From Theionarchaea archaeon (GTDB taxonomy: Archaea; Methanobacteriota_B; Thermococci; Methanofastidiosales; SZ-28-30), in contig JACVGT010000002.1 in NCBI GenBank assembly GCA_018992685.1, positions 1 to 64,000 on the forward strand: DNA of 64,000 nucleotides. The letters are read 5' to 3'. How positions within the stretch are numbered: position 1 is the stretch's first letter; each line of letters starts with the position of its first letter. This document shows positions 1-64,000 of the stretch, one piece after another. Below the pieces are notes generated by a model. That model did no database searches, was not told the origin of the DNA, and was given only the letters and a program-made list of their open reading frames with translations. The position numbers and the translations under genes were made by a program.

Positions 1-1
1 T

Positions 2-1285
2 CCTCTCATGAACTGCATGACCTGGCTGGATTCCAGAGCGGCCGGGCAGGCGAAGAAAATCATCGGGAAAGGGATTTTGAAAGTTTCAGGGTATTCTTTG
101 ATACCATTGTTCCAATTTTTGAGAATTACAGGAGGCTCACCGGGGAAGGCAGGCAAAGATGCCATAAGCAAGATTGTATGGTTGAAGGAAGAAGCACCCC
201 AAATCTACCAGGGGAGTTATAGACTTTTGGATGTAAAAGACTACCTGATCTACCGGTGTACTGGAAAATTTGTCACCAGCCGAGACTGCGCCAATGTTTC
301 CTGGATGATGGATACCAGGCCAGGAAAGTTCTGCTGGTCACAGACCATTTTGAATAAGTACGGAATCGATGGGGAAAAGCTCCCAGACATAAGAAAATCA
401 ACTGATATTGCAGGACGGGTAACAGAATCAGCATCCCGGGAGCTGACCGTTCCTGAGGGAACACCGGTAATCACAGGAGCGGGAGACATGGCGTCTGCAG
501 CCCTGGGTTCAGGAGCAGTTCTTCCTGGAGAACCCCACGTGTATGTGGGAACGAGCTCGTGGATAGCAGCCCATCTCCCTGCCAGGAAGAAGGATTTAAG
601 ACACTACATGGGCAGTATTTGCAGTGGAAACCCTGATCTATACATGCTGGTAGCCGAACAAGAGACAGCATCAGGGTGCCTGGAGTGGATCAAGCACAAT
701 ATTGTGCGTGAATGGGACTACGAACAGCTGAACCAGTATGTATCTGAAGTAGAGCCAGGAGCTGGAGGCGTCATTTTCACCCCCTGGCTGTTCGGCGAGA
801 GGAGTCCACTTGATGATTCAGAAGTCAGAGCAGGGTTCTACAATCTGAGTCTGGAACACACCCGGGGGCATATGGCCAGAGCTGTCTATGAGGGTGTGGC
901 GGTGAATATCTCCTGGGCTTTTCAGTATTTTGAACAACTAATCTCCTCTTTCAGGGCAGGCAATGTGGTAAACCTAATTGGCGGCGGTGCACAATCTACT
1001 GTATGGTGTCAGATCTTTGCTGATGCCTTGGGCTGTCCTGTGGCCAGAGTGGAAAACCCTGTAGATGCAGGAGCACGGGGTGCTGCAGCTCTTGCTCTGC
1101 TTTCCCTGGGGCATCTGGAAGAGTTTGCTGATATCAAGAAACTAATTACTGTGGAGAAACGATTCGAGCCAAGGGAAGAAAACACAGCACTGTACAGAAA
1201 AATGCGCGAAGAGTTCAAATCAATTTGTAAAAAGAGGGTTTCCACGCGAAAAGGAGAGAAGACAGAACACCTGGGTTCTGGATAG
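2..1285 (+). CDS. FGGY-family carbohydrate kinase (xylulokinase-like), 5' truncated by window edge
   Basis: ATP-dependent sugar or polyol kinase of the FGGY family; the exact substrate cannot be read from sequence. The reading frame is open from base 2, and the first visible residues (TWLDSRA) match the conserved W-x-D-x-R segment that normally lies about 80-100 residues into these proteins. The N-terminal ATPase lobe and true start are therefore outside the window, and the ATG at base 8 is only an internal methionine. Further family signatures are ITGAGDMASAALGSG, YVGTSSW, the FTPWLFGERSP loop and the C-terminal IGGGAQSTVWCQIFADALG nucleotide-binding segment. It converges on the ABC permease gene, with 12 bases between the stop codons. 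Confidence 0.85.
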   Translation, partial: PLMNCMTWLDSRAAGQAKKIIGKGILKVSGYSLIPLFQFLRITGGSPGKAGKDAISKIVWLKEEAPQIYQGSYRLLDVKDYLIYRCTGKFVTSRDCANVSWMMDTRPGKFCWSQTILNKYGIDGEKLPDIRKSTDIAGRVTESASRELTVPEGTPVITGAGDMASAALGSGAVLPGEPHVYVGTSSWIAAHLPARKKDLRHYMGSICSGNPDLYMLVAEQETASGCLEWIKHNIVREWDYEQLNQYVSEVEPGAGGVIFTPWLFGERSPLDDSEVRAGFYNLSLEHTRGHMARAVYEGVAVNISWAFQYFEQLISSFRAGNVVNLIGGGAQSTVWCQIFADALGCPVARVENPVDAGARGAAALALLSLGHLEEFADIKKLITVEKRFEPREENTALYRKMREEFKSICKKRVSTRKGEKTEHLGSG

Positions 1286-1297
1286 CTTCCATCTTCA

Positions 1298-4084
1298 TCA
1301 GATTTTTACTCTGGGATCGAGCCACCTGTAGGAGATATCAGTTACCAGGTTTGCAATAAGGATCATCAGAGCCAGTGCGAGAGACGTTCCGATAACGGAG
1401 AAGTAGTCTCTCATGAAAGCAGCATCTACGAAGTATTTACCCATCCCCGGCCATGAGAACATTTTTTCAATGATAGGTGATCCCCCAAGCATCATAGCAA
1501 TCCTCAGCCCAATGACCGTCAGAATCGGGAGTATTGCGTTCCTCAATGCATGCTTGTAGATAACAATTCTTTCTTTCAATCCCTTGGAGCGGGCAGTCAG
1601 GATGTAGTCTTCCCTCAGTACACTGAGCATGGAAGATCGAACCAATCGGGTTGTATAGCCAATGGAGGCCAGCGTTAACGTCAGGACAGGTAGCATGAGG
1701 TGCTTCAGGTAGTCCAGGTAATAGGTCAGATCATGGGGGACATTTTGTCCTGCAAATTCCCAGGAATGAGTACCTCCAAAGGGAAACCATCCAAGTACCA
1801 GTGAGAAAAGGAGTATGAGCATCAGTCCAATGACAAACTCCGGAAATGAAGCACCAAACAGGGAACCCATGACAATGTATGTGTCAGTGCGCGTGTTGCG
1901 GTGAATCGCTGATATGATTCCCAGTGGTACAGCAATAACTGTTGAAAGAACCAGGGCAAGAATCTGGTAGATCAATGTATTGGGCAGCCTCACAAGGATT
2001 TCTGAGAGAACAGGTTGACCAGTGGTGAACGAAAATCCAAGGTTTCCTCTCACTGCCTGTTGTAACCAGCGGTAATACTGGATATACCATGGTTGGTCCA
2101 ATCCCCACGCCTTCTTAAGCAGAAGATACTCCTCCATGGTGGGTCTCTCTCTGAACACCTGTTCCAGCCCCATGACTCTGTCGACTGCATCTCCCGGACA
2201 GAGGTAAACCAGAATGAAGACAATGAAGGAAACAGCCAGCAGTATAGGCACAAGAAAAACGAGTCTTCTTGCAACATACCGTAGCAATCCGGGATCGAAA
2301 AGTCTGGATTTCCCTGGCTTCGTTTCCACTGGAGCAAAGGCAGGTGTAGGCCTCAACAGCCCTCTGCGCTCCATGTTCCTTAGAATCAGTCCCAGGCACT
2401 CATCAATCTCCGCTTCAAGATATGAATCTACATTCTTAGGAAGTGCAGATCTCTTCCTCACCAATTCATCATATCTCGTGTGCGCCCGCGAAACGTTGCC
2501 CCTGTCAATATCAGAAGCAAGTCTCTGAGCGTCTCTTAGAAATATCTGGAGAAGACCAGAGGATTTCTTCCTTTTCGCCAGGTCGTCTTTCCTTTTTCCT
2601 TTGCTCCGAGACGAATAGATCAGCTCATCCATGAAAACCGGAAAAATGATGGCGAGTGTCACGATTATCAGCCACAGGGGAACAGGTACATCATGTTCAG
2701 TACGAACCTCCTTGTATTGAGCCTTTTTGTTAAGATCTATCTCAAAGATATTTGGTGTCGCCATGCCTGAGACAAACGCCGTATCATCCTCTCCGAAGGT
2801 TATTCCTCGGGGCAAGTTGTCAGGGACATAGTACCAGAGTGAGACTCTTCTAGTTTTCACTGTGATATGAAACGCTTTTCTATCCCCGACTACTACAATT
2901 TCACCATCCTTGAAGGTAATATCACCCGAATGAGCAGATGGGCTTTTGAATTCATCCAAGATCACGTCATTTTCATAATCGTACTGATATATGACTGAGT
3001 CAGGATAAATTTTGTTCATGTTGCCAGAAATGTCTGGGAATTCCTCAATGGAATAGACATCCAGAACCCACAGGTTGGCACCATCCCACGCCACCCCATA
3101 GGGTGTACTGTATGGGGTCTCATAACTTGATACCACCTCCCCCTGAGGAGAAATCTGATAGATAGTCCTCTTACTGAAATCACAAACCCAGAAGTTCTCT
3201 CCATCAAAGGTCAAACCCGTTGCTTCAAAGCAGGGTACATCAATTGAATCTACCACTTCATGTGTGGTGAGATCATATTTCAGGATAGCACCGTGATATC
3301 CTGAGGTAATCCACAGGTACCCATCCATGTACAGCAACCCATTTGCTGCATGCGTGGGGCTCTCAAATTCATTCTCCACTGTGAACCTGTGAGGGATATT
3401 TCTCTCCCCCTGCCGTTCTTCATAAATCCCTACACCATACCAGCCCCCCACAAAGACAATGCAGGCTATGAAGATGATAATCTTATTACTTCGCCTCATC
3501 CTGACGGGATTGGGAATTGAACGAAAAGACAATCCTTTCGCAACCCCGGCCAGCCTGTCTTTGATCTTTTTCTCGGCCTGGGGTTCTCTTCCAGTCATTT
3601 CATGCCTCGAGGGACCAGTGTGTTCCAGGGCCGGTGGTTCAGGATGTGGCTGGATATGAACGTCAACACTTCCTTCTTCTTCCTTCTGGATTTCCTTTCC
3701 GATTTTGAAAAGATATTCTTCAATTTCTGATCTGAGGATGGGATCCCCATCTGTGGGAAGCCTCAGTTCCTGTTTCAGAAGCTCTGCGTACAGTCTTTTG
3801 GCCTGTCCTACATCATAAGTAGCAAGGGCACTATAGAGTTCCTTGGCTTCAGAAAGCAGGCGCTGTGTATTCCTTCCACGGTCTGTTTCTTTGTGTCTGG
3901 CAGTCTTTTTCTGAGAGACTTCACTACTGATTGGAGATTCTCCGGGCAGATCTTGAACAGCGTCCTTGAAATCAGGAGACTCAGCCCCCAGATGAATTCC
4001 CAGGTAGGCTGCCCGTTCCCTGATCTTCCGTTCATTCTGTTCCAGCTTTTTCAAAGCATCTTCAAGATCATTGGCTTTTTTCAT
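1298..4084 (-). CDS. DppB/OppB-type ABC transporter permease fused to an extracytoplasmic beta-propeller
   Basis: Predicted inner subunit of a peptide/nickel-type ABC importer with a very large N-terminal extension. I place the start at the ATG preceded by AAAGGAGATAGGGATC, giving 928 residues; the GTG 48 bases upstream is the alternative. In order: a charged helical segment, a helical hairpin ending LPTDGDPILRSEIEEYL, a first membrane helix (about residue 200), NHL/YVTN-like propeller blades with repeated WITSG/WVCDF/WVLDV strands, a second membrane helix, a second helical hairpin (LPKNVDSYLEAEIDECL) resembling the first, and about 300 residues of canonical permease (RRLVFLVPILLAVSFIVF; the EAA-type loop ARSKGLKERIVIYKHALRNA). 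ABC permeases are normally about 320 residues. No partner ATPase or second permease lies in the window. Confidence 0.88.
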   Translation of the reverse strand: MKKANDLEDALKKLEQNERKIRERAAYLGIHLGAESPDFKDAVQDLPGESPISSEVSQKKTARHKETDRGRNTQRLLSEAKELYSALATYDVGQAKRLYAELLKQELRLPTDGDPILRSEIEEYLFKIGKEIQKEEEGSVDVHIQPHPEPPALEHTGPSRHEMTGREPQAEKKIKDRLAGVAKGLSFRSIPNPVRMRRSNKIIIFIACIVFVGGWYGVGIYEERQGERNIPHRFTVENEFESPTHAANGLLYMDGYLWITSGYHGAILKYDLTTHEVVDSIDVPCFEATGLTFDGENFWVCDFSKRTIYQISPQGEVVSSYETPYSTPYGVAWDGANLWVLDVYSIEEFPDISGNMNKIYPDSVIYQYDYENDVILDEFKSPSAHSGDITFKDGEIVVVGDRKAFHITVKTRRVSLWYYVPDNLPRGITFGEDDTAFVSGMATPNIFEIDLNKKAQYKEVRTEHDVPVPLWLIIVTLAIIFPVFMDELIYSSRSKGKRKDDLAKRKKSSGLLQIFLRDAQRLASDIDRGNVSRAHTRYDELVRKRSALPKNVDSYLEAEIDECLGLILRNMERRGLLRPTPAFAPVETKPGKSRLFDPGLLRYVARRLVFLVPILLAVSFIVFILVYLCPGDAVDRVMGLEQVFRERPTMEEYLLLKKAWGLDQPWYIQYYRWLQQAVRGNLGFSFTTGQPVLSEILVRLPNTLIYQILALVLSTVIAVPLGIISAIHRNTRTDTYIVMGSLFGASFPEFVIGLMLILLFSLVLGWFPFGGTHSWEFAGQNVPHDLTYYLDYLKHLMLPVLTLTLASIGYTTRLVRSSMLSVLREDYILTARSKGLKERIVIYKHALRNAILPILTVIGLRIAMMLGGSPIIEKMFSWPGMGKYFVDAAFMRDYFSVIGTSLALALMILIANLVTDISYRWLDPRVKI

Positions 4085-4185
4085 GATCCCTATCTCCTTT
4101 TTCAAGTCTCTCCAACTCGCTGCAACAGCCACTCTCCGAAATATTACTACTGTAAGTAGTAGCCGGTACCATTGTGCGCGGCTGT

Positions 4186-4203
4186 CTTATATATGTTTCG
4201 GTG
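4186..4203 (-). promoter_or_regulatory. TATA/BRE promoter for the permease fusion gene
   Basis: On the minus strand the sequence reads CACCGAAACATATATAAG, a purine-rich BRE-like block followed by a TATA box about 105 bases upstream of the chosen start. The same ACCGAAA-plus-TATA arrangement precedes both subtilisin genes. Confidence 0.5.
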
Positions 4204-4336
4204 AAAAGAAAACAATAGCTTCGTGGGCAATCCAGACTTCATGGTGAAAACTGGTGAAGAAATAGACGGGAAAACAAGATGGAGTGACATTCATGGCCGC
4301 TGGGAAACAGGTCTGCATCAATTGTGTTGTCTGGTA

Positions 4337-4364
4337 ATAAAAGAATAAAAGAAAAAAAGAAAAG
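4337..4364 (-). terminator. U-rich terminator downstream of the UbiA-family gene
   Basis: The plus strand is AATAAAAGAATAAAAG-like, so the transcript of the minus-strand gene ending at 4414 runs into successive U-runs separated by single Cs. This matches archaeal intrinsic termination signals and recurs after several minus-strand genes here. Confidence 0.5.
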
Positions 4365-4413
4365 GGGAATATGAATCCGTCTCAAGGAAAGTGCATTTCA
4401 CAGGGATTCAGGT

Positions 4414-5385
4414 TCAGCCCAGTTCACCGTTGAATAGATTGGTGCGCTTCACATGGACAACTGCAAGACCCACCATCACGACAATCCACCCTGAAAAGAG
4501 CAAATGCTGCTGAGGGCTGAAATCACCCATGAAATACTCCAAGAACATGATGACAATCCAAAGGTGAGCGAAGTCCATGACGTGAGAGTGCTTTTCAGGA
4601 TGGGCAAAGTAATAGAGTGAGACATTGGCGCAGATCAAAGCTGCTGTGATATACAAATTGAGGAGACCACAAAACACGATGCTAAATCCAAAAAAAATCA
4701 CCAAGAACAGAACTTTCAGTGTATTTGATGTATTCTGACCCAGTTTCTGGACAGTATGGGACGCACTGCTGATCCTGTCTACATGAAAATCACGTACTTG
4801 ATTATCAATTTGTCCTATTAGACTTATCAGCAAAAGAATGACCACACTTCCCCATACAAATGATTCAGCTGTGACCTTCACTCCAATGAAGTAGAGATAG
4901 CTTGCAGCAATGATCAGACCTTTCCACAAGAAGACAAAGATCCAGTCCCAGTATTTACGGTCTCTCAGCCTCACTGGTGGCGCAGAATAGAGCAGAGCAA
5001 GCACGTTGAGCAGTAGGATGGGTATGAAGACAGCCCGGGTTATAGAAGCTGCCAAGACGAGGCTGGCTCCAGGGCTGATATAGAGGACTGCGGTTCCAAT
5101 CTTTCGGCGTTCTTCTGTGCAGAATACGTTTCTCGTCCCTTTGTTGGGGTCTCTGGAATCATGAGGGGCATCAAAAAAATCGTTGACGACGAACATGAAG
5201 ACATTACCGCAGAATACACTGACCGCGAGAATGATTACCTGCAATGAGAACCCCTGCAGATAATTCCAGAAGAATCCCACCAAGATTAGACCAGATGAAA
5301 CCACAGCATACTCAAATCGCAGATCTTCTAGGAGCAGCAACACAGACTGGCTTCGGCCGAGAACCTGGTAGCTGGAAGTGGACAT
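4414..5385 (-). CDS. UbiA-family prenyltransferase-like membrane protein
   Basis: Polytopic UbiA-superfamily enzyme; these transfer a prenyl chain from a diphosphate donor to an aromatic or polar acceptor. The first aspartate-rich motif is visible as VNDFFDAPHDSRDPNKG (N-D-x-x-D-x-x-x-D) and a second as IGQIDNQVRDFHVDRIS, spaced as in the family. About eight or nine hydrophobic helices are apparent. I chose the ATG at 5385, one codon inside the GTG used by the ORF track; GGTGAT lies upstream of it. A possible TATA (GTTTAAATATC on the minus strand, near 5561-5571) is far upstream. The substrate is unknown. The tail-side U-rich tract suggests a monocistronic unit, divergent from tldD. Confidence 0.75.
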   Translation of the reverse strand: MSTSSYQVLGRSQSVLLLLEDLRFEYAVVSSGLILVGFFWNYLQGFSLQVIILAVSVFCGNVFMFVVNDFFDAPHDSRDPNKGTRNVFCTEERRKIGTAVLYISPGASLVLAASITRAVFIPILLLNVLALLYSAPPVRLRDRKYWDWIFVFLWKGLIIAASYLYFIGVKVTAESFVWGSVVILLLISLIGQIDNQVRDFHVDRISSASHTVQKLGQNTSNTLKVLFLVIFFGFSIVFCGLLNLYITAALICANVSLYYFAHPEKHSHVMDFAHLWIVIMFLEYFMGDFSPQQHLLFSGWIVVMVGLAVVHVKRTNLFNGELG

Positions 5386-5631
5386 CACACATCACCATCA
5401 GAGGGGGGATGGGTGATCCTGCTTGACAACGCATTCTTCTCACTGGAACTACTGGTACACACTGGGGGCATAGGCTGATGTTCAGACGTCGCTCCCCCGG
5501 ATGTCGAATCTCCCATAGAGTACATCTGCTTTGGATTCATTATCACAATCTGTAGAACAGATATTTAAACATTGCGTCATTAGAATTCAGAGGAGGTTGG
5601 AAAGGTGTCAGGAAAGAGCCTTTGACTCAAC

Positions 5632-5639
5632 TTTATAAG
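5632..5639 (+). promoter_or_regulatory. TATA box for tldD-tldE
   Basis: TTTATAAG is centred about 26 bases upstream of a predicted transcription start near 5662. That leaves a leader of roughly 12 bases containing the GGAG that selects the ATG at 5674. Confidence 0.6.
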
Positions 5640-5673
5640 TTCTCGTGACAGAGAGACTCAGGAGTTGACCCGC

Positions 5674-7053
5674 ATGTTGGATATTCTAGAACGTTGCATT
5701 GATGTCTGTTCTCATCCTGAGCACCTATTGCAGATACGAGGCCAGAGGAGACAGGTGACAGCGTGCACTGTCAAGAATAGTGTCGTCCAGCAGTTCTCCA
5801 CCCTTTCTGTTCAAGGAGTGGGAGTGAGAGCCCGTGTTGATAATGGATGTTGGGGGTTCAGTTCAGTCAATACATGTGAAGCAAGCCAGGTGGAGCAGGC
5901 AGCCAGGCAGGCTGTGGCTTTGGGGAAAGCGGCTTCACGAGTTTCTCAGGATCGTGTTGAAATTCAGACACAGAAAGCCGTCACTGATACGGTTTCTTCA
6001 CCAGTCAAGGTTTCCCCTTCAGGATTAGCTGAAGAAATTGTGGACATTCCCATGAGGGCGTGCACGAGTGCGCTGGGTGCAGGACCGGAGATTAAAGATT
6101 GTAAAGCAACCTATATTAGTATGGAAGATCAAAAGTATTTTGTCAGTTCAGAAGGGTCACAGATCACTGAACATATTACAAGAATCATGCTGTTCGTCAA
6201 TGTGGTGGCAAGGAGGAATGATGTCGTCTGCCCGTGTTCTGACAATGTGGGGTTTACAGGGGGGTGGGAAGTTTTCGATGAAACCTCACCTGAAGAGCTG
6301 GGGCAGACGGTTGCAGAAAAGGCAGTGAATCTACTGGCCGCCAAGACCCCGCCCTCGGGTACGGTTCGTGTGATTATTGGCCCCAAGTTATGCGCTACCC
6401 TCCTTCACGAGGCCATTGGTCATCCCTTGGAGGCTGATCTTGCCATGGCGGGAGGAGGATTTGGCACTCAACTCAATAGACCAGTGTGTTCTGAATTGGT
6501 GACTATTTACGATGATGGACATGTACCAGGAGGGCTGGGCTATTTTTTCTATGACGATGAGGGGACACCCTGCACCCGTACCACCTTGATTGACTGCGGA
6601 GTTTTGAAATCATTCATGCATGACCGCGAGAGTGCCTCAGCTGCAGGGGTTCTACCCACCGGGAATGCTCACGCCTGGGACTACAGCGTGGAGCCCTTGA
6701 TCAGGCAAACCAACATCGGTATTGAACCAGGGGAATATACGGTCGAGGAGATGATAGAAGACGTCTCTGACGGATTGTTTCTGGAAGGAACCTTTGGAGG
6801 GCAAGCAGACTCCAATGCTGATTTCACTTTTGGCTTTCAGAGCGCCCGGGCAATTGAAAAAGGGGAGCTCACAGAGGAGTTCAGGGGTGCAAATGTGGCT
6901 GGAAATGCTATTGACGTGTTCAAGACCATTGACGCCGTGAGCAACACGTCAGTGTTGAGGCCCGGTGCATGCGGGAAGCATCAGTTCGCAGTTCAGGGAC
7001 GGGTGGTTCCAGCCATCAGGTGCCACATCATGGTGGGAGGACATGGAGGCTAG
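5674..7053 (+). CDS. tldD: TldD-family metalloprotease subunit
   Basis: Catalytic partner of the TldD/TldE (PmbA) peptidase, which in bacteria degrades unfolded peptides and trims leader peptides of modified peptides. The zinc motif H-E-x-x-x-H is intact in LLHEAIGHPLEADL, about residue 245. Other TldD signatures are the DDEGTPCTRTTLI strand and the closing Gly-rich GGHGG. I use the ATG with GGAG nine bases upstream rather than the TTG three codons earlier; this gives 459 residues, a normal family length. The stop is three bases before tldE, so the two are co-transcribed and probably co-translated as a heterodimer. Confidence 0.93.
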   Translation: MLDILERCIDVCSHPEHLLQIRGQRRQVTACTVKNSVVQQFSTLSVQGVGVRARVDNGCWGFSSVNTCEASQVEQAARQAVALGKAASRVSQDRVEIQTQKAVTDTVSSPVKVSPSGLAEEIVDIPMRACTSALGAGPEIKDCKATYISMEDQKYFVSSEGSQITEHITRIMLFVNVVARRNDVVCPCSDNVGFTGGWEVFDETSPEELGQTVAEKAVNLLAAKTPPSGTVRVIIGPKLCATLLHEAIGHPLEADLAMAGGGFGTQLNRPVCSELVTIYDDGHVPGGLGYFFYDDEGTPCTRTTLIDCGVLKSFMHDRESASAAGVLPTGNAHAWDYSVEPLIRQTNIGIEPGEYTVEEMIEDVSDGLFLEGTFGGQADSNADFTFGFQSARAIEKGELTEEFRGANVAGNAIDVFKTIDAVSNTSVLRPGACGKHQFAVQGRVVPAIRCHIMVGGHGG

Positions 7054-7056
7054 ATC

Positions 7057-8436
7057 ATGGAAGAATGGAAGGTACTCCACGGCTTGTGTTCAAGAACTGT
7101 TACAGATCTAGAGAAAAAGGGAGTGACAGCAGAAGCTTTCCTTACAGCAGACAGTACCACTAAGGTATCTATCAGGAATTCCAGAATACTAACTCAAACC
7201 AACGAGAGAGACGCTGGCGTGGGAATACGGGTGATAAGAGGAAAAAGAGTGGGATTCGCCTGTACCAACGTGGTGACAAGGGAGGCTATCATGAAAGCAG
7301 GAGATATGGCATATCATATGTCCAGGGTGAGTTCTGAAGTGCCCGGACTTGAGTTGCCTGAGCCAGGTAGGTATCCAGTGGTCCAGGATTTATATGATGA
7401 AACCATCACGTCCATCACGGGTGACGAGGCAGTGGACGTTGCCTGCAGGGCCCTGACTGCAGCAGAAGGACATGATCCACGGGTGCGGGTGAAGAGTGGT
7501 GTTATCATGTTCAGGAGTGGCTGGCGAGGTGTAGTGTCTTCTTTGGGGATTGACAGTGAGGAGCAGGAAACAAGAGCCGCCATGTATCTGGGAGGAGTGG
7601 GTGAATCAGGTGATGAAGTCACCGGAATTTGCTCTGATTGTGAATGCGGTCGTACGGCGGTGCTTTCTCCTGAGACTCTGGGAGAGTCGGTAGGGGAAAA
7701 GGTGCTGGAAATGTTTCATCCGTGCTCGGTGAAAACAGGGAAAACCACGGTGATTCTGGGTCCAGAGGCAGGGAACTACCAGGTGATAGAAGTACTCATT
7801 GATGCACTGCGGGGAGATTCAGTCATGACAGGGCGTTCTTTCTGGACCGGGGAACTCGGATCTCCTGTCGCGAGTCCCCTCCTGAGTATCCATGATAATG
7901 GGGTATTGAGGAATGGCTTTTCGTCACGGCGATTTGATGACGAAGGGTACCCCTCTCAGGAAACTGTGGTTGTACAGGAGGGAGTTCTTGTATCCTATTT
8001 GCATAATGCTTGGTCTGCTCATGGGTTGAACGTGGAAAACACAGGAAATGCTTCTCGATTTGTAGGCGGGTTCGACCTTGTCCGTAATATTATTGGTTAC
8101 GGGTACCGTACAGAGCCAGAAATCTACTGTTCAAATCTGGTGATCCTTCCAGGAACCAAATCCAGAGATGAACTCGTGTCTGAGGTCTCTGAAGGGGTTT
8201 TGGTGGAATCAATGGCAGGATTTCCCCAGGCGGGATCTGGGGTGATCAGTGCACAATTATCTCGAGCATTTTCCATCAGGAACGGAGAGATACAGCACCC
8301 CGTAAAGGGCATGATCTCTGGAGTTGCATTTGACTGGCTAACCAAAATCTCTGATGTGGGAAATGACAGCAAGCAGTTTGAGAATGCCGTCCTCCCATCA
8401 CTACGAATTGAAGACGTCCACATGGTAGGTGGATGA
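7057..8436 (+). CDS. tldE: TldE/PmbA-family subunit
   Basis: Non-catalytic or regulatory partner of TldD. It shares the family architecture (an N-terminal segment with GIRVIRGKRVGFACTN, then a conserved C-terminal barrel with FDDEGYPSQETVVVQEG and HNAWSAHGLNVENTGNASR) but lacks an H-E-x-x-x-H motif, as expected of TldE/PmbA. Length is 459 residues, matching tldD. The start ATG lies three bases after the tldD stop, with a GGAGG in the end of tldD acting as ribosome-binding site. It converges on a small lipoprotein gene 11 bases away. Confidence 0.92.
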   Translation: MEEWKVLHGLCSRTVTDLEKKGVTAEAFLTADSTTKVSIRNSRILTQTNERDAGVGIRVIRGKRVGFACTNVVTREAIMKAGDMAYHMSRVSSEVPGLELPEPGRYPVVQDLYDETITSITGDEAVDVACRALTAAEGHDPRVRVKSGVIMFRSGWRGVVSSLGIDSEEQETRAAMYLGGVGESGDEVTGICSDCECGRTAVLSPETLGESVGEKVLEMFHPCSVKTGKTTVILGPEAGNYQVIEVLIDALRGDSVMTGRSFWTGELGSPVASPLLSIHDNGVLRNGFSSRRFDDEGYPSQETVVVQEGVLVSYLHNAWSAHGLNVENTGNASRFVGGFDLVRNIIGYGYRTEPEIYCSNLVILPGTKSRDELVSEVSEGVLVESMAGFPQAGSGVISAQLSRAFSIRNGEIQHPVKGMISGVAFDWLTKISDVGNDSKQFENAVLPSLRIEDVHMVGG

Positions 8437-8447
8437 TTACCTGGAGA

Positions 8448-8897
8448 CTACCCGGTTATGGAGAAGGTTCCTTCTGCTACCGCACTCTTCTCGGATATCG
8501 TATCCGTTATAGTCACAGTTACAGTGTATGTTCCTTCACCAAGATTTGCAGTGGCAATCCAGAATTTGAACCATACGTAGACAGGCTTTCTCTCTAACGG
8601 TATTTCCATGGATTGGGTTATTTCTCCTTGGGAGATGCCCTGTGCGTCAAAGACCTCCAGCGTGGCATCAAAGTACGATACGTACCCTTCCTCCTCTTCC
8701 AGATATCCAAACCGAAAAGCCTCCATATACATCCACAATATGTCGCCTCTTGTATACGCAGCATCTGGATTTCGGCTGTACGAGCGATCAGAGGGTTCAG
8801 TATTGCAGAAAGTGATATCAGTGACAGTGAAGTTCTCTTGCCCTAAACAGCCTATCGCAAAGACTGCAACCAATACAAGACAGACGGACCATTTCAT
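8448..8897 (-). CDS. Small secreted lipoprotein, unknown function
   Basis: The 149-residue product has a short basic start, a hydrophobic stretch and a lipobox-like VFAIGCLGQ, so Cys17 is the likely lipidated first residue of the mature protein. The remainder is beta-strand-rich (YVSYFDATLEVFDAQG, GTYTVTVTITDTIS), consistent with one Ig/FN3-like sandwich domain exposed outside the cell. I do not recognise a named family. A TATA at 8916-8924 would place the transcript start at or close to the ATG; GAGGTAGG also precedes it. It is the third of three adjacent minus-strand genes for exported beta-rich proteins. Confidence 0.7.
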   Translation of the reverse strand: MKWSVCLVLVAVFAIGCLGQENFTVTDITFCNTEPSDRSYSRNPDAAYTRGDILWMYMEAFRFGYLEEEEGYVSYFDATLEVFDAQGISQGEITQSMEIPLERKPVYVWFKFWIATANLGEGTYTVTVTITDTISEKSAVAEGTFSITG

Positions 8898-8915
8898 AGA
8901 TTTCCTACCTCTTTG

Positions 8916-8924
8916 GGTATATTA
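8916..8924 (-). promoter_or_regulatory. TATA box for the small lipoprotein gene
   Basis: The minus strand reads TTAATATAC, centred about 23 bases upstream of the ATG at 8897. This implies a very short leader or none. Confidence 0.45.
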
Positions 8925-8942
8925 ACTTTTCCTTCCGTCTCT

Positions 8943-10088
8943 CTACACTGCTTCTACAATGATGTACCATATTCCGGAATAGGTGCCAGCTTCCATGGCT
9001 TCAGGAAGCACACCCCAGAATATGAGGTGGACTGAATCGTTCTGGCTGAATCCACGGGAACCTGCGTAGTTGGGGTATATCACCTGTTTATCTCCCGTGA
9101 GCTGCACCTGCTGGCCTGAAACCTCAACGTAAAAAGCCTCCACAGGCAGCATGTTTCCTTCAGGAGAATACAGGTTACTGCCTTCCACAGAAATATTCAC
9201 CCCAGAATTCGAGGTGACAACTACATAAAGGGAAACTCCGGACAGTTGCTCTCCTGGAGATCCCTTGCCGAAATCGACTCTAGTCATGGAAGAGCCTGTG
9301 CTGTCCTCCACACGAAAGGACATGTACCGGGTAACTGCCACATGTTCAGACACCTGTGCTGGCTGATACTCTGTGTCAATGGCCTCAATTAGCAGAATCC
9401 AATCTCCCGGGGCAGCTATCTCACCGAGTGAAAAGGTCAATGTCCATGCAATCTCAGTGGGCGTTACAGAAGCTGCAGCCTGTACAGGAAAATCTGACTT
9501 CCACACGGTATAAATATTGGGAGCCTCCCAGCTGAAAATATAACATTCTCTCTCAGATGGTGTCTTGGACTTTTGATAGAGCGTGACCTGTACAGAAGTC
9601 AGATCCTCCACCCCGAAATTATCTGAAACAGAAAAAGACAGTGCATACTCTTGGGCAGGATTGATAACATGTGGGTAAGACACCCCTGTTATCTCAGGTG
9701 GATAGTTGACCCCTATCTCAAAAAACGTCTTCTTCAGGATTTCTACTCCCCCCCAGGTCTTCACCGTAACCTCAGCTGTTCCCAGTCCAGGAGAGACGTT
9801 AAGAGGCAGATCACATCCATACTGATACACCTTCGTTGCAGCTGCATCAAGACGTTCAGTTCCTGCAGGATAGGTGTCCTCCACTGTGTACACCACATGC
9901 TGGGAATCAGACACCTCCACCCTCACAGACTGTAACCACTCCTCACCTGATGTTCTATTCTCAATTGTGACCTCAATTCTCATGGGCTCTCCCGGCTCAT
10001 AGAATGATTCATCCACCGTGATGTCAACTCTGAACCCGGGCAGCTGAACCACCAGCAACAGGAGAAGAACTCCCCACCTCATACTCAT
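8943..10088 (-). CDS. Secreted multi-domain beta-sandwich protein
   Basis: A 381-residue exported protein of unknown function. The ATG at 10088 is chosen because GGAGG lies eight bases upstream and it overlaps the previous stop codon as ATGA; the ORF-track GTG is five codons earlier. A signal peptide (MRWGVLLLLLVVQLPG) is followed by Ig-like/CARDB-like strands such as DESFYEPGEPMRIEVTIENR and INPAQEYALSFSVSDNFGVEDL, roughly three sandwich domains. No C-terminal anchor is evident. Tight coupling to the following anchored protein suggests a cell-surface complex or adhesin-like pair. Confidence 0.72.
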   Translation of the reverse strand: MSMRWGVLLLLLVVQLPGFRVDITVDESFYEPGEPMRIEVTIENRTSGEEWLQSVRVEVSDSQHVVYTVEDTYPAGTERLDAAATKVYQYGCDLPLNVSPGLGTAEVTVKTWGGVEILKKTFFEIGVNYPPEITGVSYPHVINPAQEYALSFSVSDNFGVEDLTSVQVTLYQKSKTPSERECYIFSWEAPNIYTVWKSDFPVQAAASVTPTEIAWTLTFSLGEIAAPGDWILLIEAIDTEYQPAQVSEHVAVTRYMSFRVEDSTGSSMTRVDFGKGSPGEQLSGVSLYVVVTSNSGVNISVEGSNLYSPEGNMLPVEAFYVEVSGQQVQLTGDKQVIYPNYAGSRGFSQNDSVHLIFWGVLPEAMEAGTYSGIWYIIVEAV

Positions 10089-10975
10089 CTGTGCCTCCTC
10101 CACAGAAATACACCTATACCTGCTCCTATGATCACCAGGATGAAAATGCCATACTGTGGGAGGATTCTGTGTTGCAGATCCTTTGAAAGGCTGTATTCCA
10201 CTTCCATAGGATTTCCCGCGATAATCTCATCTCCTATTACAATCAGGGCACTCCATGTTCCTTTTTCATCGAAGGAGAAGGTGGCTTCACTGGGTAGTGA
10301 GTAGGTTTTTCCTGAAGGGGATACCAGGACGAATCCCAGTTCTGTGGGTTCTTCTCCCTCTGCAAATGTCACTGCAAGAGGGGTGGGTTCATGCTGGTAG
10401 ACCTGAGCTGGGACATTGATGAGTAATGGCGTGTCAAAGGGACGAACTGCTGTGGCTTTTGTTTCTTCCAATTCTTGTACCGTCTTTGTCAGTTCCCGCG
10501 GTTTCTCTGGAGTAACTTCTGCCTCTGGGGGTCTGATGGAACCTGCCTCCTCTGTCACAATAAGAGTAAGGTTATACGCCGCAGACATGGCCAGTTGGGC
10601 CATTGCTGAACCAGGAGCAGGTGCTGTCTGGGTTGGAAGGAGGGTAGGCCTGAAAGCAATCTCATACTCCCCCTGGTACCCGGATTCTGCATAGACAGAG
10701 AACTGGATTACCCGGGTTTCCCCGGGAGGGAGGGTGAATACTGACGTGTCCACAGTGATCCAGTCCAGAACATCCTTATACGGGGCACTGACTGAAATCA
10801 CGAAAACTCTCTCTTCAGTCCCCTTGTTGTATACCCTGAATTGATTCTGGTAGACGAAAGGGAAGGAATCAATGACTAGCTCTTCCACCACAGGCGTAGA
10901 TAACCCAATGCCAGGCTGCCCAGCCCCCGAAGGAACAATCAGGAACAGACAGCACAGGATAATAACCCAATGCAT
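10085..10975 (-). CDS. Secreted beta-rich protein with C-terminal membrane anchor
   Basis: Exported protein with signal peptide (HWVIILCCLFLIVPSGAG), a first domain containing FRVYNKGTEERVFVISVS and LPPGETRVIQFSVYAESGYQGEYEIAF (typical of domains that recognise extracellular structures), an acidic linker, a second sandwich domain and a terminal helix GIFILVIIGAGIGVFLW followed by RRHR. It is therefore held in the membrane facing outward. I favour the ATG at 10975, since the TATA at 10995-11005 predicts a transcript start there; the ATG at 10984 is the ORF-track alternative. It overlaps the next gene by four bases. No specific function is recognised. Confidence 0.72.
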   Translation of the reverse strand: MHWVIILCCLFLIVPSGAGQPGIGLSTPVVEELVIDSFPFVYQNQFRVYNKGTEERVFVISVSAPYKDVLDWITVDTSVFTLPPGETRVIQFSVYAESGYQGEYEIAFRPTLLPTQTAPAPGSAMAQLAMSAAYNLTLIVTEEAGSIRPPEAEVTPEKPRELTKTVQELEETKATAVRPFDTPLLINVPAQVYQHEPTPLAVTFAEGEEPTELGFVLVSPSGKTYSLPSEATFSFDEKGTWSALIVIGDEIIAGNPMEVEYSLSKDLQHRILPQYGIFILVIIGAGIGVFLWRRHR

Positions 10976-10994
10976 GACCACCATTTGTGTGAGA

Positions 10995-11005
10995 AATTAT
11001 AAAGG
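10995..11005 (-). promoter_or_regulatory. TATA box for the secreted beta-rich pair
   Basis: The minus strand reads CCTTTATAATT, centred about 25 bases from the ATG at 10975, implying a leaderless mRNA. Confidence 0.5.
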
Positions 11006-11036
11006 TTTTCATCCCTGCATGTCAGCCACCCAGGAG

Positions 11037-14000
11037 CTACGCGGGAGAAACAGACTCCTGTACTACCACAGGATGGGACACAGTTCTCTCGAAAATTTCG
11101 GGGGCATCCACGGTGCTTCCATCCACATGGATGACCTCCTGGTTCATCAACAGTATATACCCATTTTTTGCATGAGAAAACCCAAGTCTCTCCAGAATGG
11201 AACTGATTTCTGATTCCTCCACAGGAACTTCATTGAAGGAAGCAAATCGCAGTGCTCTGAACTTCTTCTGGACTGCGCTCTTCCTGCCATACTCTATCAC
11301 TTTGTACAGGAGGGATATCATCTCCTCTCTTGTGACAGTCTGGAGGAGGCTCATTTCTATATTAAAATATCTCTCAGGGTAGTTCTTGCTGGTTAAGATG
11401 CTTACAGGACGCCCCCTCTTAATGATGATGTGATTGGCCACGGCTACGGCATGTTTTACAGGGTTATCTCCATTTTCTATGGGGATGAGCTTTCCATATA
11501 GGTTGGCAGGGTCTTTCATGCATAAGATGACGTACTGATCATCAAAGGTTATGTTGCGAAGCATGTCCACAGCTTCAGGTGTGGCATACTGCATACCATC
11601 CACCTCCTCAATGAATCGCCCCTCTCTCACTTCACCTCGCAACATGAGGACCTTGACAGCCTGGGAGAAATCTTGAGGTGAGACTGCTTCCCTATTCACT
11701 TTGAGGAGATCTCTTGTGACAATGCCATACCGGGTGAAGATCTGCCTCACCTTGTCCAGAGAAGATGACGGTACTGGCCTCTTAACCAGTGACCACCTGC
11801 CTTTATCCACCCGGATTCTTTTCTTCCTGATATTCCTGGATATGATGTCATCTGACACATCCTCCGGAGTGTGGGTCAAATCCCAGGCAGCAGACATCCC
11901 AGAGATGATCACTGATTCTCGAACTGATTCGTAGGAGTCATTCTCCACAATTCCCAGCTGGAACAGGCGCAGGAGGGCACGCATCACCCGAGTCCGTTCC
12001 ATTTGAGCGCCAGTGACAATCCCCTCCAAAGAGAGAGAAGGCCATATACCTAAGATCTCAATGATCTCGTCACACTCTTTTTTCAAGTCTTCATAATACT
12101 CTTCCTGTATCACGCCGTTCACCACGAAGTTCGCATCTTCTGTGCAGTATAACTGAATAATACCTCTGTTTGGCAAATTGTATCGTTCGTGAGGAGGTAG
12201 TTCATTGAATCGTCCGAAAGATATCCTCTTTTCATTGACGAGTTCGTTGAGGTACTTTTTCCTGTAGTCTCGTACCCTGCTGCTCAAGAGGTATCGTTCC
12301 CAGCACGTGATGTGTTCTTCCCAGGTTTCGAGCTTCTTTACTGCCTGGATTACTCCTTCCTTGCCCTGAAGGTTGGTCTGAGGATGGACGTTCTGCCACT
12401 TGAGCATGAAATCCACATACCGATCTGCAGAAAGTGGTTTTACCTGCTCTCTCAGTGAATAGAGACTCCTTCGGTGAAGCTCTTCCAGGGTACGTCTCCA
12501 GCACCACTGAGGAGTGTCTTTGCTGGCCATGAAGGACCCATGAGTTATAACTCCTTCCTCTTCCAGAGTGTCCACCAGCGTAGTTGTACCTTCAGAGGAC
12601 AGACCGTACCGTTCCATGAGCTCGTACTTGGCCACAGGACCACGTCGGCTGAAAAATGTCTTCATGATGGCCAGGCAGGACTGGAGCCTGTCTTTATCAG
12701 TTCTCATGTCCTCTGGAATCCATTCTTCAGGCTTTTCCTCAATTCTCCCCTTCTTCAGGACACCCACTGTGTGAAATGAATGGCGTGTGGCCAATCCAGG
12801 TCCTCCCTTGGCATGTCTTGCAAAAGCAGCTCTATACAGACTGTACAGTTCTGTGGGAATCCAGCGTTCTTCAGGTACCCCAAACGGTATCCACACTTTG
12901 ATGACTCGTTTCTGGTCACATAGTGTCTCCAGGAGCTGGAAACAATCCCCCTTCACTCTCCTTTCAATTTCCTCTGTAGTCAAGTCTCCCAGGGTTTGCA
13001 GGATTCTCGCAAGTTCGTCTGTGGATCTGGCCTTCTGATGTTCTAGGAGGAGCTGGAGTTCCTGTTCCACCCGGATAACTTCTTTTTCCACGAGTAAGCT
13101 TTCAATCAGGTCCTCATCAATCAGCTGTTTCAAGACCTGACGATGCAGATGAATTAATCGCAGCTTTCGTTCCTCGTTGGAGATCTGACCAAAATCACCA
13201 AACTGACCTACCAAGAGCAACTGGTGGATGAAAGGGGAAGGAATTCGTGATTCACAGAACGTAATTCTCAGTTCCTTTCTTGCTATTCCATTGAGAATTT
13301 CCATCAAATGGGGAAGATCAAAGGCTTCTTCTACACTTTCTCGAAGAGCTTCCTTCACTATGGGAAATTCTCTATCTGATCTAACTTCTTCCAGCAGATC
13401 GGCTGCCCTCAAGCTCTGGAGCCAGACGGGAACTCTCTTTCCCGAATATTCCCGTAAGATGAGGAACGATCTCACTGCACAGTGACGAAATCGCGAAGAA
13501 AATACTGGAGAATCCATAATAATCTTGTCAATGTTCTCCTCCATGAATTCGGGAGTGACCAACTGAACTATATCTTCCGGGCTGGCTGTTACCCCCTCAG
13601 GCAGAGTGAGCAGGATTCCATCATCCACTGTAGCCATCCCAGCCCTGACCTCATATAGGGTTTCTGCAGCCTTAACCAGCGCATATCCCCAGATATCATT
13701 GAGCCGCACGCCAAAGGGAGAATGCACCGCAATTTGCTGGTGTCCCAGTTCATTGCTAAAGGATTCCACCACAATATTCACGTCAGAGGGAATAACTCCG
13801 AGCATCATTGACTGCTCTCTGTAGTATTTGGCCACAGCTGCAGCGCCATCTGCATCCAGCATGTACTCAGACATCAACCAGCCTTCAACATCATTTTCGG
13901 TGAGGATTTCCTTCTCCATTTTTCGCCTGAATTCTCCCACCAGCACACCCAAATCATACGTTCGAGATGGCCGCACTCCTCCCCAGTAGGGGATGGTTGG

Positions 14001-15686
14001 TGGCACTCCTGCCACGTTCTGAACCAGAACCTTTTTCTTGTCCAGTCCCACCATCTGCCAGGCCTGAGATCCCAGAATAAACACATCTCCGGGGCGGATA
14101 CGTTCCACAAATCCTTCGTCCAGAGTTCCAATCTTGGATTTTCCCTGATAAACATCATAGTTTGAGACATCAGGGATAGCTCCTCCACAGCGGAATGCAA
14201 TGTTCCGGGACCCTCGACTACCCGTGAGTCTCCTGTTTACTCTGTCATAGAAGATTTTGGGGTAGATATTCCTGGAAATCTGGGATGAGAGCATGGTAAG
14301 AGTCTTCTCAAAGTCCTCTCTGGACAGGGTGTGATAGCAGTATGACTGGGTTATCAGTGCATAGAGTTCCTCAGGGTTCCAGTCATCTGCTGCAACGCAG
14401 GCCACAATCTGCTGGGCGAGAATGTCCAATGCATTGAAGGGAATGACAGTTGTGTCAATGATGCCGTCAGATATTCCTCTTACCAGAACAGCAGACTCCA
14501 CGAGGTCATCCGGATCTGTGGCCACAATTCTCCCCTTGCTGGTTTCTTTGAGCAGGTGCCCTGCTCTTCCAATGCGCTGCATACCGCTGGACAAAGATTT
14601 TGGGCTCTCCAAACTGCATACAAGGTCAATTGACCCAATATCTATGCCCAATTCCAGAGAAGAGGTGGCAATCACGGCGTCCAGCTCATTGTGCTTGAGC
14701 TGGTTCTCGATAGTGTGACGAATGGTTCGGGACATGGATCCGTGATGACTTCCTATCCTGAGTGCTTCTTCTTCTGCCAATTCTCGTAGCTGAAGTGTCA
14801 TGTGTTCTGTTCTATACCGGGAGTTGGCGAAAATAAGCGTTGTTTCATGAGCTTTGATCATGCTCAGCAGTTTGAGGTAGGCTGCATTCCATACCACGTC
14901 GTTCTTGGCATCCAACAGGTTATCCACAGGCGAAATGACCTGCAGATCCAGGTTCTTTCTGGCCCCTGCGTTGACAATGGCACATTTCCTGGGAATGCCT
15001 TGTTCCATTCCCACGAGGAATTTCGCAATTTCTTCCACGGGGGATTGTGTGGCAGACAGTCCGATCCGCACAGGATTCCTGTTGAGTAGATGGACCAACC
15101 GTTCCAACGACACAGACAACTGAACTCCCCTCTTGGACCCAGCCAGTGCGTGGATTTCGTCTACAATAACGTATCTGATGTTTTTCAGATGTTTTCTGAA
15201 TTTGGCAGTGGTCAGTGTAATATACAATGTCTCAGGGGTAGTTATGAGAATGTGGGGTGGTTTTCTTGCCATTTTTGCCCGTTCTGCACTGGTCGTATCC
15301 CCTGTTCTGACCCGTGATCTAATGGGCTGGCAGTGGACATTCTTCTTCTTGAGAATACCATGAATGCCACGAAGAGGCTGATACAGATTCTTGTGAATGT
15401 CATTACTCAAAGCACGTAGGGGGGACACATACAGGACATAGATGGTGTCCTCCAGTTGCTGAGAAACGGATAACTTGAAGAGTTCATTGATGCAGAACAA
15501 AAAGGCTGCCAAGGTCTTCCCCGACCCAGTGGGAGAGAAGATCAAAGTATTCTCACCGCTGGCAATCAAAGGCCAGGCCTCTCGCTGGGGAAGGGTTAAC
15601 CTGTCAAAGGTAGATACCATCCACTCTTCCACATAGTCCTCAAAGAGTTTCATGGTCTCCTGATCCTTTTTTGTGAACTCGCTCAT
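11037..15686 (-). CDS. lhr: Lhr-type superfamily 2 DNA helicase
   Basis: Large helicase-related protein: an ATP-dependent 3'-5' DNA or DNA-RNA translocase implicated in repair. Motifs in order: Q-motif region FDRLTLPQREAW, Walker A SPTGSGKT at about residue 51, DEIH box in IRYVIVDEIHAL, the GLSATQ motif, TSSLELGIDIG, and motif VI as QRIGRAGH. The Lhr-specific winged-helix and beta-barrel region follows (VAGVPPTIPYWGG). From the chosen ATG the product is 1549 residues; archaeal Lhr proteins are often about 850-950, so about 600 extra C-terminal residues with several winged-helix-like segments are present, as in long bacterial Lhr. The 15686 start is chosen because a TATA lies inside the longer ORF-track version. 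Confidence 0.92.
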   Translation of the reverse strand: MSEFTKKDQETMKLFEDYVEEWMVSTFDRLTLPQREAWPLIASGENTLIFSPTGSGKTLAAFLFCINELFKLSVSQQLEDTIYVLYVSPLRALSNDIHKNLYQPLRGIHGILKKKNVHCQPIRSRVRTGDTTSAERAKMARKPPHILITTPETLYITLTTAKFRKHLKNIRYVIVDEIHALAGSKRGVQLSVSLERLVHLLNRNPVRIGLSATQSPVEEIAKFLVGMEQGIPRKCAIVNAGARKNLDLQVISPVDNLLDAKNDVVWNAAYLKLLSMIKAHETTLIFANSRYRTEHMTLQLRELAEEEALRIGSHHGSMSRTIRHTIENQLKHNELDAVIATSSLELGIDIGSIDLVCSLESPKSLSSGMQRIGRAGHLLKETSKGRIVATDPDDLVESAVLVRGISDGIIDTTVIPFNALDILAQQIVACVAADDWNPEELYALITQSYCYHTLSREDFEKTLTMLSSQISRNIYPKIFYDRVNRRLTGSRGSRNIAFRCGGAIPDVSNYDVYQGKSKIGTLDEGFVERIRPGDVFILGSQAWQMVGLDKKKVLVQNVAGVPPTIPYWGGVRPSRTYDLGVLVGEFRRKMEKEILTENDVEGWLMSEYMLDADGAAAVAKYYREQSMMLGVIPSDVNIVVESFSNELGHQQIAVHSPFGVRLNDIWGYALVKAAETLYEVRAGMATVDDGILLTLPEGVTASPEDIVQLVTPEFMEENIDKIIMDSPVFSSRFRHCAVRSFLILREYSGKRVPVWLQSLRAADLLEEVRSDREFPIVKEALRESVEEAFDLPHLMEILNGIARKELRITFCESRIPSPFIHQLLLVGQFGDFGQISNEERKLRLIHLHRQVLKQLIDEDLIESLLVEKEVIRVEQELQLLLEHQKARSTDELARILQTLGDLTTEEIERRVKGDCFQLLETLCDQKRVIKVWIPFGVPEERWIPTELYSLYRAAFARHAKGGPGLATRHSFHTVGVLKKGRIEEKPEEWIPEDMRTDKDRLQSCLAIMKTFFSRRGPVAKYELMERYGLSSEGTTTLVDTLEEEGVITHGSFMASKDTPQWCWRRTLEELHRRSLYSLREQVKPLSADRYVDFMLKWQNVHPQTNLQGKEGVIQAVKKLETWEEHITCWERYLLSSRVRDYRKKYLNELVNEKRISFGRFNELPPHERYNLPNRGIIQLYCTEDANFVVNGVIQEEYYEDLKKECDEIIEILGIWPSLSLEGIVTGAQMERTRVMRALLRLFQLGIVENDSYESVRESVIISGMSAAWDLTHTPEDVSDDIISRNIRKKRIRVDKGRWSLVKRPVPSSSLDKVRQIFTRYGIVTRDLLKVNREAVSPQDFSQAVKVLMLRGEVREGRFIEEVDGMQYATPEAVDMLRNITFDDQYVILCMKDPANLYGKLIPIENGDNPVKHAVAVANHIIIKRGRPVSILTSKNYPERYFNIEMSLLQTVTREEMISLLYKVIEYGRKSAVQKKFRALRFASFNEVPVEESEISSILERLGFSHAKNGYILLMNQEVIHVDGSTVDAPEIFERTVSHPVVVQESVSPA

Positions 15687-15710
15687 AACTATTACCCTTT
15701 TCCAGGGGGT

Positions 15711-15720
15711 TTTTATATCT
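15711..15720 (-). promoter_or_regulatory. TATA box for lhr
   Basis: The minus strand reads AGATATAAAA, about 29 bases upstream of the ATG at 15686. The predicted transcript would start within a few bases of this ATG, ruling out the start at 15740. Confidence 0.55.
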
Positions 15721-15909
15721 TTCTGTTCTTGTTCTTCCAAGAGAGATGAGTCCAGAGATTACAGGGCAAGATGTTTGGAATCAGGCTATCCACCACGTTT
15801 CAGGCAGAGGCTCTGAATTCGAGAGGTGGAAGGAGAAGTACGTTCAAGAGGACACTTTTCGGGAAAATCAAAGAATGACTAAATTCGGCAATAATGAGTC
15901 TCTGAAGGT

Positions 15910-15928
15910 AAAAAGAAAAAAAGAAAAG
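15910..15928 (-). terminator. U-rich terminator of subtilisin gene 1
   Basis: Plus-strand AAAAAGAAAAAAAGAAAAG lies just downstream of the stop of the minus-strand subtilisin gene, giving U-runs in the transcript. Equivalent tracts follow the carboxypeptidase and the second subtilisin. Confidence 0.55.
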
Positions 15929-15938
15929 AGTATTCTGC

Positions 15939-16560
15939 TTATCTCCGCTTGAGTGCTACACCCAGCAATACGAGAGCAGATACAAAGGCAGTTCCAAGGC
16001 AGGTACCGCCACACTCACAACCACAATCTCCATCAGCTGGTGGAGACACACTGGGGTTGCTGATAATCTGCTGTACCGCAGCGTATGCATCTACACGACC
16101 CCATCCCCACAGGCAGTCTTTGTTGACATTGCCCTTGTCGATGGCAGTTGCACCCATGCAGTTCTTGACCTGCAATGGGGTGGCTGTACCACGGGCGTCC
16201 AGCATCAAGGCAGCAACACCTGCAATGTGCGGTGTGGCCATTGATGTACCAGACATTGAAACATCACTGCATGAGGTTCCGGAATCGGCAGCGTAGATAT
16301 ATACACCGGGAGCTGTGATATCGGGCTTTATTCTGTCGTCAGTAGTAGGACCTCTGGAAGAGAAGCTGGCAAGAGCATCTGACTTGTCAGAAGCACCAAC
16401 AGTGATGACATCTGTTGCATCACCAGGTGTGCTAATGGTGCAGCATGCTGAACCATCATTTCCAGCAGCACATACGACGACAACACCCTGACCTACAGCC
16501 CAGTTGCACTCCTTAGCCAATGCGCTAGTACCGTCGCCACCGCTTCCACCTAAAGACAGT
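15939..16560. repeat. Near-identical copy A of the subtilisin 3' half
   Basis: Aligns without gaps at an offset of 6081 bases to 22020-22641, with only scattered substitutions by eye. The 5' halves of the two genes are clearly diverged. This pattern suggests recent duplication or gene conversion of the 3' half. Confidence 0.8.
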
Positions 16561-17495
16561 GACTCCACATCTGCTCCCTGGGCAACTCCGAAGTCAATAC
16601 CCTGGATGATAGCACTGTCAGTGCATTGTCCGCCAGAAGTACATACTTTGGCCATCATGAGGTCTGCACCAGGTGCAACACCCTCAGGACTGTCTTCGCC
16701 AGCGGCAATGGATGAGCAGTGGGTACCGTGTCCATGGTCATCGTAAGGTGTGGATTGACTGTTGACGTAGTCTGCCCAGGCAATGATCTTCCCAGAGGGG
16801 AAGTCACAGTGGTTGGGGTCAATACCAGTGTCGATGATACATATTTTAATTCCAGTACCATCGTATCCAGCATACCAGCAGTCATCTGCGTTGATCAGCG
16901 GGATACTGTCAGATAAGGTGACGTAGGCGACACCGTCAGCTTCTACGAACTCAACCTCAGCGACCTCAGACAGAGCTTTGATGTTGGACACACGAATGTC
17001 CACAACAGCACCCATGCCACTGAGGAAGTTGTAGTAGACACTGCCGAATTTTTCCAGTTTGCTGGCAGCGTTGGGATTCTTGAACCATACTAGAGTTCTT
17101 ACAATGTCGTTTCCGTTCATGCCATTGATCTGGTCCTTGATTGACCACTTCATTTTGGCCACGTTGTTCGGTACGACGGCGACATATTCGTTAGAACCTA
17201 CTTCAGTTAAGTAGGCCATTGGTATCATGAAATCGGTATCACTGATCTGGACAATGGGAAGGTATTCTACATTGATTTCCTTCGTCACTCTGTTCAGAAC
17301 ACCAGAGCCAACCGATATGTACAGGAAGTCAGAATCTTCCCCTGTAATATCCATGTTGAGCTTCAGCAGGTCTCTTCCCTCGTATCCAAAAGTCTGGACG
17401 TGAATTACTCCCTTGGTGGGCTTAGCACTCACGGCAACTAGTGAGAAAACAAGCATACTTATTGTGGCAAGCACGAAGATCTTTCGACTCTTCAT
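15939..17495 (-). CDS. Exported subtilisin-like serine protease (S8), paralogue 1
   Basis: Secreted S8 endopeptidase of 518 residues. The ATG at 17495 is set by AAGGAGGTGAAGAA immediately upstream, and begins a clean signal peptide (MKSRKIFVLATISMLVFSLV). A pro-region of about 170 residues precedes the catalytic domain; the triad is visible as Asp in CIIDTGIDPNHCD, His in DDHGHGTHCSS and Ser in SGTSMATPHIAGV. Several Cys pairs suggest disulfides. The end has a Cys-rich linker CGCECGG, then TCLGT, a hydrophobic helix and KRR, a tripartite C-terminal tail shared with its paralogue and the M14 carboxypeptidase. Promoter and ribosome-binding site are also shared with the paralogue. Confidence 0.93.
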   Translation of the reverse strand: MKSRKIFVLATISMLVFSLVAVSAKPTKGVIHVQTFGYEGRDLLKLNMDITGEDSDFLYISVGSGVLNRVTKEINVEYLPIVQISDTDFMIPMAYLTEVGSNEYVAVVPNNVAKMKWSIKDQINGMNGNDIVRTLVWFKNPNAASKLEKFGSVYYNFLSGMGAVVDIRVSNIKALSEVAEVEFVEADGVAYVTLSDSIPLINADDCWYAGYDGTGIKICIIDTGIDPNHCDFPSGKIIAWADYVNSQSTPYDDHGHGTHCSSIAAGEDSPEGVAPGADLMMAKVCTSGGQCTDSAIIQGIDFGVAQGADVESLSLGGSGGDGTSALAKECNWAVGQGVVVVCAAGNDGSACCTISTPGDATDVITVGASDKSDALASFSSRGPTTDDRIKPDITAPGVYIYAADSGTSCSDVSMSGTSMATPHIAGVAALMLDARGTATPLQVKNCMGATAIDKGNVNKDCLWGWGRVDAYAAVQQIISNPSVSPPADGDCGCECGGTCLGTAFVSALVLLGVALKRR

Positions 17496-17562
17496 TTCTT
17501 CACCTCCTTTTTCCTTGTTATGCAGCTGCACAAGGCAGGCACACATTTCTGTTTGCCCTCAT

Positions 17563-17583
17563 GTATATAAATTTTTCGGTTAG
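17563..17583 (-). promoter_or_regulatory. TATA/BRE promoter of subtilisin 1
   Basis: Plus-strand TATATAAATTTTTCGGTTAG (TATA read on the minus strand, with CTAACCGAAAA as BRE) differs at one position of 20 from the element upstream of subtilisin 2. It predicts a leader of about 45 bases that carries the strong GGAGGTG. Confidence 0.7.
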
Positions 17584-17594
17584 ACAATTGTCTA
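17581..17594. promoter_or_regulatory. Perfect 14-bp palindrome abutting the subtilisin 1 BRE
   Basis: TAGACAATTGTCTA is fully self-complementary and lies immediately upstream of the BRE/TATA of subtilisin 1, where a bound regulator could block or recruit TFB. The promoter of the paralogue lacks it. Confidence 0.4.
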
Positions 17595-17747
17595 GTAGGT
17601 GATATTATAAGAAAAGGAGAAATATTTCTGACCTTCTAGGATTATGTACATTATCCCATGATAAGAAATAAGAATGAGAGCCGCTTTTCTATTGGGCAAT
17701 AACTGGATCGAGATTGCACATTCACTACAATCTGGGCGTGTGAACTC

Positions 17748-18983
17748 TCACCGAACTACCCACGACACGATGAGGACAATCAGGAAGGTCACAGCAGTCA
17801 GTATTCCAAAGAAAACCAGAACGGCAAAGAAGATCAGTGCACTCATTTGCGGGCTGCTCAGAGGATTGGAAAGGAATGCAAGGAGTAAAGCAGGAACCAC
17901 AAGATACTCATAGTCTTTGAGCCAGGACTCGACTCTGGTACCCCATCGTTCACTGTCCATTCTCACAGTGTTTATCATGAGAACACTTCCCGTATATCCC
18001 AGGAGAAGACCGAAGGCTGTGTAGCTATACGTGATGACCTGCAACTGGAATGCGCTGAGAGCTCCAGCATCCAGGATTCCAAGAAAATCAGCAATGTTCA
18101 GCCCAAAAAACATGAATATCTGGGGAAGCAGTCCAGGGACGTAGAACTTCCAGGTGTGCAGCTTCTCGAAAAGGGTTTTCTCGAAGAGGAGGAAAGCAAT
18201 GAATACTCCCAGGAATATGCCAGTGCACCCCGAACAGGTTACAAATTGCTTTCCTGCAAAGAAATAGGAAGAGGCTCCCCACTGGTCACAGAACACTCCA
18301 CCGAACCTGAACAGGTATTTGTACAATGCTTCTGTCCATTCAGGTGCTGTCACAATCCATGACGGCATTGAGGTCATATTACTGTATACCAGAACGTCCC
18401 AGATGACATGACTTATGGCAGGGGCCAGCAGATTCCGTATCTTCTCCATTTCTATGCTCAAGATCACTGATCCGATGCAACTGATGACCACAATCTCGGC
18501 CAAGGACAGGGGGGAACGCAGGGAATAGAATACTGACACTTTGTACAGTCCAAACAGTGCCGTAACAATGATGACCTTGCTCACAAATCCAAAGCTCTCG
18601 GACAGTTTCCCCTGAAGATATCCTCTGAAGAAGAACTCTTCCGCAGCAGCTACCACTGTAACAGCAGCCACAATAGATGCATTAAAAGCAATGGTGGACA
18701 GACTCAGTCTCTCATAGACTACATATATGAGGAACATTGCCAGTCCAAGCACCAATCCCACTCCAATGTTCAGGGGCAAATCCTGATTCTTGAGTTGAAA
18801 GTCGTCAAACCCTCTTAGGGTACTGCTCCACACATATAGGACACCCAAGAATAGTGCAATTGACACCAGTTGTGCCCAGCTATCTCCGGTGTAGTACAGA
18901 TAGATGACGGCGCACAGGCCGAGGGTGGCTATGATAGCCTGATTCGAAATCGAAATTGAACGTATCTTTTCAGTCACATTCAT
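17748..18983 (-). CDS. CPBP-family intramembrane protease fused to a DUF2085-like membrane domain
   Basis: Polytopic membrane protein of 411 residues. The N-terminal half is CPBP/Rce1-like: motif 1 is EEFFFRGYL, motif 3 is SHVIWDVL. The usual second-motif histidine is not obvious; FGLYK occupies that place, so activity is not guaranteed. The C-terminal half resembles DUF2085 membrane proteins: an FCDQ segment, FVTCSGCTGIFLGVF, a conserved NIADFLG helix and a GLLLGYTGS helix. I do not know of this fusion. The ATG at 18983 has GGAGGAATATC upstream and overlaps the UbiA stop as ATGA, so the two are translationally coupled. It lies between two genes for hydrolases bearing the same Cys-containing tail. 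CPBP proteases are known to process MYXO-CTERM-type tails, which suggests but does not prove that role here. Confidence 0.82.
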   Translation of the reverse strand: MNVTEKIRSISISNQAIIATLGLCAVIYLYYTGDSWAQLVSIALFLGVLYVWSSTLRGFDDFQLKNQDLPLNIGVGLVLGLAMFLIYVVYERLSLSTIAFNASIVAAVTVVAAAEEFFFRGYLQGKLSESFGFVSKVIIVTALFGLYKVSVFYSLRSPLSLAEIVVISCIGSVILSIEMEKIRNLLAPAISHVIWDVLVYSNMTSMPSWIVTAPEWTEALYKYLFRFGGVFCDQWGASSYFFAGKQFVTCSGCTGIFLGVFIAFLLFEKTLFEKLHTWKFYVPGLLPQIFMFFGLNIADFLGILDAGALSAFQLQVITYSYTAFGLLLGYTGSVLMINTVRMDSERWGTRVESWLKDYEYLVVPALLLAFLSNPLSSPQMSALIFFAVLVFFGILTAVTFLIVLIVSWVVR

Positions 18984-19864
18984 GATATTCCTCCTGCATA
19001 GGTGATTCCTGAGAGCAGAATGCTTGCTGTGCAAAAAAAGAAGCAGTTTATATAAGCTTTTTCATAAGAGTTGGTGTTGCCCATGAGTATGTGGATGTAG
19101 GCCATCCAGGGCACCAGGCCCAGATATACGAGGAACCATGGAGAGAATAACCCTGCAACAGCCAGTATTGGAAATCCCACCACAGGCACAGCAAGGCCCC
19201 CCATGACCACAGCGCGCGATGTGTTGATCCCCATGGTGAGAGGAACAGTGTCCACGTCAAGAGCGTCATCACCTTTGAGATCAATGAAATCTTTGCTGAT
19301 ACTGGCCCCTGCGGTTTGTGCAGTGAGAAGGGCAGCAATGATCATAATATCAGAATTCAGTGAGGAGTAGATGTCAAACCCACCGACGAGAGGTATCAAA
19401 ACATACCCAGCTGCAATTGCCAGCGGTGCAGCCGCACCACGTGCCTTTATGCGGGTTGGCCGGATGGAGTAGGTTGTTGCCAAGATGAGACCTGCTATCA
19501 CAAAGAGGGAACGGGTCAGGTCGAGGAACACTATTGACAAGAGGAGACCGCCCACAAAAAGGAATGCGGAAAAGTATAAAACTGTCTCTTTCTTTACGAT
19601 GCCTTTGGGTATTGCCCTATCAGGACGTGTAATCCTGTCGATTCTGTAATCTGTGTATGCATTGAGGCTGTTGGCGTACCCCAGTATGAACACAGGGAAT
19701 AAAACGGCAATAAAGACAATGTCCTGGAGAGGAGGTATTCCCCGTAACGCAATCATCATTCCGGCCAGGATCGTGACGATTACAGAAACCCAGGTCATAG
19801 GGCGCATGGTTCGAATAAGTGCGACTGCTTTCGTAATCATGCTATGTGGAACCCCAGCCTCCAT
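18980..19864 (-). CDS. UbiA-family prenyltransferase, digeranylgeranylglyceryl phosphate synthase-like
   Basis: Membrane prenyltransferase resembling archaeal (S)-2,3-di-O-geranylgeranylglyceryl phosphate synthase, which adds the second isoprenoid chain of archaeal lipids. The first Asp motif and its basic tail, YTDYRIDRITRPDRAIPKG, and the second motif KDFIDLKGDDALDVDTVPL closely follow that subfamily, where the N-D-x-x-D-x-x-I-D-R-I-N-R-P-x-R-P-I-P-S-G pattern is typical. About eight or nine helices. Start uncertain between 19864 and 19840; a TATA at 19907-19917 permits either. The stop overlaps the CPBP protease start. The pairing may link lipid synthesis to handling of membrane-anchored exported proteins; that link is inference. 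Confidence 0.85.
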   Translation of the reverse strand: MEAGVPHSMITKAVALIRTMRPMTWVSVIVTILAGMMIALRGIPPLQDIVFIAVLFPVFILGYANSLNAYTDYRIDRITRPDRAIPKGIVKKETVLYFSAFLFVGGLLLSIVFLDLTRSLFVIAGLILATTYSIRPTRIKARGAAAPLAIAAGYVLIPLVGGFDIYSSLNSDIMIIAALLTAQTAGASISKDFIDLKGDDALDVDTVPLTMGINTSRAVVMGGLAVPVVGFPILAVAGLFSPWFLVYLGLVPWMAYIHILMGNTNSYEKAYINCFFFCTASILLSGITYAGGIS

Positions 19865-19906
19865 AAAAGGTTTTCGATATGAAAGAGATTGACCCAGGTG
19901 TGTGAT

Positions 19907-19917
19907 AGTATATAAGA
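19907..19917 (-). promoter_or_regulatory. TATA box for the UbiA-CPBP operon
   Basis: The minus strand reads CTTATATAC within this segment, predicting transcription from about 19886, upstream of both possible UbiA starts. Confidence 0.5.
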
Positions 19918-20010
19918 GGTACGTGATTTGATGACTGGTACTTTCTAACTTCTGAAGAAGAAGACCATGAATACCCGAAAAATCTTCAGGCTAGATTCGG
20001 GAAAGGTAGG

Positions 20011-20031
20011 AGAAAAAGAAAAAGGAAATAA
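20011..20031 (-). terminator. U-rich terminator of the carboxypeptidase gene
   Basis: Plus-strand AGAAAAAGAAAAAGGAAATAA lies about 15-35 bases past the stop of the minus-strand M14 gene and would be U-rich in its transcript. Confidence 0.45.
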
Positions 20032-20044
20032 GAGAGAAGTTGAC

Positions 20045-21901
20045 CTATCTCTTTCTGAACACTTCTACAGAACCAAAGAGCAGCAGTATTCCCAGGAGGA
20101 CTGTTCCAAGGCAGCTTCCGCTGTTATCAACAGTCACAGTTATTGTATCGTCATCCACCAACTGACTGCTGGCATTGTATCCTTCAGCCTTCACCGTGTG
20201 GCTGGCGTCAGAGTACTGGGTTGTGTCCCAGCTCCACGAGAATGGGGATGTACTGTCTGTGGCCACGTTCGTGCCGTCTATGTAAAACTTGACGGATGTG
20301 ACTTCTGTGCTGGTGTCTACGGTGACGCTAACTGTGCCAGAAACGGTCTGGCCCTGCGAGGGGTTGGTTATAGAGACTGCTGGAATGACCTTGTATGGAT
20401 TGTCTGCGCAGTCGATAAAGTAGAGGGCACCTTGGTAGTTGTTTGCACACAGTGTGGGCAGCACTGAAGGCGGTGGGTAGAATTCTCCTCCCTCCAACTC
20501 AACTGTGAAGGAGAAGCACGGCATAGCGTCATTCTGTGTTACTCCGTAACTCCAGTCATCAGTAGTCCCAGAAGCCAGGTACAAATCTGCAGACTGCTGA
20601 GCTGTGTATCCAACGTAGCTAGCATACTTGGCACCCATGGTCTCGTGAACCTTTCGGTCGCTTGCATCTGAAATAGCATCATAAGTGTAACCCCACGGCC
20701 AGAGTACTAGCTCGCCGTAAGAGTGGTAGGTCAGTAGCACATTGATATCAGGATGAGCATTGAAGAAGTCCCTTACAACTGCCGTCTCGGGAGCGTCAAA
20801 GGCCTCATACCCCCGGAAGGTGTCACTGGTGCAGTAGCCTGAAGAGCCGCTTCCACCCCATCCGTAGGAGTAGTTTCTGTTCAGATCAGTCCCAATGCCA
20901 CCATCGCATGGCTGTCTGTTCTTTCTCCAGCTGAGTCCGCTGCCTGAGTAGCCACCAGAGTCATCATATACTTTACCATCTGGATTGATGATGGGCACAA
21001 TGTAGATTTCTCTGTTATTCACCAGATCAGTGATTGTCTGATTCGAACCGTAGTTGTCAGTCAGCTGATTTATGATGTACATGGCAACTTCTACTGTAGC
21101 ACATTCTCTTGCGTGGTGCAGGGCACAGAAGAAGATCTCGGCTTCAGATTCTTCAGTTGCAACGTTGTCTGAAATTTTGAGGTATGGGATGGTTCTGCCT
21201 TCATATGAAGTCCCGAGAGAATATACTTTGGCAATGGACGAGTGATCCGATTCAATCTGACTGAGTTCACTGACGACTTCAGCGTAGGTGTGGTACTCAT
21301 CTTCTATTACCAAGATCGACGGGCTGTCCACCACCTCAACGGTAAACCCAGAGAGGCAGAGTGCTATCAGACCTTCATAGGATACTAGAACATTCATGTA
21401 TCCCTCTTTAAGGTTCACTCCTGCAACGTCTACACCACTGATTGCCACCAGGGTTCTCAGGTACTTGTTGTTGGCGTACACTTTGACTTGAAGCTGCTCT
21501 GCTCCAATGTATTGATCGAACTCGGATGTGTCAATTTCCTTCTTCAGCACTGAGTGGGGCAGTTTGATCACGTAATCATTGAGTCCTTTCTGTTTGAGAT
21601 CACTCTTGGCGATAGTCACTACAAAATAGCCTTGTCCAACTCCGGTGACTGTCAAATCAACGTATTTGACAGCTGAAGCTATGGCAAAATGATACTGGAA
21701 CATTGCCATGTCCAGGTCAGTGAACTTACAGGTGATTGTCTTTTTGTCTTCCGAAATCTTTTCCAGTTGCAGGACGACAATATCCTCTTTTTCTCCTGCA
21801 ATCTGAACGTGGACGGTAACTGTGTTTCCGAGTCCAGTGGCTGCTGCAGATAAAGCGAGTATAGCTGTTAGGAATACTAGAGCTCCGATTTTACCTTTCA
21901 T
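20045..21901 (-). CDS. Exported zinc carboxypeptidase (M14) with C-terminal tail
   Basis: Extracellular metallocarboxypeptidase of 618 residues. The ATG at 21901 follows AAGGAGGTGAAAGAC and begins a signal peptide (MKGKIGALVFLTAILALSAA). A pro-region of about 190 residues is followed by the catalytic domain: zinc motif HHARECATVE (H-x-x-E), the Arg/Asn substrate-binding segment TDLNRNYSYGW, the third zinc ligand in LLTYHSYGELVLWPW and the general-base Glu in FTVELEGG. An Ig-like domain (SVTVDTSTEVTSVKFYIDG) follows, then SCLGT, a hydrophobic helix and RKR, the same tail form as in the two subtilisins. The gene lies between subtilisin 2 and the UbiA-CPBP pair, all on the minus strand. Confidence 0.93.
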   Translation of the reverse strand: MKGKIGALVFLTAILALSAAATGLGNTVTVHVQIAGEKEDIVVLQLEKISEDKKTITCKFTDLDMAMFQYHFAIASAVKYVDLTVTGVGQGYFVVTIAKSDLKQKGLNDYVIKLPHSVLKKEIDTSEFDQYIGAEQLQVKVYANNKYLRTLVAISGVDVAGVNLKEGYMNVLVSYEGLIALCLSGFTVEVVDSPSILVIEDEYHTYAEVVSELSQIESDHSSIAKVYSLGTSYEGRTIPYLKISDNVATEESEAEIFFCALHHARECATVEVAMYIINQLTDNYGSNQTITDLVNNREIYIVPIINPDGKVYDDSGGYSGSGLSWRKNRQPCDGGIGTDLNRNYSYGWGGSGSSGYCTSDTFRGYEAFDAPETAVVRDFFNAHPDINVLLTYHSYGELVLWPWGYTYDAISDASDRKVHETMGAKYASYVGYTAQQSADLYLASGTTDDWSYGVTQNDAMPCFSFTVELEGGEFYPPPSVLPTLCANNYQGALYFIDCADNPYKVIPAVSITNPSQGQTVSGTVSVTVDTSTEVTSVKFYIDGTNVATDSTSPFSWSWDTTQYSDASHTVKAEGYNASSQLVDDDTITVTVDNSGSCLGTVLLGILLLFGSVEVFRKR

Positions 21902-21925
21902 GTCTTTCACCTCCTTTTGATTTGT

Positions 21926-21945
21926 CTCATTAGTGAGCTAATGAG
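21926..21945. promoter_or_regulatory. Inverted repeat in the carboxypeptidase 5' region
   Basis: CTCATTAGTGAGCTAATGAG has two perfect 8-base arms around a 4-base spacer, 25-44 bases upstream of the ATG. It could be a DNA operator or an mRNA hairpin near the ribosome-binding site. No strong TATA is seen in its vicinity. Confidence 0.4.
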
Positions 21946-21984
21946 CGTGATGCATGATATGATACGGTATGATGTGGTGAGCGT

Positions 21985-22010
21985 AAAAGAGAAATAAAAA
22001 AGAAAAAAAG
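21985..22010 (-). terminator. U-rich terminator of subtilisin gene 2
   Basis: Plus-strand AAAGAGAAATAAAAAAGAAAAA lies just past the stop at 22020 on the minus strand, giving dense U-runs in the transcript. Confidence 0.55.
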
Positions 22011-22019
22011 ATGAATGAT

Positions 22020-22641
22020 TTATCTCCGCTTGAGTGCTACACCCAGCAATACGAGAGCAGATACAAAGGCAGTTCCAAGGCAGGTACCGCCACACTCACA
22101 ACCACAATCTCCATCAGCTGGTGGAGACACACTGGGGTTGCTGATGATCTGCTGTACCGCAGCGTATGCATCTACACGGCCCCATCCCCACAGGCAGTCT
22201 TTGTTGACATTGCCCTTGTCGATGGCAGTTGCACCCATGCAGTTCTTGACCTGCAACGGGGTGGCTGTACCACGGGCATCCAGCATCAAGGCAGCAACAC
22301 CTGCAATGTGCGGTGTGGCCATTGAAGTACCAGACATGGCAACATCACTGCATGAGGTTCCTGCATCGGCAGCGTAGATTGACACACCAGGAGCTGTGAT
22401 GTCGGGCTTTATCCTGTCGTCAGTGGTAGGACCTCTGGAAGAGAAGCTGGCAAGAGCATCTGACTTGTCAGAAGCACCAACAGTGATGACATCTGTTGCA
22501 TCACCAGGTGTGCTAATGGTGCAGCAAGTTGAACCATCATTTCCAGCAGCACAAGCAACGACAGCGCCCTGACCTACAGCCCAGTTGCACTCCTGAGCCA
22601 AGGTGCTGGTACCGTCGCCACCGCTTCCACCTAAGGACAGA
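22020..22641. repeat. Near-identical copy B of the subtilisin 3' half
   Basis: Partner of 15939-16560 at a constant offset of 6081 bases, covering the region after the catalytic His up to the stop codon. It encodes identical C-terminal tails. Confidence 0.8.
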
Positions 22642-23570
22642 GACAATACATCTGCTCCCTGAGCGACTGCCCAGTCAATACCCTGGACGATAGCAGTTGT
22701 GGTACCGGACCCGGAAGAGTTCAGCACCTTTGCACCCATCAATGAAGCAGCCTTGGCTACACCATATGGTGATGCAGCACCTGCAGCAATGGATGCGCAG
22801 TGAGTACCGTGTCCATGGTCATCGTAGGCTGTGGTCTTGCTGTTGACATAGTCCACGAATTTCACAATCTTCCCAGAGGGGAAGTCACAGTGGTTGGGGT
22901 CAATACCAGTGTCAATGATGCAGATCTTAATTCCAGCACCATCGTATCCGGCATTCCAGCAGTCATCTGCGTTGATCAGAGGTACACTGGAAGACAGTGT
23001 TGCGTAGACAATGGCGTCATCTTCCAGGAACAGAATTCCAGCATCCTCAGACAGTGCCTTGATGTTGGAAACAGCGATGGTCATGGATGCTCCCAGTCCA
23101 CTGGCAAACTCGTAGGTGACTGTACCGAATTTGGTGAGGTCGACAGCTCCGCCCTTGTACATAACCATGATGTCCATCAGATCATTGCCGTTCTTTCCAG
23201 CGATCTTGTCCTTCAAGTTCCACTTGATCTTGGTGACATCGTTGGGGACGACAGCGACGAATTCATTGTCACCCACCTCAGTCAGATATGCTTTGGGGAT
23301 GCCAAAGGTCGTCTCATTGATCTGGACAATGGGCAGCTTGTCAACGTTGATCTCCTTCTCGATTCTGTTGAGCATTCCGGGGTTGACGTTAACATAAATG
23401 TAGCCGGAGTCTTCACCAGTGATGTCAACGTTGAGTTTCAGAACGTCTCTTCCCTCAAATCCGAAAGTTTGAACGTGAATTGTTGCGTTGGTGGGCTTAG
23501 CACTAACAGCAATCAGTGAGAAAACAAGCATAGCCACTGTAGCAAGCACAAATACCTTTCGCGTTTTCAT
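22020..23570 (-). CDS. Exported subtilisin-like serine protease (S8), paralogue 2
   Basis: 516-residue secreted S8 protease paralogous to the gene at 15939. Signal peptide MKTRKVFVLATVAMLVFSLI, pro-region to about residue 195, then triad Asp220 (CIIDTGIDPNHCD), His254 (DDHGHGTHCAS) and Ser near 430 (SGTSMATPH). The last 200 or so residues are nearly identical to paralogue 1, including the SPPADGDCGCECGG linker and the TCLGT/hydrophobic/KRR tail. The pro-region and early catalytic domain differ at many positions. Start set by AAAGGAGGTGAAAAAGA. The two proteases probably differ in activation or specificity rather than in how they are anchored. Confidence 0.93.
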   Translation of the reverse strand: MKTRKVFVLATVAMLVFSLIAVSAKPTNATIHVQTFGFEGRDVLKLNVDITGEDSGYIYVNVNPGMLNRIEKEINVDKLPIVQINETTFGIPKAYLTEVGDNEFVAVVPNDVTKIKWNLKDKIAGKNGNDLMDIMVMYKGGAVDLTKFGTVTYEFASGLGASMTIAVSNIKALSEDAGILFLEDDAIVYATLSSSVPLINADDCWNAGYDGAGIKICIIDTGIDPNHCDFPSGKIVKFVDYVNSKTTAYDDHGHGTHCASIAAGAASPYGVAKAASLMGAKVLNSSGSGTTTAIVQGIDWAVAQGADVLSLSLGGSGGDGTSTLAQECNWAVGQGAVVACAAGNDGSTCCTISTPGDATDVITVGASDKSDALASFSSRGPTTDDRIKPDITAPGVSIYAADAGTSCSDVAMSGTSMATPHIAGVAALMLDARGTATPLQVKNCMGATAIDKGNVNKDCLWGWGRVDAYAAVQQIISNPSVSPPADGDCGCECGGTCLGTAFVSALVLLGVALKRR

Positions 23571-23644
23571 TCTTTTTCACCTCCTTTGCGTATTTTGACA
23601 GCCTGCGAATAGATTCTTACAGGCAATCATACATCTTCTGTTCA

Positions 23645-23666
23645 CCTATATAAACTTTTCGGTTAG
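23645..23666 (-). promoter_or_regulatory. TATA/BRE promoter of subtilisin 2
   Basis: Plus-strand TATATAAACTTTTCGGTTAG matches the subtilisin 1 element at 19 of 20 positions. It predicts a leader of about 55 bases ending in the strong ribosome-binding site. Confidence 0.7.
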
Positions 23667-23726
23667 TGGGCAAATGAAATCCTCTCCAGTACTGAAAGAA
23701 AGAAATTCCGAAAGAATTGATGAATA

Positions 23727-24929
23727 TCACAGAGATATCCCAAGATGATAGATCAGGATCGGAAGGAGGAGAGCACCCATACAATGTGATCGGCGTATGG
23801 CCAGAAAAAGCGGAAGAAGTCCGATAAGGCAACCAACTCCCATCAGTGCAACCCCTCTTACCCCGGTCATTACCCATACCAGTATGACCAGCATGCAACA
23901 AGTGCCAGCCACTACCGCGGTGTAGTGGACACGAGATAAGAGCTTCAGCATCTGTCGAGCAATAAAGAGAGCAGCAACAGATGCTATTCCAGCTGCAAGG
24001 AGTCCACAAGATAGGAGTTGCGCCAGCGCTGCTCTATCTACTTGGATCAGGTTCTGGATGGCAGCTACTGCCCCACTCCGTGCCTTTCCAACAGTATATG
24101 CTACAATGAGAGCATACACAGCATTTGCGGTGTTGACCCCAGAGACTGCCACCAGAAATGCCCTGGGAGAAGATCTCACGGAAATGACAGCAGTCGCATG
24201 AGCAGGGCCGATTCCTGGAAAGAGTGACACAAAAATGCCTGCCACTGCTCCCTTTGCCATATTCAGCATGATTTGAATCTGGCTCAGGTGGATTCTGGAG
24301 TCAACGGGCTGAAGGGGAAGGGTTGCTGAACAAGTTGCGCTTACCAGTAAAGTACTCATTCCAAATAACCCACAGAACATAGGAAATAAGACAAGATCAC
24401 TGCTGACCAAAGGAGAGTTCAGGGCGATGTATCCATAGATTCCTGATATCAGAAAGACCACACAGGCTGCCGAAATCCTGTAGAGAGTCCTTTCAGAACC
24501 AGCCATTAGAACCACAAATCCCAGCAGGATATATGCCAGGTACGGATTGATGGCCACATAGATGCAAGGAATTACCAGGACCAGCAGTGGGACCAATGCA
24601 CATGATATCATCAATGATCCCAAACTTCCTATTATCGTGAGCTTGATTGCTTCGTATCCCCTTCCCTGGAGAAGCAGCCGATGTGCTGGCAGAATACTCA
24701 GGGCAGTGTCTTCGTCGGGGACCCCAAATAATGTGGATGGAATGAAGTCTAGAAATGTATGGGTCACAGCCAGGGAGAAAATGAGGACAGCGCCCATGGT
24801 TCCGGAAATAGGAAGCAGCACCACAAATGGCAACAGCGTATTGACGTGTAATCCTGGAGTCAATCCGGTAATAATTCCGAGACAGACCCCCGCTCCGCAC
24901 ATACTGGTAAATACTAGAACTTCATGCAC
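23727..24929 (-). CDS. TctA/DUF112-like membrane permease
   Basis: Polytopic membrane protein of 400 residues resembling the large subunit of tripartite tricarboxylate transporters in its short archaeal form. The two internally repeated Pro-Gly signatures are visible: GIITGLTPGLHVNTLLP near the N terminus and VSLFPGIGPAHATAVI in the second half, typical of TctA. The start is a GTG at 24929 with GGTGA six bases upstream, overlapping the preceding gene's stop by eight bases. No TctB or TctC homologue is present, so it may act alone or with the co-transcribed OB-fold exported protein. Substrate unknown. Confidence 0.75.
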   Translation of the reverse strand: MHEVLVFTSMCGAGVCLGIITGLTPGLHVNTLLPFVVLLPISGTMGAVLIFSLAVTHTFLDFIPSTLFGVPDEDTALSILPAHRLLLQGRGYEAIKLTIIGSLGSLMISCALVPLLVLVIPCIYVAINPYLAYILLGFVVLMAGSERTLYRISAACVVFLISGIYGYIALNSPLVSSDLVLFPMFCGLFGMSTLLVSATCSATLPLQPVDSRIHLSQIQIMLNMAKGAVAGIFVSLFPGIGPAHATAVISVRSSPRAFLVAVSGVNTANAVYALIVAYTVGKARSGAVAAIQNLIQVDRAALAQLLSCGLLAAGIASVAALFIARQMLKLLSRVHYTAVVAGTCCMLVILVWVMTGVRGVALMGVGCLIGLLPLFLAIRRSHCMGALLLPILIYHLGISL

Positions 24930-25857
24930 AGATGGTCACCGGTATAAGTTCCACCTTCCCATTGTACAGATGAACGATCCCGGTCACCGTGAGGGACTGA
25001 TCTTCATGAAATGAGTTCACATCCACCTGCAACTGAGACTGCAAATCAGAGAAAATAGGGACAAGAATCGATCCTGTAGAATCTTCAATCACCATGAAAA
25101 TGTGTCCATTGGATGCAGTCACTGATTCAATGATGCCCGATATGGTTATGGGGTATCCTTCAGGCATTCTTCTTGCCTGCGCAATAGAGTCTACTGCCAG
25201 GGGTTCCCAGGTGTAGTAGAGAACTCTTACCGTTTGGCCACTCTGGACGCCGAACCCCTTGACGGTACCTGGAGAAAGTGGACAGAAGGAGACAAATGTG
25301 CGGTAGTCTCCGTACAGGAGAAATGTACTGGAGCTACCTCCAGTTGAAATGTCACATATTCTTCCTTCCAAAGACACCAACGGGATCTGGAGACACCTTT
25401 CAATAAGGAGCTGACCTTCCTTCGTTGATCCTGCGAGAGCGTAGTCGCCGTCCGCCAGTGGGACAGAGAATGTACCCTGTTCTGTGTACAATACTGAATT
25501 GACACATCTTCCATAAATGACGTTGGCTGCGCTCCATTTCTTGGGGATAAGTTCGAGCCTTCCTTTGTACAACGATACTGTCCCCTCGACCTGGAGTAAA
25601 TCTCCCACCGATATCTTGTCTGAAAAATTGAATAAAGGTACCAGAATAGGAGAACCATCAAAAAGCGTAACAAAGGTGTGCTCTTGATTCTGGAACGTTT
25701 CCCACACAATGCCTTCACAGGCAACGTATGAGCCGGGCTCACTCACAGATGATATCGGACATAGTACAGGATGTGACAGATGGACTGCAGCGGCCAGCCC
25801 GGCTAGGCCGCACACAGCACAGACTGCAGCCCCCATGGTAATGCCCATGTTTTTCAT
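24922..25857 (-). CDS. Exported protein with repeated OB-fold-like domains
   Basis: A 311-residue protein with an N-terminal hydrophobic segment (MGAAVCAVCGLAGLAAAV) that is a signal peptide or anchor. At least two similar OB-fold-like units follow: one with FVTLFDGSPILVPLF, DLLQVEGTVSLYKGRLELIP, the other with MVIEDSTGSILVPIF and LTVTGIVHLYNGKVELIP. The repeated V-x-G-x-V-x-x-Y-x-G-x-x-E-L-I-P signature resembles nucleic-acid-binding OB domains of extracellular nucleases, but no nuclease domain is seen. A TATA about 27 bases upstream predicts a leaderless transcript. It overlaps the TctA-like gene by eight bases. Confidence 0.68.
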   Translation of the reverse strand: MKNMGITMGAAVCAVCGLAGLAAAVHLSHPVLCPISSVSEPGSYVACEGIVWETFQNQEHTFVTLFDGSPILVPLFNFSDKISVGDLLQVEGTVSLYKGRLELIPKKWSAANVIYGRCVNSVLYTEQGTFSVPLADGDYALAGSTKEGQLLIERCLQIPLVSLEGRICDISTGGSSSTFLLYGDYRTFVSFCPLSPGTVKGFGVQSGQTVRVLYYTWEPLAVDSIAQARRMPEGYPITISGIIESVTASNGHIFMVIEDSTGSILVPIFSDLQSQLQVDVNSFHEDQSLTVTGIVHLYNGKVELIPVTICA

Positions 25858-25878
25858 GAGGCGTCCCCTCTGTAAGAG

Positions 25879-25890
25879 GCTATAACCCTT
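25879..25890 (-). promoter_or_regulatory. TATA box for the OB-fold/TctA-like operon
   Basis: The minus strand reads AAGGGTTATAGC, centred about 26 bases from the ATG at 25857, implying a leaderless mRNA. Confidence 0.5.
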
Positions 25891-26035
25891 TGGTGTGCAC
25901 TTCAGAGTGCTGACTGATAGATACTGATAGTAGGAAAGGAAAACCTTTTAACGGTTTAGTGGAATGTCTGTACATCATGAGCTCTTCACATTCAATGAGA
26001 TATTGCTTGAAGAGTTCTCTCGCGGAAGTGGGATC

Positions 26036-26728
26036 GTGAAATACCAATGGGTCATTTCTGTTCTGGTAGGGATGGTGCTTCTTACACCACTTGGCCAGGC
26101 CGGTACCGAGTATGTGTGGACTGAGAGAGGGTGTAATGCATCATATACTGTTGGAGAGAAGATCACAGTCTATTTTGTAACGATCAAGGATGTAGAATTT
26201 GAATTGTGGGCCTATGACGTTCTTATGAGAGAAACCGTGCTTGCATCAGGAGTAGGTGACGGAAGTACTTTCTTCGTTGAAGTAACTGCATCCATGCCGT
26301 CTGGCCCGTTCACCTTTGTGCTGAAGATGCCCTGCAATGAGGAATGCGAGGCATGTCTGTGTGATCTTGACCAGTGTACGCTGCACATCCAGGAGGAGGA
26401 GTGCGAAGGCCACTGCTCCAACGGCAAGCAGGACTGCGGAGAACGCGGTATAGACTGCGGCGGGGGATGTCCCTTCACGGATTCTGATGATGATGGAATA
26501 GAAGATTGCAGGGACCAATGTCCTGATACTGAGTGCAGAAGTATTAGTTTGAATGGATGCGAATTGGATTCAGATGGTGATTCCATCGGCGATTGTTCGG
26601 ACCAGTGTCCTTTGAGGAGAGGAGACTTATCCAATGGTGGATGCCCCACCGGGATGAATTATCCCCTGTATCTGGTAGGGGGTGTAGCAATTGTGGCAGC
26701 AGGCATTGCCGTGTGGAAGCTCAGATAG
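26036..26728 (+). CDS. Anchored surface protein with thrombospondin type-3-like calcium repeats
   Basis: Exported 230-residue protein. I prefer the GTG at 26036 because it begins a textbook signal peptide (KYQWVISVLVGMVLLTPLGQAG); the ORF-track ATG at 25964 would add 24 non-signal residues. An N-terminal beta domain (ASYTVGEKITVYFVT) is followed by a Cys-rich segment (CEACLCDLDQC, CSNGKQDCGERGIDCGGGC) and two Asp-rich calcium-binding loops (TDSDDDGIEDCRDQCPD, DSDGDSIGDCSDQCP) of thrombospondin type-3 form. A terminal helix YLVGGVAIVAAGIAVWKLR anchors it. It converges on dtxR with four bases between. Confidence 0.75.
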   Translation: MKYQWVISVLVGMVLLTPLGQAGTEYVWTERGCNASYTVGEKITVYFVTIKDVEFELWAYDVLMRETVLASGVGDGSTFFVEVTASMPSGPFTFVLKMPCNEECEACLCDLDQCTLHIQEEECEGHCSNGKQDCGERGIDCGGGCPFTDSDDDGIEDCRDQCPDTECRSISLNGCELDSDGDSIGDCSDQCPLRRGDLSNGGCPTGMNYPLYLVGGVAIVAAGIAVWKLR

Positions 26729-26732
26729 CAGG

Positions 26733-27155
26733 TTATTTCTGTTCAGGGCAGCATTCTCCTCTAGGTATGCCGTTCCCGTGTGGGCATTCCCGCGGATGAT
26801 CCAGGAATATGCACAGCTTTGTGGCAACTTCGCTTGAAATTGAATGCTCGCAAGAACAGGCAATTTCCTCAATATCTCTCCTGTCGATGTGAACTACTCT
26901 GTTCAGAAGCACTTCCATGAGTCTGTGGGCTCTTACTATTTGTTTGGCCTCTGTCTCCCCCTTTTCGGTCATAATAATCCCCTTTTGCCTTCTGTACGTG
27001 ACCAGCCCCTTTTTCTCCAGTTTTCTCAACATTTCTACGGCACTGGGGGGCTGCACATCCAGCAGCTGGGCTATATCCCTGATTCGACAGATACTGTCAC
27101 CGCTTTCCCTCAGGTACCACAGAGCTTCCAGATATTCTTCCCCGCTTTCACTCAT
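26733..27155 (-). CDS. DtxR/MntR-family metal-dependent transcriptional repressor
   Basis: Iron- or manganese-sensing repressor of 140 residues. An N-terminal winged helix (RIRDIAQLLDVQPPSAVEMLRKLEKKGLV) is followed by the metal-binding dimerisation domain (AHRLMEVLLNRVVHIDRRDIEEIAC, then CEHSISSEVATKLCIFLDHPRECPHGN), matching the family's usual two-domain core with no SH3-like third domain. The start ATG overlaps the feoB stop as ATGA; the ORF-track extension is rejected. A DtxR-box-like palindrome at the feoA start suggests it represses its own operon when metal is plentiful. Confidence 0.93.
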   Translation of the reverse strand: MSESGEEYLEALWYLRESGDSICRIRDIAQLLDVQPPSAVEMLRKLEKKGLVTYRRQKGIIMTEKGETEAKQIVRAHRLMEVLLNRVVHIDRRDIEEIACSCEHSISSEVATKLCIFLDHPRECPHGNGIPRGECCPEQK

Positions 27156-29053
27156 ATCAAAATCCCTCCTGCTCTCACCAAGAGAGCCAGAATCACCGCC
27201 AGCCCAGTTGTCAAGAATACAATGGACACCGTTCTTTGGATCCCAAATTCCTTTAACAGAACGCCAATGGTAGCAACACATGGAACATAAAACATGACGA
27301 ACACCGTGAATGTCAAGACCTGTACTCGTGTCAGAACGTTGAGCACCTGAGATGTACCCAGAGCCTGGATCAACATGACCAGAGAGAGTTCTTTCTTCAA
27401 TACACCAAATACGAGAGTCACTCCCACTGCAGCGGGGAGGCCCAGCACCATTGTGATTGGGCTGAGAGCCTGGTTAATGGAGAAATCAACTCCTACGTAG
27501 GTCATGAGACTGAGCACAGAACTTCCTCCTATGAGAAGAGGCCATGCAATGTATATAAACTCTCTCACCCGAAGCCAGGTTTTCAACAACACGTTCTTTA
27601 CAGAAGGAACGTGGTACGTTGGAATTTCAAGGATGAGTCCCGGGGTAACCTCCGGCATGAACCGAGACATGACAAGACCCAGTGCTACGACCACTACTAT
27701 ATTGAAGGCGTAAAGACCTAAAGCAGCATTGGGAGATATGAAAAAGGCTACCAACCCTAAAATTACGGTAGTCCGGGCAGCACAGGGTATAAGAGTTGAT
27801 AAGGTGGCTGTAATGAAACGATCCCGTTCAGATTCCAGAATTCGAGTGGCCATTATTGCAGGAACAGTACACCCATACCCCAGTATGACGGGTATTACAG
27901 CCTTCCCGTGGAGACCAATCCTGTGCAGGAACGTATCCATGAGAAAAGCTATCCGGGGCAAGTACCCGATATCTTCTAGAATGGCAAGTCCAATCAGGAA
28001 AGGGACCAGGTAGGGCAGGACAATACCCACCCCTCCAGAGAATCCTTCCAGCACGCCTTCAGCCATTTCCAGTGGCAGCCCGCTCAGATACTCCGACAGG
28101 TGAGGCATGAGGTGTTCAAACGCGTGAAGAACGTAAGATTCCACGATTTGGCCAATTCCGAAAACCACATTAAAAAAGACGTAGAGGATAACAGCCAGGG
28201 CAACATATCCTCCGTACCTGTGCATTAGTACATCATCGAGCCGGTCTCTCAGAGAGATCTCGGGCTCTGTGACTACTCCTACTTTTTCGAAAATATTCAT
28301 AGCCTGGGCGTGCCTTTCTGAGGAGATTACTACATCTGCAGCTCTTCCGTGGGATTTTTCCAGTCGGCTTTGAAAGGTTCGCACCTTCTCCAGGATTTGT
28401 GAGTCTCCAATCGATTCTATGAAAAACTGGTCATTCTCCAGGAGTTTCAGTGCCAGAAGTCTGGATGGCACGTTTAAGGTTTCACTCTCTCCTATGAGTT
28501 CTCTTTCCAGTTCTGTTATAACCTTCTCGATATCTTTGCTGAACTCAATCTTGTGAGACAGGGTTCCTGCTCGAGCAGTGGCTATGGCAGCCTGGAATAC
28601 TTCTCTGATTCCCTTTCCCTTGACTGCAACAGCAGTTACCACTGGGATTCCCAAAATTCTCTTCAGCTGCTCTGTGTCTATATGTATTCCCTTTCGTTCT
28701 GCTTCATCCATCATGTTCAAGACAAGTACCAGAGGAATATCCAACTCTGCGATCTGAATGGTTAGTTCCAGGCTTCGTGACAGCCGGGAAGCGTCAACTA
28801 CATTGACGACCACGTCTGCTTCCTTTCGCAACAAGTACGTGCGGGCTTCAAGTTCTGCAAGATCAAAAGAAGTCAAGGAATACGTTCCCGGAAGATCCAC
28901 CACATCCAGGATCTGACCTGAAAACTGAACACGGGATTCGTTGTATTTCACCGTTTTTCCAGGGAAATTGGAGGTCACTGTCTTGTATCCAGCGATTTGG
29001 TTGAAAAGGGTACTCTTGCCGGAATTGGGTTGTCCTGCCATGGCCACGATCAT
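27152..29053 (-). CDS. feoB: Ferrous iron transport protein B
   Basis: GTP-dependent ferrous iron transporter of 633 residues. The G domain shows G1 GQPNSGKST at residue 7, G3 VVDLPGTYSL and G4 NMMDEA (N-x-x-D). The membrane part has two Gate-like modules with conserved IVLPYLVPFLIGLAILED, YGCTVPAIMATR (the conserved Cys/Pro pore motif) and IPCAARTTVI. Length is slightly under many bacterial FeoB proteins, as in other archaea. ATGA overlaps with feoA and with dtxR imply translational coupling of all three. Confidence 0.95.
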   Translation of the reverse strand: MIVAMAGQPNSGKSTLFNQIAGYKTVTSNFPGKTVKYNESRVQFSGQILDVVDLPGTYSLTSFDLAELEARTYLLRKEADVVVNVVDASRLSRSLELTIQIAELDIPLVLVLNMMDEAERKGIHIDTEQLKRILGIPVVTAVAVKGKGIREVFQAAIATARAGTLSHKIEFSKDIEKVITELERELIGESETLNVPSRLLALKLLENDQFFIESIGDSQILEKVRTFQSRLEKSHGRAADVVISSERHAQAMNIFEKVGVVTEPEISLRDRLDDVLMHRYGGYVALAVILYVFFNVVFGIGQIVESYVLHAFEHLMPHLSEYLSGLPLEMAEGVLEGFSGGVGIVLPYLVPFLIGLAILEDIGYLPRIAFLMDTFLHRIGLHGKAVIPVILGYGCTVPAIMATRILESERDRFITATLSTLIPCAARTTVILGLVAFFISPNAALGLYAFNIVVVVALGLVMSRFMPEVTPGLILEIPTYHVPSVKNVLLKTWLRVREFIYIAWPLLIGGSSVLSLMTYVGVDFSINQALSPITMVLGLPAAVGVTLVFGVLKKELSLVMLIQALGTSQVLNVLTRVQVLTFTVFVMFYVPCVATIGVLLKEFGIQRTVSIVFLTTGLAVILALLVRAGGILI

Positions 29054-29289
29054 CTGATAACCTCAACTGTCACCTTCATGGCAACCCCTCGTCCCAGAGC
29101 GACCTCACACGAGTTGACCTGCACTCTGACTGGACCTCTCCACAGGCTAGAGTTGGCCATGGTCACGACCTGTCCCGGGAGTATCCCCATCTCACACAGT
29201 CTCTGTCTGAGACCCCATCCTCCCTGCACTTCTACCACTGTTGCCTTTTGGCCAGGTTCCAGAGTATCCAATGTCTGAATTAGGCTCAC
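29050..29289 (-). CDS. feoA: Ferrous iron transport protein A
   Basis: Small 79-residue SH3-like cytoplasmic partner of FeoB. The family pattern LRQRLCEMGILPGQVVTM and the closing ALGRGVAMKVTVE are clear. The start is a GTG at the predicted transcription start (TATA 26 bases upstream), so the mRNA is probably leaderless. The start codon lies inside a DtxR-box-like inverted repeat. Confidence 0.92.
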   Translation of the reverse strand: MSLIQTLDTLEPGQKATVVEVQGGWGLRQRLCEMGILPGQVVTMANSSLWRGPVRVQVNSCEVALGRGVAMKVTVEVIR

Positions 29290-29293
29290 CTAA
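29280..29293. promoter_or_regulatory. DtxR-box-like operator over the feoA start
   Basis: The minus strand reads TTAGGTGAGCCTAA, with perfect TTAGG/CCTAA arms. It matches the first 14 bases of the classical DtxR operator (TTAGGTTAGCCTAACCTAA) at 13 positions and covers the predicted transcription and translation start of feoA-feoB-dtxR. Confidence 0.65.
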
Positions 29294-29310
29294 CTTTCTA
29301 GTGAGGGCAA

Positions 29311-29328
29311 ACTTATAAACCTTACGGT
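29311..29328 (-). promoter_or_regulatory. TATA/BRE promoter of feoA-feoB-dtxR
   Basis: The minus strand reads ACCGTAAGGTTTATAAGT: a BRE-like ACCGTAA and TATA centred 26 bases from the feoA GTG. Confidence 0.65.
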
Positions 29329-29478
29329 TGCTGAAGTGCTTGGAACTGAGGTGGCCTTTGAGGTGACTTTGTCAGTATAATCTCCACACAACACAAGGTC
29401 TCAGGTAGAATTGGGCTGGTAAAGAGGTATTATTCAGGTTCAAGCTTAGAATACCTTCAAAAGGAATGTAAGAAGAAA

Positions 29479-29489
29479 AGTATTTAAGG
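29479..29489 (+). promoter_or_regulatory. TATA box for the CBS membrane protein gene
   Basis: AGTATTTAAGG predicts a transcript start near 29510 and a leader of about 60 bases with GGAGGG before the ATG. Confidence 0.45.
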
Positions 29490-29571
29490 AAAGCAGAGGA
29501 AAAAGAGAAAGAGAGTCTTGGAGTTATTGTCTTGCATCAGAATGAGTCCTATGAATGTGGAGGGAAACAAA

Positions 29572-30327
29572 ATGAGAGAACGAAACCCGAGAGACTGGAA
29601 GACTCCGGAATTCTGCTTGGTTGTGGTCATGTTAGCGGTGCTTGTTCTTCTGGTTGGAATAGTGCTGTGGATGCCAATCAATATCCCTGCTGCGGACAAA
29701 ACAACGACAGGGAAGGACCTTCTTGAATATCGGAGAACTATCCTGACTGTCATAATCACTGCCTTTGGTGCATGGGTAGGGGCAGGAGCTGCGTATTTTT
29801 TTGGGCGTGAGAACCTTCGTGAGGCTGCGGAAAGTCTGCTGGAAATGCGGCAGCTCACACCGAGAGAATTTCTCCGCAGAATCCAAGTTCAAGAGATCCC
29901 GCCCAGAAAATTGACGTGGCGTGTCAAAAAAAGTGACAACATCAGGGACATCTTGGAAAGGCTCAGAAAAGATCCCAGCTACTGGTTTATTCCGGTTGTC
30001 ACAGATAAAAACACTCTGGAAACTGTCATCCATGAAGAGGCTGTGTGGCGATTCATAGACAGTAAGACCGAAGAGAAGATTGAACGTGACAAGATTGTGG
30101 GTGCGACAGTCTCGGATGTGCTTGACTACCTTAAGGGAAATGAGGATCTCAATAAGGTCGTTTCAGGGGCGTACGTACTAGTCAGTATGGATCAGAGTCT
30201 TGCAGACGCCGCAGACCTCATGGATGATAGAAATGTGAGTCTTGCCATCGTGAGAGATGAGGCAGGTATCCCCGTGGGATTTATCACTACAAAGGACGTG
30301 AGGGAAGCGCTCTTCCGATCCAGATAG
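29572..30327 (+). CDS. Membrane protein with a CBS domain pair
   Basis: A 251-residue protein. The ATG at 29572 follows GGAGGGAAACAAA; the ORF-track TTG is 18 codons earlier. Two membrane helices (LVVVMLAVLVLLVGIVLWMPI and LTVIITAFGAWVGAGAAYFFG) precede a short helical linker and two CBS motifs, the first around TWRVKKSDNIRDILERLRKD, the second around VLVSMDQSLADAADLMDDRN ending GFITTKDVREALF. CBS pairs bind adenine nucleotides, so this is probably a membrane sensor or regulatory subunit. No channel or transporter domain is attached. Confidence 0.75.
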   Translation: MRERNPRDWKTPEFCLVVVMLAVLVLLVGIVLWMPINIPAADKTTTGKDLLEYRRTILTVIITAFGAWVGAGAAYFFGRENLREAAESLLEMRQLTPREFLRRIQVQEIPPRKLTWRVKKSDNIRDILERLRKDPSYWFIPVVTDKNTLETVIHEEAVWRFIDSKTEEKIERDKIVGATVSDVLDYLKGNEDLNKVVSGAYVLVSMDQSLADAADLMDDRNVSLAIVRDEAGIPVGFITTKDVREALFRSR

Positions 30328-30451
30328 AGTCTTTGACGTCTCAGCTGAAGTCTTTCTGTGCCTGACGAATTGCTCGTTCGGTATACGCAAGTAGTGTTAC
30401 GCTTGAAGAGTTGGCAATAATTCTTTAAGCGGCAAAGGTCGAACGATTCAA

Positions 30452-30463
30452 AACTTATTTATT
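30452..30463 (+). promoter_or_regulatory. TATA box for the winged-helix regulator gene
   Basis: AACTTATTTATT predicts a start near 30484 and a leader of about 55 bases that ends in GGAGAAAGGATC before the ATG at 30539. Confidence 0.4.
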
Positions 30464-30538
30464 GGGACACGTCATTGAATGAATAGTGCACAGAGAACGT
30501 GACATCGAGGAGAAGGAGGAAAAGAGGGAGAAAGGATC

Positions 30539-31621
30539 ATGGACTTAACAACATCTGAAAAGAAACTCCTCACACTCATTGGAAAGAATCCCTCACATAC
30601 CAGGTCGGAATTGCTGCATGAGCTCAATTACAAACGGGCCACTACACTGAGCAGTAAAATGAGTGAATTGAAAGAGTCTGGATATATCAAGGGGCCATAC
30701 TACCACGTCAATCTGAATGCTGTATGTGAGACTCCCGTATTCAGCATGTTGGTTGAAATTCGATTCAGCCCCCACAACTACGATGTGGTCTTCAAGAGTA
30801 TTCTATGCATTGACTGCTGGGAGTGGATTTTTCCCGCCATACAGGGAGAGACACTCTTCGCATTTTTCAGATCCTGCGACTGTTCTCATCTCCACAGGTT
30901 GCTGAACTTTCTGAGGAATAGGGGGTTCATTGAGTACCGCTCATATTCTTCTCAGAACAGGTGGTTTGTGCAGAACCCAGACTTCTCAGGAAACATTTTT
31001 CCACAGACGTCTGATCTTTTTCGTCCTGTAGACATTGAGCTCTGCTATCCACATAAGGCTCATGACACCACGTGGCAATTTATCGATCTAAAAGTGATGC
31101 AATACCTCCAGGTGAGAACCAGCAGCATAACAGAAATACAGAAACTGGAAATGAACCTGCATAAGAGGTTCTGGAGGCGCCATCAAATCAAATACAGCAT
31201 TAGGAAGATTACTGAAGCGGGAATTGCGGAAAGAAAACATTACAACATTTCTCCCTATCCTCGAGGTGAGGAGTATGCATTTCTGTTGATGATTGAAGGT
31301 GACAGCATGGATGTTCTGCAGTTCATTTCGAATTTTGGCGAAGGATGCAGACTGTATAAGGCCTTCACGATAAGTGGTGAGACAGGGTTTCTATGGTGCT
31401 GGTGCAACCCCCAGGTCGGTCCAACGTTGATGAAGAGGCTTGATGGTCTTCGTCCGCGAATCGAAGCCCGCTGCCTCCCATTGAAATCCAGGGGATACGA
31501 TGATACCCTGAAGAAATCGTTTAACGAAGAGTATTTTGATCTTGAAAAGCAGAAGTGGACGTTTCGCTTCAAGAAATGCGAAGATGAAATAAAAAAGATA
31601 ATGGAAAGAAAGAACGAATAG
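30539..31621 (+). CDS. Winged-helix transcriptional regulator, two-unit Lrp-like
   Basis: A 360-residue putative DNA-binding regulator. The N terminus is a winged helix (TSEKKLLTLIGKNPSHTRSELLHEL, then ATTLSSKMSELKESGYI). A ligand-domain-like stretch follows, and a second unit begins near residue 175 with another helix-turn-helix-like segment (LKVMQYLQVRTSSITEIQKLEM) and a sensory-like region (EYAFLLMIEGDSMDVLQFI). This resembles duplicated Lrp/AsnC-type architecture, but I cannot name a family. Start set by GGAGAAAGGATC. A short hairpin after the stop may be its terminator. Confidence 0.6.
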   Translation: MDLTTSEKKLLTLIGKNPSHTRSELLHELNYKRATTLSSKMSELKESGYIKGPYYHVNLNAVCETPVFSMLVEIRFSPHNYDVVFKSILCIDCWEWIFPAIQGETLFAFFRSCDCSHLHRLLNFLRNRGFIEYRSYSSQNRWFVQNPDFSGNIFPQTSDLFRPVDIELCYPHKAHDTTWQFIDLKVMQYLQVRTSSITEIQKLEMNLHKRFWRRHQIKYSIRKITEAGIAERKHYNISPYPRGEEYAFLLMIEGDSMDVLQFISNFGEGCRLYKAFTISGETGFLWCWCNPQVGPTLMKRLDGLRPRIEARCLPLKSRGYDDTLKKSFNEEYFDLEKQKWTFRFKKCEDEIKKIMERKNE

Positions 31622-31662
31622 ATGCTTTTCAGCAGGGAGTGTCTTTATCATCACCTTCAACT

Positions 31663-31675
31663 CCCCCACAGGGGG
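31663..31675 (+). terminator. Possible hairpin terminator after the winged-helix gene
   Basis: CCCCC-ACA-GGGGG followed by TTATTCT lies 42 bases past the stop. The stem is strong, but the loop is only three bases and the T-run is weak. Confidence 0.3.
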
Positions 31676-31934
31676 TTATTCTCCAGATGATGTCCGGAAG
31701 AACTGATTTCTGTATTGTATTGTACATTCTAGACCACCTAGTGGGTGGATTGAGCAGGTACTTAAGAATCGTTTCGCCTTTATTACATATGCGAGGGATT
31801 CTCAAAATTTAAGAATTCACTGGGTTCAGATATGGGAACCCTCTCATATCTTTGGGAACCGGTGCGAGCAGAACCCGAGGGAACCCGGCGGAAGAGAAAT
31901 CAGTCTGAGACTGGAGAGAGCCCTGCAACCATGA
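31676..31934. other. Non-coding spacer with GGGAACC repeats
   Basis: Most of a 313-base gap without a credible gene. It contains a CCACC-TAGT-GGGTGG hairpin (about 31735-31748) and three GGGAACC copies near 31834, 31854 and 31879. The first forms an inverted repeat with GGGTTC just upstream. The function is unknown; it lies past the 3' end of the HTH-TPR gene. Confidence 0.35.
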
Positions 31935-33296
31935 TCATCCCTCTGGAGGGGTGATGAGATCCATTTCGAAACTGACAAGTGCATTGTATGCCCTTCTGAC
32001 ATCTTCTGAGGTCCCTGTTTGCAGCGCCTCCCTGTATTTTTCTTCAAGGAATTCTCTCTTTTCTTTCGCACTGATCTCTCTGACGTTTCGTTTCACTTTT
32101 CTGATCTCTACAGAGTCACCCAGCTGTTCATAGAGATGAAGACTTCTCTCCCAGTGTTCCCTGGCTCTGGCCAAGTCTTCTTTCCGGGCATAGCACAGTC
32201 CTTCATTATGAAGCGTGCCTGCAGTCCTGAATGCACAATTTCCTGCCAGGGCCAATGCTTTCTCAAACAATGCCAGAGCATCATCAATGTCATCATTCAT
32301 GTAGAGGCAGGAACCCAGATTGTTCAACACATCTGACAGCAGTGGGATATCCTGCACATCTTGAGCAATTCCTTGGCACCTTCTGTAGTAGTGCTCTGCC
32401 ACTAGGAAGCTCGATCTCTTGTATGACACGTTTCCCAGTCCCTTCAATGCGTATGCCCTCCCTCTGTCGTCTCCTGTCTCTCCACATATCCCCTCCATGC
32501 GGAGAAATGTTGCCTCTGCCTTGGCCAGGTCACCCTTCAATTCATAGACGTTTCCTAAAGTATAAAGTGCCCAGATACTCTGAGAGTTGTCCAACCCATC
32601 AGGGAGGACAGCATCCAAGGCATGAAAAAGTGCTGTGTCATCCTCCTCTCGTTCTCGCGTTACTTTCTCAAGTATCTTCTTGAGAGCAGTATCCCATTCC
32701 TCAGACGTTCGCAGCCGGGAAGCTGCATCCGCCTTTGTCATGTAAAAGATTTCTTCCCCTTTTTTCGAAAGTCTGTACTGACTCTGATCAATGTGGCTCT
32801 TTTTCTCATATGCTATGTACCCTTTCATTCTCAGGTGTTTCAAGTTCCGGTAGATGCTTGCTCTTGATACACCCTTTATACCACCAAGATATGTGTTGAA
32901 ATAAGCTTCAATTTCTCCTGTTGTAACGAACTGCCTTTTTCCGACCACATGAATGATGTGAACCATGATCTCCCAAGGTTTCACCTCCAATTCTTCCATT
33001 ACTTTGATGATTTTCTTTCCAATCTCTGTCTTGAGCTTCTCTGGGGCTGGCTGGGATTTCCTCACGTCTCCGAAGAGGTTTAGCCCTCTTGACGTGATTG
33101 TGTAGAAAGGAGGAATATCCTGCTTTTCGACTTTCAGGAGGTACTCCTGGGCAAGAAGCTTGAGCAGAATAGACTGGGCGCTGCCACCCCCAAGTTTTCT
33201 GGCTTGATCTTCTGTGATTTTTCTCCCGTGGCGACGTGCGAAGTCCAGCACCTCAACCATGAGCTCAACCTCCTGTTTGTCACTGACAAGAGTCAT
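31935..33296 (-). CDS. Winged-helix regulator with C-terminal TPR repeats
   Basis: A 453-residue protein. Residues 1-75 form a winged helix (KITEDQARKLGGGSAQSILLKLLAQEYL). Residues 95-190 form a second, PadR/MarR-like one (TTGEIEAYFNTYLGGIKGVSRASIYRNLKHLRMKGYI). The rest contains about five TPR units (SIWALYTLGNVYELKGDLAKAEATF; RAYALKGLGNVSYKRSSF; NNLGSCLYMNDDIDDALALFEKA). HTH-TPR proteins are usually transcriptional regulators that read protein or peptide partners. A TATA at 33316-33325 indicates a leaderless transcript. Position beside the CHAT-STAND gene suggests it may control that locus. Confidence 0.72.
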   Translation of the reverse strand: MTLVSDKQEVELMVEVLDFARRHGRKITEDQARKLGGGSAQSILLKLLAQEYLLKVEKQDIPPFYTITSRGLNLFGDVRKSQPAPEKLKTEIGKKIIKVMEELEVKPWEIMVHIIHVVGKRQFVTTGEIEAYFNTYLGGIKGVSRASIYRNLKHLRMKGYIAYEKKSHIDQSQYRLSKKGEEIFYMTKADAASRLRTSEEWDTALKKILEKVTREREEDDTALFHALDAVLPDGLDNSQSIWALYTLGNVYELKGDLAKAEATFLRMEGICGETGDDRGRAYALKGLGNVSYKRSSFLVAEHYYRRCQGIAQDVQDIPLLSDVLNNLGSCLYMNDDIDDALALFEKALALAGNCAFRTAGTLHNEGLCYARKEDLARAREHWERSLHLYEQLGDSVEIRKVKRNVREISAKEKREFLEEKYREALQTGTSEDVRRAYNALVSFEMDLITPPEG

Positions 33297-33315
33297 GAAG
33301 TGTCTGGGGAATTCA

Positions 33316-33325
33316 CTTTAATATG
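33316..33325 (-). promoter_or_regulatory. TATA box for the HTH-TPR gene
   Basis: The minus strand reads CATATTAAAG, centred about 25 bases from the ATG at 33296, implying a leaderless mRNA. Confidence 0.45.
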
Positions 33326-33515
33326 CGTTTTGGAGAGCTGGGCTGCGTTCCCATTACTAGTGATCTGTTCGTTCTTTGCCATAGGGACCCCCTTTCTTTC
33401 AAGTAACAGCTCTAGTGTGGGAAAACGCTGCTTGATAATGAAGCGTCATGACCTCGTCAAAAATCGCTGTATGTACCGTCTCGTACAACCTTTTTCCACG
33501 GTTGAATCAATAGCA

Positions 33516-33932
33516 TTATTGAAAATCCCTTTTATCCATGAGAAAGTCGACAATCTCCATGGAGAACTCAAGGGGAAATTCATTCTCTGACAAGAGCTTG
33601 AGCATCTTTTCTTCGAGGCCCTTGTTGCTTTCAGAATCCACCATGCGAGTCATCCCCGTGAAAAGGACATAAAAGGCTCGAACCACTTTGGGAGCCATGA
33701 CGCCCCTGTTCCCCTGGTGTGTTGATGGTTTTCCTGCATCCCTGACTGAGGGTCCCTCGAAATCCCACACTGCATTCCTGGCTGCATGGGCGACATTCTT
33801 CCGTTCCCCGATGGCTTCCATAAACGTCTCCCATATAATATGGAGGTAGGGGACTTCCTCGGGGTATTCTCGTTCTATGAATTCTTCTGCATACTGTCTG
33901 ACCTTGTCCACGATATCCTCTTTTGTGTTCAT
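33516..33932 (-). CDS. Unrecognised small helical protein divergent from the CHAT-STAND gene
   Basis: A 138-residue, soluble, mostly helical protein (EDIVDKVRQYAEEFIEREYPEEVPYL; GLEEKMLKLLSENEFPLEFSMEIVDFLMDKR). I know of no family. The ATG is preceded by GATGAGG and by a TATA at 33971-33980. It is transcribed away from the CHAT-NB-ARC-TPR gene, sharing a 190-base intergenic region, which suggests a functional link such as a regulator, inhibitor or protease target. Confidence 0.6.
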   Translation of the reverse strand: MNTKEDIVDKVRQYAEEFIEREYPEEVPYLHIIWETFMEAIGERKNVAHAARNAVWDFEGPSVRDAGKPSTHQGNRGVMAPKVVRAFYVLFTGMTRMVDSESNKGLEEKMLKLLSENEFPLEFSMEIVDFLMDKRDFQ

Positions 33933-33970
33933 GAATAATCCTCATCCCTCTCTTCTAACGTTCATTGATG

Positions 33971-33980
33971 CCTTATAAGA
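33971..33980 (-). promoter_or_regulatory. TATA box for the 138-residue gene
   Basis: The minus strand reads GTCTTATAAG, predicting a start near 33950 and an 18-base leader before the ATG at 33932. Confidence 0.45.
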
Positions 33981-34050
33981 CTTTATGGTGCTTCTTCATC
34001 TTTCATTTTTTCGTGCCACATCAGGAATGGTGCTGCACGATTCGTGCCAA

Positions 34051-34059
34051 ACCTATAAG
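34051..34059 (+). promoter_or_regulatory. TATA box for the CHAT-STAND gene
   Basis: ACCTATAAG predicts transcription from about 34082, inside the N-terminal extension proposed by the ORF track. It supports the ATG at 34121, which has GGAGGTTACG directly upstream. Confidence 0.5.
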
Positions 34060-34120
34060 AATGTGGGCATGCATGGTAATGGTAGACACTATCGGGAATT
34101 GCACAGAAACGGAGGTTACG

Positions 34121-36979
34121 ATGATCACCCATCCAAAGATCCTCTACTTGTTCTCTGGACCTCTGGTAGCCTTGGACGGCAGCCCTCTTGACGTGCTGGA
34201 TTTGAAAACGGAACGTGATATCATTGTGAGAGAGGTTTCTGCCTGTGAGATGACATGTTCACTCCGAATCGGGTATGCAACCATAGAAGAACTTGCCAAA
34301 GGCATTGAAGATGGATTCAACATTCTGCATATAAGTACACATGGCAGAGCGGAATGTCTCCTATTTGAAGATGGGAAGGGCGGAAGTCAGCCTGTCACAG
34401 GCGAGTACCTCAAGAGAGTGATAAGCACAAAAGGGTTACTTGAGTTGATCATCATCAGTGCCTGCCATTCAGAAGAGATTGGTGCAATGCTGGCAGACGC
34501 AGGTGTTCCACATGTTGTGGCTATCAGGCGCGATTCCTCTGTAGTAGATCAGTCAGCCATTCTCTTCACAACCCACTTCCTTCGCAATCTCTTTCGGGGA
34601 AGTTCTGTACAGAAAGCCTTTGAAATGGCTTCCCTGCTCGTAGAAGGGAACCCTGAATTGATGAAGATGAAACAACGTCTTGAGGTCATTGCCTACAGAA
34701 AAAAAGGGACATTCATTCCAGAAGAAAAGAAATTCATTCTACTTCCCACAGATGCTGCCCACCACGATCCTCTCCTCTCTCAAGAAGTCCCCTCAGGTAC
34801 CGTGACAATTGAAGAGCCCCCGGTTTCACCCTCGAATCTTCCCACAAAGCCGCAGTTCTTTGCAGGTCGACTTGAGGAGATGCATACCATCATCAACGAA
34901 CTCATTCAGGGTAGGTTTGTCACCCTGACAGGAGTGGGAGGCATTGGAAAAACAACGGTAGCTCTTGAGGTGGCACGATGGTTTTCTTCCAGGAGGGTTT
35001 TTCCTCATGGAATCTACTACATAGACCTCCGGCAGACTGATACTGCAGATGGAGCCCTTGATCTCTTGTGTTCAGCTCTCAAAGTACAGGTTTCTCGGCT
35101 CCAGAACGTTATCACCTACCTGGCGGACCGTCGCTGCTTGCTGCTTTTTGATAATGCAGAGGATGTTCTCTGGCACAATGAGAAAGACCTGCAGCATCTC
35201 TTCAACACAGTCCTGAAGACTACTCCCCACTCCACGATGTTGATAACAAGTCAGAGACCGGTTGGAGGCAACCTGCATGAACCCGAACATGTGTGCAGAA
35301 TATTTCCACTGGAACAGACATATGCTTGGATGCTTTTCTGTGCCACCACAAAGAGGAGGATTTTGCCCGATGAATGTGAATCGCCCCTCTTTTCTGCCCT
35401 CCTTGCCCGATTGGGGGGACACCCCTTATCAATTGTATTAACAGCACGTCAACTTGCTCCCGGGGTGACTCTGGAGGACATATACGAAAGGATTGAGACA
35501 TACAAGGCCGCAGCAATCAAAATAAAGCATCGTACAGATAGAATCCTGGACCACGGAGAAAGCCTCATGACAGCTCTGGCTTCTGCCTACCACATCTTGT
35601 CAGATCGAGCACAGATACTCTTTCAAGTGCTTTCCCTTCTTCCAGCGGGTGCCAGACGTGATATACTGGAAGAAATCTGGGGCAACCCAGTCTGGGAGCA
35701 CGTACAAGAACTCAATGATGCTTCCCTGGCAGAAGTGAGAAGCAGACGGGTGACTCTGCTGCCTCCAGTGCAACTATTTGCATTCACTGTTCTTGCTGAG
35801 GAAGTCAAAGAGTACTATGGTCCCAGAATCGTGGAAGCTATGGGGACATATGCCAAGACGCTGTACAAGGGCCACACCACAGAGGATTCGAGAGAATACC
35901 GGATTCTCTTTACTGTAGAAGAGCCAACCTTCCGAGCTATTCTAGACCTTCCCGATGAATCATTTCAAGCAGGGAAGAATGGTTCATTCCTTGGGTTCTT
36001 CGGAGCTGAACTCATTTACTTATATATTTTCCATAATCGGTGGAAAGAAGCAGAAACCATTGGTTCTAGGATACTGTCTCATCTTGGACGATGTGAGGAT
36101 TTTCAGGGTGAAGCACATGTTCTTGTAGCCCTGGGGGTCCTTGCTTTTCGAACAGGAAACCTTGAAGAAGCTAGGACAAGGTATGAAAAAGCTCTCAAAA
36201 CATACCAGAATATCCACGCGAGAATGGGAGTCGCAAATGCGTTTTGGGCACTGGGCGATCTTTTCTTTAGAACAGGAGATTTCGAAGAGGCTCAAAGGCG
36301 ATTTGAAGAAGCTCTGGATATATACCAGGAGATTGATGTGAATCTTGGTAAAGCAAATGCCTTCTTACGTTTAGGGATGCTTACTTTTCTAACAGGCAAT
36401 TCTGAAGAAGCTCAAGAACGGCTTGGAAAGGCCCTGATGATCTATCGATATATTCACGTCGAAATCGGTGAAGCAAACACTCTCCGCATACTGGGAGATG
36501 TCGCCATGTGGACAGGTGATGTGGACGCAGCCCACATCCAGTACCAGAAAGCCCTGAGAATCTATGTGCACAACAGCGTGAAGGATGGTGAAGCGCGTGC
36601 CCTGGTTCACCTAGCCCGGTGGGCCGCTCTTACAGGCAGAAGTGAGCACATGCAGACGTATCTTGATGATGCATTCACAATATATAGGGAGATAGAAGAC
36701 CTTGATGGACTGGCCCACGCGCACTTGGTAAAAGCGCTTCTCTTTCTCAAGACTCACAATACGATCAAAGCAAGGCGCCAACTCGATTTTTGTTCATCTA
36801 TCCAGGAAAAAACGTGCCAACATTCTGAAACAGCCCAATGGCTCATTACGTATGCAGACCACTTCATGTACTGTAAAGAAGAAGCAGTATTGTGTTTGGA
36901 ATATGCAGAGGAATTTGCCATGATGGCACGAAATCTCTACCTTCTTGGCAGAATAAGAGAAAAACAGGCATTGCTGTGA
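34121..36979 (+). CDS. CHAT protease-NB-ARC-TPR (STAND) protein
   Basis: A 952-residue multidomain signalling protein. Residues 1-200 are a CHAT caspase-like domain with catalytic His74 (NILHISTHGRAE) and Cys115 (IIISACHSEEIG). An NB-ARC/AP-ATPase follows: FFAGRLEEM start, P-loop GVGGIGKTT at 271-279, Walker B RCLLLFDNAED, sensor-like TMLITSQRP and GGHPLSIVLTARQL in the GxP region. The C-terminal third has about six TPR units with the phrases FRTGNLEEARTRYEKALKTY and FRTGDFEEAQRRFEEALDIY. STAND ATPases of this form oligomerise when the repeat domain detects a trigger, then activate the effector; comparable bacterial and archaeal proteins act in antiphage defence. Start fixed by GGAGGT. It converges on the next gene with three bases between. 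Confidence 0.9.
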   Translation: MITHPKILYLFSGPLVALDGSPLDVLDLKTERDIIVREVSACEMTCSLRIGYATIEELAKGIEDGFNILHISTHGRAECLLFEDGKGGSQPVTGEYLKRVISTKGLLELIIISACHSEEIGAMLADAGVPHVVAIRRDSSVVDQSAILFTTHFLRNLFRGSSVQKAFEMASLLVEGNPELMKMKQRLEVIAYRKKGTFIPEEKKFILLPTDAAHHDPLLSQEVPSGTVTIEEPPVSPSNLPTKPQFFAGRLEEMHTIINELIQGRFVTLTGVGGIGKTTVALEVARWFSSRRVFPHGIYYIDLRQTDTADGALDLLCSALKVQVSRLQNVITYLADRRCLLLFDNAEDVLWHNEKDLQHLFNTVLKTTPHSTMLITSQRPVGGNLHEPEHVCRIFPLEQTYAWMLFCATTKRRILPDECESPLFSALLARLGGHPLSIVLTARQLAPGVTLEDIYERIETYKAAAIKIKHRTDRILDHGESLMTALASAYHILSDRAQILFQVLSLLPAGARRDILEEIWGNPVWEHVQELNDASLAEVRSRRVTLLPPVQLFAFTVLAEEVKEYYGPRIVEAMGTYAKTLYKGHTTEDSREYRILFTVEEPTFRAILDLPDESFQAGKNGSFLGFFGAELIYLYIFHNRWKEAETIGSRILSHLGRCEDFQGEAHVLVALGVLAFRTGNLEEARTRYEKALKTYQNIHARMGVANAFWALGDLFFRTGDFEEAQRRFEEALDIYQEIDVNLGKANAFLRLGMLTFLTGNSEEAQERLGKALMIYRYIHVEIGEANTLRILGDVAMWTGDVDAAHIQYQKALRIYVHNSVKDGEARALVHLARWAALTGRSEHMQTYLDDAFTIYREIEDLDGLAHAHLVKALLFLKTHNTIKARRQLDFCSSIQEKTCQHSETAQWLITYADHFMYCKEEAVLCLEYAEEFAMMARNLYLLGRIREKQALL

Positions 36980-36982
36980 TAT

Positions 36983-37894
36983 TCAACTCCCTGGATCGTC
37001 CCTGTCTGAGGGAGGCTGGGGGAACGGCTCTGAAAGATTCTCTATGAACTTTCTAACATCCTCAACCAGCTCTGGTGCACTATCAATCTTGTCATTGATG
37101 CTGAAGAGTCCCACTGCTTCTTCGAAACAGTGGAGAATCAACGTAACCTGGGTGGGATCATCATCTTTCGCTTGTTTCCAGAGAATATTGGCCTCTGTCC
37201 AGAGCCTGTTTGCCCTTCTTCTCAGTCTGTTCGCACGATTCCGGAATTGTTTCTTGAATTCTACTGGAATGCTTCTTTCTTCTCTTGTATCCCTTGTACC
37301 CTCCTGCAGACACTTGGTTTCATGGGCCAGGAGGATATCATACACATGACCAACTATGCCATCTGGATGGGTTTCACCTTCAGCCTTCCAGTTGTTCTTC
37401 GTTACTGCTGTTATCTCTAATCCACACGCTTCCTTAACCAGATCGGCAGAATTCTGTATCATGGGCCTGGAAGCAGACGGGTTATAGCTTGAAAGGTTGG
37501 CCAGTCTTTCAGCAGGTGCTGTGTATCCCTGATACCCGTTGCACAGATACTCCCAGTGTGTTCCCAGCAAATTGAAGTGAGTGGGGATTATATCAGGCTG
37601 CCCCCATCCCTCACGCGCGTAGGAGTCGGTGAGGAATCTTGAAAGAACTTCTGTCATCTCAATGACAATTTCCAGTAGTTCTTTCTCTTTCCCTACTAGT
37701 GTAGAAGTAAGAACCACCATTTCGTCTCTCTTTTCGTCAATGGCACCCATATTGAAAAGCACGGCGTCACCTGTCTTTAATGCTGCAGCAGCCGCTCCTT
37801 TGAGTGCTTCGTCAAAACTCCTCTTGATCTGCTGTTCTATACTGATGATCCTATTTATTTCCAGTTCAATGCTGTTTTCTTTTTGCCTTTCCAT
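36983..37894 (-). CDS. Unrecognised protein convergent with the CHAT-STAND gene
   Basis: A 303-residue, soluble and largely helical protein: an N-terminal coiled-coil-like start (SIELEINRIISIEQQIKRSFDEALK), a central region with HFNLLGTHWEYLCNGYQGY, a very basic helix (KKQFRNRANRLRRRANRLWTEANILW) and an acidic Pro-rich tail. I recognise no family and no catalytic motif. GAGGCGAACTC precedes the ATG. Its 3' end lies three bases from that of the CHAT gene, so the two may form one tail-to-tail accessory unit; it could be a partner or a protease substrate, which is speculation. Confidence 0.6.
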   Translation of the reverse strand: MERQKENSIELEINRIISIEQQIKRSFDEALKGAAAAALKTGDAVLFNMGAIDEKRDEMVVLTSTLVGKEKELLEIVIEMTEVLSRFLTDSYAREGWGQPDIIPTHFNLLGTHWEYLCNGYQGYTAPAERLANLSSYNPSASRPMIQNSADLVKEACGLEITAVTKNNWKAEGETHPDGIVGHVYDILLAHETKCLQEGTRDTREERSIPVEFKKQFRNRANRLRRRANRLWTEANILWKQAKDDDPTQVTLILHCFEEAVGLFSINDKIDSAPELVEDVRKFIENLSEPFPQPPSDRDDPGS

Positions 37895-38050
37895 GAGTTC
37901 GCCTCATATCGAATTGTTCTGATACATTCTCATAATAACAAGTGAGTATTCCTTTAAGAATCTTGGGTTGGAGGAGGTATTCTCATCCTCCCAAGGATTT
38001 CAGAGAACCAACCTGTACAAAAGTCTCAAGGAAAAGCATGAGACATTGGT

Positions 38051-38069
38051 GAAAAAAGGAGAAAAAAGG
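38051..38069 (-). terminator. U-rich terminator after the radical SAM gene
   Basis: Plus-strand GAAAAAAGGAGAAAAAAGG gives two U-runs about 10-30 bases beyond the minus-strand stop at 38080. Confidence 0.45.
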
Positions 38070-38079
38070 ACTCCCTGGT

Positions 38080-39126
38080 CTAATCAGTCACCAAGATGTG
38101 TTCCAGTTCCTGCCAGCACCGCGGATCTTCTCCAAGGAAGTCGCCCGTTGCAGAAGCAGCTCCTCTACAGCCTCCGCAGGCGAATTTGTACTTACAGCCA
38201 CCACATTTCCCTTCAAGTGCTGATCTGGAATGGCGAAAATTATCTAGAAGTTCATTCTCAAACCAGATTCTTTCCACGTTCTCTCTTGTGGCATCAGCCA
38301 CAGAGATGGGGAAATAAGGACAGAGCTGCACAATCCCCTGAGGGTTGATGTAGAGCAGCGTAAAAGCAATCGAGCAACCAGTAACTGCTATCCCCTGCAT
38401 GAGATCTGAATCAATGTCTATCTCTTTCTGTCTGGTCTCGTTCACGAACATCTCAGGGAAGGGGTCACTGAACCCAACCCTCATATTCAATTCTTCACCC
38501 GTTTCCCATATTCTCTCGCACAGCCTCCGGTACTGATCCGCATCCACCATCCTATTTGTAGCTCGTCCCACTGGAACGAGATACCGGAAATTGAATATCC
38601 TGACGCCAATGCTATCTACAAATCGCATGAGAGCTTCAGGTTCATCTTCTCCCTGATGAAAATATGTCATCCGGACAGCCACTGTGGCATCACTTTCCAC
38701 GAGAAGGTTTAATGCCTGGACAGTCTTTTCAAAAGATCCTCTGCCCCGTACAGAATCGTGTATTCCTGGAGTTGCCCCTTCCATGCTGACATTGAACCCC
38801 CGGACTGTTTCTAAGAGCCAGTCAATTCTCTCAGGAGTTATCAAGGTTGCATTGGTGAGAAGCTCAACGTGATTTCCAGGCAGGTTGTCTCTAATGTAGG
38901 AGAGAATCTCCTGGAGGTCAGCTCTCATGAGAGGTTCCCCTCCTGCCATCGCAAGGGCTGCATGTGGTGAAAGAGAGTGTATCTGATTCAGCAGTGATAC
39001 AATTTGCTGATATGTCAAGTCTGCCGCAGTCTTGTCCAGGACACTTGCCCGACAGTGTTTGCATGCCAGGTTACACTGGCTTGTAATGTCCATCTGGACA
39101 ATTCTTGGTGGGTATTGCCATTTCAT
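38080..39126 (-). CDS. Radical SAM/SPASM-type peptide maturase
   Basis: A 348-residue radical SAM enzyme. The 4Fe-4S motif C-x3-C-x2-C is in SQCNLACKHCRASV (from about residue 17), the SAM-binding GGE motif in AMAGGEPLM. The C-terminal region carries a Cys set typical of SPASM/Twitch domains: LCPYFP, KCGGCKYKFACGGCRGA and a final DPRCW. This layout is shared by PqqE/anaerobic maturases and the NirJ/AhbC/AhbD haem branch; PVGRA and GDFLGEDPRCW recall the latter. Directly upstream is a small gene with repeated CGGC motifs and no haem genes are present, so I favour a peptide substrate. Start ATG follows GAGGTGATGAA. Confidence 0.87.
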   Translation of the reverse strand: MKWQYPPRIVQMDITSQCNLACKHCRASVLDKTAADLTYQQIVSLLNQIHSLSPHAALAMAGGEPLMRADLQEILSYIRDNLPGNHVELLTNATLITPERIDWLLETVRGFNVSMEGATPGIHDSVRGRGSFEKTVQALNLLVESDATVAVRMTYFHQGEDEPEALMRFVDSIGVRIFNFRYLVPVGRATNRMVDADQYRRLCERIWETGEELNMRVGFSDPFPEMFVNETRQKEIDIDSDLMQGIAVTGCSIAFTLLYINPQGIVQLCPYFPISVADATRENVERIWFENELLDNFRHSRSALEGKCGGCKYKFACGGCRGAASATGDFLGEDPRCWQELEHILVTD

Positions 39127-39150
39127 TTCATCACCTCTGGTTGTGTGGAT

Positions 39151-39175
39151 AAAAAAACGGGGGCATGAAGCCCCC
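39151..39175 (-). terminator. Hairpin terminator between the peptide gene and its maturase
   Basis: On the minus strand GGGGGC-TTCAT-GCCCCC is followed by G and seven Ts, a classic intrinsic terminator shape. It lies nine bases after the peptide-gene stop and 25 bases before the maturase ATG. It would let the short peptide mRNA outnumber the maturase mRNA. Confidence 0.7.
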
Positions 39176-39183
39176 CACTCTAG

Positions 39184-39432
39184 TTACTTCGGCAAAATGC
39201 AGATATCGCATCCGCCACATGGCCCCTGCAAGTCGGGATAGAATGGCCGTAGAGGATGAATCGTCTTCAGTTTCTGCAACCTGTCTTCAATATCCATCTT
39301 CTTTGGCTCTCCTATGACAAGGTCGCATCCTCCACATGGACCTTGAGCTGCGTACACCGGGATCTTGTTTTGTTTCGCATGTTCCAAGGCATCTATCAAC
39401 TCTGATACAGAGTAGTGTTTGTTTGTATCCAC
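39184..39432 (-). CDS. Candidate RiPP precursor with two QGPCGGCD repeats
   Basis: An 82-residue peptide. I choose the GTG at 39432 because GGAAGTGAT lies five to six bases upstream; the ORF-track TTG is 15 codons earlier. The leader-like N terminus (HYSVSELIDALEHAKQNKIPVY) is helical and charged. Then come two near-identical units: AAQGPCGGCDLVIG and, at the C terminus, LQGPCGGCDICILPK, separated by a charged linker. Short size, internal core repeats, Cys-rich core and position directly before a radical SAM/SPASM gene are hallmarks of ribosomally made, enzymatically modified peptides. I recognise no named RiPP class. The alternative is a small metal-binding protein whose CxxC motifs bind zinc or iron. 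Confidence 0.72.
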   Translation of the reverse strand: MDTNKHYSVSELIDALEHAKQNKIPVYAAQGPCGGCDLVIGEPKKMDIEDRLQKLKTIHPLRPFYPDLQGPCGGCDICILPK

Positions 39433-39839
39433 GTTAATCACTTCCTTTCTTGCTGTGAGGTTGCTCTCTTTCCACAATGCAACCTCATACAGACACGTAT
39501 CTGGGTTCCTCTTCTTTCATGAATGTTATTATGGAGGATTAGACAACTCTTGGACAAAAAGGTTAGATTCATCAGGCCAGTTTTGACATTTTTCAGCAAA
39601 AATCATACATCTGAGGTATTGAAAATTCAAATAACCTGTTTCTAGAGACATAATGAACTAGATAATTCAATTGCCTGGATTGAGCATTGAGAACGAATGT
39701 CTAGGAATGTTAATTGTGAGGCCCTCGCTCGACTGTCATTTGAAAACATCAAGGCTTTCTGGGGACAACATCGAGGGATCATGGTATCATTAGGCGAGTT
39801 CCGGTGCCAGAAGCAGGTCTTCAATTGCAGGAAACACAG
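39433..39839. other. Spacer upstream of the peptide gene; no gene seen
   Basis: About 400 bases with no credible coding frame; the one 60-codon ORF has no ribosome-binding site or family features. A weak TATA-like CCATAATAAC on the plus strand near 39526-39535 (read on the minus strand) could drive the peptide gene with a leader of about 70 bases. Confidence 0.4.
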
Positions 39840-40928
39840 CTAATCCACATCTTCTGCAGCAATGCTGTCCCGATAGTTCTTCTTGATCCAGAGGTTCCGC
39901 ACAGGAATCAAGAGCCGAAATGCACCATTCAGGACTGGATTCGAAAATCTAATTGAAGCTTTTTTTTCCAGAAGAGTGCAGCCAATACGACGTTTCACAA
40001 TATAGGTTGTTGGACCGAAGTACATTCGTTTGCATCCTCGTCTGATCATTTCTCGAACTACCTCATAGCAAATGTTGAAGTAGGCATTATATTCTCTTCC
40101 GTATGTCTTTTCCACTCCAGAAATTGCCATAGATGCCAGATCGCCATCAAAGAAATAAATCCAGTATCCAAGCAATTTGTCCTCAAGGTAACAGCGCAGG
40201 ATGAACGCATAGTCACCAACATACTTTTCAAGTCCCTTGTAGAAATTCGAAGTGAAAGAAAGAGGATAGTTGTGTCCGTGTTCCAGAAGGTTGTCTCTGT
40301 GGAAACTAAATAGGAATTCTGCATCTGAGAAATCCTGGGAATGTTCCAGCCGAATTCCTCGTCTTTCTCCCTGGTTCAGAGTGTGTCGTATGTTCTTCTT
40401 TGATTTCCTCGGTAGTGATTTCAGGTAGTCCTTGAACGTCTTCCACCGGACATCAAGATATGTTGAGGGCGAGACCTCCAAGAGAGAGGTTTTTTTCTTG
40501 AGAAAGGACACATACGGCTCGTTGTCCACGTTGGCAATGACGATGGCTTTGGTGTGTTCCTTCCGTGCGGCATCCATCATGCTACCGTACAAAAGCGAGA
40601 GGATTGGTTCAGCAGGTTCCCCCTCTTTCACATGAATGCCGATTTCATCTGAGAAGGGGCACAAACAGGCGAGGCTTGACACATACACCCCTAGGATCGC
40701 CCTGTATGACAGAAAACAGACTGCAGATCCCACAAGCTGATCGTCCCGAGTGACGGTGAGGAAGTATGGGGAAATGCCTTCCCGGAGAGAATGCTCCAGG
40801 AGCTCCATCCACCTGTAGGTGTGGAAGGTTCTATTATTGACCACATTGTCCCATTCCTCTCGGGGAATCTCACTAATGTGATGGTGAACATGGGCTGTAA
40901 GGTTCATGGCTCTTTCACTATCCTTCAT
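39840..40928 (-). CDS. FemAB/GNAT-like aminoacyl or acyl transferase
   Basis: A 362-residue soluble protein of the FemAB/BioF2-like branch of the GNAT superfamily. It has a tandem fold with the recognisable segments FHTYRWMELLEHSL, KSLPRKSKKNIRHTLNQGERRGI, FLFSFHRDNLLEHG, and a second GNAT core (LGYWIYFFDGDLASMAISGV; NICYEVVREMIRRGCKRMYFG). Relatives transfer amino acids or acyl groups to cell-envelope or peptide acceptors. A TATA at 40951-40960 makes the ATG at 40928 leaderless. It is the first gene upstream of the candidate RiPP locus on the same strand, separated by about 400 bases; a role in that locus is possible but unproven. Confidence 0.7.
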   Translation of the reverse strand: MKDSERAMNLTAHVHHHISEIPREEWDNVVNNRTFHTYRWMELLEHSLREGISPYFLTVTRDDQLVGSAVCFLSYRAILGVYVSSLACLCPFSDEIGIHVKEGEPAEPILSLLYGSMMDAARKEHTKAIVIANVDNEPYVSFLKKKTSLLEVSPSTYLDVRWKTFKDYLKSLPRKSKKNIRHTLNQGERRGIRLEHSQDFSDAEFLFSFHRDNLLEHGHNYPLSFTSNFYKGLEKYVGDYAFILRCYLEDKLLGYWIYFFDGDLASMAISGVEKTYGREYNAYFNICYEVVREMIRRGCKRMYFGPTTYIVKRRIGCTLLEKKASIRFSNPVLNGAFRLLIPVRNLWIKKNYRDSIAAEDVD

Positions 40929-40950
40929 GGAAGACTCTTCTCATTTCTCC

Positions 40951-40960
40951 TCTTAAAAGG
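40951..40960 (-). promoter_or_regulatory. TATA box for the FemAB-like gene
   Basis: The minus strand reads CCTTTTAAGA, centred about 27 bases from the ATG at 40928, implying a leaderless mRNA. Confidence 0.5.
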
Positions 40961-41070
40961 TTTGGTCTCAGCCATTCAGGGCAACCTACCCGCATTCTCT
41001 GTGGATAGAACGCTCAGGTCTGCAGTGAACCTAGTTCTGACGAAAAGGTGAGAGGAGTGGAATGAAAAAG

Positions 41071-41081
41071 GTTATTATATG
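41071..41081 (+). promoter_or_regulatory. TATA box for the membrane acyltransferase gene
   Basis: GTTATTATATG predicts a start near 41103, giving a very short leader that overlaps the GGAGG before the ATG at 41111. Confidence 0.45.
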
Positions 41082-41110
41082 CCAAGGCCAGCTTTTGTCG
41101 GAGGAATCAC

Positions 41111-42643
41111 ATGATACGCACAGCATCATTTACTCGTGCTTTCCTTGAAACAGGACTGCCTGTCTGGCTACTTTTTGCTGCATTGCAGGTGGTTCAGGAA
41201 AATCGATCCCCCGGGATTATCGTCTTTTTCGCTCCTGTGTGGGGTGCTATTCGCCTTACCCAGCCCGATGGCTCATCCTGGAAGCGGCTGGAATACTACG
41301 TCAGATTCTGTTTGCTTCATGTTGCTGCAATGCTTGTGGTGATGTATGCAGCTGGATACGTCTCCTACGTGGCGGGGGCAATTCCAGAGCCACCCTCATG
41401 GACTTCTTTTAGCACTAACACATTTCTCTTGCTGACGATGATTATTATTCCGTTCGTTGCAGTGCGTGGGCTGCTATTCTTATGTGATTCATCTAGAGAA
41501 CCAGGATTTCCAGCGCAGTCCTTCTCAGAAGAAAGAGGAGAAAGAACCAGAATATTCGCTTTTGATGCAGTACGTGGGTGGGTGATGATCTTCATGGCCC
41601 TGGATCATGCGATGTACTTCTGCTATGTGCACATTTTTGCTGAAGGGTTTCAGAATTTACGGCCAGATCCCCTGCCTGATGCCATCCACTATTTGACCCG
41701 ATTTGTCACCCACTACTGTGCCCCGACATTTATCTTCTTGGCTGGCGTGAGCGTAGCTCTCTATGGTGCATCACGCAGATCATATATGACAGAGGGGCGC
41801 ATCACGAGACATCTGGTGACCCGGGGTGTTCTTCTCATCCTCTTACAGATGGTACTTGTGAACTGGGCATGGGGGTTCACCATCAGGGCCGGGCAGACTC
41901 TTGTGTACTTTGGAGTCCTGGCATGCATTGGATCAGGACTCGTCATACTGGCTCTCATAAGACGCGCCCCCTGCTCTCTGGTGATCATTGGCTCCGTGAT
42001 GTTACTGTTGATGATTCCGGTATTACTGAGTACCTTCGCTGTGCAGCCGGGAGCTGATCAGCCGCTTCTTGAAATCCTCCTGCAACCTGACACTGAAGGA
42101 TGGATTAGTTCTCTCTACCCAATTCTTCCCTGGTTCGGCGTTATGGGGCTGGGATACGGGGTCGGAGTGGTAGTAAGCAGAAAGCCCGAAAAGACCACGA
42201 GAGTGTTCCTGGTACTGGGGATTATTTTGCTGGTATCCTGGATTCTATTACGATTGGGTGGCGGCTACGGAAATCTGACCGTGTATCAGGGTGGAGACTG
42301 GAGGGATTTCATGCTCATGTCCAAGTATCCGCCCAGTCTCGTTTTCCTATGCTGGAATGTGGGGGGCATGGCACTGGCTATAGCTGTGCACAACTATTTC
42401 GGGAGGAGATTGCCTTTCAGAAGATTCTGGGACAGCGTTGTCCTCTTCGGTCAAACACCTCTATTCTTTTACGTGGTTCACCTGTACCTATACAGGACGC
42501 TTTCCCTGATCCCCGTTCTCAGAGGTTCCCTGGCTGCAGGATACGTGGCGTGGCTGGTGGGATTGATGGTGATGATCCTCCTTTGCAGACAGTACCAGAG
42601 GCTGCAGAAAGCTCACCCTGATAGTGTCCTCAAGTATGTATAA
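41111..42643 (+). CDS. HGSNAT/DUF1624-like membrane acyltransferase
   Basis: A 510-residue polytopic membrane protein. After about three N-terminal helices comes the family signature FAFDAVRGWVMIFMALDHAM, with the conserved D-x-x-R-G and the D-H pair, followed by RFVTHYCAPTFIFLAGVSVALYG and about eight further helices. This matches the heparan-alpha-glucosaminide N-acetyltransferase/DUF1624 group, whose members move acyl groups across membranes onto sugars. GGAGGAATCAC precedes the ATG. The N-terminal 130 residues are an additional membrane unit not usual for DUF1624 proteins. Its real substrate is unknown, possibly a surface glycan. Confidence 0.75.
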   Translation: MIRTASFTRAFLETGLPVWLLFAALQVVQENRSPGIIVFFAPVWGAIRLTQPDGSSWKRLEYYVRFCLLHVAAMLVVMYAAGYVSYVAGAIPEPPSWTSFSTNTFLLLTMIIIPFVAVRGLLFLCDSSREPGFPAQSFSEERGERTRIFAFDAVRGWVMIFMALDHAMYFCYVHIFAEGFQNLRPDPLPDAIHYLTRFVTHYCAPTFIFLAGVSVALYGASRRSYMTEGRITRHLVTRGVLLILLQMVLVNWAWGFTIRAGQTLVYFGVLACIGSGLVILALIRRAPCSLVIIGSVMLLLMIPVLLSTFAVQPGADQPLLEILLQPDTEGWISSLYPILPWFGVMGLGYGVGVVVSRKPEKTTRVFLVLGIILLVSWILLRLGGGYGNLTVYQGGDWRDFMLMSKYPPSLVFLCWNVGGMALAIAVHNYFGRRLPFRRFWDSVVLFGQTPLFFYVVHLYLYRTLSLIPVLRGSLAAGYVAWLVGLMVMILLCRQYQRLQKAHPDSVLKYV

Positions 42644-42720
42644 GGGTATCATGGCAATATCACTGCCATTTTCCAGTATGTACTGGAAAACTATTTCAGG
42701 TAGGAATCAGAGAGAACTCT

Positions 42721-43599
42721 ATGACCGAAAAATCTCTTCCATCGCAGCATGAGACGCTGGCCCTCAAGTACTCACCGGAGCTGTACTACGCGGAGACAAG
42801 AGATCCTTTCAAAGATGTTTGCTCTGACGATTTTGGAGGGATTTACTGGAGAGCTGTAGAGAGCTCGGTTGCTTGGGCTGACGTGTGTATCCAGTACCTC
42901 CTGTATTTCAAAGAGCAGCACTGGGTCCCCAGTCCCCTTGATGGAATTCTGAGTAAGCTAGCGGGGAAGGGGGGAAAACTGCCTGGTAATCACCCCAATG
43001 ACTATGCTCCCATTTTTCTCTACTTCAAGGATGGACATCCAGTCAGAGCCGTCTTTGACGTCTGCCACTATGAGGCTGTGGGAGTTCTGGCTGAAGGCTC
43101 TGGATTTCTTCCTCCTGATTCGAAGCTGAAATTCCAGATAACAAACTTCTACAGAGGGCTCAGGCCATTGACAGAGAGTGAAGACCTTACCTATCTTCAA
43201 GAAAGTTTTGTTCCCCGTCTTTTGAGTCAGGAGCGTCTCGAAGATTGGTGGGAAGGGCTCACAGTTTCTGGAACATTTCAGGAGGCTGCAAAGCTCATAA
43301 TCAGAGAGAAGATCCATAATCCGTTCCAGGAAATATCCACCTTTCGCGACATTGGAAGTAAGCTTGGAAAAATCTTTGATTTAATATTCCGTTCGACAGA
43401 GAACATACCTGTGATTAGAGTCTCGACTGGGGATACAGGAATTGTTTCCGAGATACAGGAAAAAATGCCTGATAGAGACGATATTTCTGAAGAAGATATC
43501 AAAGGAGTACTGAGATTTGCAGAAGAGCATGTCTTGGAGGATCCTCATGCATCAAACTATCTCCCTGTGGGGAGACACGACAAAGCATACCCTATGTGA
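42721..43599 (+). CDS. Unrecognised soluble protein
   Basis: A 292-residue soluble protein without signal peptide or membrane helix. Segments such as ALKYSPELYYAETRDPF, APIFLYFKDGHPVRAVFDVCHYEAVG and an acidic C-terminal region (DRDDISEEDIKGVLRFAEEHVLEDP) are well formed, so it is a real gene, but I can name no family. It is preceded by GAGAGAACTCT and lies 77 bases after the acyltransferase gene on the same strand. A TATA-like GTATGTATAAG at the end of that gene may drive it. Confidence 0.6.
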   Translation: MTEKSLPSQHETLALKYSPELYYAETRDPFKDVCSDDFGGIYWRAVESSVAWADVCIQYLLYFKEQHWVPSPLDGILSKLAGKGGKLPGNHPNDYAPIFLYFKDGHPVRAVFDVCHYEAVGVLAEGSGFLPPDSKLKFQITNFYRGLRPLTESEDLTYLQESFVPRLLSQERLEDWWEGLTVSGTFQEAAKLIIREKIHNPFQEISTFRDIGSKLGKIFDLIFRSTENIPVIRVSTGDTGIVSEIQEKMPDRDDISEEDIKGVLRFAEEHVLEDPHASNYLPVGRHDKAYPM

Positions 43600-43648
43600 C
43601 GCTCTCAGAGCCAGCAGTGATCAAGAAACCACGCAGAAAACCTTCACT

Positions 43649-44341
43649 CTACTCGTCATCCCTGAAAGCGATCCTTTTGTATGGGTTCCCCCACCGTTCG
43701 CAATAGAACACTGATTCTAGCGGAAATCGGGAAGGGCCCAACATTCTCGGGATTTTGGGAACACCAATGGACAAGGTGGCTACAGGTATCCATGTGCGAG
43801 GGACACCAATTTTCTCACAGAGTAGTTCACACCGTCTCGGTTCCATGACAGGAAGGGCCTGGTATCCAGCGCCATACCCTAGTGCATGGGCAGCATACCA
43901 CATGTTCAGAATCCCCATGGCGACTACAATAGACCCGAAGTACTCCAGCTCATAAATCAACGGGGAGTCATGGAACGTCTCACTTCCACAGCCGATAATC
44001 ACGACGTCTGCATCTTGTGGGTACTCGAAGAGGTCGCCACGTCGCATGTCCTCAAACGTAGCTGGCCTGTTATGATCCGGCACATACCATATCCTGCCCT
44101 GAGTTATCTCATAGGGGGCTGACCCGAATAATTCGCTGGCTGCCTGCCTGGACACATCTGCCACGAATTTCTTTAGCTCCTGGTCTTCCCTAATAACAAC
44201 GTACCGCCACATTTGCATGTTTTCTGGGCTGGGAGCATATCGAGCAGCATCCAGGATTTTCTCCAGATCATCATCAGGGATCTTCTCTCCCGTGAAGTCC
44301 CGAATACTTCTTCTTGTTCTGACAGCTTCAAAGACATCCAT
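43649..44341 (-). CDS. Nitroreductase-family FMN oxidoreductase
   Basis: A 230-residue flavin-dependent oxidoreductase. The N terminus has the family FMN-binding pattern FEAVRTRRSIRDFTGEKI, DAARYAPSPENMQMWRYVVI, and the centre has SIVVAMGILNMWYAAHALGYGAGY with the glycine-rich second FMN contact. Such enzymes reduce nitro compounds, quinones or flavins, or act in specialised dehydrogenations. Start ATG has GGAGGATTCATT upstream and a clear TATA. The C-terminal RFPLESVFYCERWGNPYK is unusual but common in archaeal members. It converges on the gene before it with 49 bases between. Confidence 0.85.
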   Translation of the reverse strand: MDVFEAVRTRRSIRDFTGEKIPDDDLEKILDAARYAPSPENMQMWRYVVIREDQELKKFVADVSRQAASELFGSAPYEITQGRIWYVPDHNRPATFEDMRRGDLFEYPQDADVVIIGCGSETFHDSPLIYELEYFGSIVVAMGILNMWYAAHALGYGAGYQALPVMEPRRCELLCEKIGVPRTWIPVATLSIGVPKIPRMLGPSRFPLESVFYCERWGNPYKRIAFRDDE

Positions 44342-44390
44342 AATGAATCCTCCTGTCGCTTGCTTGCAGGTGGCTCACAGACAATCCAAC

Positions 44391-44402
44391 ACTATATAAT
44401 AG
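44391..44402 (-). promoter_or_regulatory. TATA box for the nitroreductase gene
   Basis: The minus strand reads CTATTATATAGT, predicting a transcript start near 44370 and a 29-base leader containing GGAGG. Confidence 0.55.
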
Positions 44403-44612
44403 TATGCATGACTCCGGTCGTGTCACGTACTTCCACAGTCATCCACTCCACAGCAACCCAAGAGGGAGGGAATGCGATCCGCTGAAAAGCCAGGAAGACA
44501 ACTGCCACCTAGAAATGACCTGGGTCCTTCTCAGGGTTAAGAAAAGGAATCGACAGCATGCCAGAATCGTACCAACCCTTTTCTTGGATGCCCACCAATA
44601 GCAGATGATACC

Positions 44613-45017
44613 ATGAATGATCAGGAACTGATGAGCGCAGCGAGAAAGGCAGTTGAAACCTCCTACTCCCCATACAGCATGATTCAGGTAGGTGCAGCCC
44701 TGATAACCAAGGGTAATGAAGTTTTCACCGGCTGTAACGTCGAAAATGTCTCCTACTCACTTTCCATGTGCGCAGAGAGGATTGCTGTCTTCACCGCGGT
44801 TCTGCACGGAATGAAACCAGGAGAACTCACGAAGATTGCGGTGGCGGGAAAGACCTCAGATGGCCAATGGCAGTCCTGTCCCCCCTGCGGGGCGTGCAGG
44901 CAGGTCATTTGGGAATTCGCTGAAAGCCCTGAAACTCCCATCATATACCAGGATAGAGAAGAGGTGAAATCTAAGTCCATTGGCGAACTGCTCCCCGATG
45001 GGTTTGACCTCAGGTGA
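44613..45017 (+). CDS. cdd: Cytidine deaminase
   Basis: Zinc-dependent deaminase converting cytidine or deoxycytidine to the uridine form in pyrimidine salvage. The zinc and catalytic residues are intact: Cys53-Ala-Glu55 in SMCAERIAV and Cys92/Cys95 in PPCGACRQV. The substrate-binding FTGCNVENVSYSL is also present. At 134 residues it matches the small tetrameric type. It converges on the imidazolonepropionase gene with six bases between stops. Confidence 0.95.
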   Translation: MNDQELMSAARKAVETSYSPYSMIQVGAALITKGNEVFTGCNVENVSYSLSMCAERIAVFTAVLHGMKPGELTKIAVAGKTSDGQWQSCPPCGACRQVIWEFAESPETPIIYQDREEVKSKSIGELLPDGFDLR

Positions 45018-45023
45018 TCCAGC

Positions 45024-46214
45024 CTATCTTTCATATACTACTTTACCTTTCTTTACTACCATGTCGACCAGGTTGATCCCAAAGTGGTATCCCATGTGTT
45101 TGTAATTGGGTATATCCAGAACAATGATATCAGCTTGGGTTCCCACTTCCAGCGACCCGATGTCCTCTCTGCCTACCGAATACGCAGCATTCACCGTGGC
45201 TGCTGCAATAGCTTCAGCGGGAGTCATTCTCATTTTTATGCAGGCCAGACTGATCATGAACTGCATGGACTCTGTCATACAGTTGGGATTGAAGTCAGTA
45301 GCTAATCCCACAAGGGCTCCTGCTTCAATCATCCGCCGAGCATCAGGGTACTTCCCGTTCAAGACAAAAGGTGTTCCAGGCAGCAGTATCGCAGCAGTCT
45401 GGCTCTCTGCCAGGGTCTGGATGCCGGCTTCAGTGGTGTTCTCCAGATGATCTGCTGACAGACACTTCAGGTCAGCTGCCAGTTCAGCCCCTCCAGAAGA
45501 GAATTCATCCACGTGCAGACGAGGACGCAACCCATGATGTCGGGCAGCCTCAACAATCTCTCTTGTCTGTGCAAATGAAAATACTCCTTCTTCACAGAAA
45601 ACATCCACAAATTCTGCCAGTGGAGCTGCATGTGGAAGGATATTCTCAATTACGTACTGCGTATAGTCTCCAGAGTACCCTTTTGGTACAGCGTGGACCA
45701 AATAAGTAGGTATGCGTTCGACACAGTGCTCAATCTCGCCAATGCATTCCAGTGATTTGACTTCTGTTTCCAGATCAAGGCCATACCCTGACTTTGCTTC
45801 AATCGTGGTGGTTCCGTACTGCAGCATGCGGGTCAATGTCTTCACTGCACGCTTCTTCAGTTCCTCTTTGGTGGCCTTCCGTGTCTTATCAACGGTATAG
45901 TAGATTCCTCCTCCAGCTTTCATAATTTCCATGTATGGCTTCCCTTCAATCTTCATTTGGAACTCTTCTTCACGAGTTCCATCGAAAATCAAGTGAGTAT
46001 GGGGGTCTACAAATCCTGGCATGACTACTTTTCCCTCTGCATCAATGACCTCTCCTGCACAATCAATGCGTGACGACTTTCCTACTGCAGCTATGGTCTC
46101 TCCTTCTACAGCGACTGCACCCTTCTGTATGATAGACAGGTCTCTCATTCTCTCTTTTCTTCTGGGTCCACCTCTTAGCGTGAGGAGCTCTGATGCATTC
46201 TTGATGACGAGCAT
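45024..46214 (-). CDS. hutI: Imidazolonepropionase
   Basis: Amidohydrolase that opens 4-imidazolone-5-propanoate to N-formimino-L-glutamate in histidine breakdown. At 396 residues from the ATG at 46214 (GGTGGAATC upstream) it has the usual length; the longer ORF-track form overlaps the GNAT gene and is rejected. Metal ligands appear as DPHTHLIFDG, a later His in PTYLVHAVPKGY, and LHVDEFSSGGAELAADL, SADHLE; the catalytic Asp lies in GLATDFNPNC. YTVDKTRKATKEEL and KSGYGLDLETE are HutI-specific. No hutH, hutU or hutG lies in the window. Confidence 0.93.
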   Translation of the reverse strand: MLVIKNASELLTLRGGPRRKERMRDLSIIQKGAVAVEGETIAAVGKSSRIDCAGEVIDAEGKVVMPGFVDPHTHLIFDGTREEEFQMKIEGKPYMEIMKAGGGIYYTVDKTRKATKEELKKRAVKTLTRMLQYGTTTIEAKSGYGLDLETEVKSLECIGEIEHCVERIPTYLVHAVPKGYSGDYTQYVIENILPHAAPLAEFVDVFCEEGVFSFAQTREIVEAARHHGLRPRLHVDEFSSGGAELAADLKCLSADHLENTTEAGIQTLAESQTAAILLPGTPFVLNGKYPDARRMIEAGALVGLATDFNPNCMTESMQFMISLACIKMRMTPAEAIAAATVNAAYSVGREDIGSLEVGTQADIIVLDIPNYKHMGYHFGINLVDMVVKKGKVVYER

Positions 46215-46305
46215 GATTCCACCTACAAACCAGGTACCTATAACAGTTTTGCCGGAGCCAAAGCCAGAGATTCGATCATCTGCAGATGTGACTCTTCCAG
46301 CAGAG

Positions 46306-46869
46306 TTACACCTTCGTGGTCTCGGGCATGAATTCATTCTCCAGAATGCTCATCATGATAAAATCATGATAGTGATGGTCGTAGTAGTACCCATCCCTTT
46401 GAATACCTTCCGTTTCGAACCCAACTTTCTGGTAGAATTGTACCGCTCTCTCGTTGAAGCCTACCACCCCAACAGCTACCCTGTGGAAATTCAAGTATCC
46501 AAACGCATAGTCAAGCAGAAGGAGTATGGCTTCTGTCCCGTATCCCTTTCCCCAGCAATCTTTCTCTCCAATAATGAGTGTTAGATCCGTAGTCCTCCAG
46601 AAATGGAACATTCTCAAAAGGCCTGCTTCTCCGATGACGCGATCATTTTCTTTCAAGACTACAGAAAACCATACTCTCTCTTTTTCGGTGGATATCTTTT
46701 TCAAGAATTCTGTGGCCTGGCTCATGTTCATGGGCAGAACCTCACCAGTTAGCTTCCGTATCTCAGAATCATTTGCCCACTGACACAATAGCGGGAGGTC
46801 ATCTGGCTCCATGGCTCTGAGGAAGATTTTTTCTCCCACAAGAAAAGGATTATGAATGTTCTCTGACAT
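46306..46869 (-). CDS. GNAT-family N-acetyltransferase, RimJ/RimL-like
   Basis: A 187-residue acetyl-CoA-dependent acyltransferase. Core motifs: FLRAMEPDDLPLLCQWAND at the start, the central strand FSVVLKENDRVIGEAGL, the acetyl-CoA loop GKGYGTEAILLLLDYAF and NERAVQFYQKVGFETEG. This is the form of RimJ/RimL and spermidine acetyltransferases. The ATG at 46869 follows AGGGGAATCC; the track start eight codons upstream lacks a site. The acceptor is unknown. It lies 92 bases upstream of hutI on the same strand. Confidence 0.88.
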   Translation of the reverse strand: MSENIHNPFLVGEKIFLRAMEPDDLPLLCQWANDSEIRKLTGEVLPMNMSQATEFLKKISTEKERVWFSVVLKENDRVIGEAGLLRMFHFWRTTDLTLIIGEKDCWGKGYGTEAILLLLDYAFGYLNFHRVAVGVVGFNERAVQFYQKVGFETEGIQRDGYYYDHHYHDFIMMSILENEFMPETTKV

Positions 46870-47126
46870 GGATTCCCCTTGATTGCTGTACAAAAAAACC
46901 TTTAGTTCGTCACGTCAGCTATGCCTGATGACCCACATTGTAGATCAATACAACCGTAATCTCCCGGTTCTTTGCTGTTCACCCCTGAAACCCTTGACAC
47001 TCTTTGTGGATTCTTTTCTTGAAATTGCTCATTCGATTCACGGTGGATAATTCTGGAGCACAAGAAAAACACTGGACGATTCTCAAGGGTTGTGACCTCC
47101 ATCCTAGCAGGATGAACCAGAAGAGT

Positions 47127-47136
47127 CATATATAGT
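47127..47136 (+). promoter_or_regulatory. TATA box for the TolB-like propeller gene
   Basis: CATATATAGT is centred about 22 bases before the ATG at 47154, giving a very short or absent leader. Confidence 0.5.
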
Positions 47137-47153
47137 GGTGGAGAATATGCTGC

Positions 47154-48200
47154 ATGAAGAACAGGTTACGTGTGATCACATTCATTTTGATGGTTCTCGC
47201 GGTGGCAGCCGCATCTGATTTGTCTCTTGTACAAGGAGATTCTGTGGGAAAAAATGTGCCCAGAGAAGACAGATGGGGAATATACGCTTTAGATCTTGCC
47301 ACTGAGGAGATTTCTTTAATTTACAGCTCTCCCATGAAGATATCTGGACTCCAATTGAATGGGAAGGGAGATACTTTTGTCTTTTCTCAGGCATTCGGTG
47401 ATGCGAGTGGTCAGGAGGAGATTTGCAGCATACGAAGTGATGGAGAAAACGTCAGAAGATTGACCAACAACACTCTCATGGATACGTATCCTTGTTGGTC
47501 ACCTGATGGCAAGAAGATTGCATTTCTTTCCTTCAGGGATACTCTGGACATCTATGTCATGAATCAGGACGGGAGTGAGGTGACCCTCCTGTATGATTCG
47601 GGCTCCCATGACGGGGACATCCACTGGGCTGGTGAGACTATTGTCTTTACCAGGGACAACCGGATATGGATGATGAACCAGGATGGAACAGGTGCCCGTC
47701 CTGTAACTGATCCACCCCGTGCAGGGGAATGGGGAAAGGCTGTCCTTCCTTTTGGAGATTACGATCCCCGACTGAGTCCTGATGGTAAAAGAATTGTCTT
47801 CGAACGGTTGGTTGATGATGAGACTCGCCACGGTAACTACAATCTGTACTGCATCAGTATTGATTCTTCTTCAGAACAGGCCCTGACCTCCACAGGGTAC
47901 ACTCAGGGAATGGCAACCTGGTCTCATGACGGAAGCAGAATAGCCTATGTGGTCACAGCAGTTGGAGAAAAGGGCGTATACCGCATCTACATGATGAACG
48001 CGGATGGAACGGACCAGAGTGATGTGACGCCTGAGTACTTCCCCGAGGCATTTCTCTGCCATGCAGGATGGTTTTCCCCTGATGACACGGTCTTCTTCTT
48101 CGTGGGAGAATGGTGGGAAGGAGAATCGGCATGGGGGATAGGGTTGACAGTAGCTGGATTGCTACTGTTGCTGATAATGAGGACTCATCTCGCACGATGA
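47154..48200 (+). CDS. Exported TolB/WD40-like beta-propeller with C-terminal anchor
   Basis: A 348-residue exported protein. Signal peptide RLRVITFILMVLAVAAAS, then about six TolB-like blades each showing a D-G-K or D-G-S turn (PCWSPDGKKIAFLS, YVMNQDGSEVTLL, RLSPDGKRIVFERL, ATWSHDGSRIAYVV, YMMNADGTDQSDV), and a final helix WGIGLTVAGLLLLLIM with basic end. Such propellers are binding platforms on the outer face of the membrane. No enzymatic domain is seen. The tail lacks the Cys-Leu-Gly-Thr motif of the hydrolases upstream. Confidence 0.82.
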   Translation: MKNRLRVITFILMVLAVAAASDLSLVQGDSVGKNVPREDRWGIYALDLATEEISLIYSSPMKISGLQLNGKGDTFVFSQAFGDASGQEEICSIRSDGENVRRLTNNTLMDTYPCWSPDGKKIAFLSFRDTLDIYVMNQDGSEVTLLYDSGSHDGDIHWAGETIVFTRDNRIWMMNQDGTGARPVTDPPRAGEWGKAVLPFGDYDPRLSPDGKRIVFERLVDDETRHGNYNLYCISIDSSSEQALTSTGYTQGMATWSHDGSRIAYVVTAVGEKGVYRIYMMNADGTDQSDVTPEYFPEAFLCHAGWFSPDDTVFFFVGEWWEGESAWGIGLTVAGLLLLLIMRTHLAR

Positions 48201-48244
48201 GATGCAAAAGCGACAGGATACAACCGAGAAACAGAACGCATTCT

Positions 48245-48258
48245 AAGAAAAAGAAAAG
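48245..48258 (-). terminator. U-rich terminator of the ThDP enzyme gene
   Basis: Plus-strand AAGAAAAAGAAAAG lies 52-65 bases beyond the minus-strand stop at 48310. It is also downstream of the convergent propeller gene but purine-rich for that transcript. Confidence 0.35.
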
Positions 48259-48309
48259 GGAATACTTCCAGTGTATCTAACTCTGTGAATTCCTGATTCT
48301 CTAGACCTT

Positions 48310-49986
48310 TTAATGGACAACCCAGGGCAGCTTCTCGGGTGCAATCTCATGGAGTCTCATGGTGTGAGCATCAATAAAAGTTGGCTCGTCGGTCTTCAGT
48401 GCCATTTTCAAGGCTTCTTCAAATTCCCTGTCCGTCTCTGCAACAGAGGATGACAATCCCAGTGATTCTGCAACACCATCGTACTTCACCTCAGGCAAGT
48501 CCACTGAGAGGTACTTCTGTTCCTTCCGGTATTTCAAGTGGACCTTTATCCAGCCATACTCATTGTTATGGAAGAGAATGACCACAGCAGGAATCTGTTC
48601 TCTCGCCACACTGGCGAGTTCAGCCATGCTGACCAACATGCTTCCGTCTCCTGTCAAAGAGATGATCCGCGACGAGGGACGTCCTTTATGTGCCCCTACG
48701 GCGCCCGGGATGGCATACCCCAGAGAACCAAACGCTCGGGGACTCAGGAACATCCTTCTCGCTCTGGAAGGATAAAATGAGGCAAAATACGGGGTAGGTG
48801 TTCCTGCATCAGCAACCAGAATCACGTCCTCAGGCAAAAGCTTCTTACATGTTTTCACAACAGTCAGAGGATGTATGGATCTCGAAACACTCGGATCTGC
48901 CAGTTCAGCTTCTTTCCATGCAGTGATGGTTTCATTCAGCCTTTCACTTCTTCCTGCATCTTTTCTCATTTTCGTCTCCAGCCCTCGTACCAGAATCTCT
49001 AGGACGCTTCGTGCATCTCCCACCAGTCCGCAGCTCACATCGTAGTTTCTCCCTATCTCTTGAGGATCAATGTCTATTTGGATGATCTTTCTCCTTCCAT
49101 CATTTGGAGGTGTGTGCCAGTGACTGGTGACGACAGAACCCGTCTGTGTTCCTACAAAGATCACCAGATCGGCCTCATTCAACATCACATTCGCAGCAGG
49201 ACTTCCTCCATTCTCTCCCACCACTCCCGCGCTGAGTGGATGTTCCTCATCCATGCTCCCTTTGCCAGTTATGCTGGTTCCCACCAGGCTGCCCGTGATC
49301 ACAGCAAACTCCTCAAGTGCCTCATACGCCTGGGAAAGGTGAATACCTCCGCCTGCCACCACGAAGGGAGTCTCCGATTCCATAATGATGTTCAGTGCTT
49401 CACTTACATCATCAGTGGAAGGACAAATCCGGACTGCAGGAAGGGATGTATACAGCCTTCTGAATGCTTTCCTTTCTGCAGAACCCTCACAACCAAGAAC
49501 ATCCATGGGAAAACTGATGTGGACTGCTCCTGGCTTTCCTGTGGTGGCTTCTCTGAAGGCATTTCTCACTGTTTCAGGTATCTTTTCCGCCTGAGTAACT
49601 ACCGTGCTCCACTTGGTAGCATCTTCGAAAAAATGCACCTGATCCATTTCAGTGAGCACGGCCTTTCCTTTCCCTGCAACTGGTATGTCTGTGTTTATGG
49701 CAACCATTGGCAGTGATGAATAATGAGCTTCATACAACCCAGGTATAATATACGATGCTCCTCCGCCGGAAGGTCCTTCACACACGCCCGGCCTGTTGGT
49801 GATCCTGGCATAGGCATCTGCCATGTATGCTGCATTTCGTTCATCGGTGGCCAACACGTGGCAGATTTCATCCTCCGCATCATACAGGGCCTCGTAAAGA
49901 TCCAGGCTGGTATCTCCTGGCAGTCCAAAAATGTACCTCACTTCGTGCTCTATCAACGATTCAACCAGAAGTGCAGCTCCTTTCAT
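48310..49986 (-). CDS. Thiamine-diphosphate-dependent enzyme, acetolactate-synthase-like
   Basis: A 558-residue member of the acetolactate synthase/benzoylformate decarboxylase/sulfoacetaldehyde group. The N-terminal Pyr domain has GLPGDTSLDLYEAL and the catalytic Glu in VLATDERNAAYMADAYAR; the middle domain has the VVAGGGIHLS segment; the C-terminal PP domain has the ThDP motif GDGSMLVSMAELAS with the following HNNEYG. No small regulatory subunit gene is adjacent, so biosynthetic acetolactate synthase is not assured; decarboxylase or lyase activity is equally possible. The ATG at 49986 has GGAGG 11 bases upstream; an ATG at 50016 is the alternative. Confidence 0.87.
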   Translation of the reverse strand: MKGAALLVESLIEHEVRYIFGLPGDTSLDLYEALYDAEDEICHVLATDERNAAYMADAYARITNRPGVCEGPSGGGASYIIPGLYEAHYSSLPMVAINTDIPVAGKGKAVLTEMDQVHFFEDATKWSTVVTQAEKIPETVRNAFREATTGKPGAVHISFPMDVLGCEGSAERKAFRRLYTSLPAVRICPSTDDVSEALNIIMESETPFVVAGGGIHLSQAYEALEEFAVITGSLVGTSITGKGSMDEEHPLSAGVVGENGGSPAANVMLNEADLVIFVGTQTGSVVTSHWHTPPNDGRRKIIQIDIDPQEIGRNYDVSCGLVGDARSVLEILVRGLETKMRKDAGRSERLNETITAWKEAELADPSVSRSIHPLTVVKTCKKLLPEDVILVADAGTPTPYFASFYPSRARRMFLSPRAFGSLGYAIPGAVGAHKGRPSSRIISLTGDGSMLVSMAELASVAREQIPAVVILFHNNEYGWIKVHLKYRKEQKYLSVDLPEVKYDGVAESLGLSSSVAETDREFEEALKMALKTDEPTFIDAHTMRLHEIAPEKLPWVVH

Positions 49987-50029
49987 GCTATCACATTCCT
50001 CCTTTGGGGATTCCATTTAGAGACAGCCC

Positions 50030-50045
50030 CCTTAAAATGTTATTG
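50030..50045 (-). promoter_or_regulatory. TATA box for the ThDP enzyme gene
   Basis: The minus strand reads ATAACATTTTAAGGGG, predicting transcription from about 50009 with a 23-base leader to the ATG at 49986. Confidence 0.45.
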
Positions 50046-50244
50046 CCATACTATTTTGGGAAATCTCCAGGTCAGGTGATCTGACAGAGACGCAGCAACC
50101 ACCCATTACTGGAATCCTCACGAATCGCGAGGCCTCTGTGATGAAAACCTCCTTCAAAGCATCCAGCATCTCTAAGGAAACTCTGGAGGAAGGAATACAC
50201 ACCATCACACACTCTAATCTGCAAAAGAACCTGAAGAAGAGCAT
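50032..50244 (-). CDS. Possible small protein upstream of the ThDP gene
   Basis: A 70-codon frame from an ATG with GGAGATGAGAAT upstream, and a TATA-like CACTATATTAAAC on the minus strand about 80 bases before it. The product contains plausible amphipathic segments (SRVSLEMLDALKEVFITEASRFV) but matches nothing I know. Its end overlaps the ThDP promoter, which argues against it. Reported as a low-confidence candidate. Confidence 0.25.
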   Translation of the reverse strand: MLFFRFFCRLECVMVCIPSSRVSLEMLDALKEVFITEASRFVRIPVMGGCCVSVRSPDLEISQNSMAITF

Positions 50245-50320
50245 ATTCTCATCTCCATACAATCATGCCCGGGAATTTTTCCATGTTCTCACAAGATGAC
50301 CCCTGCTGATACCTTTCACT

Positions 50321-50332
50321 GAGTTTAATATA
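50321..50332 (+). promoter_or_regulatory. TATA box for the symporter operon
   Basis: AGTTTAATATAG predicts a start near 50353 and a leader of about 115 bases before the DUF3311-like gene. The leader has no obvious riboswitch fold by eye. Confidence 0.4.
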
Positions 50333-50469
50333 GTGTTACCAGAATATTCTGGGAAAATTCATAAGAACTTCCATTCCCTCTGCTGAATGAGGATGATCCT
50401 GACAGTAAATGCTGCAGGTGACACAAACACCATAGTGTCAAAACACAGATGAGGAAAGGAGGACTGAAA

Positions 50470-50727
50470 ATGAAGGATTTTTGGTTTGCCAAAAAGAAAG
50501 CAGTGACGGCTATGATTATCTATGCTGTCGTTTTCTTCCTGGTATTGTATGAATATCCAATGCTGGGTTGGTTCGACAGTCCAACGCTGACTGCTGGAAT
50601 GCCTACTTTTGTCCTGTACATTTGGATCTTGAATGTACTGTACATTGTCTTGACTGGAGCTGTGGTCATGTGGATGTTCAAGAACGCAGACAGGATTGAG
50701 TGGAAAGGAGCACCTAAGGAGGGATAA
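50470..50727 (+). CDS. Small two-helix membrane protein, DUF3311-like symporter partner
   Basis: An 85-residue membrane protein. The ATG at 50470 follows GGAGGACTGAAA. Two hydrophobic helices (VTAMIIYAVVFFLVLYEYPML and FVLYIWILNVLYIVLTGAVVMW) and a short charged tail match the small DUF3311-type subunits encoded next to sodium/solute symporters. The stop is three bases before the symporter start, so it is almost certainly a co-translated partner required for assembly or activity of that transporter. Confidence 0.75.
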   Translation: MKDFWFAKKKAVTAMIIYAVVFFLVLYEYPMLGWFDSPTLTAGMPTFVLYIWILNVLYIVLTGAVVMWMFKNADRIEWKGAPKEG

Positions 50728-50729
50728 GA

Positions 50730-52247
50730 ATGGAATCATGGGTTATTGTATTGCTCGGTCTTTTTGCTTACATCCTGGTGGCAGTCTACATCGGGCTCAG
50801 AGGCTATAAGACCACGAAGCACACGCTGGAAGACTACTTCCTGGGTGGTAGAGGAATTGGCGTCATTCTGCTGTTCTTCACCATGTACGCCACGTACCAG
50901 AGTGCCTACATGTATATTGGTGTGACTGGATTCACGTATACGCATGGTATTGGTATCTGGTACTCGAATGTGGCCAACCTGATGTGGGGATTCCTGTTCC
51001 TCTTGATTGCCATCCCAATGTGGAAGCTGGGAAAGAACTTTGGCTACGTGACGCAGGCTGATTTCTTTGCCGACCGATTTGGCTCAGAGATTCTCAGACT
51101 GATCATTGCCTTGTGGATGATTCTGGGATTGACGCCATACATTGGTTCTCAAGTTCTGGCTACTGGAAGGACTCTGAATACCATCTCAGGTGGTGTTCTC
51201 ACTCTTGGCGTGGCTGCTGCCCTTTACATCATTACAGTGATCATCTATACCAGTCTTGGAGGATTGAAAGGTGTGGTGTGGACTGATCTGATTCAGGGTC
51301 TACTCATGCTGATCTTTATCTGGCTGGGAGTCTTTGTACTGGTGGGAAAAGTAGGCGGGTTTGGAGCACTCTTTGAGCAGATCCAGGCTATCAAACCAGA
51401 ACTGCTGACCATCCCGGGTCCAAAAGGACTCTTAACGCCGCGTGCATGGTTCGGGTTCCTGCTGGTGGATGCACTGGGAGGAATCATGTGGATTCAAAAC
51501 TGGATGCGATACTACGTCGGCAAGACCTGGAGAACAATGGCAATGATGTCATTCTTGGTTCCAATCGGGACAACCCTGACATTCCTGCCCGCAATGCTGA
51601 TCGGGCTGTCAGGTGTGATTCTGGAACCCGGACTGGCCTCAGGAGACGCAATCTTCCCCACTCTCATGGTGAATTACCTCCCCGTGTGGGTAGTCATGGG
51701 ATTGATTGTGGGTCTGTTCGCAGCGTCCATGTCTACGGTGGATTCACTGTCACTGGCATTGTCAGCCAGTATATCCAAAGATATCTACGGACTGATCAAA
51801 CCAGGTACTGACGAGGCGAAGTTGGTCAAGATGGGCCGCTTCTTGATTATTGCCGTGCTGGTGGCCGGTGGACTGGTAGGCTATGTTGCTGCTGGAACGT
51901 ACATTGTGGTTCTGTTGACCTTGCTTTCTCTAGGCTTGAGTGCTGTGCTGTTCCCCGTGGCTGTGGCTGGTATCTACTGGAAGGGCGCCAACCGGTATGG
52001 AGCTATTGCAGGTATTCTCGTTGGTGCTGCAGTGGGTGTCAAGACCCTGCTCATTGGACCTGAGTTCTGGCTGGGTGTATACGGTGGATTGTGGGCTGTA
52101 CTAGCCTGTGCTGTTGCACTGATAGTTGTCAGTCTCGTTACACCACACAGTGAGAAGGAGAAGAGAGCAGAGAGTAGGATTTCTGAGGCCCTGGCCTCTC
52201 CCGTCATAACCATGATGGACGTCTCAAAGGACTACAGTGCGAAGTAG
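50730..52247 (+). CDS. Sodium:solute symporter (SSS/SLC5 family)
   Basis: Sodium- or proton-coupled importer with about 13 membrane helices and 505 residues. Family signatures: EDYFLGGRGIGVILLFFTMYAT near the N terminus (sodium-binding TM1 region), YTSLGGLKGVVWTDLIQG, and FAASMSTVDSLSLALSASISKDIY (the TM8 SMSTxDS motif that binds sodium). Substrate cannot be read; relatives move pantothenate, proline, acetate or other organic acids. Its neighbours are amino-acid and diacid enzymes, which suggests an amino-acid-like or dicarboxylate substrate. A T-rich tract follows the stop. Confidence 0.92.
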   Translation: MESWVIVLLGLFAYILVAVYIGLRGYKTTKHTLEDYFLGGRGIGVILLFFTMYATYQSAYMYIGVTGFTYTHGIGIWYSNVANLMWGFLFLLIAIPMWKLGKNFGYVTQADFFADRFGSEILRLIIALWMILGLTPYIGSQVLATGRTLNTISGGVLTLGVAAALYIITVIIYTSLGGLKGVVWTDLIQGLLMLIFIWLGVFVLVGKVGGFGALFEQIQAIKPELLTIPGPKGLLTPRAWFGFLLVDALGGIMWIQNWMRYYVGKTWRTMAMMSFLVPIGTTLTFLPAMLIGLSGVILEPGLASGDAIFPTLMVNYLPVWVVMGLIVGLFAASMSTVDSLSLALSASISKDIYGLIKPGTDEAKLVKMGRFLIIAVLVAGGLVGYVAAGTYIVVLLTLLSLGLSAVLFPVAVAGIYWKGANRYGAIAGILVGAAVGVKTLLIGPEFWLGVYGGLWAVLACAVALIVVSLVTPHSEKEKRAESRISEALASPVITMMDVSKDYSAK

Positions 52248-52267
52248 GACTCAGAATCTCTATCCAT

Positions 52268-52287
52268 ATTTTTTTATTTTTTTGTTT
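52268..52287 (+). terminator. T-rich terminator after the symporter gene
   Basis: ATATTTTTTTATTTTTTTGT lies 20 bases past the stop, with two T7 runs, a typical archaeal intrinsic terminator. Confidence 0.6.
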
Positions 52288-52309
52288 CTTACTATAAAAG
52301 GTGATTTCA

Positions 52310-52789
52310 ATGCAGAGAGAATTGTTTGACACGCTGTGCTTGTATGGACTGTCTGTTGGATATCCCAGAAGCTGGAAAATAATCATAGACTCACGGCAGG
52401 TGACCTTCAAGGAGGGTAAGGTCAACGCACTGGGCAATGACATTCTCATGGGGGTTTTGTGGGAAAAAGTGGAGAAAGCCATAACCCTGGAAGAATATGA
52501 AGAACGGGTATTGACCAATCTGAAGAAAAAAGACAAGAAATTCAAGCTTATCAGGAAAGAGGTTGACGAGGTCTCTGGACACCGAGCGTTCAAGGAGACC
52601 ATGGAAACCAGAGGGCGTTCCGGGTTCATCGGGCTACAGAAGGGAGCAGTTGAACACAACCACTGTATCTTCTTTTGTGAATATCACAGGCGATTTGTCA
52701 CCGTGTATGTGTCTCTGGTGCCCTCCTTGAGGACGGAGTATCAGTTTGTGATTGATGAGATATTCGATTCAATCACATGCATTCACTGA
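52310..52789 (+). CDS. PsbP/Mog1-fold-like small protein
   Basis: A 159-residue soluble protein from the ATG preceded by GGTGATTTCA. The pattern SVGYPRSWKIIIDSRQVTF, a central NLKKKDKKFKLIRKEVDEVSGHRAF and a final EYHRRFVTVYVSLVPS then EYQFVIDEIFDSITC resembles the Mog1/PsbP-like fold seen in many small archaeal and bacterial proteins. No catalytic residues are evident. It sits between the symporter and the M29-like gene on the same strand; role unknown. Confidence 0.6.
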   Translation: MQRELFDTLCLYGLSVGYPRSWKIIIDSRQVTFKEGKVNALGNDILMGVLWEKVEKAITLEEYEERVLTNLKKKDKKFKLIRKEVDEVSGHRAFKETMETRGRSGFIGLQKGAVEHNHCIFFCEYHRRFVTVYVSLVPSLRTEYQFVIDEIFDSITCIH

Positions 52790-52915
52790 CCGATGGAAAC
52801 CCTGTGATCCGAATACACGGAAAAGGAACCTCAGAACGTCTATTCACGAATCGGAACAGGAAAAAGAAAGGAGAGGAAAGAAAATCTGTGCCCAAGGTCG
52901 AGAGGAGGTAAGAAG

Positions 52916-53890
52916 ATGGATAGCGAAATAATACAGATGATGGTGGGAGCCAAGAAAGTGATCAAGGAATGTGCCCAGACGAAGCCAGGCGAGAAGGTTC
53001 TGATAGTGACAGATACAGAGATTGAACTCAGCATATCGACTGCACTGGCTGCAGCTGCTTACTATGAAGATGCTGAACCCTTGATCGCTGTCATGACTCC
53101 TCGAAAAGGACACGCTGAAGAGCCCCCAGCACATGTCAGGGAGGCCATGCTGGCTTCTGATGTGATCGTCACCCCCACATCCAAAACACTGTTCCATACG
53201 AAAGCCACCAGGGATTCCTGTGCCAAAGGTGCACGTGTTCTCTCCATGACGGGTGCCCTCCCCCGCACTCTCATGCGGGGAGCAATTACTGCCAACTTTG
53301 AGGAGATAGAACCCATCTGCAGGAAACTGGCTGATCGGCTAACCGAGGCAGAAAAGATACATCTGACCACACCAGGGGGAACAGACATCACATCCTCCCT
53401 AAAGGGGAGAGTAGGACAGTTCGAGCCTGGTATTGCCAGGAACAAAGGTGATCTTGTGGGAGTGCCCGATATTGAGGCAAATATCTCTCCTGTGGAAGAC
53501 ACCTCCCAGGGGGTCTTCGTAATAGATGTGACAGCCACCGACTTCGGGTTTGTGGACGCACCCATCAGAATTGAAGTGAAAAATGGAAAGGCAGTTAAAA
53601 TTGAAGGTGGTGTCATAGCAGAGCGCCTGAAGAACTTGCTGGAGAGTGCACATGATCCCAACCAGTACTTTGTCGCAGAGTATGGACTTGGACTGAATCC
53701 AAAAGCAGAGCTGCAGGGGCGCATTATTGAGGATGAATCTGCTCTCGGTACAGCACACATTGCCCTTGGTGACAACATCACCCTTGGTGGACAGAATAGG
53801 GCACCGTTTCACATTGACCTCATTATGAAAGATCCCACAGTAGAGCTGGATGGCAAGGTCGTCATTGACCGGGACAAGGTCATGGTGTAG
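52916..53890 (+). CDS. M29 aminopeptidase/NicX-like metalloenzyme
   Basis: A 324-residue protein of the group that includes thermophilic M29 aminopeptidases and 2,5-dihydroxypyridine 5,6-dioxygenase (NicX). Visible signatures are the Rossmann-like KVLIVTDTEIELS, ALASDVIVTPTSKTLFHTKATR, the GTDITSSLKGR segment and the C-terminal metal-binding block FVAEYGLGLNPKAE, IALGDNITLGGQN, HIDLIMKDPTVELDGK. The length suits NicX-like members better than full M29 aminopeptidases (about 410 residues). Its stop is eight bases before a maleate-isomerase-like gene; in nicotinate degradation NicX and maleate isomerase act in one pathway, but other steps of that pathway are absent here. GAGGTAAGAAG precedes the ATG. 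Confidence 0.72.
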   Translation: MDSEIIQMMVGAKKVIKECAQTKPGEKVLIVTDTEIELSISTALAAAAYYEDAEPLIAVMTPRKGHAEEPPAHVREAMLASDVIVTPTSKTLFHTKATRDSCAKGARVLSMTGALPRTLMRGAITANFEEIEPICRKLADRLTEAEKIHLTTPGGTDITSSLKGRVGQFEPGIARNKGDLVGVPDIEANISPVEDTSQGVFVIDVTATDFGFVDAPIRIEVKNGKAVKIEGGVIAERLKNLLESAHDPNQYFVAEYGLGLNPKAELQGRIIEDESALGTAHIALGDNITLGGQNRAPFHIDLIMKDPTVELDGKVVIDRDKVMV

Positions 53891-53898
53891 GTGGATAC

Positions 53899-54615
53899 AT
53901 GTATGGCTGGCGGTGCAGAATAGGGCTGATCATACCTTCAGATAACACAGTCATGGAGAGTGAATTCAACAAGCTGTTCAGAGACATACCTGGTGTGAGT
54001 GTCCACGCAACCCGTGTCTTTCTGGAAGAACTCACTGTGGAAACATTGTTGCAGATGAAAGAGGGGTTGAAGAGAGCATGCGAAGAGCTCAAGAGTGCAG
54101 AGATGGATGTCCTTGCCTATGGTTGCACCAGTGGCAGCTTTGTTAAGGGATTGCATTTTGACCAGGAGATCATCCAGGAAATCGAAGAAGAGACCCAGAT
54201 AACTGCCACCACCACCTCCACAGCAGTTATTGAGGCATTGAGGAAGCTCAAGGTCAACAAGATCGCTCTGGGAACTCCCTATTCTGACGAAATCAACGAG
54301 AAGGCAATCCACTTCTTTGAAGGAAACAACATTGAAGTGACCAATTCTCGAGGGCTGAATGTTGTGCCTGACGTTGATGTTGGAAAGCAGGAACCCTACA
54401 TTGCATACAACCTGGGAATCAAAGTGAATACAGAGGATTGCGACTGCGTTTTCCTGAGCTGTACTGATTTCAGGACGGTTGAGATTATAGACCTTCTGGA
54501 AACCCGATTGAAAAAACCTGTCATCAGTTCAAACCAGGCCACCTTATGGCACTGTATTGCTCTGAAGAACCTGGGGATGACTCTCCCCGGGTATGGGACG
54601 CTTTTGGCAGGGTGA
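53899..54615 (+). CDS. Maleate isomerase/Asp-Glu racemase superfamily enzyme
   Basis: A 238-residue cofactor-independent isomerase. The two catalytic cysteines are in LAYGCTSGSFVKG and FLSCTDFRTVEII. The N-terminal CRIGLIIPSDNTVMESEF, with conserved Asn, and the TTTSTAVIEALRKL segment are typical of maleate cis-trans isomerase and arylmalonate decarboxylase-like enzymes rather than true glutamate racemases. It is part of a closely spaced run from the NicX-like gene to dapF. Substrate might be maleate, a related diacid or an amino acid. Confidence 0.82.
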   Translation: MYGWRCRIGLIIPSDNTVMESEFNKLFRDIPGVSVHATRVFLEELTVETLLQMKEGLKRACEELKSAEMDVLAYGCTSGSFVKGLHFDQEIIQEIEEETQITATTTSTAVIEALRKLKVNKIALGTPYSDEINEKAIHFFEGNNIEVTNSRGLNVVPDVDVGKQEPYIAYNLGIKVNTEDCDCVFLSCTDFRTVEIIDLLETRLKKPVISSNQATLWHCIALKNLGMTLPGYGTLLAG

Positions 54616-54628
54616 AGAAGGTGTAACA

Positions 54629-55963
54629 ATGTCAGAAGAAATCGAAATTGACGAAGCACGGTTGAACCAATTTGTCCCCGAACCAGGGTACCTGGACGTC
54701 AACCAGAAGGGACACCTTGAGTTTGACGGGGTGGACTGTGTGGATCTCCGGGATCAGTATGGGTCCCCCTTGTATGTCATGAGTGAGAGAAGGATACGAG
54801 AAAACTACCGCAGTCTTGTGAACACCTTCACAGCACTGTACAGCAGGGCGAAGATTGCCTATGCCTACAAGGCAAACCCCATATTGGCAGCTTTGAGAAT
54901 TCTCAATGAAGAAGGTGCTACAGCAGAAGTGATATCCACGGGTGAACTCTTCCTGGCAAAAGTGGTAGGTGTCAGGGGAGACAATATTGTGCTCAATGGG
55001 TGCTACAAGGACAGGAAGGGTATCAGACTGGCCATCAGAATGGGTGCTGTGATTAACGTTGATTCATTTCATGAACTGGACATGGTTGATGAGGAAGCAT
55101 CTCATGTGGGGATACCTGCCAGGATTGGAATCCGCATAAACCCCATAGTCAGAACGGGTACATTGAGTGTCTGGGAGACTGCCTTGGACGAAAGCAAATT
55201 TGGGATCAGGTTGGAAAAGGGGTTGGAAGCCTACAAAAAGGCAAAGAGCTTGAAGAACGTGGAAATTGTTGGAATACACACTCATATTGGATCTCAGATT
55301 GAGAATACCAACCCGTACCGCGTAGCCAGTACTCGGATTATGGATTTTGTGGGAGATCTCAAAGAAAAGCTGGACATTGATCTTGAACTGGTGGATCTAG
55401 GTGGCGGGATTGCTGTCCCCTTCAAGTACATTGACCGTGCTCTCCTGGAGGAGTATGCTCATGCCATACTGGATCCTTTCATCCAGAAAAAGGAAGAGTG
55501 TGGATTGGGAGATTGTGACGTGGTCATTGAGCCGGGAGGGAGTATCATCGGCACCTCCACTATTCTGCTGGTGACTGTGGGAACTGTAAAGAGAGAGGAA
55601 TCAGGCAGGAAGTGGGCCCTGGTGGATGGTGGTGCAAATATCAATCTGCGGGCTACCCAGGGGTGGTATGTGTACCAGTCTGTGTGCTGCAACAAAATGA
55701 GGGAGACAAAAAAAGAGGTTGTCAATGTTGCAGGTCCTCTGTGTTATGCAGGAGACGTTCTGGGATACAACAGGGAGTTGCCCTACCTGGATGAAGGCGA
55801 TGTCCTGGCATTTCTGGATTGCGGAGCATATACCATGGCTATTCTCAATAGGTACAATTCCTATCCCTTCCCTGCAGCTGTCCTCATCACAGACAGTGTA
55901 CCCAGGATTATCAAGAGAAGAGAAGCTCTAGTTGATCTTTTCATGGGAGAGGAACTTATATAG
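54629..55963 (+). CDS. Fold-type III PLP decarboxylase, LysA-like paralogue 1
   Basis: A 444-residue relative of diaminopimelate decarboxylase. PLP Lys81 lies in IAYAYKANPILAAL; the phosphate-binding His-Ile-Gly is in GIHTHIGSQI; the Gly loop is LVDLGGGIAV; EPGGSII and CYAGDVLG (the active-site Cys of the neighbouring subunit) follow. An N-terminal extension of about 40 residues, absent from paralogue 2, and the substitution of EPGGSI for the usual EPGR motif suggest a different substrate. The ATG at 54629 follows GGTGTAACA, 13 bases after the preceding stop. Confidence 0.85.
   Translation: MSEEIEIDEARLNQFVPEPGYLDVNQKGHLEFDGVDCVDLRDQYGSPLYVMSERRIRENYRSLVNTFTALYSRAKIAYAYKANPILAALRILNEEGATAEVISTGELFLAKVVGVRGDNIVLNGCYKDRKGIRLAIRMGAVINVDSFHELDMVDEEASHVGIPARIGIRINPIVRTGTLSVWETALDESKFGIRLEKGLEAYKKAKSLKNVEIVGIHTHIGSQIENTNPYRVASTRIMDFVGDLKEKLDIDLELVDLGGGIAVPFKYIDRALLEEYAHAILDPFIQKKEECGLGDCDVVIEPGGSIIGTSTILLVTVGTVKREESGRKWALVDGGANINLRATQGWYVYQSVCCNKMRETKKEVVNVAGPLCYAGDVLGYNRELPYLDEGDVLAFLDCGAYTMAILNRYNSYPFPAAVLITDSVPRIIKRREALVDLFMGEELI
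55954..55963 (+). promoter_or_regulatory. Internal TATA box for lysA paralogue 2
   Basis: ACTTATATAG overlaps the end of paralogue 1 and predicts transcription from about 55985, eight bases before the ATG at 55993. The downstream genes may therefore be expressed independently. Confidence 0.5.
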
Positions 55964-55992
55964 TTCTTCTTTCTATTATATTGTGTGATAGT

Positions 55993-57216
55993 ATGGATTT
56001 TCGCCAATTGACTGAGATCAGGACAACATATGGAACTCCGACCTATGTGTATGACAAGCAGGTCATGGTCACGCAGTATCAGACCCTGGCTCAGAGCATT
56101 CACTATACTCCTCTCAAAATATATTATGCCTGTAAAGCTAACACCAATTGCGTTATACTGAGAATATTTAAGGAGTTAGGGTGTGGGGTGGACTGTGTCT
56201 CACCTGGCGAAGTCTTTCTTGCTTTGAAAGCAGGATTCGATTCTTCTGACATTTTATTTACAGGCAACAATCTCACAAATTCTGAAATGAAGTATGCTGT
56301 TTCTCATGATGTTTTGATGACTGCAGATTCTTTGTCTCAATTGGAGCTGTATGGGCAGATAAACCCGGAATCTGACGTTTGTGTCAGGATCAATCCCAAC
56401 CTGGGGGCAGGGCACCACAAACACGTCATTACGGGAGGGCTTCAGAGTAAATTCGGCATATACCAGGCTGATGTTCCTTACATCAGGTCGCTTCTACATA
56501 AGTATAACCTCCATTTGAAAGGCGTCCACATGCATATTGGCTCGGGGATTCTAGAGCCCGGACTGCTTCTCAAGGGCGTGAGTTCTCTCTTGGACGTGGC
56601 CAGTGAGTTCCCGGACCTGGAATTTGTAGACATTGGAGGGGGACTTGGGGTCCCATACGAGCCAGAGGAAGCACCCATGGATGTGCAGAAATTTGGCGAG
56701 CTGCTCACAGACATGATAACCCAGTGGGTTGAGCAGCATCACCAGATTGCCCTGGCCTTGGAACCAGGACGATTTCTGGTGGCAGAATCTGGCATTCTTC
56801 TAACTACGGTGACTGCAGTCAAAGAGAATCCCAAGTACACCTTTGTGGGTGTGGACACAGGGTTCAACCATTTCATGAGGCCTGCCCTGTATAATGCGTA
56901 CCATGAAATCGTCAAAGTGGAGCCTTCAGAATCCAGAGGAGGACTTCAGGAACGTGTTGACGTCACGGTGTGTGGTGACATCTGTGAGAGTGCAGACATA
57001 TTTGCCAGAAACAGAGCCCTCCCACCACTCAAAGAGGGTGATCTTCTGGCTATTTTGGATACGGGAGCATATGGATTCAGTATGGCATCAGAGTATAATT
57101 CCAGACCGCTCCCTGCAGAAGTCCTGGTTGATAAAACAACTGTTACCGAGATCAGAAAGAGAGGAACGTTCCAGGACTTGTTACGCAATCAATGTGAGGT
57201 AGATACCAATGGATAA
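55993..57216 (+). CDS. lysA: Diaminopimelate decarboxylase-like enzyme, paralogue 2
   Basis: Predicted PLP enzyme converting meso-diaminopimelate to lysine, 407 residues, a normal LysA length. PLP Lys48 in YYACKANTNC, GVHMHIGSGI, the Gly loop FVDIGGGLGVPY, the canonical ALEPGRFLVAESG, CGDICESAD with the catalytic Cys, and the C-terminal TGAYGFSMASEYNSRPLPAEVLV all fit LysA more closely than paralogue 1. I use the ATG at 55993 rather than the TTG four codons upstream. The gene overlaps the class V aminotransferase start by eight bases and is followed by dapF, supporting diaminopimelate chemistry. Confidence 0.88.
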   Translation: MDFRQLTEIRTTYGTPTYVYDKQVMVTQYQTLAQSIHYTPLKIYYACKANTNCVILRIFKELGCGVDCVSPGEVFLALKAGFDSSDILFTGNNLTNSEMKYAVSHDVLMTADSLSQLELYGQINPESDVCVRINPNLGAGHHKHVITGGLQSKFGIYQADVPYIRSLLHKYNLHLKGVHMHIGSGILEPGLLLKGVSSLLDVASEFPDLEFVDIGGGLGVPYEPEEAPMDVQKFGELLTDMITQWVEQHHQIALALEPGRFLVAESGILLTTVTAVKENPKYTFVGVDTGFNHFMRPALYNAYHEIVKVEPSESRGGLQERVDVTVCGDICESADIFARNRALPPLKEGDLLAILDTGAYGFSMASEYNSRPLPAEVLVDKTTVTEIRKRGTFQDLLRNQCEVDTNG

Positions 57217-58336
57217 CCAGGAAATTAGGGCCCATTTCGAGCCTGCGGTGAGCAACTGGACATATTTGAACGCCGCAGCGTGCGGGCTTTCCCCGCAATT
57301 CAGTAAGACTGGATGCGATACGTGGTGGGACGATAAACTGACCCATGGATCAGTACATTACCATACATGGGAGGATGACACTCTCGAAATCAAAGCCAAG
57401 TTTGGGACCCTGATCAATGCAGAGAAAGAAGAGATTGCCTGCGTGATGAACACGTCAGAAGGGTTGAACTTTGCCATCAATGGTATGAGGTTCAAAAAGG
57501 GGGACAACGTCGTTGTGAATAAGTACGATTTTCCCTCCAATTTTCTGCCCTGGCTGGCCTTGAAGCAGAAGGGCGTCGAGGTACGGTTGATGGAGGTTAC
57601 GGATAATAGGATCCCCGTGGAACGTATTCAGGAGAAAGTCGATGAGAATACCAGAGCTGTGTCTATCAGCAGCGTTCAATTCAAGAACGGATTCCGCAGT
57701 GACCTGAAAGCACTTGGAGCATTGTGCAAGGAGGTTGATGCATATTTTGTGGTAGATGCTATCCAGTCACTGGGAGCGCTTGAAATGGATGTAAAACGGT
57801 ATGGAATTGACATTCTGTGTACCAGCAGCTACAAATGGTTGCTAGGCCCTGATGGTGTTGGCTTTCTGTACTGCAGCAAGGACATTCTGGATGAGATTTC
57901 CACCACGAATATTGGATGGATGAGTACACCTGATCCATGGAGTTTCCCCACTGAGCTGGAGTTCATGAAAACGGCTCAGAAATTCGAGTCTGGGACATTG
58001 CCCTGGGCCCTCCTGTACAGTATGGACCCTATCCTTGATTTCTTCCTCAAGGTAAAGGTGAAGAATATTACAGAACACGTTTTTGGGCTTCTTGATTACT
58101 TGATTGAGGAGCTGGAAGCCCTGCATGTGGACATTGTTTCATCCCTTCGAGAGAACGAGCGGAGCTGTATCCTGGTCTTTGATGTCAAGGACAGAGAGAA
58201 GCTTGTAGATCTCTATCAGAGCAAAAAGGTGAGAATCAGTCTCAGGGATGGAATACGGGTAGCCCCTCACATCTATAACAATGAGGATGATATTACCCGG
58301 CTTGTATCCATTTTAAAGGAGTTTCTGGGTGGTTAG
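57209..58336 (+). CDS. Class V PLP aminotransferase/cysteine-desulfurase-like enzyme
   Basis: A 375-residue fold-type I PLP enzyme related to isopenicillin-N epimerase, serine-pyruvate aminotransferase and cysteine desulfurases. The PLP Lys lies in CTSSYKWLLGPDGVGFLY; the cofactor Asp is in YFVVDAIQSLGALEMD; TYLNAAACGLSP is the N-terminal substrate-site strand. The C-terminal RISLRDGIRVAPHIYNNEDD is typical of this group. No desulfurase catalytic Cys loop is obvious, so transamination or racemisation is more likely. It overlaps lysA by eight bases and abuts dapF, so all three are probably co-translated. Confidence 0.83.
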   Translation: MDNQEIRAHFEPAVSNWTYLNAAACGLSPQFSKTGCDTWWDDKLTHGSVHYHTWEDDTLEIKAKFGTLINAEKEEIACVMNTSEGLNFAINGMRFKKGDNVVVNKYDFPSNFLPWLALKQKGVEVRLMEVTDNRIPVERIQEKVDENTRAVSISSVQFKNGFRSDLKALGALCKEVDAYFVVDAIQSLGALEMDVKRYGIDILCTSSYKWLLGPDGVGFLYCSKDILDEISTTNIGWMSTPDPWSFPTELEFMKTAQKFESGTLPWALLYSMDPILDFFLKVKVKNITEHVFGLLDYLIEELEALHVDIVSSLRENERSCILVFDVKDREKLVDLYQSKKVRISLRDGIRVAPHIYNNEDDITRLVSILKEFLGG

Positions 58337-59158
58337 ATGAAAATAGAAGGAATTACGTTCTATAAAATGTCTGGTGCAGGAAATGATTTCCTGGTTATTG
58401 ACAATCGAGAAGGCATCATCCCTGAGAAAGAGAAGGGTGACGTTGCCAGAAGAGTGTGCAGGAGACGGCTTTCAGTGGGAGCAGATGGGATTCTTCTGGT
58501 GGAGCTATCACAGATTGCCACCTTCAGAATGAGATATTTCAATGCAGACGGGACTGAAGGGGAAATGTGTGGAAATGGAGCACGATGCATTACCCGATTT
58601 GCTTTTGTGAAAGGGATTGCAGGCGAAGAAATGACAATTGAGAGTATGTCCGGGATACTGGAGGCACGCGTCATGGGTGAGAAGGCCACAATCACGCTGA
58701 ACCCAGTGACAGAAAAGGAACTTGACAGGGAGATTACGGTTGATGGCCAGAAGATACAGTTTGATTACATAGAAGAAGGAACACCCGGACTGCCGCACAG
58801 CGTGATATTCAAAGATGATCTGACTGAGGAGGAAGATATCGAAGAGATTGGCAGAAAAATAAGGTACCACAAAGCCTTTCAGAGGGGAACAAATGCTAAT
58901 TTCTGCAGAGTCCTGGGGAAGGATACAATCCTGAACAGGACCTACGAGAGGGGCGTGGAGAGAGAGACCCTGGCCTGTGGAACTGGGTCTGGAGCTGCTG
59001 CGTGTGCAGTATTCTTGCACGGAATCTGTGGACCTGAAATCGAGGTAAAAACCAAAGGTGGAACTCTCAAGGTCACCATAGGAGATGAAAACCTGCAGAA
59101 GATTTATTTGACTGGAGATGCTCGAATCGTGTATGAGGGGATCTTAAAGGAGGTATGA
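58337..59158 (+). CDS. dapF: Diaminopimelate epimerase
   Basis: Cofactor-independent epimerase interconverting LL- and meso-diaminopimelate, 273 residues. Both catalytic Cys motifs are intact: EMCGNGARC (Cys78) and LACGTGSGAAAC (about Cys217). YKMSGAGNDFLVIDN and RRLSVGADGI are further family signatures. The start codon follows the aminotransferase stop with no gap. With the LysA-like genes this gives the last two steps of the diaminopimelate route to lysine, though the earlier dap genes are not in the window. Confidence 0.93.
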   Translation: MKIEGITFYKMSGAGNDFLVIDNREGIIPEKEKGDVARRVCRRRLSVGADGILLVELSQIATFRMRYFNADGTEGEMCGNGARCITRFAFVKGIAGEEMTIESMSGILEARVMGEKATITLNPVTEKELDREITVDGQKIQFDYIEEGTPGLPHSVIFKDDLTEEEDIEEIGRKIRYHKAFQRGTNANFCRVLGKDTILNRTYERGVERETLACGTGSGAAACAVFLHGICGPEIEVKTKGGTLKVTIGDENLQKIYLTGDARIVYEGILKEV

Positions 59159-59450
59159 TCGGAGCTGGGTTGAACCAGGACGTGGACAGATTGTCTGGTG
59201 CAGAGTCAGGGAATCGGATAAAATTCAGTAGTATTAGTTCTTCCGGAAAAGAGAGACTTCTTTTGATACATTTCTGCAAACGTGGTATATAGACCTTGCA
59301 CTTGGAGAATTTTTTCAAATTTGCCATTTGATTCACTGTATCCCTTCCAGGGATAACCTAAGGTTTCTCTACTCACACAGATCTAAATTGGTGTCATCGA
59401 TCACAGTAATCGGCATATATCCATCGATATGACTTTCACGCTCAGGATAA

Positions 59451-59461
59451 TACTTATATTG
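59451..59461 (+). promoter_or_regulatory. TATA box before the hydrolase remnant
   Basis: TACTTATATTG is centred 27 bases before the ATG at 59483, an intact leaderless-type promoter in front of a truncated gene. Confidence 0.45.
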
Positions 59462-59482
59462 AACAAAACCACCGGGCAATCC

Positions 59483-59695
59483 ATGGCTACAGAATCCAGA
59501 AGAAGATTCACCTTCCCTGTAGGATACCATGAGTTCCACAGAGACCAGGTTTTCAATTTCCAGCTCAATCGCTGGTATTCTCTTGGATATACACGATTCG
59601 AAGATTTGAAAGAGGCGGTTTCCTCCAGAATTCTAGAGTTTAGAAAAGGGCCACGACTGCATAATCTCAGTTTGATTCGAAAGAGAACACTCTAG
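59483..59695 (+). pseudogene. Truncated alpha/beta-hydrolase N terminus
   Basis: Seventy codons whose N-terminal part (FTFPVGYHEFHRDQVFNFQL followed by NRWYSLGYTRFEDLKEA) matches the characteristic start of a family of archaeal alpha/beta hydrolases. After that the frame continues for about 25 unrelated residues and stops. The catalytic domain is missing; I see no continuation in other frames before 60091. The promoter is intact. Most likely a gene broken by deletion or by insertion of the neighbouring helicase module; a functional short peptide is less likely. Confidence 0.55.
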
Positions 59696-60052
59696 AACAG
59701 CTGATCACTTCTTGTATCTACTCCGTTCTTTTCCTCCATGAATGGGGAACCTTATGAAAAGAACTGAAGGTATCCATTCCCGCTTCGTATGAACTACTAT
59801 TTCTTCTACTGTATTTCAACGTTTTAGTTCCAGGCTTTTTTCAAGTCCTCAAAAGTACTTTTCTAGCTGTTTTTTAGAAAATATGTCCTTAAAATATGAA
59901 GGCTCATAAACGTTCATAGTTCTACTATTCTTACCTTCAATTCTGCACTTTATGAATCATGTTTTTCTACCACGAACGCAAAGTAACAGTCAAATACGAC
60001 ATTCCAGTCCCGACTCCAGAGACTTGGTGCGCGTCATGAGTGAATAGCTAGA
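59696..60052. other. AT-rich non-coding spacer before the helicase module
   Basis: About 360 bases, visibly richer in A and T than the flanking genes, with no credible ORF, repeat array or RNA gene by eye. It separates the broken hydrolase from the helicase operon and may mark one boundary of an acquired segment. Confidence 0.4.
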
Positions 60053-60063
60053 TTTTTATATAA
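60053..60063 (+). promoter_or_regulatory. TATA box for the helicase-nuclease-DpdA operon
   Basis: TTTTTATATAA predicts transcription from about 60085, seven bases before the ATG at 60092. Confidence 0.6.
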
Positions 60064-60091
60064 CAGGTTTCAATGTCAAAATGGCGATGAA

Positions 60092-62530
60092 ATGATACAT
60101 TGTCCAGTATGCGGAGCAGAGAATCCTGTAGATTCTTTCTTCTGCGGAAGATGTGGAGAAAAGATAATTATTGAAAAGAGATCTCTGATTGACTGGCCAG
60201 ATTTTGAGAAGGCAGTTATTGACCGTTTGAAGAGAAACATTGGAAAAGAAGAAGATGATAATCAGAATAGAGCTATTGGAGCTCCTATCAACAGCTCTCT
60301 CTTCGTGGTTGCAGGTCCAGGGAGTGGCAAGACCACGGTTGTCGCTCTCAGAATACTGAAGTTGATATTTGTGGACGGTATAGATCCATCTTGTATCATC
60401 GCGACGACTTTTACACGCAAAGCAGCAGCTGAACTCCGATCTCGAATTCTTGGATGGGGAGATCAACTCAAACAATGGTTCATTACTGGCTCCATCTCTG
60501 AGTCTGATAGAGAATGGCTGAAAAAGCTTGATTTGAATCGGATTATTACAGGAACTCTTGATGAAATTGCAGAAACAATTTTAGGGGAAAACCGTTTCCC
60601 CGGAGACACTCCCCCTATTATAATCGAAAATTTCGTGTCAAAAGTACTGATGTTAAAATGTGGTCTTCTTCAGACCAATCTGCATTCTGATATGAACCTG
60701 GAAAACTTCATTATCTTTCTGAGAGATAGTAAATGGGAACTCACTATTTCGGAGAAGTGTTCCATTTTGCTCGAGTTGAAAGACAGATTTCTTCATGACC
60801 GTGTAGACGTTAGAGAATATCGTTCAGACTCCAGACACGCGGGAGCCAGACTAGCGTGTGAGGCAATAGGGGCATATATAGTTGAACTGAAGAAGAAAGA
60901 TCTCTTTGATTTCGCATTATTGGAATTACGATTATTCAATGATCTTAAAAATGGATTGTTAAATGAATTCCTTGGCAGTATCAGGTTTCTTCTAGTTGAT
61001 GAATACCAGGATACGAATTTGCTCCAGGAAGGAATTTATTTTGAAATTGCCAACGTGGTCACGAGAAATGATGGGAGCATTACTGTTGTTGGAGACGACG
61101 ACCAGTCTCTGTACCGATTTAGAGGGGCAACAGTTGACCTTTTCAAGACATTTCAGGAGAGAGTGAGTGAACAGCTGGGTCTGAACCCGTCTCAGATATT
61201 TCTTTCCAACAACTATAGATCGACGTCGACTATTGTTAATTTTTGTAATGATTTCATCAGACTTGATCAAAATTATCAGAAGACAAGAGTCAAAGAGAAG
61301 CCTTCTGTAAGACCAGCTCGTGCTAGGAGAAATCCAGAGTTCCCAGTCATCGGAATGTTCAGGCCTAATGTTGATCAGCTTGCACAGGATATTGCCACGT
61401 TTGTCCACGAAGTCATCCGTGGGAAGGGCTTCCGTATCAGGGATAATCAGAACGACATGACCTACACTATAAGAGTTGACGCTGACAGAGGAGGTCCTGC
61501 AGATGTTGCCCTTCTCTTTCATTCTCCTCGTGAATATAGTTATGAAAGAAGGAGACTCCCCTTGCTTTTGCGAGAAGAATTCAGCAAGTTCTTGCCACCA
61601 CTCCTGGTTTTCAATCCTCGAGGTCAGAATTTCGAGGAAATTCCTACTGTCAAAATACTCTGTGGCTTGTTACTGGAATGCATAGACCCAGGTAGTCGCG
61701 TCCAAAATGCGCTTAACCTCTCCTCTGCAGCACATGAGGTCATGGAAAAGTGGAGGGAGACTGCAAGGAGGTATGTTGAAACAAATCATGTATCCTCATC
61801 AATGGGCAGCCTTCGTTCCTTCATAGATACCTGGCAGAAAAGATCAACCCCAGGAATGAAGCGAAAAGTCAACATGAACGTGTCTCTGATAGCATTGGTG
61901 TACAAACTTATTACGTGGATACCACCCATGCAGGATGACATAGAGAATCTGGTCTATCTGGAAGCCATCGTAAGAACGATCAATCAACTGAACCCTTCTG
62001 GTAGATATGGGGGGCACATTGTGCTCAACAGTGAGAAGCTCTGGTTGCAGCAGGATTCCATAGAAGAAGCGATATACAGTATATTTTTCCCCATGGCATC
62101 TGGAGCAGTGGAGGTCAACGAGGATCTTTTTGAAACTCTTCCCAGGGACAGAGTCAACTGCATGTCCATTCATCAATCCAAGGGCCTGGAATTCCCTCTT
62201 GTTATCGTGGATGTGGGTTCTGAATTTCTAGGAGATAATGAAATGCAGGCATTCAAGAGATTCCCAAGACGAGGTGGAAGGACAAGTAGAATCGAAGATG
62301 AGACCAGAGACTATTCTGATCTGAGATTTTTCACAAGAACAGGCTTAGATAGGGAATTTGACGATTTGATTAGATTATATTTTGAAGCCTATAGTAGAGC
62401 CAAAGACTGCCTGATGCTCGTAGGCCTGGAAAGCGTCAAGTCTGGTCGAGTACCACATGTCGCCACCGGATGGGATCGAAACAGAACCTGGTTCTGGAGG
62501 CATACACTTGGAAATGTGCTCTATATCTAG
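60092..62530 (+). CDS. UvrD/Rep-like SF1 helicase with N-terminal zinc ribbon
   Basis: An 812-residue superfamily 1A DNA helicase. Residues 1-23 form a zinc ribbon (CPVC near 4-7, CGRC at 18-21). Helicase motifs: Walker A VAGPGSGKTTV at 73-83, Ia TTFTRKAAAEL, II LLVDEYQDTN, III VVGDDDQSLYRFRGA, IV SNNYRSTSTIV, V MSIHQSKGLEFPLVIVD and VI FEAYSRAKDCLMLVG. The protein is compact, without an attached nuclease domain; a PD-(D/E)XK nuclease gene follows 12 bases later, making an AddAB-like split pair. The operon continues into a DpdA-like gene. Such helicase-nuclease pairs occur in recombination and in phage defence. Confidence 0.92.
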   Translation: MIHCPVCGAENPVDSFFCGRCGEKIIIEKRSLIDWPDFEKAVIDRLKRNIGKEEDDNQNRAIGAPINSSLFVVAGPGSGKTTVVALRILKLIFVDGIDPSCIIATTFTRKAAAELRSRILGWGDQLKQWFITGSISESDREWLKKLDLNRIITGTLDEIAETILGENRFPGDTPPIIIENFVSKVLMLKCGLLQTNLHSDMNLENFIIFLRDSKWELTISEKCSILLELKDRFLHDRVDVREYRSDSRHAGARLACEAIGAYIVELKKKDLFDFALLELRLFNDLKNGLLNEFLGSIRFLLVDEYQDTNLLQEGIYFEIANVVTRNDGSITVVGDDDQSLYRFRGATVDLFKTFQERVSEQLGLNPSQIFLSNNYRSTSTIVNFCNDFIRLDQNYQKTRVKEKPSVRPARARRNPEFPVIGMFRPNVDQLAQDIATFVHEVIRGKGFRIRDNQNDMTYTIRVDADRGGPADVALLFHSPREYSYERRRLPLLLREEFSKFLPPLLVFNPRGQNFEEIPTVKILCGLLLECIDPGSRVQNALNLSSAAHEVMEKWRETARRYVETNHVSSSMGSLRSFIDTWQKRSTPGMKRKVNMNVSLIALVYKLITWIPPMQDDIENLVYLEAIVRTINQLNPSGRYGGHIVLNSEKLWLQQDSIEEAIYSIFFPMASGAVEVNEDLFETLPRDRVNCMSIHQSKGLEFPLVIVDVGSEFLGDNEMQAFKRFPRRGGRTSRIEDETRDYSDLRFFTRTGLDREFDDLIRLYFEAYSRAKDCLMLVGLESVKSGRVPHVATGWDRNRTWFWRHTLGNVLYI

Positions 62531-62542
62531 GATGTGAGAGGA

Positions 62543-63733
62543 ATGACATTATCACCACAAGTCCCGCCGTACAAGATACCTGAATACAGCCTGACAGGAG
62601 ATTTACTGGCATACTTGAATTGTGGACTTCAATACAGGTACCATAATAGAGGATGTCTGCCGCCTTCAAGGCCAATTCAGTTGTGGTTTGGTGAGTTCAT
62701 TCATTCAGTCATGGAGGAAGCTTTCCTCCAATGGAAGCAAGATGCTCAGAAGAAGATATTTCCATGGATGTGGAATCCTGATATCCGCAACATTGAGCAA
62801 GAGATAGGCAAAAGACTGAGAGCACGAGGACTGATTCCACCTGCGAGAATCTTCTGCCCGTATGACTCATCATACCGGAGACAGGGATGGTGTCCAGATG
62901 GAAAGCACCCTCATAAACTGATTGCAAGCCGGAGAGCTGAAGAAGCGATTAACACATGGGGGGTACATCTCTTTCCCTTAATTGACAGTGCTGAGGTCCG
63001 GCTGAAAGGTATTCGTGATATGCCTGGTTCTACGGGGGAAAGGAGGTGTGATTACTATGAGATAACAGGGATCATTGATGTGATAAGCTCTGTCAATCTT
63101 CGTAATTCACTGTCTGGAAACCTGATATTGCACTACATGCAGAGAAACCCCGCTGTGAAGAAGTACATTGACAGTCTGAAGGGGCCTGAGTATGAGATTA
63201 TCGTTGACTACAAAGGAATGGGGAGACCCTCTTTAGGAGACCCGAGAAGAACCTGGACGTATCATGAATGGCAAATACTCACGTATGCCTGGCTTCGCAG
63301 TCAGCAGCCCGATGCCAGGCCTGTAGCTGCGGGGATCATTTTCTATCTCAATGAATTGGCGCCGGTGAGGCGAGACATCAGAGAGCTGCGCGAGAGTGTA
63401 GAAAGAGGTTCAACAGATGTCGTACCTCAAGGACAGGATTTAGACGTCGTCCAGAGTCTGGGAAGGAACGTACCCTTCCCATTTCTCTCGAGAGAATTCA
63501 GGGAAGAAAGGTCTATAAGGATTATTCCAATGAGTGAAGAGAGAGTCCAAGCCTCTCTACATGAATTTGATACTGTGGTGAAAAACATCGAATCTTGCGT
63601 GCACCTGGAGGTTTCTGGAAATGGCATTAGGTCGTCATGGCCTGCACAACCACTTGAACGTATGTGCACGCTCTGCGATTTCAGGACATTCTGCCCACAT
63701 CCGGACGTCTCTGAGTATGGAGAAAGCAGATGA
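62543..63733 (+). CDS. PD-(D/E)XK nuclease, AddB/Cas4-like with Fe-S cysteines
   Basis: A 396-residue predicted nuclease. The N-terminal AYLNCGLQYRYHNRGC and C-terminal MCTLCDFRTFCPH provide the Cys pattern (one upstream Cys plus C-x2-C-x5-C) of Fe-S nucleases in the Cas4/AddB/RecB group. The active-site strand is EIIVDYKGMG (D-x-K), followed by EWQILTYAWL with the conserved Gln; EITGIIDVISS and the early FGEFIHSVMEEAF helix fit the family. I prefer the ATG with GGATGTGA upstream over the GTG three codons earlier. It is probably the nuclease partner of the preceding helicase. Confidence 0.82.
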   Translation: MTLSPQVPPYKIPEYSLTGDLLAYLNCGLQYRYHNRGCLPPSRPIQLWFGEFIHSVMEEAFLQWKQDAQKKIFPWMWNPDIRNIEQEIGKRLRARGLIPPARIFCPYDSSYRRQGWCPDGKHPHKLIASRRAEEAINTWGVHLFPLIDSAEVRLKGIRDMPGSTGERRCDYYEITGIIDVISSVNLRNSLSGNLILHYMQRNPAVKKYIDSLKGPEYEIIVDYKGMGRPSLGDPRRTWTYHEWQILTYAWLRSQQPDARPVAAGIIFYLNELAPVRRDIRELRESVERGSTDVVPQGQDLDVVQSLGRNVPFPFLSREFREERSIRIIPMSEERVQASLHEFDTVVKNIESCVHLEVSGNGIRSSWPAQPLERMCTLCDFRTFCPHPDVSEYGESR

Positions 63734-63737
63734 TACT

Positions 63738-64000
63738 ATGGAAATGAAGTTCTATTTGCCAGATTGGGAAGACCGGCTGGATCCAGATTTTGATTTCGCC
63801 AATGACGAATATTCGGAAGGGCACAAAGAGAACCCCTATACATATGATATGTATGCGCATCAGCTCTTTGATACACCTCTCTGTGATGGAATTCTCGTCA
63901 GTCTGAGTATTTTCAGATCGAAAATCTCTTTGAATAAGGAAGAGACAAGCTATAGTATACGAGATTGCAGGAACATAAAGGATTTCCTCAGAATCCCGGG
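63738..64000 (+). CDS. DpdA-like tRNA-guanine transglycosylase homologue, 3' end outside window
   Basis: Open from the ATG at 63738 to the window edge (87 complete codons), not in the supplied ORF track. The N terminus (MEMKFYLPDWEDRLDPDFDF, then YAHQLFDTPLCDGILVSLS and IKDFLRIPG) resembles the start of DpdA/TgtA5-type proteins as I recall them: F-Y-x-P-D, D-P-x-F-D-F, Y-A-H, D-G-I-L-V-S. DpdA inserts 7-deazaguanine derivatives into DNA and is the core of dpd restriction-modification systems. Start spacing (four bases after the nuclease stop) indicates co-transcription with the helicase and nuclease. Only the N terminus is visible and the TGT catalytic aspartates are not, so the call rests on pattern recognition. 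Confidence 0.6.
   Translation, partial: MEMKFYLPDWEDRLDPDFDFANDEYSEGHKENPYTYDMYAHQLFDTPLCDGILVSLSIFRSKISLNKEETSYSIRDCRNIKDFLRIP

Follow-up and report, generated by a model that had tools for sequence, protein, structure and literature searches.

The CGP-CTERM signal (TIGR04288) of the Thermococcales, which share a phylum with the Theionarchaea, is a tripartite C-terminal tail in which the Cys marks the outer edge of a short helix and basic residues close the tail. Each genome has 10–12 carriers, and the predicted enzyme is the archaeomyxosortase MrtA (NF040590), which is of the CPBP type; the link between the two goes back to Haft's in silico work. ABC binding proteins are among the CGP-CTERM carriers and a lipid modification of the signal has been suggested (PMC4870337). 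In the MYXO-CTERM system, the tail is cut by the CPBP protease MrtX and conserved Cys residues are needed; lipidation has been proposed, the enzyme being unidentified (PMC11980579). Archaeosortases, in turn, link the C termini of haloarchaeal proteins to lipid (PMC12186497).

We analysed a window of 64,000 nucleotides on contig 4 of a 3.03-Mb archaeal MAG (the source genome), in which a tail of comparable design recurred on the minus strand. An exported S8 subtilisin with a signal peptide (15939–17495, 518 aa from MKSRKIF...; Pfam Peptidase_S8, 1.4e-57) ended in the tail CLGTAFVSALVLLGVALKRR (...GGTCLGTAFVSALVLLGVALKRR) at 15942–16001. An exported M14 carboxypeptidase with a Big_7 domain (20045–21901; Pfam Peptidase_M14, 1.9e-66; Big_7, 5.7e-17) ended in CLGTVLLGILLLFGSVEVFRKR (...SGSCLGTVLLGILLLFGSVEVFRKR) at 20048–20113, and a second exported S8 subtilisin of 516 aa (22020–23570) again in CLGTAFVSALVLLGVALKRR (...GGTCLGTAFVSALVLLGVALKRR) at 22023–22082. 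All three tails were recovered by the tail profile and by pattern, at the positions where an earlier note on this DNA had placed three like-tailed hydrolases. They represent only two independent tails, however: the 3′ thirds of the subtilisin genes were 95–100% identical, against 59–86% elsewhere, so that their tails are identical and count once. On the same strand lay a gene for a UbiA-family prenyltransferase (18980–19864; Pfam, 5.7e-30), a candidate lipid-related partner, and one for a CPBP-DUF2085 fusion of 411 residues (17748–18983), the candidate tail protease. The reported coupling of the two genes through ATGA was borne out, as the UbiA gene ends in ATCATGA and the ATG of the CPBP gene overlaps the UbiA stop. 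This link was kept in the sole congener among the genomes searched (Theionarchaea MAG JACVGW01, isolate SZ_28-30), where, at a contig end, the CPBP follows immediately on the C terminus of UbiA; in both genomes, UbiA, CPBP and a CLGT subtilisin were grouped together.

Across the genome, the tail occupied the very C terminus of its carriers: a C[L/A/T]GT motif was followed by a short hydrophobic helix and then by basic residues, and ahead of the motif stood a linker in which Gly, Ser, Pro, Glu or Cys were abundant. CLGT as first described thus proved to be a recurrent tail, with its motif corrected to C[L/A/T]GT from the genome-wide set. A profile of 24 positions, built from six and later from nineteen tails and applied at a threshold of E 0.001, matched 17 places in the source genome (best E 6e-11) and nine in the congener. 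At this threshold the remaining 113 genomes of the phylum gave no match, and the tail is therefore not a product of chance. A scan of genome contigs found the congeneric MAG alone. Reading of the loci by hand raised the number of Cys tails to 19 in the source genome, including a decayed one, and to 10 in the congener, and added one Cys-less tail in the source genome; these counts, from profile and pattern searches plus the loci read by hand, are lower bounds, and the two genomes of one genus constitute one evolutionary case. The proposed specificity of the tripartite, Cys-bearing tail was thereby upheld. Tails in genomes lacking CPBP-DUF2085, which would have counted against the earlier note's reading, were likewise absent from the 113 other genomes. 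The plain DNA pattern for CLGT was not over-represented (11 occurrences versus 12 in the reversed control); the signal resides in the reading frame and the C-terminal position, not in the bare DNA pattern.

The 19 carriers of the source genome comprised six S8 subtilisins, one M14 and two C25 peptidases, one Big_7 protein, four peptide-binding proteins of the SBP_bac_5 family, two TPR proteins and one each of PD40, TSP3 and unknown type, the family of several subtilisins, one of the TPR proteins and other paralogues being given by shared sequence rather than by a scan of their own. At least seven mutually unrelated families thus bore the tail, and C, G and T were strict across them while the helices varied. 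Nearly all carriers had an N-terminal signal peptide; the few frames without one looked truncated or had an uncertain start (e.g., contig 7:43356, contig 26:5552 and contig 86 of the congener). Being mostly proteases and peptide-binding proteins, the carriers resemble a kit for protein degradation at the cell surface.

Cys-CTERM signals in general are tripartite tails (a short motif with an invariant Cys, a hydrophobic helix and a basic cluster) that recur within a genome on numerous exported proteins of different families; their carriers are cut by a cognate CPBP protease and kept at the surface. The CLGT tail showed the tripartite design and the recurrence, its single Cys-less exception having a lipobox. 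The architecture of a Thermococcales CGP-CTERM tail, GGICGPAALVGLAVLPLLLRRRRK, matched that of the CLGT tail, but CGP stands there in the place of C[L/A/T]GT. TIGR04288 had no matches in either Theionarchaea genome at E up to 1, against 10–12 in each of five Thermococcales-like genomes. Judging by their CGP-CTERM/MrtA content, other members of the class would resemble the Thermococcales. With MYXO-CTERM and its proteases MrtX, MrtC and MrtP, the tail shares the invariant Cys, the short helix, the basic end and extracellular hydrolases among the substrates. It differs in being archaeal, in its signature and in a CPBP that is fused to DUF2085 and has Lys for the motif-2 His; the subtilisin tail reached 13.9 bits at best with TIGR03382, below the cut-off of 15.85. 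None of the NCBIfam models matched the tail at cut-off. By these scores the CLGT tail falls into neither CGP-CTERM nor MYXO-CTERM and is most aptly regarded as an additional Cys-CTERM class. It is probably lipid-anchoring and related in design to both, and would add to the Cys-bearing sorting signals one from an uncultured class of archaea.

The tail might instead be a plain C-terminal transmembrane anchor that undergoes neither cleavage nor lipidation, with CLGT spread by duplication and domain shuffling. Several carriers are paralogous (six subtilisins, four SBPs), conversion is visible in the 3′ ends of the window subtilisins, and plain C-terminal anchors do exist in the same genome. We nevertheless regard this explanation as unlikely. 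C, G and T are strict on unrelated families despite variable helices, and the tail helix is short: the uncharged stretch after the Cys spanned 15–18 residues, compared with 19–29 in most other single-pass C-terminal anchors at the same loci. An orthologous SBP pair (L210/L211) with a plain anchor had the longer helix and no Cys. Moreover, the Cys was lost only where a lipobox was present. The one tail-bearer of the source genome without it, an SBP on contig 3 with the tail GLGTLFVALLLVGGIVLRIKRK (GLGT), had the N-terminal lipobox LVTLLAGC, and its congener orthologue had the same lipobox and GLGT tail (L177, L179; LLAGC). As in the CLGT tail, the Cys of archaeal lipobox lipoproteins is expected to bear a membrane lipid on the outer face; it is N-terminal there and C-terminal in CLGT, and the two appear mutually exclusive here. 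The exclusion is a single event, and the coincidence would arise by chance about once in 20 times (0.048, from a table with one Cys tail too many). Loss of the Cys where another lipid anchor exists is suggestive of the Cys being a lipid-anchor or processing site. Processing by an archaeosortase-like cysteine transpeptidase, which the tripartite, PGF-CTERM-like design would allow, seems very improbable to us. Archaeosortase signals need no Cys, whereas that of the CLGT tail is invariant; the exosortase/archaeosortase family PF09721 matched nothing in either genome, which is weak evidence as the model was also silent in a Haloferax control. We are quite confident that the tail is a Cys-dependent sorting or anchoring signal.

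That one of the genome's own CPBP-type proteases cleaves the tail we consider reasonably probable. The CPBP-DUF2085 protein of the window matched PF02517 (Rce1-like) at 49.6 bits (cut-off 22.4, 5e-13), and its DUF2085 part (18120–18290) reached 26.3 bits (cut-off 25). Its best NCBIfam match was Mrt_core (NF040914; 32 bits, below the cut-off of 100), with weak MrtP and MrtX matches all below cut-off. In alignment, it kept EEFFFR and HVIWD (E115, E116, R120, H192 and D196), and both orthologues read FGLYK where the family has FxxxH, K148 thus replacing the motif-2 His. In the DUF2085 part C232, C250 and C253 were kept, but the CHQ and CxRCT motifs had lost their His and Arg. By sequence, the protein is a diverged member of PF02517. 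A CPBP profile search of the PDB gave nothing meaningful, and an AlphaFold2 model of CPBP-DUF2085 from two sequences (pLDDT 36.7) provided no usable active site. The source genome has seven CPBP genes, for all of which BLAST against the CPBP regions of relatives gave close matches in the congener alone; six had clear orthologues there, and the contig-35 protein matched the contig-14 orthologue at 31%. Co-occurrence has no power to single out a CPBP, since all seven are equally genus-restricted among the sampled genomes. Clustering with CLGT genes was weakly significant. In a placement test that preserved the real clustering of CLGT genes and took contig 4 as 130 kb, p was 0.003 for a single CPBP gene having three tails no more than 5 kb away, 0.02 when any one of the seven CPBPs was allowed, and 0.07 if the two subtilisins were treated as one.

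The protease might instead be another CPBP, most likely that of contig 12 (8175–9251), the window protein then being otherwise employed or a pseudoprotease. EExxxR, FxxxH and HxxxN are intact in the contig-12 protein, which has an orthologue in the congener. It is also the most MrtA-like of the seven, resembling MrtA weakly over its full length (30.7 bits) and matching MrtA proteins of other genomes in BLAST. The MrtA model NF040590 (cut-off 200) was reached by none of the seven, as against 269–311 bits in Thermococcales controls. The best NCBIfam match of the contig-12 protein was an ABC-permease/CPBP model, and the stretches of 18 kb and 16 kb inspected around its gene in the two genomes contained no CLGT gene. 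We consider this arrangement rather unlikely. The window CPBP-DUF2085 remains the leading candidate for the tail protease, tentatively and as one of several. Of the earlier reading, the specific Cys tail stood, and the Cys loss fits its lipid anchoring; the Lys at motif 2 and the intact contig-12 rival tell against its choice of protease.

As a full explanation, we somewhat favour CLGT as a lineage-specific, Cys-containing sorting signal with Cys lipidation and CPBP cleavage. Once the protein has been exported through Sec, its short hydrophobic helix would keep it in the membrane, the Cys facing outwards. This Cys would acquire a membrane lipid, and a CPBP-type intramembrane endopeptidase would then cut just past it, so that the enzyme or peptide-binding protein stays anchored at the surface by its lipid. 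The lipid may be supplied by the coupled UbiA, or attached by it, which is the weakest step.

There is some likeness to CaaX processing in the Cys-a-a-X-like CLGT and in the adjoining Rce1-family protein and prenyltransferase, but the Theionarchaea tail continues into a helix and is exported, while CaaX proteins are cytoplasmic. Nor is UbiA a relative of the protein farnesyl- or geranylgeranyltransferases. The description of the window protein as an archaeal-lipid-type UbiA was imprecise. It scored best with chlorophyll-synthase models, all far under cut-off, and stayed below the cut-offs of PRK12882, PRK12883 and PRK12884 (90.6, 70.8 and 94.1 bits; cut-offs 296, 353 and 269). By score it is not the DGGGP synthase: among the eight UbiA genes of the source genome, those on contigs 21 and 9 (260 and 244 bits with PRK12882) are better candidates. 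In the two Thermococcales genomes in which UbiA and MrtA were both mapped, the two were not neighbours. The active site of a UbiA enzyme normally lies on the cytoplasmic side and the tail Cys should be outside, so lipidation of the Cys by UbiA is disfavoured. It is speculative, and in our view improbable, that UbiA is the lipidating enzyme; equally doubtful is the complete sequence in which it would load the tail Cys with archaeol or a prenyl-derived lipid before the CPBP-DUF2085 coupled to it cuts after that Cys. Still, the natural Cys-loss variant and the prenyltransferase coupled to the CPBP gene provide a concrete candidate for the lipidating enzyme and a short list of genes. If true, UbiA and CPBP-DUF2085 would form an extracellular counterpart of CaaX processing in a prokaryote. 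UbiA would then be the first enzyme known to lipidate the tail in any Cys-CTERM system and, to our knowledge, the first UbiA enzyme with a protein substrate. The catalytic motifs NAYTDYRID and DLKGD are intact in the window UbiA.

Two substrate-binding proteins (L177 2188–3954 and L179 2213–3856, both on the minus strand; coordinates of L loci count within each locus) formed an orthologous pair with one member each in the window's own genome and the second Theionarchaea MAG, JACVGW01. Both had the lipobox LLAGC at the N terminus, and their tails read GLGT. The Cys was gone from the tail in proteins with a predicted lipid anchor at the other end. In another substrate-binding protein (L212 1324–3312), the CLGT tail was decayed (CLGTLFIALMKTNHLFRRE), probably by a 3′-end frameshift or recombination. 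The two subtilisin genes of the window (15939–17495 and 22020–23570) were 95–100% identical in their 3′ thirds, whereas their 5′ parts had diverged, a pattern of gene conversion or partial duplication.

The second UbiA-family gene of the window (4414–5391, minus strand) shared 79% identity with its orthologue in JACVGW01. This MAG also encoded a UbiA domain within a 907-residue open frame (L176 446–3169), possibly a fusion or two genes read through.

MrtA-like CPBP proteins from other families of the order (L067 1468–2085, L071 1150–1782) scored 178–185 bits, below the cut-off of 200. Despite their presence, no CGP-CTERM tails were found in the searched members of the order. Three CPBP domains were each in frame with a long exported repeat region (L087 7968–9221, L088 5498–7759, L094 5949–8354). 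In L088, the motif-2 His was replaced by Asn. For the copies in L087 and L094, a PD40 protein with a CLGT tail was encoded at a distance of approximately 5 kb. By resemblance, the repeat regions (750–800 aa) look like FG-GAP/VCBS propellers.
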